Positions 1-64,000 of a DNA stretch of 64,000 bases are shown here, one piece after another. Below the pieces are notes generated by a model. That model was not told the DNA's origin. It was given only the letters and a program-made list of their open reading frames with translations, and searched no databases. The position numbers and the translations under genes were made by a program. The first letter of the stretch is position 1, and each line of letters opens with the position of its first letter. The stretch is from an uncultured Bacteroidales bacterium (GTDB taxonomy: Bacteria; Bacteroidota; Bacteroidia; Bacteroidales; Paludibacteraceae): the NCBI GenBank assembly GCA_945921355.1, contig CAMEKM010000003.1:1-64000 (forward strand), written 5' to 3'.

Positions 1-431
1 CCGACAAGATGGGCAAAGGCAAACTCATTGATGAAATCTTCGGCGAGACATGCGAAGGTACCTTTATTCAACCAACCTTTATTACCGACTACCCTGTGGA
101 AATGTCGCCATTGACCAAGATGCACCGCTCAAAACCAGGACTGACCGAGCGTTTCGAGCTGATGGTAAACGGCAAAGAGTTGGCTAACGCCTATAGCGAG
201 CTCAACGACCCAATCGACCAATACGAACGTTTCGTAGAGCAAATGAAGCTCGCTGACAAGGGCGACGACGAGGCAATGATAATCGACCACGACTTTATGC
301 GTGCACTCGAGTACGGTATGCCTCCTACATCGGGTATTGGTATAGGTATCGATCGCCTCGCTATCTTCATGACGGGACAACCATCTATCCAAGATGTACT
401 CTTGTTCCCAACCATGAAGCCAGAGAAATAA
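1..431 (+). CDS. lysS: Lysyl-tRNA synthetase (class II), C-terminal part; 5' end lies outside the window
   Basis: ORF 9..431 has class II LysRS C-terminal motifs ([29 protein letters not shown]); no start codon context at 9, so the frame continues upstream. Confidence 0.95.
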
Positions 432-452
432 AGCACAAACGCTTTATTTCTC
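423..452 (+). terminator. Stem-loop overlapping the lysS stop codon
   Basis: gagaaataaagc-acaaac-gctttatttctc, 12-bp perfect stem; no strong U tract. Confidence 0.4.
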
Positions 453-506
453 AGTTTAGAGGACGCGCCTATGGCGCTACAGTTTAAAGTTTAAAGGCTA
501 GAATAT

Positions 507-1490
507 ATGAGTGTAGCTATACTAGGTTCTGGTAGTTGGGCGACAGCCCTTGCCAAGATAGTGATGCACAATGTACCAGAAATCAATTGGTACATCCGCA
601 AACAAGAAACAATCGACGAGTTTATAGAAATTCGTCGAAATCCCAACCACTTGGAATGGGCATATTTTGACATATCGCGCATCAACTTCTCCGCAGATAT
701 CAACGCGGTAGTAGATCAATCCGATTTGATTATCTTGGCTATTCCTTCTCCTTATATCAAACAAAGTTTGGATGATATAACGATTGATATGTCTCAAAAA
801 TGCGTCATATCCGCTGTGAAAGGAATGATTCCAGATGAGAATATGCTGGTGACTGATTATTTGCATGCACACTATAACATACCAGAACAAAATTTAGGTG
901 TAATTACTGGTCCATGTCATGCGGAAGAAATTGCATTGGAGCGCTTGAGTTATCTGACAATTGGTTGTAAGAATTCGGAAAAAGCCAACGAATGGCAACA
1001 GTTGTTCGATACGCCATACGTTCGCACCACCCCAAGCAATGATATGGAAGGATTGGAGTATGCGAGCATCATGAAGAATATATATGCTATCGCGGCAGGC
1101 ATATGCAAGAGTTTGCATTACGGCGATAACTTCCAAGCCGTATTGCTGACCAATGCGATGCATGAGATAATGCGTTTCGCCAAAGCTAAATCGGATATTC
1201 CACGCGATATTACAGATAGTGGTTATCTCGGCGATGTGTTAGTGACTGCCTACTCCAACTTCTCTCGCAATCGCCAGTTCGGACAAATGATTGGCATGGG
1301 ATATAGCGTAAAAGCTGCGCAAACTGAAATGGAAATGGTGGCAGAAGGTTACTACGGCACAAAAGCCATCTGGCTTGCCAACCAAGATACACAAGTGGAT
1401 TTACCTATTGTGGAAGCTGTATATCAAATTCTATATAATAGGAGATCTGCAAAAACAGTCATTCGAGAATTAACTAAAAAATTTCAATAA
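507..1490 (+). CDS. gpsA: NAD(P)-dependent glycerol-3-phosphate dehydrogenase
   Basis: N-terminal [36 protein letters not shown] motifs. Confidence 0.93.
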
Positions 1491-1495
1491 GCAAG

Positions 1496-2824
1496 ATGAA
1501 TAATATTCAATTTTCCTATGGTACAGCAGTTGCTGCAGAAGCAATCCATGCGTACAAACAACAAGTAGCTCAAGCACAAGAGCAATTGGTAAATGGTACT
1601 GGTTTAGGCAATGACTTCCTCGGTTGGATGAACTTGCCAGCCGACATCCGTCCACAATTAGACGATATTCAAGCTACAGCAGACTTGCTGCGCACAGAAT
1701 GTGAAGTGATTGTATGCATTGGTATTGGCGGTTCGTATCTTGGCGCTAAAGCCGTGATAGATGCCCTGACCAACAGTTTTGCATGGTTGGAAGGCGAGAA
1801 ACCAGCCATCGTATATGCAGGACAAAACATCGGCGAGGACTACCTCTATGAGTTGCAAGCCCTCCTCAAGAACAAGAAGTTTGGTATCATCAGCATTTCC
1901 AAGTCTGGTACTACCACTGAGCCAGCATTGGCATTCCGCCTGCTGAAGACTCAACTGGAAGAGCAACAAGGCAAGGAAGCTGCTAAACGCCTCATTGTAT
2001 GTATCACCGATGCCAAACGCGGTGCACTCCGCACATTGGCTACCCAAGAGGGATACAAGACATATGTGATTGAAGATAATATCGGCGGTCGTTTCTCTGT
2101 GCTTTCGCCTGTGGGCTTGTTGCCTATCGCTTGCGCAGGATTGGATATCAAGGCCCTGATTGATGGTGCAGAACAGATGATGCAACAATGTGGTATTACT
2201 ACCCCATTCGAGGAAAACCCAGCAGCTATCTATGCGGCTGCACGCAATAGCCTTTATCAAGAGCAAGGCAAGAAAGTGGAACTATTGGTAAACTTCCACC
2301 CAAAATTGCATAACATCAGCGAATGGTGGAAGCAACTCTATGGCGAGTCTGAAGGTAAGGATGGCAAAGGTATCTTCCCTGCCAGTGTGGACTTCACTAC
2401 TGACCTCCACTCTATGGGACAATATATCCAAGATGGCGAACGCCACTTGTTTGAGACAGTAATTTCGGTGCTTGAGCCCAATCACACAGTGCCTTTCCCA
2501 CACGATGATGCTAATCTCGACGGTTTGAACTTCTTGGCAGGTAAGCGCGTGGACGAGGTAAATAAGATGGCAGAGTTAGGCACGATGCTTGCGCATATTG
2601 ATGGTGGTGTACCAAATATGAAGATCACACTGCCTAAACTCAACGAATACTATATCGGACAATTGCTCTATTTCTTTGAGCGTGCGTGCGGTATCTCTGG
2701 CTATATCTTGGGTGTCAATCCATTCAACCAACCTGGCGTAGAGGCATACAAGAAGAACATGTTTGCTTTGCTCGACAAACCGGGCTACGAAGCAGAATCC
2801 GCTGCCATCAAAGCTCGCCTTTGA
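1496..2824 (+). CDS. pgi: Glucose-6-phosphate isomerase
   Basis: [40 protein letters not shown] motifs. Confidence 0.97.
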
Positions 2825-2851
2825 TTGGTTAAACAATTTGATAATACACAG

Positions 2852-2882
2852 ATAATAGGCGATGAATTTCATCGCCTATTAT
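2852..2882. terminator. Bidirectional terminator hairpin between convergent pgi and the 2932 gene
   Basis: ataataggcgatga-att-tcatcgcctattat, 14-bp perfect stem. Confidence 0.75.
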
Positions 2883-2931
2883 TTACATATACAATTAAAA
2901 TTCTTTTTACGTTCAGTTTCAAAACGATATA

Positions 2932-4485
2932 TCAAAGTAAAATAACCCGTGCTTCTTGGTTATTCATACCTGGCATAGTGAGACCAACTGGAGCACCAAT
3001 GTAGGTAGGATCGCAAACGATATACTTTCGATTCTTATAACTAAGATAATCTCCCTTGACCTCTTGTGTGAATGCAACTGCTGATGCTAAGTGACCAGGA
3101 TAGTATAATAGGACCACGTCCAATCCCATAATATCACGTATCAAACGAGAGAAAAGTATGGCTCTATCCTCGCAGTCGGCATATGGATAATGCAATGTTT
3201 CTACAGCAAAGAAAGCGCGATCCCTCCCCCACACCTTATCATCATATTCATACACAAATGCCGTTTGCACGAAATTCAATATCTTGTTTACTGCATCGCG
3301 TTCGCTGAGTCCTGAGATAGATTTCTTTAGCACAGGATAAAGCGCATTTTGAATGGATTTATCTAATGGTGTATTGGCATATACAGCCCAGCGGGTAGTA
3401 ACATCTTCATTGATATATGCAGATGGGTAGTTATTAAAGAAATCAATGGTATTTTTGTTTACCGACACATTGGCTGTTATGCCAGACGTAGAACTAAGTT
3501 TGCGTGGCGAAGTAGGTTGATTCTCCAACTTCTGCTCTTTGCGCAATTGCAAAGATAGTGATTTCTCCTTATCGAAGGAAGCGTTACAAATGTTGAGTTG
3601 TTTGCTCTTGCAATTAAGCGCATAGAACTTGGTGCCATCAATCACGAAGTATGACATTGAGAGAATGCTATACTGGCTCGCTATCAGCAAATAGAGTTTT
3701 TGTTCGTCCATTGCAAGGCGAATCTTATATCCTGATTGCGAGAGCAAGAAGGCCTGCATAAAAACGGCTTCATTGGTCTTGCCATATCTCTTCTCGCTAA
3801 TAGCTTGTAGCATTTCCACATATCCCCAATCACAGAGAGATAGGTTATTGCGTACAGCCAATACATTGTTGAGCGTCACATCGTATTTATCAGATGATAG
3901 TTGATTCCATGCTTTGGAGAGTTGTTTCTCAGATAACCCTTCTAACTTGAATACATCATTGGTAGGAAACCCGACCGACACTAATGTGCCATAGAAGGAG
4001 ATGGCATATAGCTTATGCGGAAGTTCTTTCTTTGGTTCAACTGGCGCAATTGGTTCTGGTGCAGGTTGTGGTTTGGGCACTTGTATTACCTCATCTTTTA
4101 CCACAATGGGTTTGGGTTCTACCTCGGGTGCTGGGTGCGGCTCAGGCGATGGTGTAGGTTCTGCTTTGGGTGCTGGTTGCGGCGCAGGCGCTGGTGTAGG
4201 CGTTACATCGGGCTCTGGCTCTTGATATACCACAGGAGGTACAGGTTCCTCCTCTTTGGGTGTTACAGCAGGATGGGCATTAAAACGTTCCCAACTCTTT
4301 TGCATAAACTCGGCATAGCGTTCGTTTTGCTTTTTTCGGAAAGCATCAAACTCTGCTTGCTTGTCTTGCTGAAACTGATTAAAACGAGCGTTTTGCTGCG
4401 CCTGAAAATCCTCAAATGAACGAGATTGTGCACATAGAGTGGTTGCCAAAGCAACTGCGCCTATCAAAGTAAGAATACGTTTCAT
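2932..4485 (-). CDS. Secreted protein: coiled-coil N-terminus, Pro/Glu/Ala-rich linker, transglutaminase-like C-terminal domain
   Basis: Signal peptide MKRILTLIGAVALATTLCAQ; YADCEDRAILFSRLIRDI (Cys), YPGHLASAVAF (His), YIVCDPTYIGAP (Asp) fit a transglutaminase-like Cys-His-Asp triad. Confidence 0.7.
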   Translation of the reverse strand: MKRILTLIGAVALATTLCAQSRSFEDFQAQQNARFNQFQQDKQAEFDAFRKKQNERYAEFMQKSWERFNAHPAVTPKEEEPVPPVVYQEPEPDVTPTPAPAPQPAPKAEPTPSPEPHPAPEVEPKPIVVKDEVIQVPKPQPAPEPIAPVEPKKELPHKLYAISFYGTLVSVGFPTNDVFKLEGLSEKQLSKAWNQLSSDKYDVTLNNVLAVRNNLSLCDWGYVEMLQAISEKRYGKTNEAVFMQAFLLSQSGYKIRLAMDEQKLYLLIASQYSILSMSYFVIDGTKFYALNCKSKQLNICNASFDKEKSLSLQLRKEQKLENQPTSPRKLSSTSGITANVSVNKNTIDFFNNYPSAYINEDVTTRWAVYANTPLDKSIQNALYPVLKKSISGLSERDAVNKILNFVQTAFVYEYDDKVWGRDRAFFAVETLHYPYADCEDRAILFSRLIRDIMGLDVVLLYYPGHLASAVAFTQEVKGDYLSYKNRKYIVCDPTYIGAPVGLTMPGMNNQEARVILL

Positions 4486-4549
4486 GGTTATTATCATTTA
4501 TTAAAATATTATATTTGAAAAGTTGCCTACGTGTTAGGGGACCACCATA

Positions 4550-4593
4550 GGAGATCTGTGGGAGATCTGTGGGCTTTCGGTGGGCTAAAAGGT
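4550..4593. repeat. Four units of an 11-bp minisatellite
   Basis: GGAGATCTGTG GGAGATCTGTG GGCTTTCGGTG GGCTAAAAGGT. Confidence 0.7.
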
Positions 4594-4690
4594 AACCTTA
4601 TAAAAAGTTCTCATCGGGCTACATGACCATTTCGCGACCACTGTAGCACATCTATTGCCTATTTGTATCATAACGCTGGCTCTCACTATT

Positions 4691-5503
4691 TTACTCATAA
4701 TAACTAACAACTTTATCTATTTGTGCATCTTTTAGTATAACCCATTTCTGAGTGTCTAATAGATATAAAGTAGGCAGTGCTTTAATGTTGTATAGGTCTT
4801 GCCTATCTATCTCTGGTGCATATACGCTGAGCCATGCAGAGGGATAGTGTGCCTTGCGCCAGGCTTCTACCTCATCGTCGATATATACTGCCACAACTTG
4901 CACACCTTTCTGCGCAAAATGAGCGTGTTGGTTTTCCAATTGTTTTTTGACATATTGGCACTCATCGCAGTCAGGATCGTGGAAGAATAGCAGAATATAT
5001 TTGCTTTGTAGCTGGTACAATCGCCCTTTCTCACCTGCTTGTGTGGTATATGGGAAATCTGTTGCCTTATGCCCTACGCGATTCTTCTGCACCATTGTGT
5101 AATGTTTTTGGTAGCGTGGATTGATAGTGTAATCCGCTAACTGATGTGTGGCAGCATACTGCAAAAATTGCAAATAGCGTTCATCATCGCGATAGGGCGA
5201 GTTGGGTTCATAGAGGTATTTTTCTGCCAATGTGAGAAATCGCGCGGTAGCATTGTGTTGATCTGCTTTAGCGAGCAATGCACCAATCTGCTCCGTTTGT
5301 TGGGTGGAATTTTGTTGCTCCAATCCCAACAAGAACCGCGCAAACCGCTCTTCTGCCTCGCGAGATTCTACTACATGCTTATCTTCAAACGCAAATCCCT
5401 CCCACACGGAATAGTGTGGCAGTAATACCTGTGCAGAGATAGGACTATTGATTAGCAATAATCCACAGAGTAATAGTGCAATATGTAGAAGATATGTCTT
5501 CAT
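4691..5503 (-). CDS. Secreted thioredoxin-like protein (DUF5106-type N-terminus plus thioredoxin fold)
   Basis: Signal peptide; KYILLFFHDPDCDECQYVKKQL (CxxC-like DCDEC) and KALPTLYLLD cis-Pro motif. Confidence 0.75.
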   Translation of the reverse strand: MKTYLLHIALLLCGLLLINSPISAQVLLPHYSVWEGFAFEDKHVVESREAEERFARFLLGLEQQNSTQQTEQIGALLAKADQHNATARFLTLAEKYLYEPNSPYRDDERYLQFLQYAATHQLADYTINPRYQKHYTMVQKNRVGHKATDFPYTTQAGEKGRLYQLQSKYILLFFHDPDCDECQYVKKQLENQHAHFAQKGVQVVAVYIDDEVEAWRKAHYPSAWLSVYAPEIDRQDLYNIKALPTLYLLDTQKWVILKDAQIDKVVSYYE

Positions 5504-5636
5504 TATAAATCTTATTCTGGCATCAATTAGGCATTTTTTATTCACACAAAACATTGACTTATAGAACATTATATTTATAACAAGAAACTTGCAGCTACTT
5601 TTTCGCTACAAAAGTACAAACTTCTCAATTAATGAG

Positions 5637-7082
5637 TTATTTGAACAAGTCATCTAATGTTATTGTATGCATGAAGTCGCTGGAGTACTCATTATATTCC
5701 AATCCATATGTAGTAATGAGTACAGGATGTATTGCCGTTTTGCGAGATAAGTGCTGAAGGAGTAGATTGGTACGGTGCACTAATTTCTGATGGTAAGACT
5801 TATTAACAGCAAATTCTTCGCTATAGAATTTCATCTCGCATAGATTGACAATATTATCTTTTCTACTAATGAGCAAATCTATCTGCGTGCCCTCTTGCTC
5901 GTTATCTCCCATCACAGACCAAGCAGATTGCGTGGATGATACACCTGCGATTTGCAATGCATGTTTTATTTGGTCCATATGACGGAAACATAAGTCTTCA
6001 AATGCGTATCCTCGCCACGTATTGATTTTAGGTGACTGTACATTATTCATCCAAAACTCGTGGTCGATTTCTTTTTGTCCTTCTACAAATCGTAGGTAGA
6101 ACACACAAAATGGGTCTATGAGTTTGTAGTGCATATTGCGTTTGCTTTCGCCGAAAGGTAAGTATTTCTCTATGACATCACTTGCTACAAGTGCATTGAG
6201 CCACTTGGTAAGTTCTCCATTAATGCTAATTTGCGCCGCATTGGCTAAATCTTCGCGGGTAAGTCCTTTTCTTTTTGTAGCAAGGGTACGTACTATCCGC
6301 ATCATCTGCTCAGGATTAGAAAATACCGATTGGAACAAACGTGTAAACTCGTTATTGAGTTTCGAATTCTTAGCAAAAAATAGTTCATCTATGTTTTGTG
6401 CCAGACTCTTTTCGCGTTGGAAATAATTCATATAGTATGGAATACCACCTAAAATCATGTTTGCTTGTGTAATGTCATAACGCGACATGCGTATTCCTCT
6501 ACTCTTGTAAAAGAGTTCGCACTCCATTAGGTTGAATGGAGATAATTTTATTTCATAGGTAGTACGTCCGTATAGTCCACCATGATTATTAACCAAATTG
6601 TCTATCATCCAAGAGTTGGCGCTACCACAAACGATAAGCATGATATTTTGACGGTGGCATGCCCAAGTATTCCAAAAGCTCTCTAAAGCGGTGATAAATC
6701 CGCTACGTGGTGTATCCATCCATGGAAGTTCGTCTAAGAAGATGACTTGCCTATTGCCATTATCTATCTGTTGCAAGTGTTGCTCCAACATAAAGAACGC
6801 TTCCAGCCAACTTTTGGGGCAATGGCTTTTGCGCATGCCATGTAGTTGCAATGATTGGTAGAAATGTAGCAGTTGTTGCTTGAGATTATTCGATTGTCCG
6901 CTCTCGTCAATAGGGCTCAATCCTGCATGACGGAATGTGATTTTTCCACGCAATGCTTCGTCTATAAGAAAGGTTTTTCCCACACGACGCCTACCATATA
7001 CCGCGACAAACTCAGATTTTTTGCTGATATACAAGCGTTTAAGCTCATCTAATTCTCTTTTTCTTCCTATTAAATTTTCCAT
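5637..7082 (-). CDS. AAA ATPase with DUF234-type C-terminal nuclease-like domain
   Basis: Walker A GRRRVGKTFLIDEA, Walker B QVIFLDELPWMD, C-terminal TQIDLLISRKDNIVNLCEMKFYS matching a PD-(D/E)XK core. Confidence 0.85.
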   Translation of the reverse strand: MENLIGRKRELDELKRLYISKKSEFVAVYGRRRVGKTFLIDEALRGKITFRHAGLSPIDESGQSNNLKQQLLHFYQSLQLHGMRKSHCPKSWLEAFFMLEQHLQQIDNGNRQVIFLDELPWMDTPRSGFITALESFWNTWACHRQNIMLIVCGSANSWMIDNLVNNHGGLYGRTTYEIKLSPFNLMECELFYKSRGIRMSRYDITQANMILGGIPYYMNYFQREKSLAQNIDELFFAKNSKLNNEFTRLFQSVFSNPEQMMRIVRTLATKRKGLTREDLANAAQISINGELTKWLNALVASDVIEKYLPFGESKRNMHYKLIDPFCVFYLRFVEGQKEIDHEFWMNNVQSPKINTWRGYAFEDLCFRHMDQIKHALQIAGVSSTQSAWSVMGDNEQEGTQIDLLISRKDNIVNLCEMKFYSEEFAVNKSYHQKLVHRTNLLLQHLSRKTAIHPVLITTYGLEYNEYSSDFMHTITLDDLFK

Positions 7083-7099
7083 AAAAAGCTGTTTTTATT

Positions 7100-7135
7100 C
7101 CGCCACGAGACGTGTTTTTTAATAACTCGTGGCGG
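7100..7135 (-). promoter_or_regulatory. 5'-leader hairpin upstream of the DUF234-type ATPase
   Basis: ccgccacgag / ctcgtggcgg, 10-bp stem with 16-nt loop, between promoter and start codon. Confidence 0.5.
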
Positions 7136-7157
7136 ATTATCTCTACATTTTTGCGCT

Positions 7158-7189
7158 GCAAAGGTACAAAAAAATCCGCTATCCCGCAA
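7158..7189 (-). promoter_or_regulatory. Bacteroidetes-type housekeeping promoter for the ATPase gene
   Basis: Minus strand TTTG-N20-TACCTTTG. Confidence 0.75.
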
Positions 7190-7258
7190 ATTTATTTTGC
7201 AAAAAAACACTCTGACCCCGAAATTTATTTCGCCCAAATACCCTCTGACCCCGAAATC
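7186..7258. repeat. Two-copy ~33-34 bp imperfect tandem repeat containing CTCTGACCCCGAAAT
   Basis: ctctgaccccgaaat at 7211-7225 and 7244-7258; each copy also has a gcaaatttattttgc / cgaaatttatttcg palindrome. Confidence 0.7.
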
Positions 7259-7289
7259 TAGGATTGATTATATCTCTAACAAGAAATTA

Positions 7290-7319
7290 TATAGAAGTGG
7301 GCAAACGCCCACTTCTATA
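7290..7319 (-). terminator. Terminator hairpin downstream of the lipoprotein gene cluster
   Basis: tatagaagtgggc-aaac-gcccacttctata, 13-bp stem. Confidence 0.65.
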
Positions 7320-7365
7320 GATTCCGACCGCCGCCTACGGCGGTAATAGTTAAATTGTTAAATAG

Positions 7366-9879
7366 TTAATTTTCTCTCCTGACACAACGAACACGTTCAT
7401 CATCATAATAACTCACTGTCCATTGGTCACCATCACTAAAATCGACAACATATGCATCCATCGCACCTCCCTTCGAACAACTCCAATAGCTTGCTGTAAG
7501 ATAAAAACCTGTGATCTCCATCCTTTTTAGATACATCGTTACTAATTGTGATTTCTCGGGTACAAACCAATCAGAAAATCCTCCATATGTCAAAGAAGAG
7601 CACAATGCATTTGCCTCATACCATGTCATTACAAAATCAAACTCGGGGTGTACACGATAAGTAGCATTGTCATGAATGAAAGTAGGTAATGCCATATAAG
7701 CAAAAGTCTCAGGAGTTATTTCTAATATATTACCATAAACAATTCCCGCTTCGCTCTTTGCATATGCACGAATATACAAGGAATTTGATCCAACTCCATT
7801 TATTGTCACCTGCTTTTCATATTGTACAGACGAGGTTTTAGCTACAGATACTTTTGTTACATTTGCATCATCAATCATCGGAGTACTCATTGTTCCATAG
7901 ATAAATCCTCGTTCTATATATTCTGGGTCACCCACTGCAACAATATTACCTATCAAATATATGTGCTCTGCATCTTGTACTGTGGCTGATATAGTTGTTA
8001 CCTCTGGCATAATGGCATTAAAATCCAAAGCGACTTCATCGCCATATGCCGTTCCTTTGCTACTTGTTGCAAAAGCACGTACATAATAGACACTACCCAT
8101 TTCCAAGTTGTTCAAGTTATAGGTATATGTACCAGTATTTGTACCGCTCACATTGATTACCGTTGCATCATCTTTGGTTGGATTATGCGCTACACCATAT
8201 ACAAAACCACGCTGTGTATAAGCAGGATCGCCTTTGCTCTCAATAGTGCCATGCAATGTAGCAATTCCTTGAGCTATAATCTTTCCTGTTACTTCTTGCG
8301 TAGATACTACAGGCATAATGGCATTAAAATCCATTTCTAGCTCATTACCATAAATCGTCCCCTTACTATTCGTAACAAATGCACGGATGTAATAAACCTT
8401 CCCCTCTATCAATCCTGTTGCAGTAGCGGTAAAATCACCTGTACCATTACCTTCAGCGATAACTTTACTATCACTTAAAGTTGGATTATGTACGGTAGCA
8501 TATACAAAGCCACGCTCCGTATATCCCAAATCGCCCTCAGAAACTACATTTCCCTTAAAGGCTGCGATTCCATCTGCGATATTCTTATTTGTAACTTCTA
8601 AAGTTTTCACTTCTGGCATAGTTGCTGTGAAATCACAACTCACCTCATTGCCATACACTGTGCCTTTCTTGTTAGTCACATACGCACGAACATAGTAGGT
8701 TTTGCCTTCTTCTAAGCCTGATACATTCTTACGGAAGATGCCCAACTCTGCACCGCTGACAATAAGTTTGGTATCATCTATCGTTGGGTTATTGGTCAGA
8801 GCATATACAAAACCACGCTCCGTATAGGCAGGGTCACCGACATAAGTTACCTTTCCATTGAAGATGGCAGTTCCATTTTCAATATTCAAATCTTTGATAC
8901 TATCGGTGACTACAGTAGGTGCAGATGTTTGTACTACAAACGACACTTGGTTCGTACTATAGAAAGTACCTAATACGCTTATCGCATATGCACGCACATA
9001 GTAAGTTGTATTGGCTGCTAAATCAACTGCTTGAGCAGAGAATTGTAATTTTTCATTTACAGGAACTGTTAATTTTGCTATCGTATTATCTACTGTAGGT
9101 TGTTGGGTTGTAGAATATACAAAACCACGCTCGGTATATTTCGGATTACCCTCGCATAGCAATTCAGCATTAAAAATGGCGATAGTTCCTTTGACATCCG
9201 TACACTCCAATGTATTGAGAGATACTGCTTTACGACTATTAACTGCAATTACTGTGAGTGATTTGCTACCGTTAGAAGATGTTATTTGTAAGGTGGTTTT
9301 GTTCTCGCCCTCCTCTAATTTGTTTCTGTCGATAGTAACTACGATAGGTTGCTTGCCATTAGGTGATACATCGCCGCTGGTTTTACTGATTGAATCAATC
9401 CAAACGGCAGTCTTAACAATCTCCCAAGAGAGTTTTTCTGCACCATCGTTGTAGATATTGAATGAACGTGCAATATCTGCCTCAGCATCACCAAAATGGA
9501 GTTCTAATAAGTCGGCATTATTTTCATCCACTACTTTGAGAGCAGGTGGAATTTGCTCCATCTGCACATCGCCCTTGGCTTGTTGTCCTGGTTTTACTTC
9601 GATGGTGCTACTTACGCCATCAAGATAACCAGTCTTGGTAATTAACAAGGTGTATTTACCTGGATCCAATTCAGTAAACTCAAATTGTCCTTCACTGCCT
9701 GTGATGGTTTTTAGTCCACCTGGGCTGAGTTCTACACCTGCTGATTTGATGGGTTCACCCGTAGCTTTGTCAGCCACTACACCATAGATACTGCCTGGAA
9801 GTTCTACATCTGGCACACATGCTTGGTATATGCCACATATAAGCAAGATACCCAAGAAAAGATAAAGAGATTTTTTCAT
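7366..9879 (-). CDS. Surface lipoprotein: carboxypeptidase-regulatory-like domain, BACON-like domain, five Fn3-like repeats, C-terminal DUF1566-like domain
   Basis: Lipobox LICGIYQAC; GSIYGVVADKATGEPIKSAGVELSPGG; repeated YTERGFVYxxxxNPTxDD...YYVRAYxTNxKGTxYGN; C-terminal FSDWFVPEKSQL...YWSCS...VRCVRREN. Confidence 0.8.
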   Translation of the reverse strand: MKKSLYLFLGILLICGIYQACVPDVELPGSIYGVVADKATGEPIKSAGVELSPGGLKTITGSEGQFEFTELDPGKYTLLITKTGYLDGVSSTIEVKPGQQAKGDVQMEQIPPALKVVDENNADLLELHFGDAEADIARSFNIYNDGAEKLSWEIVKTAVWIDSISKTSGDVSPNGKQPIVVTIDRNKLEEGENKTTLQITSSNGSKSLTVIAVNSRKAVSLNTLECTDVKGTIAIFNAELLCEGNPKYTERGFVYSTTQQPTVDNTIAKLTVPVNEKLQFSAQAVDLAANTTYYVRAYAISVLGTFYSTNQVSFVVQTSAPTVVTDSIKDLNIENGTAIFNGKVTYVGDPAYTERGFVYALTNNPTIDDTKLIVSGAELGIFRKNVSGLEEGKTYYVRAYVTNKKGTVYGNEVSCDFTATMPEVKTLEVTNKNIADGIAAFKGNVVSEGDLGYTERGFVYATVHNPTLSDSKVIAEGNGTGDFTATATGLIEGKVYYIRAFVTNSKGTIYGNELEMDFNAIMPVVSTQEVTGKIIAQGIATLHGTIESKGDPAYTQRGFVYGVAHNPTKDDATVINVSGTNTGTYTYNLNNLEMGSVYYVRAFATSSKGTAYGDEVALDFNAIMPEVTTISATVQDAEHIYLIGNIVAVGDPEYIERGFIYGTMSTPMIDDANVTKVSVAKTSSVQYEKQVTINGVGSNSLYIRAYAKSEAGIVYGNILEITPETFAYMALPTFIHDNATYRVHPEFDFVMTWYEANALCSSLTYGGFSDWFVPEKSQLVTMYLKRMEITGFYLTASYWSCSKGGAMDAYVVDFSDGDQWTVSYYDDERVRCVRREN
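7720..9210 (-). repeat. Approximately five ~100-aa internal protein repeats in the surface lipoprotein
   Basis: Repeated (E/Q)RGF(V/I)Y...PT.DD...Y(Y)(V/I)RA(Y/F).....G..Y(G)N blocks; boundaries approximate. Confidence 0.7.
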
Positions 9880-9891
9880 TGTTATATAGTG

Positions 9892-10221
9892 TTATTGTTT
9901 TTTATCCATTGTTATACTGATTTCCACAGTTTCACCTGCAATCGCATTTGCAGTTTTTCGGTTGGTGCTATAACCTGACTTCTGTACAGTAATTGTATAT
10001 TGTACGGCATCTAACTCTGCAAACTCAAAGCATCCATCTGCTTTTGTTACTATATTCTTTCCCGAAGGACTAAGTACAACCGACACACCCTCAATCGGCT
10101 CCATCATCTCGCTATCCACCACCGTTCCGCATACAGTGGCAAACGCATCATACGTTACTGGCTCACAGCCGACCATTATCAGCAATGCCAATAGCACAGC
10201 ACAAATACTTAATCGTTTCAT
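9892..10221 (-). CDS. Small lipoprotein with carboxypeptidase-regulatory-like (CarboxypepD_reg) domain
   Basis: Lipobox LLALLIMVGC; VCGTVVDSEMMEPIEGVSVVLSPSGKNIVTKADGCFEFAELDAVQYTITVQKSGY. Confidence 0.75.
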   Translation of the reverse strand: MKRLSICAVLLALLIMVGCEPVTYDAFATVCGTVVDSEMMEPIEGVSVVLSPSGKNIVTKADGCFEFAELDAVQYTITVQKSGYSTNRKTANAIAGETVEISITMDKKQ

Positions 10222-10236
10222 AATGTTTTGTTGTAT

Positions 10237-11022
10237 TTAGAAATTTACCACCGCTGCTATACCGCCACTTTCATAGTCAGCGTATGGTGCAAATCGTATT
10301 TGCGCCAAGTCACCTATCATGATATGTTTATCACCTTTAGCCACAATACCGTCTATTAAACTCCATGCATAGAATGCTACTGCACCTGCAATACAGACAT
10401 TGCGCGTGATATTACAGATATTGGCATTCTGTGCATAGCGCTGTTTGAGTGTAGAGTTATGTGTCATCGCTATTTGTTGTGCATAGTTTTGGCGAAGACA
10501 TTCTGCTGCAACAATACCACCTACCATCAATACTTCTCCTGCAATCATAGTAGCACCTTTACCTACGCTTCCTTTATATATTTGTGCCATACCAGGAACA
10601 AATACACGCGCAGAGAATGGATATTTCTCCGACAAAGTAACTGGCTCAAATAATAGTGATGGATTCTTGGCAGTCTGCACCAATAGATATACACGATATT
10701 GTCCTGCCTCAATACGTTCTACGTATTCATCCACTACACGTGCCTTGGCGATCAAGTCGTGTTCACTTTTAACTTGCACTTCATTACCTGTCATTGACAC
10801 CATGGCTTGTGTACCACTAGCCATACTACGGCGCTCTAACACTTGCTGCATCGCTTTCTTACGAGCATTGTCTGGCTCATATCCTACAGCAGACACTACT
10901 TCTACGTAGGAATTTTGGACTTCTTCAAAATACCCATCCGTCCATTTGGGGCGTTCGGTAATTTGGGAATAGGCGCCCTGCAATAGCAGAGCACCTATCA
11001 TTATCATTAAAAATCGACGCAT
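10237..11022 (-). CDS. Secreted/membrane protein with LPP20-like N-terminal domain
   Basis: Signal peptide; EVVSAVGYEPDNARKKAMQQVLERRSMASGTQAMVSMTG; C-terminal hydrophobic segments. Confidence 0.5.
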   Translation of the reverse strand: MRRFLMIMIGALLLQGAYSQITERPKWTDGYFEEVQNSYVEVVSAVGYEPDNARKKAMQQVLERRSMASGTQAMVSMTGNEVQVKSEHDLIAKARVVDEYVERIEAGQYRVYLLVQTAKNPSLLFEPVTLSEKYPFSARVFVPGMAQIYKGSVGKGATMIAGEVLMVGGIVAAECLRQNYAQQIAMTHNSTLKQRYAQNANICNITRNVCIAGAVAFYAWSLIDGIVAKGDKHIMIGDLAQIRFAPYADYESGGIAAVVNF

Positions 11023-11025
11023 AAA

Positions 11026-11622
11026 TTAGTGAGTTTCTTGATATTCCTCAAAACGCTTTTGCATCTTCTCACGATACACTTCCTCGTTAAAACCGATACG
11101 ATCTTTCTCATCCTGTGTCAAATGATCTTTAACTTCTTGAGAAATGCGGCGTGCTGTTTCCTCTTTAGAAATCTCAATCGCGATATAGCATTCAATATCG
11201 CCATCGTCATAGATTTCACTCCAACGAGTACAAGATTGCATTGTTTCATTGATAATTGCGTCAATGATACGATCGCCAGCAGAAGTCATCTTGCGCTCTA
11301 CATCATTACCACGGTTATTGCCTACAGAAGCAGAATACTCACTTACCATGCCTTTGTATGCATGTTGCATTTTCAAGCGAATCAGTTCTTGTGCAGCCAA
11401 AAGAGCACCTTTTTGCACTTCGTTACGTTGCATACTTGAGCCACGGAAACTGGTAGATGCCGCAAAATCTTGTTTGGTATCATACACTTGGCATGGAGCT
11501 TCGAAGGTCTCACCAAAAGGATTTTGCGTTTTTTGACTTTGTGCTACTGCTTGCTTAGCGCTGCAAGAACTGAGAACGAGAGCAGTCATCACCAAGACTG
11601 CAAAAGAATGGAATGTTTTCAT
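11026..11622 (-). CDS. LPP20-like lipoprotein
   Basis: Lipobox ALVLSSC; ALLAAQELIRLKMQHAYKGMVSEYSASVGNN. Confidence 0.5.
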   Translation of the reverse strand: MKTFHSFAVLVMTALVLSSCSAKQAVAQSQKTQNPFGETFEAPCQVYDTKQDFAASTSFRGSSMQRNEVQKGALLAAQELIRLKMQHAYKGMVSEYSASVGNNRGNDVERKMTSAGDRIIDAIINETMQSCTRWSEIYDDGDIECYIAIEISKEETARRISQEVKDHLTQDEKDRIGFNEEVYREKMQKRFEEYQETH

Positions 11623-11695
11623 TGTTTTGTTGTTTTTAATTGTTATTGCTAACTACTTGATGTAAATGAACGGAGAGTCAGCATTTCCGTATATA

Positions 11696-12097
11696 TTACT
11701 TATTTTTTAGCATTCTTGCTGCCACATATACAACAAAATATCCCTTTTTATCACAGGTGATTTTTTGACAAACCACCTCCGTATCATTAAAGTTACCTGA
11801 AAATTCTATTTTAGATGTATTATTTTGTCCCGTCTGTTCTTTAGCCCTCGTTATTTTTTGCAGCAGTAGCATTTGTGCATTTCTTAGAGCATCCTGCATA
11901 GCTAAATTAAGATCAGGATTAGGAGAACTAACACCCAATGCTGCATAATAATTCTCATCATCTAACGCCTCTTCCTGACATGGCATTTGAAAATGCTCCA
12001 TTTTTGACATCTTCTTTTTTTTCGGTTTCTTAGCATAACTATCAGAAAAAGACACGCCAAAAGCAACTAGTAGGGCAATTAAGACTATTTTTTTCAT
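11696..12097 (-). CDS. Small secreted LPP20-like protein
   Basis: Signal peptide; ALGVSSPNPDLNLAMQDALRNAQMLLLQKI. Confidence 0.5.
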   Translation of the reverse strand: MKKIVLIALLVAFGVSFSDSYAKKPKKKKMSKMEHFQMPCQEEALDDENYYAALGVSSPNPDLNLAMQDALRNAQMLLLQKITRAKEQTGQNNTSKIEFSGNFNDTEVVCQKITCDKKGYFVVYVAARMLKNK

Positions 12098-12183
12098 GAT
12101 TGTGTTGTTTTAATTAGTTAAACATATATGTTTTTACTCACTGGTGAGTTTTCTTTCTAACCAATTAGACACAACAAAAAAGC

Positions 12184-12210
12184 GTGAAACTTGCTATTTG
12201 CCAGTTCCAC
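12184..12210 (-). terminator. Intrinsic terminator of the candidate ncRNA
   Basis: Minus strand GTGGAACTGGCaaataGCAAGTTTCAC followed by GCTTTTTT. Confidence 0.7.
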
Positions 12211-12279
12211 GACTTGAGGCTCTCGCATTGCCTTGATATCGAAACCGACAACGCGAAGCCCACGCCGAATATATACTAG

Positions 12280-12317
12280 TTGACAATTGACAGTTGACAG
12301 TTAACAGTTGACAATTG
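12280..12317. repeat. Heptanucleotide satellite (TTGACAG family)
   Basis: TTGACAA TTGACAG TTGACAG TTAACAG TTGACAA TTG. Confidence 0.9.
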
Positions 12318-12602
12318 CCCCAATGACCACACCTATTGTGTATAATATGTCGCGCATGCGTGCCTATACACGCAATAGCAACATACAAAGATGTTGGTCT
12401 GGATAGTCTATATCCCGTAGGACATCTATCGTTGCTAAGTCCTGATAAGATTTATAGAAAGTTGCGAAGTTTCTAAGAGTCAGAACAGAGCGCTAATAAA
12501 CGCCTTTATGTATGTCTGCAAAACCCTCCAAAGACAATTAACAGTTGCAGTTAATAATTCACAAATATCAACGCAGACATCCCTTCGTTGGGTTTCGCGC
12601 TG

Positions 12603-12634
12603 CAAAGATACAACATTTTTTTGAATCGTGCAAA
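12603..12634 (-). promoter_or_regulatory. Bacteroidetes-type promoter driving the candidate ncRNA
   Basis: Minus strand TTTG-N20-TATCTTTG. Confidence 0.75.
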
Positions 12635-12729
12635 TAAAAATTGCTTTTTAGAGTGATTTTTGCTCAGCGGGCACGATGAAAGTGAGATTAGTGGTAGGGT
12701 ATAGGGAAAGTATTGGATGATGATGGATT

Positions 12730-12784
12730 GGTATCGAAGTGGTAATGAGATGGTTTCGAGAAAGATAGCGGAAATAGAGATGGG
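12730..12784. repeat. 11-bp-period minisatellite
   Basis: GGTATCGAAGT GGTAATGAGAT GGTTTCGAGAA AGATAGCGGAA ATAGAGATGGG. Confidence 0.65.
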
Positions 12785-12787
12785 TAA

Positions 12788-13663
12788 TTACTCCATCGTA
12801 TCGCCTACGGCGGAAAACATATTAAGCGTATCGCGGTTGACAGCTTCGTGCTGAGAGAGGGTGTAGTCAGCCTTTATCTTATCCAAGATACGCTTGACAA
12901 TCTCCATCATCTGACCATCCTCAGTATAGTCGGCTGGGCAAGCGAAATTGAAACGACCCTCGGAGAGGAGTTGCTGTGCAAGCATGCGCTTCTTATCATT
13001 GCCATAGACTGCAAAACTGTGTCCGCCATTGGACTTGACAGTGCGCATACATGGCACATCCGTCTCACCATCACCAAAATATATCATTCGTTCAAAAGGC
13101 ACTGGGCGTTCGTCAGAAGGCACAAACTCATTGATACGCACACGGTCACTCACCTCACGAATACCTTTATTGATTTTGAAGAGAAACTGCGTTTTCTTGG
13201 TATAATCCACTACCACCGATGGCCAACAAGCATCACCGTTGCTATCATAAAGATAGGTGCAAGCATAGATATTCTCGAACTCATGAGCAATAGCGCAGCC
13301 CTCTATCATCTCTTTGATACCCGAACTATTGATGTAATGCTTGACCTGTACACCAATCTGCGCAGCATAATGGTTGATATGCTTGAACCACTGGAGTACG
13401 CCAGGGAAGAACTGCACCGTTTTGCCAAAGTCGCGGAGCATCTGTCGAGTACAACGAATGCCTGCACGCTGGGCTTCGATTTGAATGGCATACATCACAA
13501 CAGCTATGCCACCTGCATCGTTAGTCTTGGCAATGCGGTCGCAAAGATCCCAGAAATCATTAGGGTTTTGATATCCAATAGCTTGCAAAAGTCCGAACTC
13601 CTGCATATTACCAGGAGCGAGAGTTCCGTCGAAGTCATAGATGAGGGCTATTGTGGGGAGCAT
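12788..13663 (-). CDS. HAD-family hydrolase
   Basis: IALIYDFDGTLAPG (DxDGT) and IYFGDGETDVPCM motifs; start moved from ORF start 13789 to the Met at 13663 because a promoter lies at 13727-13757 (a GTG at 13708 is an alternative start). Confidence 0.8.
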   Translation of the reverse strand: MLPTIALIYDFDGTLAPGNMQEFGLLQAIGYQNPNDFWDLCDRIAKTNDAGGIAVVMYAIQIEAQRAGIRCTRQMLRDFGKTVQFFPGVLQWFKHINHYAAQIGVQVKHYINSSGIKEMIEGCAIAHEFENIYACTYLYDSNGDACWPSVVVDYTKKTQFLFKINKGIREVSDRVRINEFVPSDERPVPFERMIYFGDGETDVPCMRTVKSNGGHSFAVYGNDKKRMLAQQLLSEGRFNFACPADYTEDGQMMEIVKRILDKIKADYTLSQHEAVNRDTLNMFSAVGDTME

Positions 13664-13726
13664 ATCGAAAAGTTTTAATGTTTCACGCACCCAAGGCGCT
13701 TGTTTCACCGTTTCATTTTTCTGGTG

Positions 13727-13757
13727 CAAAGGTACTGCTTTTTGATGAATGTTGCAA
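13727..13757 (-). promoter_or_regulatory. Bacteroidetes-type promoter for the HAD hydrolase
   Basis: Minus strand TTG-N20-TACCTTTG. Confidence 0.7.
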
Positions 13758-13795
13758 GAAAAAAGTGCGTGAGAGTACAATTTTAACACAAATTA

Positions 13796-13827
13796 TTTGC
13801 AATTGTACGAAATATGTAGTAATTTTG
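13796..13827 (+). promoter_or_regulatory. Bacteroidetes-type promoter for the MBL/beta-CASP gene
   Basis: TTTG-N20-TAATTTTG. Confidence 0.75.
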
Positions 13828-13852
13828 CAAACGGATTTTAACCAATAATAGC

Positions 13853-15259
13853 ATGAAAATACAATTCTTAGGCGCAGCACAAGAGGTGACAGGTAGCAAA
13901 CACCTCATCACAACCGATTCGGGTAAAACAATCTTGCTGGATTGTGGTATGTATCAAGGCAAAGGTATGGAAACTGACGAAGCCAACCGCGATTTGGGCT
14001 TTGATCCGAAAGATATACACTATCTGCTGCTCTCGCATGCACATATTGATCACTCAGGATTGATACCTTATATATATAGTCGTGGTTTTCGTGGCAAAAT
14101 CTATTGTACTGCTGCTACGCGCGACTTGTGCGAACTGATGCTGCAAGATACAGCATTTATCCAAAAACAGGATGTGCGGTGGTATAACAAAAAGATGGAC
14201 CGTCAGCACAAACCTAAAATAAAGCCCCTCTATGAAAGTGATCATGTGCAACAAGTGATGAAGCGATTTTATACCGTGGACTATGACAAGCCCTATCGCA
14301 TCGATGAGCAGATAGAGGTACAGTTTACCAACTCAGGACACATGCTTGGTTCGGCAGTTATCAGCGTGAATATCAAAGAGAACGGTGAAGTGAAACGCAT
14401 TGCATACACAGGAGATGTAGGGCGTTTGCATAGCCATATACTGAATACACCTCAGGCTTTCCCACAATGCGATTATTTGATTTGCGAGTCCACGTATGGC
14501 GATCGATTGCACGATGATGCATTGGTGTCGGAAGAGCAATTGCTGGGTGTGGTGGAAGAGACATGTATGTACAAGAAAGGCAAGCTACTGATTCCGTCAT
14601 TCTCGGTGGGTAGGACACAGGAGATTGTGTATGTGCTGAATGAATTGTACAATGAGGGACGACTGGAGCGTGTACCAGTATATGTAGATTCGCCTCTGTC
14701 AGCTAATGCTACCGAGATATTTCGCCGTTATGCCGATACGCTGAACGAGCAAGTGCGTGATACCATGCGCTTTGATCCAGATCCTTTTGGGTTTAATACC
14801 TTGCATTATATTACCGACCTCAATGACTCAAAGGCTTTAAATAAGAGCCAGCAACCATGTATCGTGATTTCTGCATCAGGTATGTTGGAGGCAGGACGCA
14901 TCAAGCACCACGTATCAAACCACATTGACGACCCAACAACAACGATATTGATTGTGGGCTATTGCACCCCAACATCATTAGGCGCACGCATACAAGATCC
15001 CAATTTGCGCTATGTGAGTATATTTGGATATGACCATAGAATCCGTGCACAAGTGACCAAAATAGAGGGCTTCTCTGGGCATGGCGATTATCAAGAGATG
15101 ATACAATATTTTACTGGTTGTCAAGACGTTAATCAAATACGCAAGACGTTTATCGTACACGGCGAGAGCAGCACACAAGAGGCGATGAAAGATCACCTGT
15201 ATGAAGCAGGATTTCGAGGTATTGCTATTCCAGAAAAAGGAGAGGAATTTACCTTATAA
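13853..15259 (+). CDS. MBL-fold beta-CASP ribonuclease (CPSF/Ysh1-like exonuclease)
   Basis: LLLSHAHIDHSGLIPYIYSRGFRGKIYCTAATRDL, GHMLGSAV, ICESTYGDRLH, SASGMLEAGRIKHH, FSGHGDYQEM motifs. Confidence 0.92.
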   Translation: MKIQFLGAAQEVTGSKHLITTDSGKTILLDCGMYQGKGMETDEANRDLGFDPKDIHYLLLSHAHIDHSGLIPYIYSRGFRGKIYCTAATRDLCELMLQDTAFIQKQDVRWYNKKMDRQHKPKIKPLYESDHVQQVMKRFYTVDYDKPYRIDEQIEVQFTNSGHMLGSAVISVNIKENGEVKRIAYTGDVGRLHSHILNTPQAFPQCDYLICESTYGDRLHDDALVSEEQLLGVVEETCMYKKGKLLIPSFSVGRTQEIVYVLNELYNEGRLERVPVYVDSPLSANATEIFRRYADTLNEQVRDTMRFDPDPFGFNTLHYITDLNDSKALNKSQQPCIVISASGMLEAGRIKHHVSNHIDDPTTTILIVGYCTPTSLGARIQDPNLRYVSIFGYDHRIRAQVTKIEGFSGHGDYQEMIQYFTGCQDVNQIRKTFIVHGESSTQEAMKDHLYEAGFRGIAIPEKGEEFTL

Positions 15260-15264
15260 GAAAT

Positions 15265-15290
15265 AGAGAGTAGTCAGATGACTACTCTCT
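15265..15290 (+). terminator. Intrinsic terminator
   Basis: agagagtagtca-ga-tgactactctct followed by ttgttt. Confidence 0.75.
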
Positions 15291-15315
15291 TTGTTTGCTA
15301 TTAAAATTGAAATAA

Positions 15316-15864
15316 TTACTTCTTGAAATAGCGATTGTACAAGCCCTCGAAGCCTTTGCCGTGGCGAGCCTCGTCCTTAGCCATCTCATGTACAGTATCG
15401 TGGATAGCATCCCAGTCCATCGCTTTTGCACGCTTAGCAATACGGAGTTTATCTTCGCAAGCACCAGCCTCAGCCATCATACGCTTCTCGAGGTTCTCCT
15501 TGGTGCTCCAAACTACCTCACCAAGCAATTCAGCAAACTTAGAGCAGTGCTCAGCCTCTTCCCAAGCGTAACGCTTGAATGCCTCTGCGATCTCAGGATA
15601 ACCCTCACGATCAGCTTGGCGTGACATTCCTAGATACATACCAACCTCGGTAGCCTCACCCATGAAGTGCGCATTGAGGTCCTTGATCATTTCCTCGTCG
15701 GTAGCTTTAGCCACGCCGATGATATGCTCGCAAGCGAATGCGATACCAGCAGACTCATCTACTTCTTTCCATGTTACTACTTGTTTGCATTGTGGGCAGC
15801 GCTCTGGAGCAGGTGCACCTTCGTGTACATAGCCGCAAATTGGGCAAATAAATTTCTTCTTCAT
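15316..15864 (-). CDS. Reverse rubrerythrin (N-terminal rubredoxin domain, C-terminal diiron domain)
   Basis: N-terminal CPICGY...CPQC rubredoxin knuckles precede the ferritin-like domain ([28 protein letters not shown]). Confidence 0.9.
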
Positions 15865-15910
15865 ATTGATTTTTACTTTTAAAGGTTAATATTCTTTTAC
15901 CACTTTACAT

Positions 15911-15930
15911 ACTACAAAAACCGTGCCAAA
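15911..15930 (-). promoter_or_regulatory. -24/-12 (sigma54-like) promoter upstream of reverse rubrerythrin
   Basis: Minus strand TTTGGCACGGTTTTTGTAGT; GG-N10-GT spacing. Confidence 0.65.
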
Positions 15931-15995
15931 ACTGTTAATTTTTGTAAAAAAAGTAATGCACCTGCGGCGAATGGTGTCACTATGCGAGGTAAACT

Positions 15996-16589
15996 TTACA
16001 CTATCCTACCCGATACGACATGCCAATTGATTAGTAACCAGAGGTTTTGGAGGTAATCTTTGCGGCGATTTTGATAGTCGAGGTAGTAGGCATGCTCCCA
16101 TACATCGATTGCCAACAGCGGAACGAGATTGTAACGCAATGGATTATCTCCATTGGAAAGCGATAGAATCTTTAGTTCGCCCGCCTCATCCATCGCAAGG
16201 AAAGTCCACCCTGAGCCGAAGAAAGATGCTGCAGCTCTGTTGAGTTGTTCAATCATCGATTCAAATGACCCAAAGGATTGTTCAATCAAAAAGAGGAATT
16301 CTCCCGTTGGGCGTTTGGATTTTGGAGCAGGCATGAGTTGCTCGAAAAAGAGGGAGTGATTGAGGACTTGCCCAGCGTTGTTGGCAATTGGACCTTCAGG
16401 CGCTTTGCGCACTAGTTCAGTCAAAGATAATCCCTCGTATTTGGAGCCATCTACCAATTGGTTGAGATTATCAACATAGTTGCGAAAATGCTTTCCATAG
16501 TGGCAGGAAAGTGTTTCTTGGCTCATCATTGGAGCCAAATCTCCGAATTGGTATCCCAACTCTGGGAGTTCGAAATGAAATTTGATCAT
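15996..16589 (-). CDS. sodB: Fe-type superoxide dismutase, somewhat divergent
   Basis: SCHYGKHFRNYV, NNAGQVLNHSLFF, GSGWTFLA, DVWEHAYYLDYQNRRKDYL; predicted metal ligands His, His, Asp, His are kept. Confidence 0.88.
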   Translation of the reverse strand: MIKFHFELPELGYQFGDLAPMMSQETLSCHYGKHFRNYVDNLNQLVDGSKYEGLSLTELVRKAPEGPIANNAGQVLNHSLFFEQLMPAPKSKRPTGEFLFLIEQSFGSFESMIEQLNRAAASFFGSGWTFLAMDEAGELKILSLSNGDNPLRYNLVPLLAIDVWEHAYYLDYQNRRKDYLQNLWLLINWHVVSGRIV

Positions 16590-16648
16590 AGGGTTAGGTT
16601 ATATAAACAAGTAACGTGCAACACACTATCGTGCTACACGTTACTATA

Positions 16649-16666
16649 GACAAAAATCGTGCCAAA
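16649..16666 (-). promoter_or_regulatory. -24/-12 (sigma54-like) promoter upstream of SOD
   Basis: Minus strand TTTGGCACGATTTTTGTC; GG-N10-GT spacing. Confidence 0.65.
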
Positions 16667-16676
16667 GGCGTTGGTA

Positions 16677-17954
16677 CTATCTTCGCGAGCCTCCGCTACG
16701 AGAAGAAGCAGCAGAAGAAGAACTTCCACCAGAGCGTGATGCGCCACCCGACATACCACCCGATGAGCGCATGGTGCTAGATGATGACGAGCGTACTGAA
16801 GTGCTACTTGAGCGTACTGGCGAACCCGACGAACGCACAGCCGAAGACGAACGGGATGGCGTGGTGGAGGTGCTTACACTTGAGTGAGATGGTTGCGTAC
16901 GCGTGGTGGTAGACACACTATTACTACGCGTAGCGCTCGTGCGCGAAGGTGCAACAGTACCGCGTTGGGTCGTGGTTGAGGTGCGAGTAGTGGTAGTTGT
17001 AGTGGCAGAAGTGCGCGTAGCGTTGCCACGGGTATCACTGCCGCGGGTAGCTGTACCACGTACATTGGTACTACCATAAGTAGCATTACGCGATACTTGT
17101 GCTGCATTACCACGCGAAGTAGCAGAGGTGCTGACACGAGTAGCCGAACCTCTGGTTGCAGTGGTGCGTGTAGCATTGGCATCACGCACAGCAGTACGAC
17201 GACTCTGTTCGAATGAGCGTGCATTCGTTACGTTGCGCGAAGCATTGCGCGTAGCGAACGAGCGATCAGGGTGGCGATGCGCTAAGTCGTTGCGACGTAC
17301 ACGGTCGTGCATTGGGCGGTAGTGGTGATGGTGGTGATGCCCCGTGCGATAGGAGCAAATAGGATGATGATAATGATGCCAATAGCAATGATCCCAATAC
17401 AAGAAAGGATCAATGCAGTGGTATGGATGCCACCATCCTGGCCAATACCCCCAGTAGTAAGGGGAATGCCAGCATACCCAAGATGGACCCCAGAACCAAT
17501 CATAAATAACTGGTTGGTAGATATATACAGGTTCAATAATATAATCTGCGCCGTATATATATTCATCACCTATCACTTGCACAGTGACTTGATTATTCGC
17601 ATCTTTCTCCACAAAGATAGAAGCTACGTCTTGATAGATATCCTTGGCAAGGACCGCTTGAATGACCACCAAGTGGCGGTTGTCGTCGGCAGTTTCGATG
17701 ACACGTAGATAGTCCACTTCTCCATCGCCATTGAGGTCGAGATTAGAGAACGCTGAATCTGGAGTATTCAGCAATGCCTCGAATTGTTCCAAATCTTTGG
17801 CTTGTCCAAAGAGCGTTGCCACCGTCTTGAGGTCAAGATTTTCGGAAATATCGGACGAAGTGGCAGTTACGGTTACAGTCTCGTCAGCCATAGCGGCATA
17901 AGGAACCATGAACAAGGAACCAAGAGTCAGGATAAATAATAATACTCGTTTCAT
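16677..17954 (-). CDS. Secreted protein with Trp/Tyr/His-rich segment and Arg/Ser/Thr low-complexity C-terminus
   Basis: Signal peptide; DLNGDGEVDYLR EF-hand-like loop; YDWFWGPSWVCWHSPYYWGYWPGWWHPYHC...HHHHHHY; long TRTTATRGSATR-type tail. Confidence 0.7.
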   Translation of the reverse strand: MKRVLLFILTLGSLFMVPYAAMADETVTVTATSSDISENLDLKTVATLFGQAKDLEQFEALLNTPDSAFSNLDLNGDGEVDYLRVIETADDNRHLVVIQAVLAKDIYQDVASIFVEKDANNQVTVQVIGDEYIYGADYIIEPVYIYQPVIYDWFWGPSWVCWHSPYYWGYWPGWWHPYHCIDPFLYWDHCYWHHYHHPICSYRTGHHHHHHYRPMHDRVRRNDLAHRHPDRSFATRNASRNVTNARSFEQSRRTAVRDANATRTTATRGSATRVSTSATSRGNAAQVSRNATYGSTNVRGTATRGSDTRGNATRTSATTTTTTRTSTTTQRGTVAPSRTSATRSNSVSTTTRTQPSHSSVSTSTTPSRSSSAVRSSGSPVRSSSTSVRSSSSSTMRSSGGMSGGASRSGGSSSSAASSRSGGSRR

Positions 17955-17955
17955 G

Positions 17956-19194
17956 TCATACCAAATTTAAATTGTGATGCATTTTCTCTTTCTTGGTGCG
18001 CATATAACGCAGGTTATAGGGATTAGGAGCTATCTCTATTGGAATATTCTCTACAATTTCTATGCCAAAACTCTCCAAGCCAATTCGTTTAACTGGATTG
18101 TTAGTCATTAAACGGAGTTTGCGTACTCCCATTTGTTGTAAGATTTGCGCCCCTACTCCATAGTTGCGCTCATCAGGTCGGAACCCCAAATGCACATTGG
18201 CCTCTACGGTGTCTTCTCCTTGTTCTTGGAGCTTGTAGGCACGAATCTTATTCATCAACCCAATACCACGTCCCTCTTGATTCATATAGACAATGATTCC
18301 CTTGCCCTCTTTCTCCACCATCTGCATGGCTTTGTGCAATTGCTCGCCACATTCGCATCGCTTTGAGCCAAAGATATCGCCTGTCATACATGACGAGTGT
18401 ACACGGCAGAGGATAGGTTCCTCCGCCTGCCATTCGCCTTTCACCAATGCGATGTGCTCTAGTCCCGTTGTCAGTTCGCGGAATGGTGTGAGCATAAAGT
18501 CGCCAAATTCGGTAGGCAGGCTCACCGTCTCGCCACGTTCAACGAGGGTGGTTGGCAGTTGAGAGTTGACAGTTGGCAGTTGACAGTTAGCAGTTGACAT
18601 GCGGTATGCGATGAGATCCTTGATAGAAATGAGGCTAAGTCCGTATTGCTCAGCCACTTTCTCCAGTTGTGGCATACGCGCCATAGTGCCGTCCTCGTTC
18701 ATAATCTCGATGAGAGCTGCTACAGGCTGCAAGCCTGCTAGGCGTACTAAATCCACCGCAGCCTCAGTATGCCCTGCACGTTGCAGCACGCCACACTCCT
18801 GCGCATAGAGTGGATTGATATGGCCTGGGCGACCAAATGTTTGTGGTGTAGAAGCTGGGTCAGCCAAAGCACGGATAGTGGCAGCACGATCTTCGGCACT
18901 CACACCTGTGGTACAACCTTCAAGTTTATCTACAGTGACCGTAAAAGGTGTGCCAAGCATAGAGGTATTGGTAGCGACTTGATGTACGAGATCTAACTCT
19001 GCGCAACGCGTTTCTGGTAGTGGCACACACAATACGCCGCGTCCATGCTGGAGCATGAAATTGACTTTATCAGGGGTTATCTTTTCAGCCGCAATGATGA
19101 AATCGCCTTCATTCTCACGATCTTCATCATCCACCACTATCACGAATTTGCCTTCGCGAATATCTTCAATAGCTTTTTCGATTGTATCCAACAT
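17956..19194 (-). CDS. ribBA: Bifunctional 3,4-dihydroxy-2-butanone-4-phosphate synthase / GTP cyclohydrolase II
   Basis: [21 protein letters not shown] (RibB) and [36 protein letters not shown] (RibA). Confidence 0.95.
18552..18600. repeat. Seven heptanucleotide units inside the ribBA coding sequence (interdomain linker)
   Basis: TTGGCAG TTGAGAG TTGACAG TTGGCAG TTGACAG TTAGCAG TTGACAT; encodes [17 protein letters not shown]. Confidence 0.95.
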
Positions 19195-19200
19195 TTTCAG

Positions 19201-19228
19201 TTTACAATTTACGGTTTATAGTTTACGG
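19201..19228. repeat. Heptanucleotide satellite variant overlapping the 3' end of the LptF/G gene
   Basis: TTTACAA TTTACGG TTTATAG TTTACGG. Confidence 0.8.
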
Positions 19229-20700
19229 AATATCCGTCTTATTAGTTTGAGTAATTTAGTTTTGAAATAATGTAAGTATTTCATCCATACCTCTGGGTTA
19301 AAGAGTGCGGAGTCTGTAGCTGCTTTGTAAGTTAAGAAAATACCTATTGGCAGCAATACCATCGAGCTGAGCCACATACCAGCCCAGCATGGCCATAGTG
19401 CTTCGCGTGCCATCTTGTAGCCTGTATTATCGATGATATAATAGATGATAAACATCACCACTGAAATCACTACAGGAGCGCCCAAACCACCCTTGCGCGT
19501 GATAGCTCCTAATGGTGCACCGATAAAGAAGAATATCAGGCATGCGAATGCCAATGTAAACTTGCGATACAGCTCAATCTCATGCTTGCGTATATACCGC
19601 TGATAATCATTGAGCATCAAGGCGTTGTAATCAATTTGGTCGCGCTGTGCTTTGGCTTTCTCTATGGCAGCCGACAAGGCACGATAACGCTCGTCATCAG
19701 AGAAGCGTCCGTACAAAGAATCTACGTCATATCCCGCATATAGTTCCTTTGCTCCTTCCCACATATCTACATCTCGATTCGCCACACGCTCACGACCAAA
19801 ATAGCGATTATTAACCAGTGTCCTACTCTGCTCTTTGCTACGGTCATGGGCAAGCAATTGGACTGAATCAATGGACTGCACTAGTTCTACTACATCCTTG
19901 GAGACATGTTGGTCGGCTAATACGTCTTCGTTGTAGCGGTCGAACTCCATATCAAAGTCAATGAGCATCTGCTTCTGAGCAAAGCTCTCACGACGATATG
20001 GGATATTCTTCTCGGAGTTGGTAGCACGCTGCTGGTTGCGGTCCAGATTCTCGAATGATTCACCACTATATAGATGGAGGATCAGATACTTCTTGTCATC
20101 GGTAAAGAAGATACGTCCAGAATCAGCTACCATGACGCTGGCATTGCGGAATCCCTCGGAATAGTCATAAATCATCATGTCGTAGAGCATACCCGTCTGC
20201 GGTGCCTTGCGGCGGACGTAGATGTTATACCCATCTATACCGTCATAGAACTCGCCTTGTGGGATATCCAATTCAGGCGATTTCTGCTTGAGCGAGAAGA
20301 TGAGTGCCCACAACTTGACTTGCGACACTGGCAAGACATAGTTGGAGAACATAAACGCTCCTACCGATACAAACGCAATGGCTATTGCTAATGGACGCAT
20401 GATGCGAAATAGGCTCACGCCTGCTGCTTTCATAGCAGTGAGTTCAAACTTCTCACCTAAATTGCCGAAGGTCATCAGCGATGCCAACAATATAGCTAAC
20501 GGCAGAGCCAATGGTACCACTGACGTGACAGCATAGATAAAGAACTCAGCCAAGACCTTAATTTCTACACCTTTGCCGACGAGGTCATTGACATGCATCC
20601 AAACAAACTGCATTAGCAGAATGAAGATGCATATCAAGAACGTCATTATCAGCAATCCCAGAAACTGCTTGAGCAGATATATGTCTATTTTCTTAATCAC
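19216..20700 (-). CDS. LptF/LptG-family LPS export permease (YjgP/YjgQ)
   Basis: N-terminal IDIYLLKQFLGLLIMTFLICIFILLMQFVW; multi-TM ends with a large periplasmic middle domain. Confidence 0.88.
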   Translation of the reverse strand: MIKKIDIYLLKQFLGLLIMTFLICIFILLMQFVWMHVNDLVGKGVEIKVLAEFFIYAVTSVVPLALPLAILLASLMTFGNLGEKFELTAMKAAGVSLFRIMRPLAIAIAFVSVGAFMFSNYVLPVSQVKLWALIFSLKQKSPELDIPQGEFYDGIDGYNIYVRRKAPQTGMLYDMMIYDYSEGFRNASVMVADSGRIFFTDDKKYLILHLYSGESFENLDRNQQRATNSEKNIPYRRESFAQKQMLIDFDMEFDRYNEDVLADQHVSKDVVELVQSIDSVQLLAHDRSKEQSRTLVNNRYFGRERVANRDVDMWEGAKELYAGYDVDSLYGRFSDDERYRALSAAIEKAKAQRDQIDYNALMLNDYQRYIRKHEIELYRKFTLAFACLIFFFIGAPLGAITRKGGLGAPVVISVVMFIIYYIIDNTGYKMAREALWPCWAGMWLSSMVLLPIGIFLTYKAATDSALFNPEVWMKYLHYFKTKLLKLIRRIFRKL

Positions 20701-21178
20701 CTTTCAAATTATCCGATACAAAACTCAGTGGCAACAGGTCCGTTGCTTTGTGGAAGACATAACATCCCTCTTCGCCGTATAGTATCACTTGCATATCTTG
20801 TCCGTAGCGATGCTCGGTCTCCAACATCACTTGTCGGCAAGCGCCACATGGGGTGCCCGCTTGTTTGGTAAAATGCCCATTAGTGTAGCACGCAATCGCC
20901 AACGCTTTGACTGGCGTATGGGGATGATTGGCATTGGCTGCAAACAATACGGTACGCTCTGCGCAGATACCGCTTGGGTATGCTGCATTCTCCTGATTGG
21001 CACCCGTGATGATAGTGCCATCATTGAGCAATGCTGCTGCGCCTACATGGAAATGCGAGTATGGGCAATAGGCATCTTGCGTCTTTTGCTTGGCAATCTC
21101 CACCAGTTGGCGGAGCTCCGCATCGAGTTCATCCACTGTGCAAGCAGTGATTTGGGTTTGCAATGTAATTTCTTTCAT
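20693..21178 (-). CDS. cdd: Cytidine deaminase
   Basis: CPYSHFHVGAAALLNDGTIITGANQENAAYPSGICAERTVLFAA; TPCGACRQVMLE. Confidence 0.95.
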   Translation of the reverse strand: MKEITLQTQITACTVDELDAELRQLVEIAKQKTQDAYCPYSHFHVGAAALLNDGTIITGANQENAAYPSGICAERTVLFAANANHPHTPVKALAIACYTNGHFTKQAGTPCGACRQVMLETEHRYGQDMQVILYGEEGCYVFHKATDLLPLSFVSDNLKGD

Positions 21179-21223
21179 GTCATATCTGATTTATAAATTT
21201 GCTTATCTATAAAATATCATTTT

Positions 21224-21278
21224 TTGTCAACTGTCAATTGTTAACTGCTCACTGTCAACTGCAACTATCAACTGCCAA
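21224..21278. repeat. Heptanucleotide satellite (TTGACAG family)
   Basis: Minus strand TTGGCAG TTGATAG TTGCAG TTGACAG TGAGCAG TTAACAA TTGACAG TTGACAA. Confidence 0.9.
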
Positions 21279-21282
21279 TTGT

Positions 21283-21326
21283 TTCTCGTATATTTCTCGA
21301 AACCACTTCGTTAGCATTGCGTTACC
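21283..21326. repeat. 11-bp-period minisatellite related to 12730-12784
   Basis: Minus strand GGTAACGCAAT GCTAACGAAGT GGTTTCGAGAA ATATACGAGAA. Confidence 0.65.
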
Positions 21327-21452
21327 AATTGGTTAGTATCGTGGTGTTTCCACGTAGTTTGTGAGGTGGTTTCAAGCAAATTCCTACATCTTTTAATCAA
21401 TATTTTGTAGTTATTATTAGCATCTATTTCGCCATTTTACACAAATAGTGCG

Positions 21453-21507
21453 CAAAGTTACAACAAAAAATGCACATATGCAAGTAAAACGAGTTTTTTT
21501 CAAAAAA
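21453..21507. repeat. Left arm of 55-bp inverted repeat; contains a minus-strand promoter
   Basis: caaagttacaacaaaaaatgcacatatgcaagtaaaacgagtttttttcaaaaaa; minus strand TTG-N20-TAACTTTG at 21453-21483. Confidence 0.9.
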
Positions 21508-21816
21508 TTCCATTTACTGCCGTCCCATAGCCTGCAGGGCGTCCATTACCCCTATAGGGGCATCCAGTCACTATTACCTACTATGCTTGACAGTGTCCCA
21601 ACTCCCAAACTCTAAACACCAACCTGTTTTCCCCTTATCAGTTACATAGGATATACGTATCAAAGACGTAGGACAATGCTGTTAATAAGTTGGGAACTCT
21701 GAATCAAATAGGGAGCACTCCTAATACTTACCTCCCTAAAGGGGAGTTTAGTGAGGTGGATACTATAGTTCCTGTCATCCTGTGGCATAGCTATCAGTGG
21801 TAAGCTAAATGTCTTT

Positions 21817-21871
21817 TTTTTTGAAAAAAACTCGTTTTACTTGCATATGTGCATTTTTTGTAGTAACTTTG
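21817..21871. repeat. Right arm of 55-bp inverted repeat; contains a plus-strand promoter
   Basis: Reverse complement of the left arm with one mismatch; TTG-N20-TAACTTTG at 21841-21871. Confidence 0.9.
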
Positions 21872-21891
21872 TACGTTTTTTTAATTTCACT

Positions 21892-24828
21892 ATGAAACGT
21901 ATCTTAACTTTAGTTTTTGCCATTGCATTTGGCACGAGTTTGTATGCTATTGACAAACAAGCATTAGCAGATACTTTGACCAATTTTGTTAAGTCGCGCG
22001 CGTACACGAACAACGTGACAGTGAGTCGCGTACGAGTTCGCAATTCACAAGTATTCATTTATACCAATCGTACATTGAGCCAAGTATCTTTGAGCAACAG
22101 TGAGGTGCGCAACCTGCGCCTGCTGGTGAGCCAAATGGTGCTGGGCAACAATCAAGGCAAAGTGACTATCTACACCGATGGTTACGAGATTGGCGAACTG
22201 GTAACAACCCGCCATCGCCATCGCGCAAAGAATGCACGTTATACCCTACCAGCCACCACCCAATGGGTGACCAACACTTCGCGTCCCTACTCTGCTAAGC
22301 AGGGTTTGGATGGCAAACATATCGCGCTGTGGGGTAGTCACGGTCAGTATTACCACCAACCTACCGAGTCGTGGCGTTGGCAACGCGCCAAGGTATGGAG
22401 CACAGTAGAAGACTTATACACAACTAGTTACACAATGCCTTTCCTCGTACCTATGCTGGAGAATGCAGGTGCAGTGGTAGTGCAACCTCGTGAGCGTGAT
22501 ATCCAAACGCATGAGGAGATTGTGGATAATACACAAGCGATGAGCAACGGTCAATGGACCTTGGGACAAGGCGCTGGTTGGGCTACTCCAGAAAGACCAC
22601 TGTTGGAAGGGGAGAATCCTTTTACTTTTGGTAGCTATACTACAGAAGCAACTGGCAACAAATCTAAAGGCGAAATAAAATATACCCCATCGTTGCCAGA
22701 AGGTGAATATGCGGTATATGTAAGCTATAAGACCTTGCCCAATAGTACCAGCAAAGCGCAATATACTGTGGTTCATAAGGGACAAAAAACCACCTTTGCT
22801 GTCAATCAGAAGATGGGTGGCGGTACATGGGTGTATCTTGGCACGTTTGCCTTTGACGGCGACAAGGCAAACAACTACGTGAGTATAGCCGCAGCGGCTA
22901 ATGGCAAAGACGTGGTGACTACTGACGCCGTGAAATTTGGTGGAGGTATGGGTAGCGTGGCACGCTATAAACAACCCGATAGCTACGAGAATGTACCCTC
23001 ATCCAAAGAACTGCCCGAAGGTGATGCTGTCATAATTGACAGCGTAGAACTGCTTGCTAATCAAGCCCATGCTATCACTAGCGGCTTGCCACGTTATATA
23101 GAGGCAGCCCGCTATTGGATGCAATATTCGGGTATTCCTGATAGCATTTACAACTACACCAACAGCAAAAATGATTACGTGGACGACTACGCATCACGCG
23201 GCATATGGGTGAACTATCTGGCAGGCGGCAGTGCAGCCAATCCCAATCAGCCAGGATTGAATGTGCCACTACATGCTTGTTTAGCATTCCACACCGACGC
23301 TGGGGTGCGAGATGAGATTGTAGGTACTCTGCTAATCTATAAAGATCATGATGATGAGCAATGCAAAAACTATCCTAATGGCAAGAGCCGTGTCCTAAAT
23401 CGCGACTTGGCAGACTATATGCAAACGCAAATCGTGGAGGACATGCGCGCGGTATATGCACCCGAATGGACACGCCGTCAGTTGGATAACTCATCCTATG
23501 CAGAAGTACGCCATCCTAAAGTGCCAGCGGTACTGCTAGAACTACTCTCGCACCAGAACATGACCGATATGAAGTACGGTCTTGATCCACGCGTACGATT
23601 CACTATTTCACGTGCGATGTATAAATCGTTCTTGCGCTTTATACACGAGCAATACGGCACGGAGTATGTGGTACAGCCATTGCCTGTGAATAGCATGGAG
23701 ATGAGGATGGAATCGGGACTCTCCACTCCTGACACCAAATCCATTAAAGTCACTTGGGCTCCAACCAACGATCCACTTGAAGCTACGGCTAAGCCAACCT
23801 ACTATATCGTCTATACCCGCCAGAACGATGGCGATTGGGATAATGGTGTGTGCGTAACGACCAACGAATATACATTCACACCAGACAAGGGCACACGTTA
23901 TGACATACGTGTGGCAGCGGGCAATGCAGGAGGACTGAGTTTCAAGAGCGAGATTCTATCTGCCTACATTGCACCAGAGGAGAAAGGACAAGTGCTGATT
24001 ATCAACGGTTTCACTCGCGTGAGTGGTCCAGACTGGTGGCAAGATAGTATCTATGGCGGTATCCGTCCAGCCAGTCATGCTGTGCCATATGGCAGGGGCG
24101 TGAACTACATCGGCGAAGTGTATGATTTCGATAGCCGCAACGAGTGGAAGACCGATGACAACTGCGGTTGGGGCATGTGCTATAGCGACCACATGGATCA
24201 TCCTACTGTGGGTAACACGTTTGATTATTCTGCTATGCACGGCAAGGTATTGGCAGAGATGGGTTACTCGTATGTCACAACCAGTGTGGATGCATTGGAT
24301 AGCATTGCGGGCTATGACGCAGTGGACGTGATATTGGGCAAGCAGAAGACCACAATCATGGGTAAGGATACTTCGTTCCACTGTATGCCGATGAACTTGC
24401 AACACGCACTCACGCACTATCTGCAACATGGCGGTCGCCTGTTGCTAGCAGGTGCGTACATCGCGAGCGACATGACCAGCGAGGAGGATAAGGCGTTTAT
24501 CAAGAATCAGTTGCATTATGAGTTCCGTTGCACCCACGCTTCACGCACGGGTAAGATTCGCATCGAACGCCAATTGCCACAGGGCAATCATACGTTCCGT
24601 ACCGAGCCCAACGATAAGCAATTGCATACCGAGAACGCGGATGGTATCTACCCTGCGGAGGGCGGTATCGTAGTAGCACGTTTCCCTGAGGTAAATGTGG
24701 CAGCTGCGATTGCGCATGATGCATCGGAAGCAGGCGGAGCGAAGACACTCTGCTGGAGTTTCATGCTCGAGAGTGCACACGACTTCACCACCCTCTACCA
24801 ACAAAGTATCAATTGGCTAATGAAATAA
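21892..24828 (+). CDS. Secreted N-acetylmuramoyl-L-alanine amidase-like protein with golvesin/xanthan-lyase-like and Fn3-like domains
   Basis: Signal peptide MKRILTLVFAIAFGTSLYA; Amidase_3-like segments (IALWGSHG, AFHTDAG, PAVLLELLSHQN); PEGEYAVYVSYKTLPNSTSKAQYTV golvesin-like segment. Confidence 0.75.
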   Translation: MKRILTLVFAIAFGTSLYAIDKQALADTLTNFVKSRAYTNNVTVSRVRVRNSQVFIYTNRTLSQVSLSNSEVRNLRLLVSQMVLGNNQGKVTIYTDGYEIGELVTTRHRHRAKNARYTLPATTQWVTNTSRPYSAKQGLDGKHIALWGSHGQYYHQPTESWRWQRAKVWSTVEDLYTTSYTMPFLVPMLENAGAVVVQPRERDIQTHEEIVDNTQAMSNGQWTLGQGAGWATPERPLLEGENPFTFGSYTTEATGNKSKGEIKYTPSLPEGEYAVYVSYKTLPNSTSKAQYTVVHKGQKTTFAVNQKMGGGTWVYLGTFAFDGDKANNYVSIAAAANGKDVVTTDAVKFGGGMGSVARYKQPDSYENVPSSKELPEGDAVIIDSVELLANQAHAITSGLPRYIEAARYWMQYSGIPDSIYNYTNSKNDYVDDYASRGIWVNYLAGGSAANPNQPGLNVPLHACLAFHTDAGVRDEIVGTLLIYKDHDDEQCKNYPNGKSRVLNRDLADYMQTQIVEDMRAVYAPEWTRRQLDNSSYAEVRHPKVPAVLLELLSHQNMTDMKYGLDPRVRFTISRAMYKSFLRFIHEQYGTEYVVQPLPVNSMEMRMESGLSTPDTKSIKVTWAPTNDPLEATAKPTYYIVYTRQNDGDWDNGVCVTTNEYTFTPDKGTRYDIRVAAGNAGGLSFKSEILSAYIAPEEKGQVLIINGFTRVSGPDWWQDSIYGGIRPASHAVPYGRGVNYIGEVYDFDSRNEWKTDDNCGWGMCYSDHMDHPTVGNTFDYSAMHGKVLAEMGYSYVTTSVDALDSIAGYDAVDVILGKQKTTIMGKDTSFHCMPMNLQHALTHYLQHGGRLLLAGAYIASDMTSEEDKAFIKNQLHYEFRCTHASRTGKIRIERQLPQGNHTFRTEPNDKQLHTENADGIYPAEGGIVVARFPEVNVAAAIAHDASEAGGAKTLCWSFMLESAHDFTTLYQQSINWLMK

Positions 24829-24829
24829 T

Positions 24830-26242
24830 ATGAAGAAAAAGAACTTACCATTACTACAGAACATTGAGATTACGGGCATTGCTGCTGAGGGCAAAGCCAT
24901 CACCCGCGTGGACGATATGGTGCTGTTTGTGCCATATTGCGTACCTGGCGATATTGTGGATATACAAGTAACCCGCAAGAAGCACTCCTTCATGGAGGGT
25001 CGCGTAGAGCGCATCGTTTCCCCCTCCCCTACCCGCTGCGAGCCCGTCTGCAAGCACTATGGCGAGTGCGGTGGATGCAAATGGCAGATTCTTCCCTACG
25101 AGGAGCAACTGCGCCATAAGCAACAGCTGATTGTGGATAACCTCACCCGTATTGGTAAGATTGAGTTGCCAGAGATCTCCCCTATCCTCGGTAGTAAAGA
25201 TATTTATGAGTATCGCAACAAGTTGGAGTTCACTTTCTCCGACCGCAAATGGCTCAGCTGGGATACTATCCGCGCCGCAGGCGGACTAGAGAACGTGGAC
25301 AACACCCATGGTCTGGGATTCCATATTCCCAATTGCTTTGACAAGGTGCTGGACATCACCGAATGCCATCTTATGCCTGAGATCAACAACCGCATACGCA
25401 ACGGCATACGCGAGTACGCACGGAAGTTGGGTATCACCTTTTATAATGAGCACGCGCACGAGGGACAACTGCGTACGCTCATCCTGCGCAGCAACCACAG
25501 GGGCGAAGTGATGCTCATTGTCGTTTGGGCAGACGAACCCGATATGCGCGTAATGGAGTATTTCCGCGATAGTTTCCCCGAGATTATCAGTTTGTTGTAT
25601 GTAGTCAATCGCAAGTTTAATGATACGATTGGCGACCTAGAGGTGCATGTCTTCCATGGTCAAGACCATATCATGGAGCAGATGGAAAACTTGCAGTTCA
25701 AGGTAGGTCCTAAGTCTTTCTACCAAACCAACACCTTGCAGGCATACGAGCTCTACAAGGTAGCACGCGAGTTTGCAGGACTGACAGGCAACGAACTGGT
25801 CTTCGACCTCTATACAGGCACGGGTACAATTGCCAATTTCGTGGCGCACCAAGCGCGTCAGGTGATTGGTATAGAGTATGTTCCAGAAGCAATTGAGGAT
25901 GCCAAAGTAAATGCGAATATCAACCATTTAGATAACACCCTATTCTTCGCGGGCGACATGAAGGACATTCTAAACGAGGATTTTATCACGCAGTATGGTC
26001 ATCCAGATGTGATTATCACCGACCCCCCTCGCGCAGGCATGCACGAGGATGTGATTAACACCATCCTTTTTGCAGAACCAAAGCGTATTGTGTACGTGAG
26101 TTGCAACCCTGCTACGCAGGCACGCGACCTTAACATGCTTGACAGCAAGTACCGCGTTATGAAGGTGCAACCTGTGGACATGTTCCCTCACACCCACCAC
26201 GTAGAGAATGTGGTATTGTTAGAGAAGAAAGACCCATCATAA
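24830..26242 (+). CDS. rlmD: 23S rRNA (uracil(1939)-C(5))-methyltransferase RlmD
   Basis: TRAM-like N-terminus, CKHYGECGGCKWQ Fe-S motif, FDLYTGTGTIANF, DPPRAGMH, VYVSCNPATQARDL. Confidence 0.95.
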   Translation: MKKKNLPLLQNIEITGIAAEGKAITRVDDMVLFVPYCVPGDIVDIQVTRKKHSFMEGRVERIVSPSPTRCEPVCKHYGECGGCKWQILPYEEQLRHKQQLIVDNLTRIGKIELPEISPILGSKDIYEYRNKLEFTFSDRKWLSWDTIRAAGGLENVDNTHGLGFHIPNCFDKVLDITECHLMPEINNRIRNGIREYARKLGITFYNEHAHEGQLRTLILRSNHRGEVMLIVVWADEPDMRVMEYFRDSFPEIISLLYVVNRKFNDTIGDLEVHVFHGQDHIMEQMENLQFKVGPKSFYQTNTLQAYELYKVAREFAGLTGNELVFDLYTGTGTIANFVAHQARQVIGIEYVPEAIEDAKVNANINHLDNTLFFAGDMKDILNEDFITQYGHPDVIITDPPRAGMHEDVINTILFAEPKRIVYVSCNPATQARDLNMLDSKYRVMKVQPVDMFPHTHHVENVVLLEKKDPS

Positions 26243-26276
26243 CTTCCTCTTTTGGGAAAGGCAATAACCGATAACA

Positions 26277-27698
26277 ATGTGGACAGTATTAGCGATATTC
26301 TTTATGCAGTTCACCGACAAGGTGGGCGCAGAACGTGTGTGCCTTAGTGAAACTGCAATAGAGAAGCGCGAAGCAAGAGGTATTGCTATTGATTCGTTAG
26401 ATTTTGAGGTGTCGCCTGTGTATTTAGACTCGGTGCGAGTCATGGGAGCAAAAGTGCTGCACACATCGCGATGGATAAATGGAGCAACTGTGGAAGCAAA
26501 CAATGAGGCGATTCGTGCGATAAAGAAGTGTGGGTTTGTGGATACCATTTATCTCACACGAATGGAACCCACAGAGCAAGCCTTTGATATCCCTTCAATA
26601 TCCCTTCGGAAAAGAATAATAGCAGAAGATACCTTACCCGATGCACCACCGCCAGTTGCCAGCATAGAGCAATTGGATCAACTCAATCTTTTGCCACTCC
26701 ACCAAGCGGGCTATAGAGGCAAGGGCATACGCATTGGAGTGGCTGATGGAGGATTCTACAATGCCAACATCATGACCGCACTGCCAAAAGAGCAATGGTT
26801 GGGTTATGCCGATTTTACCGATGATGAAGATGATTTCTTTGGCAGCACAGGCAATCATGGTACGCTGTGCTTGACGGCCATCATAGCAGAAGCACCTGAT
26901 TACCAAGGTACTGCTACGGAAGCCGAATACTTTCTCTTCCGCACTGAAGAGCACTATAGCGAAAGCCCCAAAGAGATAGACAACTGGGTGGCTGCTATTG
27001 AGATGGCTGATTCATTGGGATTGGATATCGTATCAACCTCATTGGGTTATACGACTTTTGATAACGAACATTTTGATTTTACATATGCAGACATGAACGG
27101 ACGCTGTTCACGTGGAGCACAAGCGGCTACAATAGCAGCGCGTAAGGGGATGTTGCTCGTAGTGGCAGCAGGAAATGAAGGCAATAAAGAGTGGCATTAT
27201 CTTTCGACCCCTGCTGATGCAGACAGCATATTGACCGTAGGAGCAGTGGATATTGATGGAGAGATTGCAGCATTCTCATCGTTTGGTCCATCAGCTGACG
27301 GAAGAGTAAAACCCGAGGTGTGTGCTGTGGGCAAACAAACCGTGTTGCTCAATCCGAGTGATGGGTTTGTGATGACCGGCAACGGCACTAGCTTCGCCTG
27401 TCCACTAATAGCAGGTGCAGCAGCCTGTCTATGGTCAGCATTGCCCACAGCAAGCAATATGGAAATACGTGAGCGTATTATTCGCTCAGCTGACCGCTAC
27501 ACAACGCCCCATGCGCAATATGGATATGGCATACCCGACCTATGGGAAGCCTATGGAAAAGGTACAGAAAATAATCTGCCTCGCGTGGATGGCTACCACG
27601 CATACGAGGTAGAGAAAATATGGTATAATGGACAATTATTCATCAAAAAAAATAACACCTTATATAGTATATTAGGAACCAATATTACAATACATTAA
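26277..27698 (+). CDS. S8 (subtilisin) family serine peptidase
   Basis: IRIGVADGGFYN (Asp), NHGTLCLTAI (His), GNGTSFACPLIAGAAACL (Ser). Confidence 0.9.
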   Translation: MWTVLAIFFMQFTDKVGAERVCLSETAIEKREARGIAIDSLDFEVSPVYLDSVRVMGAKVLHTSRWINGATVEANNEAIRAIKKCGFVDTIYLTRMEPTEQAFDIPSISLRKRIIAEDTLPDAPPPVASIEQLDQLNLLPLHQAGYRGKGIRIGVADGGFYNANIMTALPKEQWLGYADFTDDEDDFFGSTGNHGTLCLTAIIAEAPDYQGTATEAEYFLFRTEEHYSESPKEIDNWVAAIEMADSLGLDIVSTSLGYTTFDNEHFDFTYADMNGRCSRGAQAATIAARKGMLLVVAAGNEGNKEWHYLSTPADADSILTVGAVDIDGEIAAFSSFGPSADGRVKPEVCAVGKQTVLLNPSDGFVMTGNGTSFACPLIAGAAACLWSALPTASNMEIRERIIRSADRYTTPHAQYGYGIPDLWEAYGKGTENNLPRVDGYHAYEVEKIWYNGQLFIKKNNTLYSILGTNITIH

Positions 27699-27704
27699 AC
27701 AACT

Positions 27705-30700
27705 ATGAAATTTACTCACTTACACGTACACTCACACTACTCTGTGCTCGACGGCATGAGCAAAGTGCCCGATTTAGTGGATAAATCAATTAAATTGGGA
27801 ATGCCTGCTATTGCCCTCACCGATCACGGATGTATGTACGGCATCAAAGAACTACTCGACTATTGCAAAAAAACGAACAAAAAACTCAAAGAAAAAGCGC
27901 AAGAAGAAAGTACGGCGTTCGTGCCTTTCAAACCGATTGTAGGTGTAGAAGCATACTGCGCACGTCGTAGTCGTTTGCAACGCGACAAAGACCTGAAAGC
28001 GGTGAATGCAGAAGGCAAAGCATATATCGTGGACCAAAGTGGATGGCACCTAATATTACTGGCAAAAAACATGCAGGGCTATCGCAATCTGTGTAGGATT
28101 GTGAGCGCCAGTTTTATGGAAGACAGTTACTACCGTCGTCCACGTATTGACCGCGACCTCTTGGCAGAGTATCATGAAGGATTGATATGCTGTTCAGCGT
28201 GCTTGGGTGGTGAGTTGCCACAGAAGATTATGGAGGGTATGTCCGCTATGGGAGGTGAAAACGGAAATGTTAAAAGTGAAAACTTTTTTCAAGCCGCAGA
28301 GGAGACGATAGAGTGGTACAAAAATCTATTTGGAGAAGATTATTATATTGAGATTCAGCGTCATCAGACTACCAAGCCAGGAGCAGACCAACATGTATAT
28401 CAAATGCAGCGCGAGGTGAATCCTGTATTGGTGGAATTGGCAAAAAAGCATGGTGTGAAGGTGGTAGCTACCAACGATGTGCACTTCGTAGAAGAAGAGC
28501 ATGCCGAGGCACATGACCACTTGGTATGTGTGAGCACCAACCACTTTATCGATGACGAGAATCGCATGCACTATACCAAGCAAGAATGGCTGAAATCACC
28601 TCAGGAAATGGAGGCGATTTTTAGTGACATTCCCGAAGCATTGGCAAACACACAAGAGATTGTGGATAAGGTGGAGATATACGACATTGACTCTGGACCT
28701 ATCATGCCTAAATTCCCTATTCCAGAAGAGTTTGGTACAGAGGAAAGTTATCGCCAGAAATTCACCGAGCAAGACCTCTTTGAAGAATTCACGCGCGATG
28801 AACATGGCAATGTGGTTCTTAGCGAGGATAAAGCCAATGAAAAGATTAAGAAATTAGGCGGATATGACAAACTATACCGCATCAAACTGGAAGCAGATTA
28901 CCTCGCCCATTTAGCATACAAAGGTGCACACGAACGCTACGGCGAGACGCTTACCGAAGAACAAGAAGAGCGTATTAAGTTCGAATTACACATCATGAAG
29001 ACAATGGGTTTCCCAGGTTACTTCTTGATTGTGATGGATTTTATCCGTGCAGCCCGTGAGGAGTTGGGCGTAAGCGTAGGTCCTGGACGTGGTAGTGCTG
29101 CAGGTTCGGTGGTAGCATATTGCTTGCGTATCACCGACTTAGACCCATTGAAATACGACTTGCTGTTTGAGCGTTTCCTAAACCCCGACCGTATTTCCCT
29201 ACCCGATATTGATACCGACTTTGACGATGCAGGTCGTGGTAAAGTGCTCGATTGGGTGAGCGATAAATATGGTCATACGCAAGTGGCACATATCATCACC
29301 TACGGCACCATGGCGACCAAATCAGCTATTGCAGATGTGGGACGTGTACAACGTATCCCACTGGCACGCGTAAATGAAATCAAGAGTTATATTCCTGACC
29401 GCAGTTTCCCAGATAATATCAAAGATGAGAAAGGCAAATCGCCAAAAGTCAACCTAAAGAACTGCTATAAGTATGTGGATGAATTGCGCATGTTGCTGAA
29501 TGGCGATGAGCCACAGATACGCAACATGCTCACCTACGCAGCACAATTGGAAGATACTATTCGTCAAGTGGGTGTACACGCATGCGGTGTGATTATTGGT
29601 GCAGATGACTTGACAAAGTTTGCTCCGTTGAGCACTGTAGAAGACCGCGAATCGGGCAAACGCGTATTGGTAACGGAGTATGATGGCCATGTGGTAGAAA
29701 GTGTGGGATTGATTAAGATGGACTTCCTTGGACTGAAGACACTGACTATTATCAAGGAATGTTTGCAGAATATATCCAAAGCGCATGGTATCAACATTGA
29801 TATTGACCATATCCCTATTGATGACGCAGATACCTATAAACTTTTCCAAGAGGGAAGAACGGTGGGTGTGTTCCAGTTTGAGTCGGCAGGTATGCGCAAA
29901 TACATGAAGGAACTCAAACCAACCGTCATTGGAGACCTCATTGCGATGAACGCATTGTACCGTCCTGGTCCAATGGATTATATTCCACAGTTTATTCGTC
30001 GTAAACATGGATTGGAGCCGGTGACCTATGATATTCCCGTGATGGAGAAGTATCTAAAGGACACCTATGGTGTGACGGTATATCAAGAGCAAGTGATGTT
30101 GCTTTCCCGTCTGTTGGCTAACTTCACTCGCGGCGAGAGCGACCAATTGCGTAAGGCGATGGGTAAGAAGATCATGGCTATGTTGGCTGAACTGAAACCG
30201 AAATTTATCAATGGTGGCAAGAGCAATGGTCATGACGAAAAGGTGCTGGAGAAGATCTGGGCGGACTGGGAGAAGTTTGCATCGTATGCGTTTAACAAAT
30301 CGCACGCAGCATGCTACTCATGGGTGGCTTATCAGACAGCATATCTCAAGGCCCATTACCCTGCTGAGTTTATGGCAGCCAACTTGACCGTAGCAAAAGA
30401 CGACATCAAGGATGTGACGAAGTTCATGGACGAGTGCAAGGCCATGAAGATTTCGGTACTTGCGCCCGATGTGAATGAATCGGAGATGAACTTCACCGTC
30501 AATAGCAAGGGGGATGTACGCTTTGGATTGGGTGGCGTGAAAGGTGTAGGTGAAGGTGCCGTAGAAGCTATCATTCAAGAACGCGAGAAGAACGGCAAGT
30601 ACAAAGACTTATTTGACTTCTTAGAGCGTGTGAACCTACAAGCATGCAACCGCAAGACGGTCGAGAGTTTAGCACTGGCAGGTGCCTTTGACTGCTTCGA

Positions 30701-31667
30701 AGGTTTCTATCGTGAGCAATTATTTGGTACGAATGCCAAAGGTGAAAATATATTGGAAGTGGTGATGCGTTATGGCAACCGCTATCAACAAGACAAACAA
30801 GAACAGTCAATTACATTATTTGACGGTTTTGGCGGATTAGGAATAGAAGTGCAGCGCCCAGAATTGCCCGTTGTACCACGCTGGACAGCCATCGAACGAC
30901 TCAACAAAGAGAAAGAGCTAATCGGTATATTCCTCTCGGCTCACCCGCTGGATGAATGGGAATTTGAAGTGCGTGAAATGTGTAATATCACAGCCGAAGA
31001 GATGCACCAATTCGAGGCATGGAGTTCGCCAACAGCACGTAATACTTCTACCGCACAAGATGACGAGAGCGATGAAGAAAATGAAGAAATAGAGAAACTA
31101 ACTCCTAATCAGTGGATTGAGAAGCGTGCAGGACAGCCATTGCATTTGGGTGGAATCATTGTGGCAGCAGAAGATCGTATGTCACAAAAAGGTAATCCTT
31201 GGGGAAAATATACCATTGAAGACTATACCGGTAGTTATCAATTTAGTGCATTTGGCGAAACATATCAACGCTTTGCTGCACTACTCAAACCTAATGTGTA
31301 CGTATATATAACAGGTGTCATACAGCAAAGAGGTGCACATATGAAATGGTTTAAACCCAAGCCAGCAGAAGAGGCCGAATATGAATTTGCACTGCAACAA
31401 GTACAACTGATACAAGATGCACAGAAGGATTTGCAAAGTATTACGTTACAAATACCAATTGAGAACGTACAACCAGACTTGATTGATTCTTTGACAGAAA
31501 TGGCTCAACAATATCCTGGTAATACACCATTGCATATTCAGATATTTGATACCATCAAGCAGAATGTAATAACTTTTAACGCGACCCCTATTCAAATGAA
31601 TCACACTTTCTATAATTGGTTGAAAGAACTACAAACTGACGAAACGTTACAATACAAAGTGAATTAA
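27705..31667 (+). CDS. dnaE: DNA polymerase III subunit alpha
   Basis: PHP domain HLHVHSHYSVLDG, PGRGSAAGSVVAYCL, LPDIDTDFDD, MDFLGLKTLTI, MNALYRPGPM. Confidence 0.97.
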   Translation: MKFTHLHVHSHYSVLDGMSKVPDLVDKSIKLGMPAIALTDHGCMYGIKELLDYCKKTNKKLKEKAQEESTAFVPFKPIVGVEAYCARRSRLQRDKDLKAVNAEGKAYIVDQSGWHLILLAKNMQGYRNLCRIVSASFMEDSYYRRPRIDRDLLAEYHEGLICCSACLGGELPQKIMEGMSAMGGENGNVKSENFFQAAEETIEWYKNLFGEDYYIEIQRHQTTKPGADQHVYQMQREVNPVLVELAKKHGVKVVATNDVHFVEEEHAEAHDHLVCVSTNHFIDDENRMHYTKQEWLKSPQEMEAIFSDIPEALANTQEIVDKVEIYDIDSGPIMPKFPIPEEFGTEESYRQKFTEQDLFEEFTRDEHGNVVLSEDKANEKIKKLGGYDKLYRIKLEADYLAHLAYKGAHERYGETLTEEQEERIKFELHIMKTMGFPGYFLIVMDFIRAAREELGVSVGPGRGSAAGSVVAYCLRITDLDPLKYDLLFERFLNPDRISLPDIDTDFDDAGRGKVLDWVSDKYGHTQVAHIITYGTMATKSAIADVGRVQRIPLARVNEIKSYIPDRSFPDNIKDEKGKSPKVNLKNCYKYVDELRMLLNGDEPQIRNMLTYAAQLEDTIRQVGVHACGVIIGADDLTKFAPLSTVEDRESGKRVLVTEYDGHVVESVGLIKMDFLGLKTLTIIKECLQNISKAHGINIDIDHIPIDDADTYKLFQEGRTVGVFQFESAGMRKYMKELKPTVIGDLIAMNALYRPGPMDYIPQFIRRKHGLEPVTYDIPVMEKYLKDTYGVTVYQEQVMLLSRLLANFTRGESDQLRKAMGKKIMAMLAELKPKFINGGKSNGHDEKVLEKIWADWEKFASYAFNKSHAACYSWVAYQTAYLKAHYPAEFMAANLTVAKDDIKDVTKFMDECKAMKISVLAPDVNESEMNFTVNSKGDVRFGLGGVKGVGEGAVEAIIQEREKNGKYKDLFDFLERVNLQACNRKTVESLALAGAFDCFEGFYREQLFGTNAKGENILEVVMRYGNRYQQDKQEQSITLFDGFGGLGIEVQRPELPVVPRWTAIERLNKEKELIGIFLSAHPLDEWEFEVREMCNITAEEMHQFEAWSSPTARNTSTAQDDESDEENEEIEKLTPNQWIEKRAGQPLHLGGIIVAAEDRMSQKGNPWGKYTIEDYTGSYQFSAFGETYQRFAALLKPNVYVYITGVIQQRGAHMKWFKPKPAEEAEYEFALQQVQLIQDAQKDLQSITLQIPIENVQPDLIDSLTEMAQQYPGNTPLHIQIFDTIKQNVITFNATPIQMNHTFYNWLKELQTDETLQYKVN
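28254..28281. repeat. Four heptanucleotide-like units inside dnaE
   Basis: GGTGAAA ACGGAAA TGTTAAA AGTGAAA within the segment encoding SAMGGENGNVKSENFF. Confidence 0.6.
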
Positions 31668-31698
31668 TCAAAAAGCCCGATATTGGGCTTTTTTGATT
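31666..31698 (+). terminator. Intrinsic terminator of dnaE
   Basis: aatcaaaaagccc-gatatt-gggcttttttgatt. Confidence 0.8.
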
Positions 31699-31766
31699 AA
31701 TTTGCAACTATTTCAATGGGGAGGGAGCTTTAAGGCTGTAAAGTTTGACCATTGTAGCAACAATAA

Positions 31767-31796
31767 AAACGAGAAACTCAATCGAGTTTCTCGTTT
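31767..31796 (-). terminator. Intrinsic terminator of tRNA-Pro
   Basis: Minus strand AAACGAGAAACTC-GATT-GAGTTTCTCGTTTTTATTG. Confidence 0.8.
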
Positions 31797-31802
31797 GGTT
31801 AG

Positions 31803-31877
31803 TCGGGATGGCGAGATTCGAACTCACGACCTCCTGCTCCCAAAGCAGGCATTCTAACCGGGCTGAACTACATCCCG
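31803..31877 (-). tRNA. tRNA-Pro (TGG anticodon)
   Basis: Minus strand CGGGATGTAGTTCAGCCCGGTTAGAATGCCTGCTTTGGGAGCAGGAGGTCGTGAGTTCGAATCTCGCCATCCCGA; complete cloverleaf, no encoded CCA. Confidence 0.97.
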
Positions 31878-31902
31878 CACACTTCCTTTTCGAAAGCGGG
31901 TG

Positions 31903-31934
31903 CAAAGGTACTGCTTTTTTTTGACATGACCAAA
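31903..31934 (-). promoter_or_regulatory. Promoter for tRNA-Pro
   Basis: Minus strand TTTG-N20-TACCTTTG. Confidence 0.75.
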
Positions 31935-32053
31935 TATTTTTCAAAAAAAAGTATATTTTTTTATCTTTTTTTGAAGATTTATACTTTTACTCTTATATTT
32001 TCCGCCCCAAAAGCAGGTGATTATTTTTTTTAACACAAGAAAAGGCACTTTAG

Positions 32054-32085
32054 TTTGTGTATGTCAAAAAAAAGTTGTAACTTTG
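32054..32085 (+). promoter_or_regulatory. Promoter for the 32123 / PorE-like unit
   Basis: TTTG-N20-TAACTTTG. Confidence 0.75.
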
Positions 32086-32122
32086 CGCGCTAAATGTAAA
32101 TGCCTACAAAGTAGAGTGCAAT

Positions 32123-32329
32123 ATGAAAACTATCATCATAGCTATTATGGCACTCGGAATAGCCATCGCACTATTATCAATTGGGGTAATATTACGGAAA
32201 GATGGACAATTTCGTAGTGAACATATCTCGCAGAATGCGCGCATGCGCAAAGAAGGTATCCATTGTGCCACCTCACAAGACAGAGAAGCACGCAAAAAAC
32301 GAAAATTCAATATCAAGGAATTGGAATGA
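32123..32329 (+). CDS. Small single-TM membrane protein
   Basis: 68-aa ORF with N-terminal TM helix, directly after a promoter and overlapping the start of the next gene by 4 bp. Confidence 0.65.
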   Translation: MKTIIIAIMALGIAIALLSIGVILRKDGQFRSEHISQNARMRKEGIHCATSQDREARKKRKFNIKELE

Positions 32330-34371
32330 AGATAACACGCAACATATTGATATTATCGCTTATGCTGGTATGCATGAGTGCATGCAGCATATCAGCCCGT
32401 ATTAAACGTGCTGATAAACGTTTTGCGATTGGGGAATATTATGAAGCAGGAGAGCAATATCGCCAAGTATATCGTAACATATCGTCAAAAGACAAACCGC
32501 TGAAAGCCTACGTAGCATTTCAACAAGGTGAGTGTAATCGAATATTGAATAATACTAAAGCAACAACTGCATACAAGAATGCGATTCGCTATTTATATTT
32601 TCACACCGACTCAATTGTCTTTCTTCGATATGCACAAGCCTTGCATTATCAAGGAAAATACAAAGAGGCAATCAAGCAATATGATATTTACTTGCACTCC
32701 TACCCTGACAATTATGTAGCACAGGCAGGCAAATACTCCTGTATGCAAATGGAGGAATGGAGAAAACAGAAGAGTCGCTATGAGGTTAATCCCGTTAAGG
32801 CATTTAATGCCAAGCGCTCGAGCAATATGGCTCCCGCACTGCTGAATGCAGATGGCGATGCCATAGTCTTCAGTTCCAACCGAAGTGAGACCAAAGAGAA
32901 GAAAGGCAAAAACAAAGTGCGCGTATCCTCCGTTACTGGTGCAGCATCGTTCAATCTGTACTCAGCCCGCAAGAATGCGGCTGGTCAATGGGAAGACATT
33001 GCCCTATGCGAGGGCCTATATAGCGACGAACCAAGCGAGGAAGAAGAATCCAGTATTGGCAGCAAACAAAGTAGTCCAGCCGAATTGGGCGTTTGTTGTT
33101 TCTCGCCCGATGGTCGTACTATGTATTTCACCTATTCTAAGCCAGTCAATGGACAGGACTTGGGTGCTAAGATCTATAGGTCGCGACGCGCCAGTGGCGA
33201 ATGGAGCGAGGCGCAAGAAGTGAAGTTGTTTAGCGATAGTAGCATCACAGTAGGACACCCTACCATCAATGCTACTGGTGATACGATGTACTTTGTCAGC
33301 GATGCTCCTGGCGGCTTTGGTGGGAAAGATATTTATATGGCCATTTTCGACGGAAGTACTTGGGGCGACATTCGCAATCTCGGTCCGAAGATCAACACTA
33401 CAGATGATGAATTATACCCATATATCCGACAAGATGGTAGGTTGTATTTCTCATCAAAAGGTCATCCTGGCTATGGCGGATTGGATATATTCTACGCGAC
33501 ACCCGTAGATACCACATGGGAAATCTACAATATGGGAGCACCGTTCAACTCGCAAAACGATGATTTTGGTATCTGCTTTATCGGGCAAACAGAAGATGGA
33601 TACTTTTCCTCCAATAGAAAGCAAAAGAAAGGATATGACCTTATATATAGTTTCGTACTGCCTAAAATGGAGATATTGGTAGAAGGTACAGTTAGCGATG
33701 ACCAGGGCGAAGCGCTGACAGAGGGAGTGATTCGTTTAGTAGGCGATGATGGCACAAATATCAAGACGCAGATTCGTCGCGACGGCACCTACAAGCTCAA
33801 ATTAAACAAAAACGTGCGCTATTTGATGTTGGCGACTTCGAGAGGTTATCTGAACCAACAACAACAATTTGCGACGACGGGACTGGAAGATAGTCATACT
33901 TACCAACAAAACTTTATGTTGAGTTCGGTATCCAAGCCTGTGAAGATGGGTAATATATTCTTTAAGTTCGGCAGCTGGGAACTGACCCCGAACTCGGAAG
34001 ATGGATTGAATGCACTGATTAAATTGCTCAATGATAATCCAAACATTACCATCGAAATGGCTGCCCACACCGATATGGTGGGCAATAATGCGGGCAACCA
34101 AGAGTTGTCGCTCCGCCGTGCACAGTCGGTAGTGGATTACTTAATCAAACACGGCATTGAAAGCGAACGTCTGACCCCTGTAGGCTATGGCGAAGAGAAA
34201 CCTGTGGTGGTGGATGATGCACTGAGGAAACAACACACATTCCTGCCGAAGGGACAAGTACTGGACGAGGCGTATATCTCTACCCTACCCGCTGACCAAC
34301 AGGAGATTTGCAATTCGCTGAACCGTCGTACCGAGTTCCGCGTATTGAAAACCACGTATAATCTGTATTAA
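32326..34371 (+). CDS. PorE-like lipoprotein: TPR-like N-terminus, WD40/PD40 propeller, regulatory-like domain, OmpA C-terminal domain
   Basis: Lipobox MLVCMSAC; repeated SPDGRTMYFTYSK / DTMYFVSDAPGGFGGKDIYM blocks; EGTVSDDQGEALTEGVIRLV; OmpA TIEMAAHTDMVGNNAGNQELSLRRAQSVVDYLIKHGI. Confidence 0.85.
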   Translation: MKITRNILILSLMLVCMSACSISARIKRADKRFAIGEYYEAGEQYRQVYRNISSKDKPLKAYVAFQQGECNRILNNTKATTAYKNAIRYLYFHTDSIVFLRYAQALHYQGKYKEAIKQYDIYLHSYPDNYVAQAGKYSCMQMEEWRKQKSRYEVNPVKAFNAKRSSNMAPALLNADGDAIVFSSNRSETKEKKGKNKVRVSSVTGAASFNLYSARKNAAGQWEDIALCEGLYSDEPSEEEESSIGSKQSSPAELGVCCFSPDGRTMYFTYSKPVNGQDLGAKIYRSRRASGEWSEAQEVKLFSDSSITVGHPTINATGDTMYFVSDAPGGFGGKDIYMAIFDGSTWGDIRNLGPKINTTDDELYPYIRQDGRLYFSSKGHPGYGGLDIFYATPVDTTWEIYNMGAPFNSQNDDFGICFIGQTEDGYFSSNRKQKKGYDLIYSFVLPKMEILVEGTVSDDQGEALTEGVIRLVGDDGTNIKTQIRRDGTYKLKLNKNVRYLMLATSRGYLNQQQQFATTGLEDSHTYQQNFMLSSVSKPVKMGNIFFKFGSWELTPNSEDGLNALIKLLNDNPNITIEMAAHTDMVGNNAGNQELSLRRAQSVVDYLIKHGIESERLTPVGYGEEKPVVVDDALRKQHTFLPKGQVLDEAYISTLPADQQEICNSLNRRTEFRVLKTTYNLY

Positions 34372-34380
34372 TCGTAAATT

Positions 34381-35175
34381 ATGAAACAATATCTTGATCT
34401 CTGCCAACGCGTTCTCAACGAAGGAACTGAGAAGCATGACCGCACAGGTACGGGCACTATCTCGGTCTTCGGTCATCAAATGCGTTTTAATCTTGAGGAT
34501 GGATTTCCACTATTGACTACCAAGAAACTTCACCTCAAGTCCATCATCTATGAGCTCTTATGGTTTCTCAAAGGGGATACCAATGTGAAGTATCTGCAAG
34601 ACCACGGTGTACGCATTTGGAACGAATGGGCAGATGAGAATGGCGAATTGGGGCCTGTGTATGGTCATCAATGGCGCTCATGGCCAGACTATCAAGGTGG
34701 TCATATTGACCAAATAACTCAATTGGTGGAGCAAATTAAGAAGAATCCTGACTCGCGCCGTCATATCGTAAGTGCATGGAACGTTGCCGAAGTCAACAAC
34801 ATGGCTCTTCCACCTTGCCACACCTTGTTCCAATTCTATGTGGCAGACGGTCGCCTGTCGCTGCAACTATATCAACGCTCGGCTGATATTTTCTTGGGTG
34901 TACCATTTAACATTGCATCATATGCATTGCTACTACAAATGATGGCGCAAGTGACAGGACTAAAGGCAGGTGATTTTGTGCACACGTTTGGCGATGCACA
35001 TATCTATCTCAATCATATTGAACAAGTAAAACTCCAACTGACACGTGATCCGCGTCCTCTACCAAAGATGCTTATCAATCCCAACGTGAAAGACTTACTT
35101 GATTTCAAGTTCGAGGACTTCCAACTAGTTGATTACGACCCACATCCACACATCGCAGGTGTCGTAGCCGTATAA
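34381..35175 (+). CDS. thyA: Thymidylate synthase
   Basis: [52 protein letters not shown]. Confidence 0.98.
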
Positions 35176-35191
35176 TTCAAAATTTATAATT

Positions 35192-35680
35192 ATGCTCAAT
35201 CTTATCGTAGCTATCGCAGAAAATAATGCTATCGGCAAGGCAGGCGATTTGCTCTGCCACATGCCAAGTGATTTACAATACTTCAAGCACCAAACTTCGG
35301 GTTGCACTGTCATCATGGGCGAGCGCACTTTCTTCTCGTTACCAAAGCATCCACTGCCTAATCGCCGCAACATCGTGCTTTCCGACCGCGCTGACTTCAC
35401 CTTTGAGAAAACAGAGGTGGTACACTCTATTCCAGAGGCACAGGCGGCTGTCGCGCCTAACGAACAAGCATTTATCATTGGTGGTGGAATGGTTTATCGC
35501 CAGTTTCTACCTCTGGTAGATAAACTCTATATTACCCATATCCACCATTCTTGGGAGGATGCCGACACCTTCTTCCCCGAAATTGACCCTGCTATATGGC
35601 AATGTATCAGCGAAGATAGCCACGAGGCAGATGATAAAAACCCTTATCCATACACTTTTGCTATTTACATCAAAAAATAA
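35192..35680 (+). CDS. folA: Dihydrofolate reductase
   Basis: LIVAIAENNAIGKAGDLLCHMPSDLQYFK. Confidence 0.96.
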   Translation: MLNLIVAIAENNAIGKAGDLLCHMPSDLQYFKHQTSGCTVIMGERTFFSLPKHPLPNRRNIVLSDRADFTFEKTEVVHSIPEAQAAVAPNEQAFIIGGGMVYRQFLPLVDKLYITHIHHSWEDADTFFPEIDPAIWQCISEDSHEADDKNPYPYTFAIYIKK

Positions 35681-35682
35681 AC

Positions 35683-37743
35683 ATGCGTAAACTTATCATA
35701 ATGGCTACACTTGCCCTATTGGCTGCCTCTTGTCAAACAAAAGAAGATGCCACCAAAGCACCTATCACTAAACCCGAAATCACTATTGAAGGTGGACGCC
35801 TCACCCCCGAAGCACTTTGGGCGATGGGACGTATCAACTCGGTACTGCCCAATGAGCAAACCGAGCAGATCGCCTATACCGTCAGTTACTACAGCGTTGA
35901 GGAGAATCGTTCGACCTCATGGATTCGTGTAGCAAAAGAAGATGAAGCAGGTCGATTGCAGACACAAAGTGAATGGGTAGGCTACGAGCCTGCATGGTGG
36001 GGCAATGATCTGGCATATCTCAAGGCAGGAAAACTGTACGTAAAAGGCGATAAGGCGAAAGATGCATGCCTCAAGGGCTTTGACAAGGATATTGAGGGTT
36101 TCCTACTCTCTCCTCAAGGCGATAAGATCATTCTCATTGCACAGGTAAAGACTTTAGCTAGTACAATGGACAAACATCCTGACCTGCCATTGGCTTCGGG
36201 TCGCGTAGTAGATGACTTGATGTACAAGCATTGGGACGAGTGGACAGAGACTGCACCTCACCCTTTCCTCTGCGACCTGAAAAGAGAAAAGGGAAAATTG
36301 GTAGTAAGCAATTGCGTGGATCTTTTAGAAGGTACTCCATATGAATCTCCTATGAAGCCTTTTGGCGGTGTTGAGCAATTGGCGTGGAGCCCAGATGGCA
36401 AAACCATCGCCTACACTTGTCGCAAGAAAAGCGGATTGGAGTATGCCATCTCTACCAACTCCGACATCTATCTTTATAACTTGGGAACTGGCACGCACAC
36501 CAACCTTACCGAGGGTAATATGGGCTATGATACTAACCCCAGTTATTCACCCAACGGTGAGTACATTGCATGGCAATCGATGGAGCGTGACGGCTACGAG
36601 AGTGATGAGAATAGGCTGATGATTTGCCACCTCGCTACGGGCGAGCAACGATTCCTTACACACGGTATGGAAACCAATGTAGATAGTTACTACTGGAAAG
36701 ACAACAGCTCACTTGTTTTCAGCGCCGTATGGCACGCTACTAGCATGCTCTATGAGGTGAATCTACAGGGTAAACATCAATGCCTCACCACGGGGCAATA
36801 CGACTATGTGCCTGGCGGTAATATCGACAGCACCTACTATTGCTTGCGTCATTCAATGCGTGAGGCTAACGAAATCTTCCGCTTTAAGCAAGGTAAAGCA
36901 CCCGTGCAGATTAGTCATGAGAATGAGAACATCTATGCACAAATCACCATGGGAGAAGTGGTACCTCGTTGGCAAAAAACTACCGATGGAAAGGACATGC
37001 TTACATGGATTATCTATCCTCCTCACTTCGACCCTAGCAAAAAATACCCTACTCTGCTCTATTGTGAAGGTGGACCTCAATCTCCGGTGAGCCAGTTCTG
37101 GAGTTTCCGCTGGAACTTTATGATGATGTCTGCCAACGATTATATTATAGTAGCCCCAAACCGTCGTGGTCTTCCTGGCTTTGGCAATGAGTGGAACGAA
37201 CAAATCAGCGGTGACTATGGAGGTCAATGTATGAAGGACTACCTCTCGGCTATTGATGAGTTTGTAGCCAGCGAACCATACGTGGATAAAGACCGTTTGG
37301 GGTGCGTAGGTGCATCGTTTGGCGGATTTAGCGTATATTGGTTGGCAGGTCATCACAACAAGCGCTTCAAAGCGTTTATTGCACACGATGGTATCTTCAA
37401 TATGGAGATGCAATACCTCGAGACAGAAGAAAAATGGTTTGCTAACTGGGATATGGGTGGCGCCTATTGGGATAAGAAAAACAAAATTGCGCAACGTACC
37501 TTTGCCAACTCGCCACATCTCTTTGTGGACAAGTGGGACACTCCTATCCTTTGTATTCATGGCGAAAAGGACTATCGTATTCTGGCCAACCAAGGTATGG
37601 CAGCATTTGATGCAGCCAAGATGCGCGGAGTGGAAGCCCAACTGCTCATTTTCCCAGATGAGAACCATTGGGTATTGAAGCCACAAAATGGTATCTTGTG
37701 GCAACGCACATTCTTCAGTTGGTTAGATAAATGGTTGAAGTAA
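35683..37743 (+). CDS. S9 family prolyl oligopeptidase (DPP-like) lipoprotein
   Basis: Lipobox LALLAASC; beta-propeller; GASFGGFSVYWLAG nucleophile motif and C-terminal DENHW. Confidence 0.92.
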   Translation: MRKLIIMATLALLAASCQTKEDATKAPITKPEITIEGGRLTPEALWAMGRINSVLPNEQTEQIAYTVSYYSVEENRSTSWIRVAKEDEAGRLQTQSEWVGYEPAWWGNDLAYLKAGKLYVKGDKAKDACLKGFDKDIEGFLLSPQGDKIILIAQVKTLASTMDKHPDLPLASGRVVDDLMYKHWDEWTETAPHPFLCDLKREKGKLVVSNCVDLLEGTPYESPMKPFGGVEQLAWSPDGKTIAYTCRKKSGLEYAISTNSDIYLYNLGTGTHTNLTEGNMGYDTNPSYSPNGEYIAWQSMERDGYESDENRLMICHLATGEQRFLTHGMETNVDSYYWKDNSSLVFSAVWHATSMLYEVNLQGKHQCLTTGQYDYVPGGNIDSTYYCLRHSMREANEIFRFKQGKAPVQISHENENIYAQITMGEVVPRWQKTTDGKDMLTWIIYPPHFDPSKKYPTLLYCEGGPQSPVSQFWSFRWNFMMMSANDYIIVAPNRRGLPGFGNEWNEQISGDYGGQCMKDYLSAIDEFVASEPYVDKDRLGCVGASFGGFSVYWLAGHHNKRFKAFIAHDGIFNMEMQYLETEEKWFANWDMGGAYWDKKNKIAQRTFANSPHLFVDKWDTPILCIHGEKDYRILANQGMAAFDAAKMRGVEAQLLIFPDENHWVLKPQNGILWQRTFFSWLDKWLK

Positions 37744-37761
37744 TATAGAATTTAGTGAGAG

Positions 37762-38505
37762 ATGATAAATTTAGAAGGAAAAAATGCATTGATTACTGGT
37801 GCGTCGCGTGGTATTGGACGTTCCATTGCTCTGCTTTTTGCAGAGTATGGATGTAATATCGCGTTCACATATATCAACGAAGACCAAGAAGCGGCAGACA
37901 TTACTGCCGAGCTACAAGCCAAAGGTGTACGAGTGCTTTGCATCAAGAGCGATGCTGCCAATTTTGCTGCTGCACATGAGGTAGTGAAACAAGTAGTGGA
38001 TGCCTTTAGCAAAATAGACATATTAGTTTGTAACGCAGGCATCACTCATGACACGCTACTCATGCGTATGACTGAGGAGCAATGGGATGATGTACTCAAT
38101 GTGAATCTCAAGTCCGTATTTAATTACTGCCATGCTGTTACCCCACACATGGTCCGTCAGCGCAGTGGAAGCATCATTGCTATGTCATCCGTTGTAGGTA
38201 TTGGAGGTAATGCAGGACAAGCCAATTATGCTGCATCTAAGGCTGGTATCATTGGTTTAATAAAAACATTGAGCAAAGAATTAGGAGGTCGTAATATTCG
38301 TGCAAATGCCATTGCACCAGGATTCATCCTGACAGACATGACGTTAGCACTACCAGAAACAACGCGTACAGAAATGACTAAAATGATACCTATGCGTCGT
38401 TATGGTGAAACGGATGAAGTCGCCAAAGTGGCACTATTCTTGGCATCTGACCTCTCCTCATATGTTTCGGGACAAGTAATTTCCGTAAATGGTGCTATGG
38501 GATAA
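37762..38505 (+). CDS. fabG: 3-oxoacyl-ACP reductase (SDR)
   Basis: GASRGIGRSIA, NAGITHD, S-Y-K triad, C-terminal YVSGQVISVNGAMG. Confidence 0.85.
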   Translation: MINLEGKNALITGASRGIGRSIALLFAEYGCNIAFTYINEDQEAADITAELQAKGVRVLCIKSDAANFAAAHEVVKQVVDAFSKIDILVCNAGITHDTLLMRMTEEQWDDVLNVNLKSVFNYCHAVTPHMVRQRSGSIIAMSSVVGIGGNAGQANYAASKAGIIGLIKTLSKELGGRNIRANAIAPGFILTDMTLALPETTRTEMTKMIPMRRYGETDEVAKVALFLASDLSSYVSGQVISVNGAMG

Positions 38506-38545
38506 TAATCGCATAAATAGAACATAAATTAAAAATAATAGCAAT

Positions 38546-39841
38546 ATGAAATTAAATGACAGAGTAATTGCAGTCATAGGACTGGGTTATGTAGGATTGC
38601 CATTGGCAATTGAGTATGGAAAGAAATACCGCGTGATTGGTTTTGACATCTATCAAGCTCGCGTAGATGAATTGAATCGTGGGGAAGACCACACTTTAGA
38701 GGCAGACTTGGTGGGTATGAAGCAGGCTCGTGATGCGTATGAGAGTACGAAGAAGATTGGTTTGACCTTTACATGCAATATAGAGGATTTGAAGCAAGTA
38801 AACACTTACATTGTGACCGTGCCTACCCCAATCGACCGCTTTAACAACCCTGACTTAACTCCGCTGTTGAAAGCAAGCGAAACAATTGGCAAGACATTGA
38901 ACAAAGGTGATTTAGTGATTTATGAATCAACCGTTTACCCAGGTTGTACGGAAGAAGATTGCGTGCCTGTCTTGGAGAAGTTTAGCGGTTTGAAGTTCAA
39001 CGAGGACTTCTTCTGCGGTTACTCGCCAGAGCGTATCAATCCAGGTGACAAAGTAAATACATTGACTAAGATTAAGAAGATTACTTCGGGTTCAACTCCA
39101 GAGATAGCAGACTTGGTGGATGCACTGTACAACTCCATTTTGGAGAACGGTACCCACAAGGCTCCAAACATGAAGGTGGCAGAGGCAGCGAAGGCTGTGG
39201 AGAATAGCCAACGAGATGTAAATATCTCATTTATGAACGAATTGGCTTTGATTTGCGACCGCGTAGGAATTGATACCAACGATGTCATCGAAGCAGCAGG
39301 TAGCAAGTGGAACTTCTTGAAATATCGTCCAGGTTTAGTAGGCGGACACTGCATATCTGTGGATCCATACTACTTGGCACACAAAGCAAAATCGCTGGGT
39401 TATGACCCGCAAGTAATCTTATCAGGTCGTGCAGTGAACAACTCCATCGCCAAGTTTATCGCAGATAAAGTGCTTAAATTGATGATTCAAAAAGACCACA
39501 AAATTAAAGATTCGAATGTATTGATTCTAGGTGTAACCTTCAAAGAGAACTGCCCAGACTGCCGCAACACCAAAGTGGTGGATATTGTAGAAGAATTGGA
39601 AGATTTTGGCTGTTGCGTGGACATCTATGATCCATGGGCAAGTGCAGAGGTTGTGCAACATGAGTATGGCAAAGAGCTGATTGCAGCTGTTGATCCAGAT
39701 AAAGAGTATGCAGCGGTTATAGCATGTGTGAGCCATAACCAATTCAAGACATTCGACTTTAAGAAATACAAAGAAATGAATGCCGTAATCTTTGATGTGA
39801 AAGATTTTGTGGATCGCACATTGGTAGATGGAAGATTGTAA
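38546..39841 (+). CDS. Nucleotide sugar dehydrogenase (WbpO/TviB-like, UDP-HexNAc 6-dehydrogenase)
   Basis: VIGLGYVGLPLAIEYGKKYRVIGFD, ESTVYPGCTEE, GYSPERINPGD, CISVDPYYLAHKAK, GVTFKENCPDCRNTKV. Confidence 0.88.
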   Translation: MKLNDRVIAVIGLGYVGLPLAIEYGKKYRVIGFDIYQARVDELNRGEDHTLEADLVGMKQARDAYESTKKIGLTFTCNIEDLKQVNTYIVTVPTPIDRFNNPDLTPLLKASETIGKTLNKGDLVIYESTVYPGCTEEDCVPVLEKFSGLKFNEDFFCGYSPERINPGDKVNTLTKIKKITSGSTPEIADLVDALYNSILENGTHKAPNMKVAEAAKAVENSQRDVNISFMNELALICDRVGIDTNDVIEAAGSKWNFLKYRPGLVGGHCISVDPYYLAHKAKSLGYDPQVILSGRAVNNSIAKFIADKVLKLMIQKDHKIKDSNVLILGVTFKENCPDCRNTKVVDIVEELEDFGCCVDIYDPWASAEVVQHEYGKELIAAVDPDKEYAAVIACVSHNQFKTFDFKKYKEMNAVIFDVKDFVDRTLVDGRL

Positions 39842-39896
39842 GCAGCAGAGCTGCGAAAGTGGCAAACGGCAGTTTGCGTAAATGGCAGCAAGCTGC
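39842..39896. repeat. Three tandem short stem-loops in the intergenic gap
   Basis: gcagc-aga-gctgc; gcaaac-ggca-gtttgc; gcagc-aa-gctgc at ~20-23 bp spacing. Confidence 0.75.
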
Positions 39897-39996
39897 GAGA
39901 ATGGCTAAATCGAAAATGGATCACATACGGCTCACGTGAAGCGTAGCAAAACCACTTTCGTGAGTGAAACGAACAATAAACATAAACAACGTAAAT

Positions 39997-41235
39997 ATGA
40001 TAATTGCAGTAGCAGGAACGGGATATGTCGGCTTGTCGATAGCAACACTATTGGCACAACATCATAGAGTGTTGGCAGTGGATATTGTGTCCGAAAAGGT
40101 GGAGATGATTAATCGTCGCCAATCGCCTATTCAAGACGAATATATCGAGAAGTATTTCGCAGAAAAGCAATTAGACTTGACTGCCACCTTAGATGCAGAA
40201 ATGGCATACAAGGAGGCAGAAATAGTGGTGATTGCTGCACCTACGAACTACGACAGTCAGAAAAACTATTTCGATACTTCGGCTGTGGAATCGGTAATCG
40301 AAGTGGTATTGCGTGTGAATCCGCAAGCAATCATGGTAATAAAATCTACCATACCAGTTGGTTACACCGAATCGGTACGCAAAAAATTTGGCACAGAAAA
40401 TATTCTCTTCTCACCGGAATTCTTACGTGAATCGAAGGCATTATACGACAATCTATACCCATCTCGAATCATTGTGGGAACAGATGTGAATAATCCACGA
40501 TTGGTGGAAGCAGCCAAACAATTTGCTGACCTGCTACAAGAAGGTGCCATCAAAGAGCATATAGATACCTTGTTTATGGGTTTTACTGAAGCAGAGGCGG
40601 TGAAGTTGTTTGCCAATACGTACTTAGCTTTGCGTGTGAGTTACTTCAATGAGTTGGATACCTATGCCGAGATGAAAGGTCTTGATACGCAATCAATTAT
40701 TAACGGCGTGTGTCTTGACCCACGTATCGGAACACACTACAATAATCCATCGTTTGGTTATGGCGGATATTGTTTGCCCAAAGACACCAAGCAGTTGTTG
40801 GCGAATTATCAAGATGTACCTGAGAACTTGATTGAGGCGATTGTGGAAAGTAATCGTACACGTAAGGATTTCATAGCAGACCGTGTGTTGGCAAAAGCAG
40901 GATATTATGACTATTACAACAATGGTCAATACAATGCACAAGAAGAACATACTTGCGTGATTGGCGTATACCGCTTGACAATGAAATCGAATTCGGACAA
41001 TTTCCGTCAGTCAAGTATCCAAGGCATTATGAAACGCGTGAAGGCTAAGGGCGCACAAGTGATTATTTACGAACCTACTTTACCCGATGGTTCAACATTT
41101 TTTGGTTCATTAGTAGTCAACAACTTAGAGCACTTCAAAGCGCAATCACAGGCGATTATTGCCAACCGCTATGATACTTGTTTAGAAGACGTGAAAGAAA
41201 AAGTATATACAAGAGATATATTTAGAAGAGATTAA
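39997..41235 (+). CDS. ugd: UDP-glucose 6-dehydrogenase
   Basis: [47 protein letters not shown]. Confidence 0.9.
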
Positions 41236-41236
41236 T

Positions 41237-42256
41237 ATGTCACCTATCTGGTTATGGATTAAGAATGCACGTAGCATTGCATTGCCTCAATCTGCTTTAC
41301 CATGTTTGACGGCAGTGGTATTGTGCATAGGTCAAGCAGGATTCGTATGGTGGTTATCCATACCCGTGGTACTTGGTATTTGTGCTGCTCACCTCGGCAT
41401 GAATCTTGCAGATGACTATTTCGACTATAAACATAACTCGCGTACACGCGCGGATATTAGCAGTACGAGTGTACGTGCACGAATGGAAAAGTGCCACTAT
41501 TTGGGCGAGGGCAAAGCCACCATTAATCAACTCGGTTGGGCAATAGTATGCTTTCTTACATTTGCAGCTCTAATGGGAGCTATTGCTTTTATAGCGCAAT
41601 GGCTGATGCATGGTTGGCAAGCAGCAATGGGTATAGTGATTTATGCGCTGTTAGGACTATTTGTAGGCATCAACTACTCAGGTAAACCCCTCGAATTAGG
41701 GTATCACGGATTAGGCGAATTAGTAATTGGTCTAATGTTCGGTCCGCTGAACATGTTGGGTGTACAAGCCGCATTAACAGGTAATCCATTTTCATGGGCA
41801 ATGCTATGTATGAGCATCGGTATTGGATGTATGGTAACGAATATCGTGTATGTGCATTCGGTAATGGAAACAAATGCTGATGCAGAATTAGGCAAGATGA
41901 CTTTTGCACGCTTACTCAAGAGCAAAGCTACCATGATTATCTTTATTGGAATCTTTGCTATTATGCCCTTCGTTATGTTGGGTTTAGGTATAGCGTTGAG
42001 TTGGTGGAGTCCATGGTATCTCCTAACTATAGCTACTTTGCCTATGTCCATATTCTTAATCCACTCTACCCGATTGTTTGTTTATGGTCTGCCACGCAAC
42101 GATACACCACATTGGTGGATGGGACCAATGGGTGATTGGGAAGGATATAAGCAAGCTGGCATTGATTGGTTTCTATATCGTTGGCTTCTCGCTCGCAATA
42201 TCTGTACCTTCTTTTGCTTGATACTGATAATAGTACATATCATATTACAATTATAA
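41237..42256 (+). CDS. UbiA/MenA-family prenyltransferase
   Basis: NLADDYFDYKHN first Asp-rich motif, NADAELGKMTFA second motif, multi-TM. Confidence 0.8.
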   Translation: MSPIWLWIKNARSIALPQSALPCLTAVVLCIGQAGFVWWLSIPVVLGICAAHLGMNLADDYFDYKHNSRTRADISSTSVRARMEKCHYLGEGKATINQLGWAIVCFLTFAALMGAIAFIAQWLMHGWQAAMGIVIYALLGLFVGINYSGKPLELGYHGLGELVIGLMFGPLNMLGVQAALTGNPFSWAMLCMSIGIGCMVTNIVYVHSVMETNADAELGKMTFARLLKSKATMIIFIGIFAIMPFVMLGLGIALSWWSPWYLLTIATLPMSIFLIHSTRLFVYGLPRNDTPHWWMGPMGDWEGYKQAGIDWFLYRWLLARNICTFFCLILIIVHIILQL

Positions 42257-42264
42257 ACTATACT

Positions 42265-43182
42265 ATGCTACACTACACCAAACAACTTATTTATTTAGCA
42301 CAATGGTTTGCACGTGCGCGTTTTTTTGGTCGTCGTGCACCTTTGCAGACAGTATTATTCATTACCGATAAATGCAACTTACGTTGCAAACATTGCTCCG
42401 TATATGGTAGTGCAGGTGACAAGCAACGCTTGTTTGAGGATATTGTAGCCGATATGCGCTATTCTTATGAACTTGGCTCACGTTTTATCGACCTTGAGGG
42501 CGGCGAGCCCACGCTATGGAAAGAAAATGGTCGCACTATCAATGACCTAATTGACAAAGCATTGGAGATCGGTTTTTTCTCTATCACCATCACTACCAAT
42601 GCGCAGCAAGACTTCTCTTGGATACATCCACAATCCATATGGGTGAGTATGGATGGTATTGGCGGATACCACGACCGCATTCGAGGCGAAGGCTCATTCG
42701 CACGCTTAGAAGAAAATATCCGCAAGTCAAGATTCAAGCACATCTGCGTAAATATGGTGGTCAATGCACTCAACTATGAGTCGCTTGAGGCTGCAATGGA
42801 GTATGCAAAGAACAACCCTGCCATCGAACAAATATCTATCAACTTCCATACCCCATACCCAGGAACTGAGTATCTGATGCTACCACCAGAAAAAAAAGCC
42901 GAACTGATAGACAAAATACTTGCATATAAAAAGAAGGGGTATCCAATCATGAACTCTCGTTCAGGGTTAAAACTTATGAAACGCAATGCATTAGGGAAGA
43001 TTAAGTTGGGTGAAGAATGTTTTGTTACGAACTTTATCTATACTGATGGTAGCCGTGGTTTATGTTTAGGCTATGGTACAGATCAATGTCGTGTCTGCGG
43101 ATTCTGTATGGCTGGCGAGATGGCCAGTGTGTTCCATTTTCGCCTCGACACCATTCTCTCAGGATTCAAATTGAGAATGTAA
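42265..43182 (+). CDS. Radical SAM protein
   Basis: TDKCNLRCKHCSVYG (CxxxCxxC), DLEGGEPTLW; C-terminal CRVCGFCMAGEM cysteine cluster; start reset from 42166 to 42265. Confidence 0.85.
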   Translation: MLHYTKQLIYLAQWFARARFFGRRAPLQTVLFITDKCNLRCKHCSVYGSAGDKQRLFEDIVADMRYSYELGSRFIDLEGGEPTLWKENGRTINDLIDKALEIGFFSITITTNAQQDFSWIHPQSIWVSMDGIGGYHDRIRGEGSFARLEENIRKSRFKHICVNMVVNALNYESLEAAMEYAKNNPAIEQISINFHTPYPGTEYLMLPPEKKAELIDKILAYKKKGYPIMNSRSGLKLMKRNALGKIKLGEECFVTNFIYTDGSRGLCLGYGTDQCRVCGFCMAGEMASVFHFRLDTILSGFKLRM

Positions 43183-43207
43183 CATGTAATTCCTCAAACA
43201 TAGAATT

Positions 43208-43226
43208 ATTTGGCATAGTTTTTGTC
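43208..43226 (+). promoter_or_regulatory. -24/-12 (sigma54-like) promoter upstream of ferritin
   Basis: TTTGGCATAGTTTTTGTC; GG-N10-GT spacing. Confidence 0.6.
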
Positions 43227-43279
43227 ACATAATTATATGAGATTATCCATTCAATTATAACCAATAAAAACAAACAATT

Positions 43280-43801
43280 ATGATTTCAAAAAAATTAGAA
43301 GGGGCTATAAATGCCCAGATTAATGCTGAAATGTGGTCAGCATATTTATACTTGAGTATGTCAGCATACTGCCAAGACGCAGGATTGCCTGGTATGGCAA
43401 ACTGGTTTGCTATCCAATTCAAAGAGGAGCAAGACCATGCTATGATTCTGCTGAATTACCTGCAAAGTCGTGGTGGACGCGTATTACTCGCTCCTATCGC
43501 TGAAGTTCCTACCGAGTGGGCTAGTCCTTTGGCAGCATTTGAGAACACCCTTGAGCACGAAGGTAAAGTGACAGCACTCATCAATAACCTGATGGCACTT
43601 GCTGTGGAGGAGAAAGATTTCGCATTGCAAAGTCGTCTCAATTGGTTCGTAGATGAACAAGTGGAAGAAGAAGAAAACGCAACAGACTTGGTACACAAAC
43701 TCCGACTTATTGGCGACAATGGGTATGGTTTGTACCAAATTGACCAAGAATTGGCCGCACGCGTTTATACACAAGCTAGTCCATTGGCGACAGCTGAGTA
43801 A
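43280..43801 (+). CDS. ftnA: Ferritin
   Basis: INAQINAEMWSAYLYLSMSAYC, FKEEQDHAMILLNYLQSRGG, EEKDFALQSRLNWFVDEQVEEE. Confidence 0.95.
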   Translation: MISKKLEGAINAQINAEMWSAYLYLSMSAYCQDAGLPGMANWFAIQFKEEQDHAMILLNYLQSRGGRVLLAPIAEVPTEWASPLAAFENTLEHEGKVTALINNLMALAVEEKDFALQSRLNWFVDEQVEEEENATDLVHKLRLIGDNGYGLYQIDQELAARVYTQASPLATAE

Positions 43802-43808
43802 TTTGATT

Positions 43809-44588
43809 ATGAATATGAAAAAGATTTTTGTTGCGCTATTAGCATTGGGTTGCTTGGTAGCTTGTACGCCAAAGAAAACGGCATACGAACAATATACCGA
43901 ATTATACAATGATTTGAAAGCACAATTGGAAACCGTAGAAGACCGTGCTGCGAAAGACTCACTCATTGAGGAATTTGTTGTACAAGGTTATACCCTCATC
44001 ATGGAGAACGTAGAGGACGTGACCAGTGACTCTATCGTATTGGCACATTTCTACATGCTCAGCCCAGAGCAAAAAGCAGAGTTGTTTGCAGCAATTCCAG
44101 CAGAGCGTTTGGAAATGCCAACCTTGCAGCCTATCCATCAAGAATACCTAATCGAGTTGAAGACTTCTGCAGGTAATCCTTACATAGAAATCGCTTCGCT
44201 CAAGGCAGATGGTACTGTATTGGCACTGAGCGAGTTGGTAGGAAAAACCGACTATGTATTGGTGGACTTTTGGGCTTCGTGGTGTGGTCCATGCCGCCGA
44301 TTAATGCCCGTATTGAAGGAGTTGTATGAGTCCTATCACCCATCTGGTAAGTTGGAGATTTTGGGCGTGAGTTGCGACCGCGATGAGGCAGAATGGCTCA
44401 AAGCCATTGAGGAAGATGAGTTGCCATGGTTGCATATCCGCGATCAACGCACAGAACCATACAACCCATGCGACTTGTACGGCATATCAGCTATCCCAAC
44501 TACTATACTCATTAACAAAGAGGGCGTAATCGTAGGGCGTAATCTTAACGAAGCTGAAATAGAAGGTATATTGGCAGGAGTACAATAA
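43809..44588 (+). CDS. TlpA/thioredoxin-like lipoprotein
   Basis: Lipobox LALGCLVAC; VLVDFWASWCGPCRRLMPVLKELY; ISAIPTTILINKEG. Confidence 0.9.
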   Translation: MNMKKIFVALLALGCLVACTPKKTAYEQYTELYNDLKAQLETVEDRAAKDSLIEEFVVQGYTLIMENVEDVTSDSIVLAHFYMLSPEQKAELFAAIPAERLEMPTLQPIHQEYLIELKTSAGNPYIEIASLKADGTVLALSELVGKTDYVLVDFWASWCGPCRRLMPVLKELYESYHPSGKLEILGVSCDRDEAEWLKAIEEDELPWLHIRDQRTEPYNPCDLYGISAIPTTILINKEGVIVGRNLNEAEIEGILAGVQ

Positions 44589-44600
44589 TTTTGTAACTTC

Positions 44601-44644
44601 ATAACATAATAAGAGGATTGCATGCAATCCTCTTATTATGTTAT
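44601..44644. terminator. Bidirectional terminator between convergent tlpA-like gene and ftsY
   Basis: ataacataataagaggattgc-at-gcaatcctcttattatgttat, 21-bp perfect stem. Confidence 0.85.
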
Positions 44645-44645
44645 A

Positions 44646-45608
44646 TTAGTCGTTTTTCACTCCCAGCAGAGATCTCACAAACTCTTCGCGATTGAAAACT
44701 TGCAAATCAGTCATTTGCTCTCCCAGACCAATATAACGAACTGGTATCTTAAACTGATCACTTATGCCGATCACTACTCCACCCTTTGCCGTTCCATCTA
44801 ATTTAGTGATAGCTAAGGAACTTACTTGAGTAGCTTTGGTAAATTGCTTCGCTTGTTCAAAAGCATTCTGCCCCGTACTTCCATCCAAAACAAGCATTAC
44901 ATCATGTGGTGCATTAGGTATTATTTTCTGCATCACATTTTTGATCTTGGTCAACTCATTCATTAAGTTGATCTTATTATGCAAGCGTCCTGCTGTATCA
45001 ATCAACACTACATCCGCATCATTTGCCTTCGCACTCGAAATCGTATCAAATGCTACACTCGCTGGATCAGAACCTTGTTGCTGTTTTACCACAGGAACTC
45101 CTACTCGCTCTCCCCATATACACAGTTGCTCCACAGCTGCCGCACGAAAAGTATCTGCTGCTCCTAAATACACTTTTTTGCCCGCCTGCTTGTATTGGTA
45201 AGCCAATTTACCAATGGTAGTAGTTTTACCTACTCCATTAACTCCCACAACCATAATAACATACGGTTTGCATGGTAATGGATCGGCGAAATCCATTATT
45301 TGCGTACTATTGTTTTCAGCCAGCAACGATGCGACTTCGTCCACCAAAATGGCATTAAGTTCCTTTGTTCCGATATACTTATCACGCTTTACACGTTCCT
45401 GAATACGTTCAATAATGCGCAATGTGGTTTCCACACCTACATCAGATGTGATAAGGGCTTCTTCTAAGTTGTCCAACACATCATCGTCCACCGTTGATTT
45501 GCCAGCAATTGCATGACTAATCTTGCTGAGTACAGATTCTTTCGTCTTTTCAAGACCTTTATCTAATGTTTCCTTCTTTTCTTTTCCAAATAATCCGAAA
45601 AATGCCAT
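44646..45608 (-). CDS. ftsY: Signal recognition particle receptor FtsY
   Basis: GVNGVGKTTTIGKLA, DTFRAAAVEQL, DTAGRLHNKINLM, TKLDGTAKGGVVIGI. Confidence 0.96.
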   Translation of the reverse strand: MAFFGLFGKEKKETLDKGLEKTKESVLSKISHAIAGKSTVDDDVLDNLEEALITSDVGVETTLRIIERIQERVKRDKYIGTKELNAILVDEVASLLAENNSTQIMDFADPLPCKPYVIMVVGVNGVGKTTTIGKLAYQYKQAGKKVYLGAADTFRAAAVEQLCIWGERVGVPVVKQQQGSDPASVAFDTISSAKANDADVVLIDTAGRLHNKINLMNELTKIKNVMQKIIPNAPHDVMLVLDGSTGQNAFEQAKQFTKATQVSSLAITKLDGTAKGGVVIGISDQFKIPVRYIGLGEQMTDLQVFNREEFVRSLLGVKND

Positions 45609-45619
45609 AACTATCCGTT

Positions 45620-47581
45620 TTAATCATCTAATTCTTCATATACAGAGTTCTTGCTCTTAAATTCAGGTACAATTTGCTTCATCAACTTCACTGTAGGAAA
45701 TACTTTGCCATCTTGCGCCAACTTAATCAATGATTCGATTTGCTCTGCCACTTCCTGATAATCATACTCTCGTACTTTCGCAACAAGAATTTTCTTATGC
45801 TTTGTTGGAATAGTTGTTTCTTTCTGATTCAGCAATTCTTCATATAACTTTTCACCAGGACGCAAGCCCGTATATGTGATTTCGATGTCCTTACCAGGCT
45901 CAAAACCAGCTAAACGAATCATATTCTTTGCTAAATCTGCAATCTTAACTGGTTGCCCCATATCGAAACAGAAAATTTCACCGCCATTACCCAAGGTTGC
46001 TGCTTCTAACACTAAGCAACTTGCCTCTGGTATTGTCATAAAATAGCGAATAATGTCAGGATGAGTTACAGTTACAGGTCCACCCGAAGCAATCTGTTTC
46101 TTGAAATAAGGTACCACCGAACCATTACTACCTAACACATTGCCAAAACGTGTGGTAATAAATTTTGTACAATCTGCATCATCTTTTGCCTTTTGCAAGA
46201 ATAGTGATTGAACATAAATCTCTGCGATGCGCTTCGATGCTCCCATCACGTTTGTTGGATTCACTGCTTTATCAGTAGATACCATTACAAAACGTTTCGC
46301 TTTGTATTTAATTGCCATATCTGCGACATTCTTAGAGCCTTGCACGTTAGCTAATATCGCTTGCGCCGGGAAATCCTCCATCAATGGCACATGCTTATAA
46401 GCTGCTGCATGAAACACAACATGAGGATGATACTCCTCAAAGACCTCTTCTACCATATCCACATTTCTCACATCCGCAATTACTGGTACAAATTGCTGAT
46501 TAGGAAACTCTTTGCGCAAATCAACAGTCAAATCATGCAGAGGTGACTCTGCCATTTCGAATAGAACGATTGTCTGTGGTTTGAATGCTGCCACTTGGCG
46601 TACAATTTCGCTACCAATACTACCCGCAGCACCCGTTACCATCACCGTTTGGTCCTTCAAGATGGTTACTACATTGTCCGTATCAATATCAATAACAGGA
46701 CGTTCCAACAAATCTTCTACCCGAATAGACTCTATACGCCCCACAACGCGTTCTGTATCATCAAGAGACTGATTGTTGATTATATCAAAATCAGTAAAAT
46801 GAGGAGTAGTTAGAATTTGAATTTTATTATCTATAAAAATTTTCAAATCCTTCATTGGATTAATTTCTTTCATCTTGATTGGAGAAACAATCACATATTT
46901 AATATGATTTTTCTTCATCATATCAATCATATCTTGACTCAGTTTATACACTTTCAATGTGAGCAAACTATGATGAGCATCATCATTTTGGTCAGCAATA
47001 AAACCTACAGGACGATATTTACTATCCATATTTGACTGTAGCATTTTTGCGATAGATAACCCTGCCGATTTTGTGCCATATATCAACACTTTTTCTACAC
47101 CTCTCGATGTATGTGAAATATGTTCGAAAACGGTTTTAATAGTCACTCGCCAACCAAACAACAACGTTATTGCGACAAAGATATATATAACTAAAATGGA
47201 CGTTAAGAATGGTGGATTAGAAATATCCGTACTATATTTGATAGTTAGATTGACTATCAACAAGACAATCCCCGTCACACCTACTGAACATGCAACCTTT
47301 AATGTATCAACAAAAGTAGAATAGCGCAAGATACCTGAATATGTATGAAACGCCCAAAAAGATAGTGTCTGCAAACCAACCACAGCCATAGCTTGTTCCC
47401 ACAATGGCAAACGCATAGTTAAGTCATAGGTTAATAATTCACTACCAATCAAATAACTTACTACAAAAGCAATCAACACGATTAATAAGTCCAATAACAG
47501 CACTCCCCAACGAGGAAGATACCCTATGTTGATCCAATGTGAAAACATATCAGTTTTTAATATTTCCAGATTTCGTTTCAT
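45620..47581 (-). CDS. Membrane-anchored UDP-GlcNAc 4,6-dehydratase (PglF/WbpM/CapD family)
   Basis: N-terminal TM segments; VMVTGAAGSIGSEIVRQ; VSTDKAVNPTNVMGASKRIAEIY; GLRPGEKLYEELL. Confidence 0.92.
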   Translation of the reverse strand: MKRNLEILKTDMFSHWINIGYLPRWGVLLLDLLIVLIAFVVSYLIGSELLTYDLTMRLPLWEQAMAVVGLQTLSFWAFHTYSGILRYSTFVDTLKVACSVGVTGIVLLIVNLTIKYSTDISNPPFLTSILVIYIFVAITLLFGWRVTIKTVFEHISHTSRGVEKVLIYGTKSAGLSIAKMLQSNMDSKYRPVGFIADQNDDAHHSLLTLKVYKLSQDMIDMMKKNHIKYVIVSPIKMKEINPMKDLKIFIDNKIQILTTPHFTDFDIINNQSLDDTERVVGRIESIRVEDLLERPVIDIDTDNVVTILKDQTVMVTGAAGSIGSEIVRQVAAFKPQTIVLFEMAESPLHDLTVDLRKEFPNQQFVPVIADVRNVDMVEEVFEEYHPHVVFHAAAYKHVPLMEDFPAQAILANVQGSKNVADMAIKYKAKRFVMVSTDKAVNPTNVMGASKRIAEIYVQSLFLQKAKDDADCTKFITTRFGNVLGSNGSVVPYFKKQIASGGPVTVTHPDIIRYFMTIPEASCLVLEAATLGNGGEIFCFDMGQPVKIADLAKNMIRLAGFEPGKDIEITYTGLRPGEKLYEELLNQKETTIPTKHKKILVAKVREYDYQEVAEQIESLIKLAQDGKVFPTVKLMKQIVPEFKSKNSVYEELDD

Positions 47582-47634
47582 AATCTCAGTATTTATGTAT
47601 TTGACACACTCTCTCCAAAAAGGCTGAAGAATCT

Positions 47635-48909
47635 TTATCGAATAATTGCAGATTTGATAGTCTCTACAATGTAGCGAACATCTTCATCCGATACGTATGG
47701 TCCAGCAGGCAAGCACATTCCCACTTTAAATATTGCTTCGCTTATTCCATTCACATATGCTGGTGCATTCTTATAGACTGGTTGCTTGTGCATTGGCTTC
47801 CAAACTGGGCGTGCCTCAATCTTTGCATTGAGCATATATACGCGCAGGGCTTCTACGTTATCATTTGGCTGACAATCAGTTACTGCGGTATCTACAGCGT
47901 GAATTACACCCGCTGCACCACCTACGGCTGTTTTGATAACTTCTTTATAAGCATTCTCTTGGCCTTTGATGCGCAAAGTAGGGTCTAATTCGATAGTACA
48001 TAACCAGTAGTTGGAATCATAGTTCTCTGATGGTGCTTTATGTACTGTAACTCCCTCTACATCAGCGAGTAATTCTTCATAAAGTGCTTGCACATGCTTG
48101 TGATGAGCAATGTGATCGTTTGCGATAGTCATTTGTCCATGACCAATGCCCGCACAAATATTAGACATGCGATAGTTATAACCTACCTCCTCATGTTGGT
48201 AGTATGGATATGCTTCGCGTGCTTGAGTGGCATACCACATTACTTTATTCTTCAGTTCAGCATTTTCGCAGACTAATGCACCGCCTCCAGATGTGGTAAT
48301 CATCTTATTGCCATTGAAGGAAAGCACACCAAACTTGCCAAAAGTACCCAATACTTGTCCCTTGAACTTAGAGCCAAAGCCTTCAGCTGCATCTTCAATC
48401 ACTGGAATGTCGTATTTCTTTGCTACTGCCATGATGCGCTCGCAATCATATGGCATACCATATAAGGCCACAGGTACGATTGCTTTTGGTTTCTTGCCTG
48501 TTTTCTCGATACGATCTAAGATGGCTTTCTCCAACAGCTCTGGGTCCATATTCCACGTATCTGGTTCAGAATCAATAAATACGGGTGTTGCACCAAGATA
48601 TGTAATCGGATGGGACGAAGCACAGAATGTGAACGATTGCACACATACCTCATCACCTGCTTTCACACCGCAAGCAATCAAAGCTAAATGTACAGCAGCA
48701 GTACCAGCAGAGAGTGCTACGACCTCTTTTTCTTGACCTTGTTGGTCTTTACCAACGAATTGCTTGAGATCATCCTCAAAAGCATTTACATTTGGTCCCA
48801 AAGGCACTACCCAATTGGTGTCAAATGCCTCTTTGATATATTTCTGCTCTAATCCCTCGTCTGACATATGTGCCAAACAAAGGTAAATCATTTTTCGTTC
48901 GTTACTCAT
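47635..48909 (-). CDS. DegT/DnrJ/EryC1/StrS (PglE-like) aminotransferase
   Basis: ALSAGTAAVHLAL, PVIEDAAEGFGSKFKGQ, FSFNGNK-type PLP lysine (LSFNGNKMITTSGGGAL). Confidence 0.92.
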   Translation of the reverse strand: MSNERKMIYLCLAHMSDEGLEQKYIKEAFDTNWVVPLGPNVNAFEDDLKQFVGKDQQGQEKEVVALSAGTAAVHLALIACGVKAGDEVCVQSFTFCASSHPITYLGATPVFIDSEPDTWNMDPELLEKAILDRIEKTGKKPKAIVPVALYGMPYDCERIMAVAKKYDIPVIEDAAEGFGSKFKGQVLGTFGKFGVLSFNGNKMITTSGGGALVCENAELKNKVMWYATQAREAYPYYQHEEVGYNYRMSNICAGIGHGQMTIANDHIAHHKHVQALYEELLADVEGVTVHKAPSENYDSNYWLCTIELDPTLRIKGQENAYKEVIKTAVGGAAGVIHAVDTAVTDCQPNDNVEALRVYMLNAKIEARPVWKPMHKQPVYKNAPAYVNGISEAIFKVGMCLPAGPYVSDEDVRYIVETIKSAIIR

Positions 48910-48954
48910 AGTTAATTCTTTAATTTTAGTATACCTATCTATAATTAAAATCTA

Positions 48955-49563
48955 TTAGTTTGTCCCATCAAAAGTAGGTGCAGTCGCTTGTCCTTCTGTA
49001 GAAATGTCTTTGCGATGTAGCACATTATTAATGGTCATGAAAATAATTTTCAAATCCAATGCAAAAGATACGTGATCCACATACCACACATCATATTCAA
49101 ATTTCTTGGTATGAGTGATGGTATTGCGTCCATTAACTTGTGCCCAACCCGTTATACCTGGACGTACCTCATGACGTCGCATCTGTGTAGGGGTGTAAAG
49201 TGGAAGATACTTGACGAGTAGTGGGCGGGGGCCAATAAGAGCCATATCCCCTTTGAGTACATTGAATAGTTGTGGCAACTCATCCAATGATGTAGAACGA
49301 ACAATGCGACCAACTTTGGTAAGGCGTTGTGCATCAGGTAATAGTTTGCCATCAACATCTCGCTCATCGGTCATGGTTTTGAATTTGATTACGCGAAATA
49401 CCTTGGCATCTTTACCTGGTCGCTCTTGTGTAAAAAAAGCCCCTGCTCCTTTGTTGGCAAAATATAACCAGATTGTAATAACCACTAATATGGGTGATAG
49501 GCATAATAATGCTATCAATGCTATACAGAAATCAATTAATCGTTTGAAGAAATGTTTATACAT
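48955..49563 (-). CDS. Initiating sugar-1-phosphate transferase (PglC-like)
   Basis: KRLIDFCIALIALLCLSPILVV; FRVIKFKTMTDERD; RSTSLDELPQLFNVLKGDMALIGPRPLL; RPGITGWAQVNGRN. Confidence 0.93.
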   Translation of the reverse strand: MYKHFFKRLIDFCIALIALLCLSPILVVITIWLYFANKGAGAFFTQERPGKDAKVFRVIKFKTMTDERDVDGKLLPDAQRLTKVGRIVRSTSLDELPQLFNVLKGDMALIGPRPLLVKYLPLYTPTQMRRHEVRPGITGWAQVNGRNTITHTKKFEYDVWYVDHVSFALDLKIIFMTINNVLHRKDISTEGQATAPTFDGTN

Positions 49564-49975
49564 CTTGTATTTTTCCGTTGTAAACTCGAATGTTTGTTTT
49601 TATTACTTTTGCAGGATTACCTACGGCAATGCAATTGTCAGGAATATTTTTAGTGACTACAGAACCACTACCAATAACCACTTCATTGCCAATTTTTACT
49701 CCTGGCATAATAATGGCATTAACTCCAATGACGCAATCTTTACCGATATACGTATCCACTCGCAAACTGCGACAATGGTCATGCGCCATGACAAAAGCGC
49801 CGTTTAATACCCATGTCCTGTCTCCAATATGTACACCTTGGGGATTAACGCTTTTGTCTAGATGTGCTTTGTGTGCTATACGAATTCCCGCACCTAAATC
49901 CATTTTGTACACTTTACGCAGAAAAGCTGGGTAGGCATTGGTGACAATTGTCCATATCTTGCTTCGTAGGCTCAT
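49556..49975 (-). CDS. Left-handed beta-helix (hexapeptide) acyltransferase
   Basis: IGDRTWVLNGAFVMAHDH, YIGKDCVIGVNAIIMPGVKIGNEVVIGSGSVVTKNIPDNCIAVGNPAKVI. Confidence 0.85.
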   Translation of the reverse strand: MSLRSKIWTIVTNAYPAFLRKVYKMDLGAGIRIAHKAHLDKSVNPQGVHIGDRTWVLNGAFVMAHDHCRSLRVDTYIGKDCVIGVNAIIMPGVKIGNEVVIGSGSVVTKNIPDNCIAVGNPAKVIKTNIRVYNGKIQDV

Positions 49976-49979
49976 AACA

Positions 49980-51044
49980 TTATATTTCTATCAATTCAGG
50001 AATGATGACGTTATTTGCTGTTATGAGCATAGTTCCCCAGCTGAGCCCAAGCCCAAAAGAAGAGCATAACATCTTGATAGGTTGATTGTTACGCATTGGT
50101 TCTGCAATACGAGTAACCATCAAAGATGGAATACTTGCTCCTCCAAGATTACCGAATTCCTCCAAATCGTATGGCACTTTTTCTGTTGGGAGTTTGAGTT
50201 TCTTGACTACTCGATCAACAATCAACTTGTTGGCTTGATGAATCAAGAAATAGTCAATGTCGGTATTGACATCAATATTGTAGTCATCTATCATTTGTTG
50301 GATTGACTTTGGCGGACGTGAGATGGCGAAAGTCAATACGGACATTCCATCAATCAATGTGTCTTTTGGAGCACGGATAATGCCATTGCCAAAATCCTCT
50401 TGGATAAATGATTCTGGTGTAATGCGATTGCGGAAACCTCCATGAGGGGTCATTAGCGACTTGTGTCCACTACCCAGTGTTTGGAAATCGATTATAATAT
50501 CTTCTGCAGATGTGTCGTACTCCAAAGCAATAGCTGTACCACAATCACCGAAGAGTGGAACACGACTTTTATCTTGTTGCGACCCCATACGTAAGGCGGT
50601 ATCTCCTACAAGTAATAGTGCACGATGAATATTGCCAGATGAAAGCATGTTGCCAGCCACATTGATGGCATATAATGTACCACAACATCCCATAGGCAAG
50701 TCAATGCAGAAGCAGTTGGTGGATAACCCTAAGCGGTCTTGCAAGAGACATGAGGTAGGTGGTGTGGGATAATAATCGCCTGTAACCGATTCAAAGACAA
50801 GCATATCAATGCTGTCTTTTTCCCAGCCCATATCTGCTAACAGTTTTTCTGCTGCGGCTTGGCACATGTCCGATGCGCACAGGGTCTCGGGTCCAATTCG
50901 GCGCTCTCTAATGCCTACGGTATTGTCAAATACAGTAGCTTCTTCTGGTGTAAATAATGGAATGTCTGCTGTCTTGACAATATGTTTTGGCATACAAGCA
51001 CTCACACCAGCCAATCGTACATTTTTAATAGTCCAACGAGCCAT
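49980..51044 (-). CDS. 3-oxoacyl-ACP synthase III (KASIII/FabH-like)
   Basis: Cys in DLPMGCCGTLYA, His in FLIHQANKLIV, Asn in FGNLGGASIPSLM. Confidence 0.9.
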   Translation of the reverse strand: MARWTIKNVRLAGVSACMPKHIVKTADIPLFTPEEATVFDNTVGIRERRIGPETLCASDMCQAAAEKLLADMGWEKDSIDMLVFESVTGDYYPTPPTSCLLQDRLGLSTNCFCIDLPMGCCGTLYAINVAGNMLSSGNIHRALLLVGDTALRMGSQQDKSRVPLFGDCGTAIALEYDTSAEDIIIDFQTLGSGHKSLMTPHGGFRNRITPESFIQEDFGNGIIRAPKDTLIDGMSVLTFAISRPPKSIQQMIDDYNIDVNTDIDYFLIHQANKLIVDRVVKKLKLPTEKVPYDLEEFGNLGGASIPSLMVTRIAEPMRNNQPIKMLCSSFGLGLSWGTMLITANNVIIPELIEI

Positions 51045-51059
51045 ATTGGGGTAAAAGTA

Positions 51060-51299
51060 TTAAAGTTCTATTCCGTTTTTAATAAGAATCTCTTTGCCTG
51101 CATTGTAACTGGTGCAAGCCATAATGTCCTCAGGATCAAGCATGAGGTCAAAGGTTTCTTCGAGCAAGGAGATAATGTTCAGTTGGTGAACAGAATCCCA
51201 TTCGCTAACAGTATCTTTGCTGTAGTTGTCACCTAATTGCTGAGGTGTTACACCGAATACTTCGGTAAAAATAGCGTTGAATTTCTCTAAGTTTGTCAT
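51060..51299 (-). CDS. Acyl carrier protein
   Basis: 79 aa, phosphopantetheine Ser in SEWDSVHQLNII. Confidence 0.85.
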   Translation of the reverse strand: MTNLEKFNAIFTEVFGVTPQQLGDNYSKDTVSEWDSVHQLNIISLLEETFDLMLDPEDIMACTSYNAGKEILIKNGIEL

Positions 51300-51413
51300 A
51301 TGATTTAGTTATTTATATCGTATAAATGTGCCACAGATGTGTTCTTATGAACCCGTCAATAACCCGTAATCAGCAGCCAATTTGCGGTCAAGTGATGGAG
51401 GGTGTGGTGGCAA

Positions 51414-52811
51414 TTAATTTATAGGTAGTTTACTATATAGTTTTTTTCCTGCTTCGTTTTTGGGTATTTCATCAATGACACGAATCTGGAATGAAGTGGC
51501 AACAATATGTGTTTTTTGCACGAGTGTGTCTTTGACATCATTTTGTTTGTCTGCATTAGTAATATAGACGAGCATTTTTTCATCCGTACCTACGCAAGCA
51601 CACTCAATCCCGCAGTCTGTTTGTACGATTTGTTCGCATTCATCTAGTCCGACACGCATGCCAAAGAGTTTGAGGAATCGTCCCATGCGACCAACGATGT
51701 AGTAACAACCATCTTCGTCAAAGTAAGCAAGATCGCCTGTTCGAATATATCCATCGCGTTCGTCTCCTAACGCCAGATCCGCTTGCTCGCGAGCATATCC
51801 CATTGTAACATTTTTGCCACGATAGCACATCTCGCCTTCGGTATGAGGCGTAGTGATAGGGTTACCGTCCGTGTCAATAAGTGATAATTCGCCATTAGGA
51901 ACTGCAATGCCGATACTTCCAACCTTCTCTAGTGCCCATTTCGCAGGAAGATACGCCATGCGTGCGGTGCATTCAGATTGACCATAGGTGGCTATCCAAC
52001 GTTTGCCATTGTCGCGACAATACTCTGCAAACTTAATATTGAGATCAGCTGGCATTTTTCCTCCACCTTGTGTAAGTAGCTCCAAATGAGGGAGGTCCAT
52101 GCGGAAGAAACGCATAAGATTGAGAATCTGAAAACTATATGGAACACCAGTAAAGGATGTGGCTTGTTGTTCTTTGAGGAACTTCCAGAAATTAGGGTCT
52201 GTCATACTCAATCCTGTGATGAGAATGGTTGCTCCTACTCGTAAGTGACTGAAGACCATAGATAATCCCATGGTGTAGTAGAGTGGCAAAACCATTAGCG
52301 GGCGATCCGTTCCTTTTAAATCGAAGAATGTGGAGATGTTGAGTCCAGCCGCCTCGATATTGTCGTATTTATGACGAACGAGTTTAGGGCTACCTGTGCT
52401 ACCTGATGTGGGAAGTAGGTGGGATAGTTCGCTATGAAGAGTTGGCGTAGTGTCAGATATTTTGGCAAGTGTGTAATCGTATTGACAATCAACGACTTCG
52501 CCTTGCACTGCAAAATGATTAGGTGCGCAGATATATGTGGGTTGATAGGTGTGGAGCAATTGCTGGTATAGTGTGTCTTCCGTCTTGACATTGAGGATAA
52601 GTGGTACCAACTGGCGACTATCTAACATGCTCATTACCCATGCAATTCCACCTACGTTGTTCTCCACAAGAAGAAAACATAACGAGCGTGTAGGGATGAG
52701 TAATGTAATATGCTTTGAGAGTTGGCTAATTTCTGCATAGCGCAACTCTGCCCCACTGGAGTCAATGGCGACAATGCGTTGTGGGTCAATATGTTGTAAA
52801 TCTAAAATCAT
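51414..52811 (-). CDS. AMP-dependent acyl-CoA/acyl-ACP synthetase
   Basis: LLPTSGSTGSPKLVRHKY, ATYGQSECTARMAYLP, IRTGDLAYFDEDGCYYIVGR, C-terminal NEAGKKLY. Confidence 0.9.
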   Translation of the reverse strand: MILDLQHIDPQRIVAIDSSGAELRYAEISQLSKHITLLIPTRSLCFLLVENNVGGIAWVMSMLDSRQLVPLILNVKTEDTLYQQLLHTYQPTYICAPNHFAVQGEVVDCQYDYTLAKISDTTPTLHSELSHLLPTSGSTGSPKLVRHKYDNIEAAGLNISTFFDLKGTDRPLMVLPLYYTMGLSMVFSHLRVGATILITGLSMTDPNFWKFLKEQQATSFTGVPYSFQILNLMRFFRMDLPHLELLTQGGGKMPADLNIKFAEYCRDNGKRWIATYGQSECTARMAYLPAKWALEKVGSIGIAVPNGELSLIDTDGNPITTPHTEGEMCYRGKNVTMGYAREQADLALGDERDGYIRTGDLAYFDEDGCYYIVGRMGRFLKLFGMRVGLDECEQIVQTDCGIECACVGTDEKMLVYITNADKQNDVKDTLVQKTHIVATSFQIRVIDEIPKNEAGKKLYSKLPIN

Positions 52812-53539
52812 TATATGGAAGCGCAGCCATCTACGCCAAGAATTTGTCCAGAAATATAGTTTGCTCTATCGGAAGCAAGGAACGCGCATGCGTGTGCGAT
52901 GTCTTCTGGTGTGCCTAATCTACCTAAAGCGATGCGTCCGATGCGAGCATCAATCTTTTCGCCATCGCTCTCATAGAGTTCGGCGAAGCGTTCAGTTTTG
53001 ACGATGCCAGGTGCTACTGCATTAACGCGGATGCCCTGTGCTGCAAGTTCTTTAGCTGCGGATTTGGTCATTGAGATGATAGCACCTTTTGTTGCAGAAT
53101 ATGCTACTTGACCAGGTGATCCGAGTACCGCAGTCACGGAGGCAATGTTGACAATAGAGCCTCCACCGCATCGCGCCATGAGACGACTAACCAACTGAAG
53201 CAATTCCATCGCAGCAATAACATTCACGAGGAACATGCGTTCTGTCTCCTCGCGGGTAATCATGCCTATCTTACGATTGTAAACGATACCCGCATTGTTA
53301 ACGAGGCAGTCAATGCGTCCTTCGGTTTTGAAGATTTGCATAAAAGCAGTCTTTACGCTAGTAGCATCGGTGATGTCTAGCACAACAGGATGAATATGCT
53401 CGTTGTTAGCAGTGAAGTCTTGTCTATCGCACGCATATACAATGGCTCCGTCAACAGCAAACTGCTCAGCAATTTGTCGTCCGATTCCTTGTGCAGCACC
53501 TGTGATGATGCACACTTTATTTTCAAGTAGTTGGCTCAT
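52811..53539 (-). CDS. SDR-family oxidoreductase (FabG-like)
   Basis: IITGAAQGIGRQIAE, NNAGIVYNRK, IASVTAV...VAYSATKGAI, NYISGQILGVDG. Confidence 0.88.
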   Translation of the reverse strand: MSQLLENKVCIITGAAQGIGRQIAEQFAVDGAIVYACDRQDFTANNEHIHPVVLDITDATSVKTAFMQIFKTEGRIDCLVNNAGIVYNRKIGMITREETERMFLVNVIAAMELLQLVSRLMARCGGGSIVNIASVTAVLGSPGQVAYSATKGAIISMTKSAAKELAAQGIRVNAVAPGIVKTERFAELYESDGEKIDARIGRIALGRLGTPEDIAHACAFLASDRANYISGQILGVDGCASI

Positions 53540-53541
53540 GA

Positions 53542-54288
53542 TTATGATAATGTAAGTCCTCCGTCAAGTTTGATCTCTGTACCAGTAGTCCATGCAGATG
53601 CATCAGACAGCAAGTAAATAGTAGCATATGCTACTTCTTCTGGTTTGCCGTATCGCTTGATTGGATATTGAGCTAAATTAGCATTTTTTTGTTCTTCACT
53701 AATAGGAATGTTACTCAGTGCTTCTGTCTCGATCATTGCAGGATTGACGCTATTGAAACGAATGTTTTTGCTGGCAAGTTCGAGAGCTGCTGAACGCATA
53801 AAAGCATCTAGACCACTTTTAGTAACTGCGTAGAGCGCATTAGCCGTAGAAACGCGATATACTCCAGCTGCAGATGAGATGAATACAACGGAAGAATTCT
53901 TTGCTAATTTCTTTCGTTTTAATAGTTGCTTTGTCAATAGAATAGGAGCGTGTAGGTTGATTTGCTCAAACTCATTGATTTTGGCTTTGGTGATAGCTTG
54001 AATGGGGACTAGCCCTAAAATACCAGCACTATGCACACATCCCGTGAGGGTAGGCAGTTGCTCAACTATAGTAATAATATCTTCTTCAATTGTAATGTCA
54101 GCCACAATATATTTGTGTTGCCCCTCTTTTAATTGAGACAACGTCTCTTGCAATCTACTTTCATTACGTCCTGTAAGAATAATATCGGCTCCTAGTTTAC
54201 TACATTCTATAGCAATAGTGCGACCGATGCCAGAAGAGGCACCAGTGACAAGAATTGTTTTACCTATTAGTGCAAAAGGATTATGCAT
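53542..54288 (-). CDS. SDR-family oxidoreductase
   Basis: LVTGASSGIGRTIA, FISSAAGVYRVSTANALYAVTKSGL, TTGTEIKLDGGLTL. Confidence 0.88.
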   Translation of the reverse strand: MHNPFALIGKTILVTGASSGIGRTIAIECSKLGADIILTGRNESRLQETLSQLKEGQHKYIVADITIEEDIITIVEQLPTLTGCVHSAGILGLVPIQAITKAKINEFEQINLHAPILLTKQLLKRKKLAKNSSVVFISSAAGVYRVSTANALYAVTKSGLDAFMRSAALELASKNIRFNSVNPAMIETEALSNIPISEEQKNANLAQYPIKRYGKPEEVAYATIYLLSDASAWTTGTEIKLDGGLTLS

Positions 54289-54515
54289 TATTGTTTGCTT
54301 GCTACAAGATCAAAGAGCTCCTGAATGGTATTAGTTTTGCGCATTTCTTCAGGAGGAAGAACAATACCATACTCTTCATCAACCATGGTAATTACCAATA
54401 ATGCCACCAAAGATGTCCATCCTTCCACTTTGCGGAAGTTAGTTTCTGGTGTCAGTTCTACGTTTAGTTCATCAAATTGATCAGCTACGTTTTGAATAAA
54501 AAGTTGAATATCCAT
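54288..54515 (-). CDS. Acyl carrier protein
   Basis: 75 aa; GWTSLVALLVITMVDEEYGI (TSL in place of DSL, Ser kept). Confidence 0.8.
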   Translation of the reverse strand: MDIQLFIQNVADQFDELNVELTPETNFRKVEGWTSLVALLVITMVDEEYGIVLPPEEMRKTNTIQELFDLVASKQ

Positions 54516-54536
54516 AATTTTTTGTATTAAAAGTGA

Positions 54537-55166
54537 TTACATTAATTTCTTTGCGGGGTTCCCCATAACTGTGGTTCCTTCTTTTACCCGACGAATAACA
54601 AAACTGCATGCGGCTACTCGTGAGTGGCTTTCTATTGTTACATTGTGGCTAATCATTGCGGAAGTGTGGATATCAGTTCCATCTTGCACAATTGTTCCGC
54701 CAACAAGCGTTACATGCGTATCGATTCTATTCCAGTTTCCTATAACAGAATCATGCCCTACTACAGTGTATGATTGAATGAGATTATATTTGCCAACTTT
54801 TGCATCTGCCCCAATAGATGTGAATGCACCAACGATGGTGCCTTCTCCAATCTGTACATTAGTTCCCAGACGTGCAGTAGCATGAATCATTGTAAGGAAT
54901 TTTCCACCTCTAACTACAATCTCTTCCATGCATTTTTGTCTACTAGTTCCTCCTATGGAACAAACAAATACTTCGTCTTCTTGTGGTTGGTAGCCTTGTA
55001 TAGGAGCAATTATAGGAGGATAATTAGCAAAATTATCTAGTGCTGCTACGTTGTCATCAATAAATCCACGGATGTCGTATTGTGTGCCATACCCAATACT
55101 TTCTCTTGCCATGTCATACATGGTTCTTCCCATGCCTCCTGCGCCTATAATAATCAAATGTTTCAT
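54537..55166 (-). CDS. PglD/NeuD-family sugar N- or O-acyltransferase
   Basis: KHLIIIGAGGMGRTMYDM Rossmann-like start; hexapeptide repeats; VGHDSVIGNWNRI catalytic-His context; MGNPAKKLM. Confidence 0.85.
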   Translation of the reverse strand: MKHLIIIGAGGMGRTMYDMARESIGYGTQYDIRGFIDDNVAALDNFANYPPIIAPIQGYQPQEDEVFVCSIGGTSRQKCMEEIVVRGGKFLTMIHATARLGTNVQIGEGTIVGAFTSIGADAKVGKYNLIQSYTVVGHDSVIGNWNRIDTHVTLVGGTIVQDGTDIHTSAMISHNVTIESHSRVAACSFVIRRVKEGTTVMGNPAKKLM

Positions 55167-55186
55167 ACTTATGTGTATAAAGTCTG

Positions 55187-55217
55187 CAAAGTTACAACTT
55201 TTTTTTGAATTGTGCAA
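55187..55217 (-). promoter_or_regulatory. Internal promoter at the head of the acyl module
   Basis: Minus strand TTG-N20-TAACTTTG. Confidence 0.75.
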
Positions 55218-55223
55218 GAAAAA

Positions 55224-56324
55224 TCACTTTGTCAAAGCAGAAAGTAGCAAATTTTCTGATTTAGATTTTATTTTATTGTAAAGAGGACGAATATCGGCAT
55301 AGTTTATTTCGTTAACAGACTTGGGATGAGTTTGATAGTGTTCAGATAGATTCATATGCTGTAGTAATGTTTGAACACGATCAGCATTTTTGCTCAGTCC
55401 AACTGTAATGAATTGTTTCTCAAAGATAGTTGCAAATGCGGTGCCGTGGAAGGAGGTTGCTACAACGAATTCAGCATCTCGAATAGCATGCAAGAAATCA
55501 ATAGGAGATGCATTAGAGATGTGATTTTTTCTAGGTAATGTATGCACTTGTGCATTCATAATTAGCAAATCACAGTTCATAGATTTAGCTTTCTCTGCAG
55601 CAAAAGCCATAGCTTCTTTAGATTGTATAAGTTCGTAGTAAAGTACATACTGCTGCTGATGGTACCGTGATTGAGGTAAGAGCTTACTCCACTGCTCTCG
55701 TGTGAGTAAGAGAGTAGGATCCAAGACCACATCGGCATCGTAGTTGAGACTATTAATGAGCTCTTTAAGACTATTTTCACGAACTAAGATTGTATCGAAT
55801 GCTTTAAGATATTGTTGGAATAATAGTCGGTCCTGATCATTTAAGGATATAATACCCATACTTGCGGCATAGGTAATACAACGAGTTGTTTTGGGGACGT
55901 TCTGACAAAAGAACATTGGATCAAATCCAACATATTTGCCTTCGTATTCTTGTGTTCGCCAAACTTGATCACTACCCACAATAATATAGTCATACAACCC
56001 ACTCTCAATTTGGGAATGAGGAGATGTATATTTAATTTGTGATTTCAATTCAAGAAAGTTGGAGGCAAATTGGTTGAATTTTTGCATTCGTATATATCGC
56101 CGAATAATCGTTAAGCAATCCGAGATAAAATTTATTATCTTATTGATACAACCTGTACCATGTATTGATTTGATTAACACGTACTGTTGTTGATGACTAA
56201 TGGGCCAATAGTCAATAAATTCGACAGAATGCCCCTGCTCACGCAAAAAGGTAAGTAGCGCATATGCTTGCAGCATCGCGCCATAATTATGTGCTCGATG
56301 ATATGTTAGAATTCCTATTTTCAT
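55224..56324 (-). CDS. Polysaccharide pyruvyl transferase family protein
   Basis: KIGILTYHRAHNYGAMLQAYAL, VGSDQVWR, DPTLLL, FVVATSFHGTAFATIF. Confidence 0.9.
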   Translation of the reverse strand: MKIGILTYHRAHNYGAMLQAYALLTFLREQGHSVEFIDYWPISHQQQYVLIKSIHGTGCINKIINFISDCLTIIRRYIRMQKFNQFASNFLELKSQIKYTSPHSQIESGLYDYIIVGSDQVWRTQEYEGKYVGFDPMFFCQNVPKTTRCITYAASMGIISLNDQDRLLFQQYLKAFDTILVRENSLKELINSLNYDADVVLDPTLLLTREQWSKLLPQSRYHQQQYVLYYELIQSKEAMAFAAEKAKSMNCDLLIMNAQVHTLPRKNHISNASPIDFLHAIRDAEFVVATSFHGTAFATIFEKQFITVGLSKNADRVQTLLQHMNLSEHYQTHPKSVNEINYADIRPLYNKIKSKSENLLLSALTK

Positions 56325-57526
56325 GGTTGTTCTATTCTTTTTCTTTCTTGTTCACTCCATCCTACTAGAGTTCCAATACTAATCATAACTAGTACGCAGG
56401 TATGACTAAGAATAATGATTGATACTACACTCAAAACGGCAAAGATTGTTAGGATGGCTGCTAATGCAGGCGCATACGTGTTTTTTTGACGAATTGCTGT
56501 AATAGTATATAGTGTGGTAGAACCGAAAAATAAAACGTAGAAGATAAAGTTGAAAATACCATAATTATATATAATTTCCAAGAAGTCATTATGGGCGGTC
56601 AAGTTTTCCCAACTATATTTTGTGGTGGACAGATGTCCGTTACCAAAGATCCAAAATTCAAAATCTTGCATGCTCAGTCGTTGAATAAGACCATTCCAGA
56701 TATCTAATCGTCCTGAACCTGTTTCATCATCCCTATCGGAAAGGCGCTCAATGATATTATCTCCTAAGTACTTGATAAGTACATAGAATAGAATTACTAG
56801 TACAACCAAAGTGATAAATAGTATGATGGCTGTTTTGAGTCCTTTTTTTGAGATAAATTGCGATGCTAACAGATATGCGAATAATCCTAAAACGAGAGCA
56901 ATTAATCCTCCACGTTTGATGGAACTAACAATAATTACAGATACAATCAGAATGCTAATAACTCGTAACCAACGCTTATCGCATGCTAACATGATAGGTA
57001 ATAAATACAAAGCATAATATGCTACTCCAAAGTGACCTCTCTCGCCGAGTATATTGTATGTCGAATAGATAGAAAAATAGGAATATAGACATGCCAATAT
57101 TGTTAACATGATGATTACAAAGGTGTCATTTTTCTTTTCATACTGGAATGCAATGTTGTAGCTGCCCAAGAGTGATAGGAGTGGGGCTATAAATATCAAT
57201 ACATTAGCAATTAATTGTTTGATATTACCAGTATGTGTGACAAATAAGGATATACAAGTACCTATTATAAAAATAGTAAACCATTGAAAAAGTTTAGGTG
57301 TATTATGTATGGTATGATTGATGTGTTTTTCGCTGAAATACCACCACGCACATATAAACCAGACCGCGCAAAAGATTAATCTGATATAGTGAGCATATTG
57401 CAGTTCCACTTGCATGGTGTTGTCATCGTTCACAATCATATACATCGTGACCATGATATTCACAAAAAATGCAAACATCATATAGGCTTTTTGTAGTGTC
57501 TCTTTTGCTATTGTACCATTTCTCAT
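56321..57526 (-). CDS. O-antigen polymerase/ligase-like membrane protein (Wzy)
   Basis: Multi-TM; DRDDETGSGRLDIWNGLIQ and HNDFLEIIYNYGI motif of the Wzy/WaaL family. Confidence 0.85.
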   Translation of the reverse strand: MRNGTIAKETLQKAYMMFAFFVNIMVTMYMIVNDDNTMQVELQYAHYIRLIFCAVWFICAWWYFSEKHINHTIHNTPKLFQWFTIFIIGTCISLFVTHTGNIKQLIANVLIFIAPLLSLLGSYNIAFQYEKKNDTFVIIMLTILACLYSYFSIYSTYNILGERGHFGVAYYALYLLPIMLACDKRWLRVISILIVSVIIVSSIKRGGLIALVLGLFAYLLASQFISKKGLKTAIILFITLVVLVILFYVLIKYLGDNIIERLSDRDDETGSGRLDIWNGLIQRLSMQDFEFWIFGNGHLSTTKYSWENLTAHNDFLEIIYNYGIFNFIFYVLFFGSTTLYTITAIRQKNTYAPALAAILTIFAVLSVVSIIILSHTCVLVMISIGTLVGWSEQERKRIEQP

Positions 57527-57548
57527 TGTATAATGTTATTTGTAATTA

Positions 57549-58892
57549 TTATTTAAATCTATTAAAAATACCGACTATTAGGTCTTTCCAACCTAGTATG
57601 AAACTATATGTCTGTGTGTAAAAATACGAACGATATGTAGGGATGAATAAATGCGAAAAGTAGCCGGTACATATTGCAGTAATCACACTAGCTATCGCAA
57701 CACCAGTTACTCCATATCGTGGGATTAGCAATAAATTTAGCCCTATACATACGACACAACCTATAATATTGCGAATGACCACATATTTTTGTTTCTTCTC
57801 AATAACAATCAATGCTCCTGTGATTTGTGCACTAGCATATCCAATTGTCTTAAAAATCATTATCTGTAGCAATGTGATCGCTGCGGCGTATTCTGTGCCA
57901 AAGGTGTATTCAATTAATGGGCGTGAAATGAGACAAATCACAATGCAGATAATGATTGTACCCCATATGGTGATATTCATAAAGGATGCCGATTTTTTCT
58001 GGTAATCTTTGAGGTCATTGTGGTATGCTTTTACCAAAACAGGAGTGATTGTTTGCGCTAAAATAGTGGGGATAAATAGGCATATTTCCGCGAATTTCCC
58101 TGCTACTGAGTAGTATCCTACAGCTGTCTTGTCAATCATATTGCCAAGCATAACTTGATCAATTTTTTGATATATTACAACCGCCGCTCCGCTGAGCAAT
58201 AATGGAAATGATTGCTTGATTAGGTATAGGGCTGTCGCTTTGTCAAAGGTCCAATTGCGAATATTATCAATCTTACTTTTGTATGAAACGATATACCCAC
58301 TGGCGAGCAAAATAGTGTCAAATAATGTTGATAATATAAACCAGAAAAGGTCAGCTTGTATGAGTAGTAATGCCACTTTTATACCTGCACCTACTATAGT
58401 TCTTGTAATTTCTGTTTTGACAATGTACTCATTCCATACAATAGATGTGAAATAATTTCGTATTACGCCAAAACTATTCATAATCATGGATAAAGAGTAC
58501 ATAATAATCATCCATCTAGTAAATGTGTCTGCTTCAAATATCCATACACTGACCACAACCAATAGTATGGTAATAATGGCAAATAGTATTTTCAGAAGAA
58601 AGGCAGTACCTATGAGTTTGTTCTTTTCTTCGTTTCTATGTGCTTCTTCTCTAATCTCAATAGAGTCTAGACCAAAAGAGGCAAATACTTGAAACACTGC
58701 GATATAACTAAATACATAATTCATTAGTCCATATTGCTCTGGACCTAAATAGCGAGCTACGAATATACCGACTAACAAGCTACCCAATAGGGTCACAATT
58801 TTGCCAACAACTGCCCACACCAAATTCTTAACAACTTTTTGTTGAGTTGTTGAAATATTGAAACGAGAAATTATTTTATTGATTAAACTCAT
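57549..58892 (-). CDS. Oligosaccharide flippase (Wzx)
   Basis: GKIVTLLGSLLVGIFVARYLGPEQYGLMNYVFS N-terminus; about 12 TM segments. Confidence 0.9.
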   Translation of the reverse strand: MSLINKIISRFNISTTQQKVVKNLVWAVVGKIVTLLGSLLVGIFVARYLGPEQYGLMNYVFSYIAVFQVFASFGLDSIEIREEAHRNEEKNKLIGTAFLLKILFAIITILLVVVSVWIFEADTFTRWMIIMYSLSMIMNSFGVIRNYFTSIVWNEYIVKTEITRTIVGAGIKVALLLIQADLFWFILSTLFDTILLASGYIVSYKSKIDNIRNWTFDKATALYLIKQSFPLLLSGAAVVIYQKIDQVMLGNMIDKTAVGYYSVAGKFAEICLFIPTILAQTITPVLVKAYHNDLKDYQKKSASFMNITIWGTIIICIVICLISRPLIEYTFGTEYAAAITLLQIMIFKTIGYASAQITGALIVIEKKQKYVVIRNIIGCVVCIGLNLLLIPRYGVTGVAIASVITAICTGYFSHLFIPTYRSYFYTQTYSFILGWKDLIVGIFNRFK

Positions 58893-58908
58893 TGTGTGTG
58901 TTCTTATA

Positions 58909-59886
58909 TTAATGCTTTAATATTTTCATGACCAATGCTAGCATTTTGTAACCCCAAGCAATAGGCATAAATCTAAGATATGAAACATGCAATTTATGCT
59001 TAATGCCTATGTCCTCTTGGCTCAATTTAGTCAATAATTTTTTTACGCGACTATCAGATAGTACTTTATTGATTGTTTGGATGGTCTTAGTATCTGTGAG
59101 TTTGTTTCTAAGGTACTTATTGTAGGTGAATGATGTGATGATTTTGAATTCTGTGAGCAAAAACGATGATGAAGTTGCCCAAGGCAATCGTATGGTGCTA
59201 AAATGATCTAGAATATTCAACACCGACAAATCCGCGGCATAGTTAGGATGATGAGTGGCACTAGTTTCACGCATTACATAATAATAAAAGCCCGCTTTGA
59301 TGACAGCCACTTTATTTGCGTGCTCCAGAAATGAAACAGTAAAGTCGTAAACTTCACCAGACTTGATGTTTGGATTAAAGCGCAGCTGGTTATTGCGGAT
59401 AATGGAGGTATTATAAATCAACTTGGGAGCAGTTGGGAAAATATCACACATCGCGTATAGCTGATCAATGGTGTACATCCCAGTCTCTAATGAATGTGGC
59501 TCTGTATGCGTGGCTTCTATTTGATTTTCAATAATACATGGTGCGATCAACGCATCTGCATCTTGCAAACCTTGTGTTATAATATCGATACAATTGGTAT
59601 GGAGATAATCATCGCCATCAAGACACAATATATAGTCGCCATGTGCAATCTCTATGCCTGCATTACGCGCGGCAGATACACCCTTGTTAACTTGGGTGAT
59701 ACCTATAGCACGTCTATCATTGCGTACAAAAGTGTCAATGATAGTGCCAGTAGAGTCTGTAGAACCATCATCAATAAAGATAAATTCACAGTCATCAGCA
59801 TTTCGCAATTGAGATAGGCTATGGATGGTCTTTGGCAAATATGCCTCAACATTATAACAAGGTATTATGATAGATAAAGATATCAT
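58909..59886 (-). CDS. Glycosyltransferase family 2
   Basis: LSIIIPCYNVEAYLPKTIHSL, FIDDGSTDSTGTI, KGVSAARNAGIEIAHGDYILCLDGDDYL. Confidence 0.92.
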   Translation of the reverse strand: MISLSIIIPCYNVEAYLPKTIHSLSQLRNADDCEFIFIDDGSTDSTGTIIDTFVRNDRRAIGITQVNKGVSAARNAGIEIAHGDYILCLDGDDYLHTNCIDIITQGLQDADALIAPCIIENQIEATHTEPHSLETGMYTIDQLYAMCDIFPTAPKLIYNTSIIRNNQLRFNPNIKSGEVYDFTVSFLEHANKVAVIKAGFYYYVMRETSATHHPNYAADLSVLNILDHFSTIRLPWATSSSFLLTEFKIITSFTYNKYLRNKLTDTKTIQTINKVLSDSRVKKLLTKLSQEDIGIKHKLHVSYLRFMPIAWGYKMLALVMKILKH

Positions 59887-59890
59887 AGAA

Positions 59891-61099
59891 TCATTTACGA
59901 TTGTTGGTAATTATTTCTTCAAAAAATTGTTGAATATGTTGTGCTTGTTTGATATTGCTTTTGTTCTCCAATACAAATTTTTGTGCAGTCATTCCTTTCA
60001 GTTGCAGTTCATCGCTTGGGAGCGAAAGAGTTTCTAATAATTTATCTCTAAAACCTTGTTCACTTTCTTCTTCAAATGTAAATAAATGCGAGTAGTATTC
60101 TTCGGGTATTCCGCATAATTTAGTGGTTAATACGGGAGTACCAGATAGCATGTATTCTGTCGTTTTGGATGGGAAGGAATATTTTACAAGTTCTTGATTA
60201 GACAGGCGTGGATTAACTAATAATGAGGCTTGTTGTTCAGCTTTGATGATCTCCTCGTTGCTTACCACTCCCTTGTATTTTATTCTAGCATCTTGTTCTT
60301 GATATGCCAGCAATTGCTTGACGAATTTGCCATCCCCATATATATGCAACTCAACATCCTTTAGCGGAAGTTCCATAAATGCTTTGAGCAAGGTATCAAA
60401 ACCATACTCTGCTTCTATTGCACCTGCATACATGACAATACGGGATGTATTGGTTGGCAATATTGGCTGAGATTTGAACTTGTGATCCACCGACCCCTCC
60501 ATCACAATATAGGGTTTTTGCAGTGGATTATATTTGTCGTTCATATATTTGGTCAAAAACACAAATCCGTCATATTGCTTAATGCTATTTCGCTGGCTAC
60601 GCACACGCATCTTAAAAAAAATGTTCCACCACCATTTACTGGTGTCTTTTGCTATTGTCACAGGAGGAGCAATCATGTCGGTGAGCATCATGCATGTAGG
60701 TATGTTTAGCAATTTCGCTGCTGCCACACTACCTTTACTGCTGCTGTTGGCAAAGATATCGCATAATATGATTTTGTCACCTTTTGTTTTTAATGCCCAT
60801 TTTATCGTATAAATAAATGATGATAGGATGTAAAAAAGTTGGCACACAATAGGCACTTGTATAATGGGTAAATAGGTATATTGTATATTCTCAAAGCATT
60901 CTTTGTGATGATGCGAGAATATGGCCTGTTCTATAATAATGTTACTTAGTACATTTACCTTGCTATTATTATGCACAAATCCTTCTAAAATAAGACGAGA
61001 AAACTTAACAATCTGAATGCCAGGATTCTTGCCCGTTTTTTGTATGATTGTATTTATTGTATGACTAGGGCAACATTTACCCACAAAAAGTATATGCAT
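59891..61099 (-). CDS. Glycosyltransferase family 4-like
   Basis: MYAGAIEAEYGFDTLLKAF, ELHIYGDGKFVKQL, SFPSKTTEYMLSGTPVLTT. Confidence 0.85.
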   Translation of the reverse strand: MHILFVGKCCPSHTINTIIQKTGKNPGIQIVKFSRLILEGFVHNNSKVNVLSNIIIEQAIFSHHHKECFENIQYTYLPIIQVPIVCQLFYILSSFIYTIKWALKTKGDKIILCDIFANSSSKGSVAAAKLLNIPTCMMLTDMIAPPVTIAKDTSKWWWNIFFKMRVRSQRNSIKQYDGFVFLTKYMNDKYNPLQKPYIVMEGSVDHKFKSQPILPTNTSRIVMYAGAIEAEYGFDTLLKAFMELPLKDVELHIYGDGKFVKQLLAYQEQDARIKYKGVVSNEEIIKAEQQASLLVNPRLSNQELVKYSFPSKTTEYMLSGTPVLTTKLCGIPEEYYSHLFTFEEESEQGFRDKLLETLSLPSDELQLKGMTAQKFVLENKSNIKQAQHIQQFFEEIITNNRK

Positions 61100-61130
61100 A
61101 TAATAATTTTTCTCTATATATGTTACACAA

Positions 61131-62348
61131 CTATTCTTCCATCAATTGTTGATATATTCGTATATAATTTTCTGCCATGACCTCTTTTGCGTATATAGCG
61201 CATGCTGAGTCGGAAATCTCTTGACGCTGAAATTGTATATCCAAAAATTTTTCCACGGTTGATTGCAGTGCATCCATGTCTCCATGTTCCACAAATTCGC
61301 TATAGTTACTCAGCGAGATTTGCTCTGGTGCTCCAGCCTGAAATCCTACTATAGGGGTCCCGCATGATAGACTCTCGGCACATACCATTGAGAACGTTTC
61401 TTTTTTGCTAGTCAAAACGGTGATGTCTGCAGCAGAATATAGTTGTGACAAACGGGTACTATCCTCCACCGACCCTAATACGATCATATTGTCTGGCACT
61501 TGAGGTGCTGGGCCAAAGGTAGGACCAGCCACAACAAATTTAACATGAGGCATCTTCTTTGCCAACTCAATCACATAAATTCCACCCTTGAGATTCAATG
61601 GATTACCTGTGAAGTTGGGCGTGACATGAAATACCATTTTCTCATTATCGGATATCCCCAATTGATGACGAATATCAGTTTTGCTCCAGTAATGAAAAAC
61701 CTCTGTATCTAATCCATTATAGACTACTTCGTGTTTCTTACCAGACAAGATTGGTGATTGTGAAGCACGGTCTTTCAACCATGGTGATACGGATACTACA
61801 ACCAAGTTCTTGTCAAAACCTTGGAATGCTTTTTTCATCCTACGCCATGAATAAGCTGTGGCATCTATCCCCAGTGAACGCGTTTCTTGTTTCAACCTTG
61901 GACATTTTCCACAACCCGTTTTCCAACGCTCACACTCCAATGCATGACCACAGTTGGCGGTGTACATGAATTCTGCATGTAATGTCAGAACCGTCTTGAT
62001 TTTGTGTTTGTTGAAGTAGGTAATCAGTTTATATATGTTTACAAATGCATTGTTGATACATTGTAGATGAACAATATCTGGTTTCTCTTCTTGGATAATG
62101 CGTATTAGTTTGCGAGTAGAATAGATATGTCCACCATACATGATGCCAGATATGCGTGCCCATGCTCGATTGATACGACTCAAGCGTTCGGTACATATTT
62201 TATATATACCATTTCCGTCTATCAATGGACCACGACCATAGCAGACGATAGACTGATGTTGTTTTTGCAAGAGTACAGTATGTATATCATGTGTGATTTT
62301 ACCTGTACTCCATAGAGGATAAACGCTATTGACTTGTAATACTTTCAT
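61131..62348 (-). CDS. Glycosyltransferase family 4-like
   Basis: KVLQVNSVYPLWSTGKI; NADDITVLTSKKETFSMVCAESLSCGTPIVGF-type donor motif; start set to the ATG overlapping the upstream stop (TAATG). Confidence 0.87.
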   Translation of the reverse strand: MKVLQVNSVYPLWSTGKITHDIHTVLLQKQHQSIVCYGRGPLIDGNGIYKICTERLSRINRAWARISGIMYGGHIYSTRKLIRIIQEEKPDIVHLQCINNAFVNIYKLITYFNKHKIKTVLTLHAEFMYTANCGHALECERWKTGCGKCPRLKQETRSLGIDATAYSWRRMKKAFQGFDKNLVVVSVSPWLKDRASQSPILSGKKHEVVYNGLDTEVFHYWSKTDIRHQLGISDNEKMVFHVTPNFTGNPLNLKGGIYVIELAKKMPHVKFVVAGPTFGPAPQVPDNMIVLGSVEDSTRLSQLYSAADITVLTSKKETFSMVCAESLSCGTPIVGFQAGAPEQISLSNYSEFVEHGDMDALQSTVEKFLDIQFQRQEISDSACAIYAKEVMAENYIRIYQQLMEE

Positions 62349-63541
62349 TATTCTTTTCTCCAAACCATCTTGTTCACAATGCCTGTGTATGATTGGATTA
62401 TTTTTACTACTTTGGTGCTTACATTCTCATCGGTATATACAGGCACAGGAGTTCCATAATCTCCATTATTTACTAACTCTACGGCTGTATCAACCGCTTG
62501 CAATAGGCTCTTCTCATCAATACCCGCTATGATAAAACCAGCTTTGTCCAGCGACTCTGGACGCTCCGTACTGGTGCGAATACATATAGCTGGGAATGGA
62601 TGACCAACACTCGTAAAGAAACTACTCTCTTCAGGTAGTGTGCCAGAATCTGATACCACTGCAAAAGCATTCATTTGCAAGCAGTTGTAATCATGGAATC
62701 CCAATGGCTCGTGTTGAATCACACGCTTATCCAATTCAAATCCGCTGGCGTCCAATCGCTTGCGTGAGCGAGGGTGGCAGCTATACAAAATAGGCATGTC
62801 GTATTTCTCCGCCATTTTGTTAATCGCATTGAAGAGCGAATTGAAATTCTTCTCCGTATCAATATTCTCCTCTCTATGAGCAGAAAGCAAAATGTATTTT
62901 CCTTTCTCTAATCCCAATCGTTGATGAATGTCACTTGCCTCTATCTCTGTCAAGTTCTCATGTAATACTTCTGCCATAGGCGAACCTGTTACATAAGTAC
63001 GCTCTTTTGGCAATCCGCAGTCCGCAAGGTATCTACGTGCGTGCTCTGAATAAGCCAAGTTGACATCGGAAATGATATCCACAATACGGCGATTGGTTTC
63101 CTCTGGCAGACATTCGTCCTTGCAGCGGTTACCAGCTTCCATGTGGAAAATAGGAATATGCAATCGTTTTGCGCCAATCACACTCAAGCATGAGTTGGTG
63201 TCTCCCAAAACCAATACGGCATCTGGCTTGATAGCCACCATCAATTTATATGAAGCAGCAATAATATTACCCATTGTCGAACCCAAATCATCGCCCACAG
63301 CATCCATATACACCTCTGGTTCTGCCAATTTGAGATCATGGAAGAAGATACCATTGAGGGTATAATCATAATTTTGACCCGTATGTGCCAAAATAGTGTC
63401 AAAATATTTACGACATTTGTTGATTACCGCTGCCAATCGAATAATCTCTGGACGTGTGCCTACGATAATCAATAATTTCAATTTGCCATTGTTGGCAAAA
63501 GAGACATTGCTATAATCTGTTCTTAATTCCATAATCTTCAA
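62348..63541 (-). CDS. Non-hydrolysing UDP-HexNAc 2-epimerase (WecB family; CapG/FnlC-like by context)
   Basis: LLIIVGTRPEIIRLAAVINKC, HTGQNYDYTLN, HMEAGNRCKDECLPEETNRRIVD, LSAHREENID. Confidence 0.88.
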   Translation of the reverse strand: MKIMELRTDYSNVSFANNGKLKLLIIVGTRPEIIRLAAVINKCRKYFDTILAHTGQNYDYTLNGIFFHDLKLAEPEVYMDAVGDDLGSTMGNIIAASYKLMVAIKPDAVLVLGDTNSCLSVIGAKRLHIPIFHMEAGNRCKDECLPEETNRRIVDIISDVNLAYSEHARRYLADCGLPKERTYVTGSPMAEVLHENLTEIEASDIHQRLGLEKGKYILLSAHREENIDTEKNFNSLFNAINKMAEKYDMPILYSCHPRSRKRLDASGFELDKRVIQHEPLGFHDYNCLQMNAFAVVSDSGTLPEESSFFTSVGHPFPAICIRTSTERPESLDKAGFIIAGIDEKSLLQAVDTAVELVNNGDYGTPVPVYTDENVSTKVVKIIQSYTGIVNKMVWRKE

Positions 63542-63544
63542 TTT

Positions 63545-64000
63545 TTATACGGGTAAAAAGAATGTATCAGGTTTGTTGGGATTAAAAATCTCATTGCAGT
63601 ACATCACGGTCACCAAATCATGCGTATCAGAGAGATTGATAATGTTATGCGTGTAACCTGGCAGCATATGGATACATTGAATATCCTCCCCAGTTACCTC
63701 AAACTCAATCACTTCTTCTGAGTCAATACGGCGTTGTTGAATCAATCCGTGTCCACTCACCACGATAAAGAACTCCCATTTGGTATTGTGCCAATGTTGT
63801 CCTTTGGTGATGCCAGGCTTAGAGATATTTATACTCACTTGACCACAATTCAGCGTATGTACCAACTCCGTAAACGAACCACGTTGATCAATATTCATCT
63901 TTAGTGGGAATGCTACTTTCTCTTTTGGCAAGTAACTCAAATAGGTAGAGTATAATTTCTTTGCCAATGAGTTTTCTGGTATCTCAGGAATAGTCAAAGT
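63545..64000 (-). CDS. CapF/FnlB-like protein, C-terminal cupin portion; 5' end lies outside the window
   Basis: FPLKMNIDQRGSFTELVHTLNCGQVSINISKPGITKGQHWHNTKWEFFIVVSGHGLIQQR. Confidence 0.85.
   Translation of the reverse strand, partial: TLTIPEIPENSLAKKLYSTYLSYLPKEKVAFPLKMNIDQRGSFTELVHTLNCGQVSINISKPGITKGQHWHNTKWEFFIVVSGHGLIQQRRIDSEEVIEFEVTGEDIQCIHMLPGYTHNIINLSDTHDLVTVMYCNEIFNPNKPDTFFLPV

Follow-up and report, generated by a model that had tools for sequence, protein, structure and literature searches.

Second-messenger riboswitches occur in many copies before diverse genes, and the purine riboswitch is an aptamer in which two loops kiss. The RNA described here shares with riboswitches and attenuators a 5' leader position, a structured core, mutually exclusive terminator and antiterminator pairings, and many copies before diverse genes. 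It differs from them in its two-domain fold, which is docked by a kissing loop, in a helix specific to each paralogue, and in matching no Rfam family. As in the purine riboswitch, the core is built by two kissing hairpin loops; in the leader, however, there are seven Watson-Crick pairs within a cloverleaf-like arrangement of P1, H4, P2 and H9 that extends across ~250 nt. T-box leaders are likewise long and carry a terminator/antiterminator, and the cloverleaf is superficially tRNA-like, but no T-box or tRNA match lies over the leader. Bacteroidales-1/6S RNA (RF01693) is also an abundant Bacteroidales RNA; in contrast, the leader is multi-copy, occupies a leader position and gives no cmscan match to RF01693.

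In agreement with the original prediction, which recognised no RNase P, tmRNA or SRP hallmarks, cmscan against Rfam 15, Bacteroidales-1/6S included, returned no family at gathering score over the leader, and relaxed thresholds yielded chance hits only. One DUF805b RNA (RF02914) exceeds its gathering score at 662-696 of locus L022; it lies outside the leader, where that copy's 3' domain is lost, directly before a lipoprotein gene. The large scans of Fremin and Bhatt (2021, PMC8040213) and Weinberg (2010, PMC2864571) list Bacteroidetes RNAs of short length as well as terminators; searching their main texts by term brought up nothing of the leader's size or structure. We found no prior description in Rfam 15 or in the open papers searched. 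An uncatalogued multi-copy regulatory RNA with a covariation-supported structure implies that abundant gut Bacteroidales possess a regulon not recognised before.

One copy lies in the window, by which we mean the whole 64,000-nt stretch of DNA analysed. Its parts, and the genes that follow it, are these:

12176-12634, minus strand: leader RNA copy, promoter to terminator (from sequence)
12603-12634, minus strand: Bacteroidetes-type promoter, TTTG-N20-TATCTTTG (from sequence)
12519-12602, minus strand: 5' part of the leader, with a copy-specific hairpin (from sequence)
12573-12580 with 12512-12519, minus strand: that hairpin, ATGTCTGC/GCAGACAT, conserved among close copies only (from sequence)
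12417-12518, minus strand: conserved domain A (covariance model R1, 103.5 bits; covariation)
12500-12503 with 12490-12493, minus strand: hairpin H2 (phylogenetic null test; mapping onto the window)
12425-12503, minus strand: H2 plus pseudoknot PK2, which pairs H2 loop 12496-12500 with 12425-12429 (covariation)
12457-12473, minus strand: hairpin H4, with loop 12463-12469 supplying the first kissing-loop strand
12276-12416, minus strand: variable arm separating domains A and B, carrying a heptamer satellite
12278-12317, within the variable arm: GTTGACA heptamer satellite array (from sequence)
12177-12275, minus strand: conserved domain B (covariance model R2, 95.6 bits)
12183-12264, minus strand: antiterminator PA, GCGUGGG strand 12259-12264 with terminator 3' arm 12183-12188 (covariation)
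12242-12250 with 12199-12207, minus strand: helix H8, its 3' arm common with the terminator 5' arm
12217-12233, minus strand: hairpin H9, with loop 12221-12227 supplying the second kissing-loop strand
12176-12211, minus strand: intrinsic terminator, stem 12204-12211 with 12183-12190 and T6 at 12176-12181 (covariation)
11696-12097, minus strand: downstream gene for a 133-aa signal-peptide protein, heading a co-directional run
11026-11622, 10237-11022, 9892-10221 and 7366-9879, minus strand: the co-directional genes that follow it

Domain A thus holds H2, its loop pseudoknot PK2 (the H2 loop paired with the segment following CAACG), H4 and the 5' strands of P1, P2 and H6; domain B holds the antiterminator strand, H8, H9 and the terminator. 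The minus-strand promoter and the terminal hairpin with its T tract are present as originally called, and an ORF check of the stretch agrees that it contains no credible reading frame. The terminator stem of this copy is imperfect and was overlooked by a simple terminator scan. Folding of the minus strand gives -139.8 kcal/mol, below every shuffle (-107.7 ± 5.8 kcal/mol; z = -5.5). The complementary words listed in the original prediction do occur, but most of them are not the conserved helices: ATGTCTGC/GCAGACAT, like the hairpins at 12333-12415, falls in regions that differ between copies, and no conserved pairing is formed by AGGAC/GTCCT. The heptamer satellite is present but does not interrupt the conserved core, because it is located in the one freely variable segment.

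A DNA search of the window's own genome yielded several partial copies, and relatives' genomes added more. Domain A, the 5' core, was aligned from 30 copies (A1) to build covariance model R1, and domain B, the 3' core, from 29 (A2) to build R2; 28 of these 29 sequences come from the genus, so that R2 rests almost exclusively on near relatives. Within the genus, R1 matches 116 of 121 genomes at 1-27 copies each (858 matches in the 121 genomes; median 6 copies per genome; ~15 in the window's own genome); across the order, it matches 37 of 295 genomes sampled, which represent ~23 genera. The impression that similar sequence recurs in many Bacteroidales was therefore sound, and these genome counts are lower bounds because the filters were strict. 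There were no R1 matches in 298 sampled genomes from elsewhere in the phylum, which doubles as a control for the specificity of the model. At 134 sites, some of them in distant genomes, R2 detects domain B on the 3' side of a same-strand domain A, with -3 to 150 nt separating the two; leader length is 250-420 nt. Neither phages nor plasmids gave a BLAST match to the window copy. With a distant copy as the query, Phocaeicola plasmids and one phage contig were matched; the named carriers are plasmids of the human isolates Phocaeicola dorei CL06T03C03 and P. vulgatus CL10T00C06, which makes the RNA testable in cultivable strains. The phage copy is at 2498-2777 of MT839469.1, an unverified, unannotated contig from human faeces.

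The structure is supported by covariation. An unbiased scan of 133 copies against a phylogenetic null placed P1 (A41-47 with B62-68) and the kissing loop as its top two helices, and at several positions of P1 all four pair types are seen. In a helix-by-helix test, none of 200 null alignments scored as high as the real one for any of eleven helices (P1, kissing loop, P2, H2, PK2, H4, H6, H8, H9, PA and the terminator, T), and slid-control helices were unremarkable. The alignments, made with MAFFT and covariance-model hits, partly presuppose H2, H3, H4, H8 and H9; they do not presuppose P1, the kissing loop, P2, PK2 or PA. H3, a candidate closing stem for domain A, was kept after the genus alignment and dropped for want of support in the broad set, where 59 of 200 null alignments did as well. 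These results bear on one of the outcomes that the original prediction had named as its refutation, a match to a repeat or mobile-element remnant. Some copies have indeed decayed (L022, L100 and L106 are without domain B), but compensatory changes far above the null contradict the idea of a remnant without RNA function, to which we assign a negligible chance.

The kissing loop joins the H4 loop of domain A to the H9 loop of domain B through 7 antiparallel nucleotides. All seven pair in 122 of 134 copies; on average a copy forms 6.81 of 7 pairs, whereas permuted combinations form 5.55. Around 18 sequence combinations occur, among them CUUCGCA/UGCGAAG, UCUGGUA/UACCAGA and CUUAGGA/UCCUAAG. P1, a 7-bp helix, differs in sequence among nearly all paralogues of a genome (13 of 13 are distinct in the window's own genome). 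Its strands pair at 6.8 of 7 positions within a copy and at 4.0 of 7 between paralogues of the same genome, a difference reached in 0 of 10000 permutations.

The aptamer-like core, consisting of domains A and B, the kissing loop and PK2, is found in a 5' UTR position. Of 131 copies, 72% carry a promoter of the form TTG-N17-23-TAxxTTTG no more than 250 nt ahead of the core, against 2.6% in shuffles. Of 128 next genes, 121 share the strand of the leader, compared with 83 of 126 preceding genes (Fisher p 4e-9). In 105 copies a start codon follows within 150 nt of the terminator, with a median gap of 63 nt and usually 30-90 nt. None of the 100 scannable gaps (10 nt or more) between terminator and gene contains a full promoter, whereas upstream of the RNA a full promoter is found in 74% and a -7 box in 93%. 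Given a tight co-directional gene and a promoter-free gap, it appears that the gene is transcribed only when polymerase gets past the leader, which argues for a cis-acting 5' leader and against an ncRNA that works independently. The original proposal of a structured RNA that has a promoter and a terminator of its own is strongly supported, but the gene context speaks against its independence. Its own promoter and strong terminator could also belong to a multi-copy gene for a trans-acting small RNA, beside which the downstream gene is incidental. The co-directional next gene in 94% of cases, its tight distance and the promoter-free gap all speak against this, as do homologous gene families that stand behind the leader in more than one bacterial family; we see a very small chance that it is correct, and a free-standing ncRNA was rejected on the co-directional next gene and the lack of a promoter in the gap.

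The downstream proteins form 80 clusters among 121 and belong to 65 Pfam families. They include BspA-type leucine-rich repeat proteins (11), T9SS-tailed proteins, lipoproteins, kinases, DNA methyltransferases, further defence-like proteins and HxsD. Genes related to the window's downstream gene also follow the leader in another family, and two of the four further co-directional genes in the window encode carboxypeptidase-regulatory domains. A secreted family with the motif KEAKxLxKxGWxxxPGALPL stands behind the leader at four loci in two bacterial families (L057, L128, L132 and L153), and HxsD genes of His-Xaa-Ser RiPP systems at two loci, also in two bacterial families (L137 and L144).

A terminator lies ahead of the gene, and the antiterminator pairings PA and H8 covary and are exclusive of it. 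The terminator 5' arm is common to the 3' arm of H8, the terminator 3' arm is common to PA, and the conserved GCGUGGG motif of PA mimics the terminator 5' arm; a T-rich end is present in 130 of 134 copies. Because the terminator and the H8/PA set both covary, two exclusive folds appear to be under selection. In computed energy the two states differ little: the median difference is ~5 kcal/mol in favour of the terminator, which is preferred in 78% of copies; this is consistent with a switch, for which it is weak evidence. P1, P2 and H6 best fit the terminated fold, since P1 crosses H8, and we infer that they belong with it.

From the promoter, the terminator, both helix sets, the kissing loop and the position before a gene, we consider it probable that the element is a cis-acting 5' leader RNA that acts as a transcription attenuator. 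Transcription would begin at the housekeeping-type promoter immediately upstream of the leader. The nascent RNA would form domain A (H2 with its loop pseudoknot, and H4) and domain B (H9), and the two would dock through the 7-bp kissing loop and the flanking helices P1 and P2. In the OFF state, the terminator hairpin and U tract would form, compatible with P1, P2 and H6. In the ON state, H8 and PA would occupy the terminator 5' and 3' arms and allow read-through into the gene. Both states are presumably used in the cell, with a signal read by the docked core selecting between them. Points against the attenuator are the diversity of the downstream genes, a length of 250-420 nt, which is long for a riboswitch, the failure of H3 to gain support in the broad alignment, and the poor inter-domain pairing of the window copy.

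The downstream genes are too diverse to suggest a ligand. The signal is most likely a small molecule or ion, acting in a riboswitch-like manner, and otherwise a protein; direct riboswitch-like sensing is our guess at the trigger. It is possible, though we put it forward tentatively, that the leader represents a new class of large riboswitch, spread across the order Bacteroidales, whose kissing-loop-docked core senses a global signal. If so, gut commensals would use the class to coordinate dozens of genes for surface, secretion and defence functions, perhaps in response to a second messenger or an envelope or stress metabolite, and the near-always paralogue-distinct 7-bp P1 would keep the folding of each copy private. 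The main rival is protein-mediated control: an attenuator driven by a trans-acting protein (an antiterminator or RNA chaperone) or by another RNA, with no direct ligand. In the protein-mediated variant the docked core would be a landing site and all copies would form one regulon. A diverse regulon with no common pathway fits such a trans-acting factor, and so does the fact that primary sequence is conserved over long stretches of H2/PK2 and of the CGGCGUGGGC region. The intricate tertiary pairing, however, exceeds the needs of a simple protein site, and we regard this explanation as rather unlikely.

The window copy is an atypical member of the proposed attenuator family. The helices inside each of its domains are intact; pairing between the domains is poor (P1 4 of 7, P2 1 of 4, kissing loop 6 of 7). 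A block of ~240 nt, from GACATACATAAAGG via the heptamer array to GTTGTCGGTT, is nearly identical in this copy and in copies from three other genomes, each of the four ahead of different genes. In the rest of domain B the window copy differs from the other three mainly at the H9/P1/P2 segment, ~12205-12242, and it also diverges from them upstream of domain A. Domain B of those three copies, set against domain A of the window copy, gives perfect predicted pairing (18 of 18). By sequence comparison, the window copy has the look of a chimera or gene conversion that arose recently; segment 12205-12242, which breaks its inter-domain pairing, is likely the product of gene conversion between paralogues, and the copy may be impaired. 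The block shared by four genomes ahead of different genes could also mean that the leader is a mobile or recombining promoter-leader cassette, spread mainly by being copied and with regulation secondary. A copy number of 0-27 within one genus and the copies on Phocaeicola plasmids and the unverified phage contig are in keeping with this. Yet we noticed no transposase, terminal repeats or target duplication around copies, and both the covariation of individual copies and the bias in their orientation show that function has been selected for, which leaves the cassette a small chance. The heptamer recurs at the same place in the variable arm of three other copies (L061, L058 and L124), with differing repeat numbers, and the GTTGACA satellite is also found at 18551-18599 and 21225-21282 of the window and at many dispersed sites in the genome.
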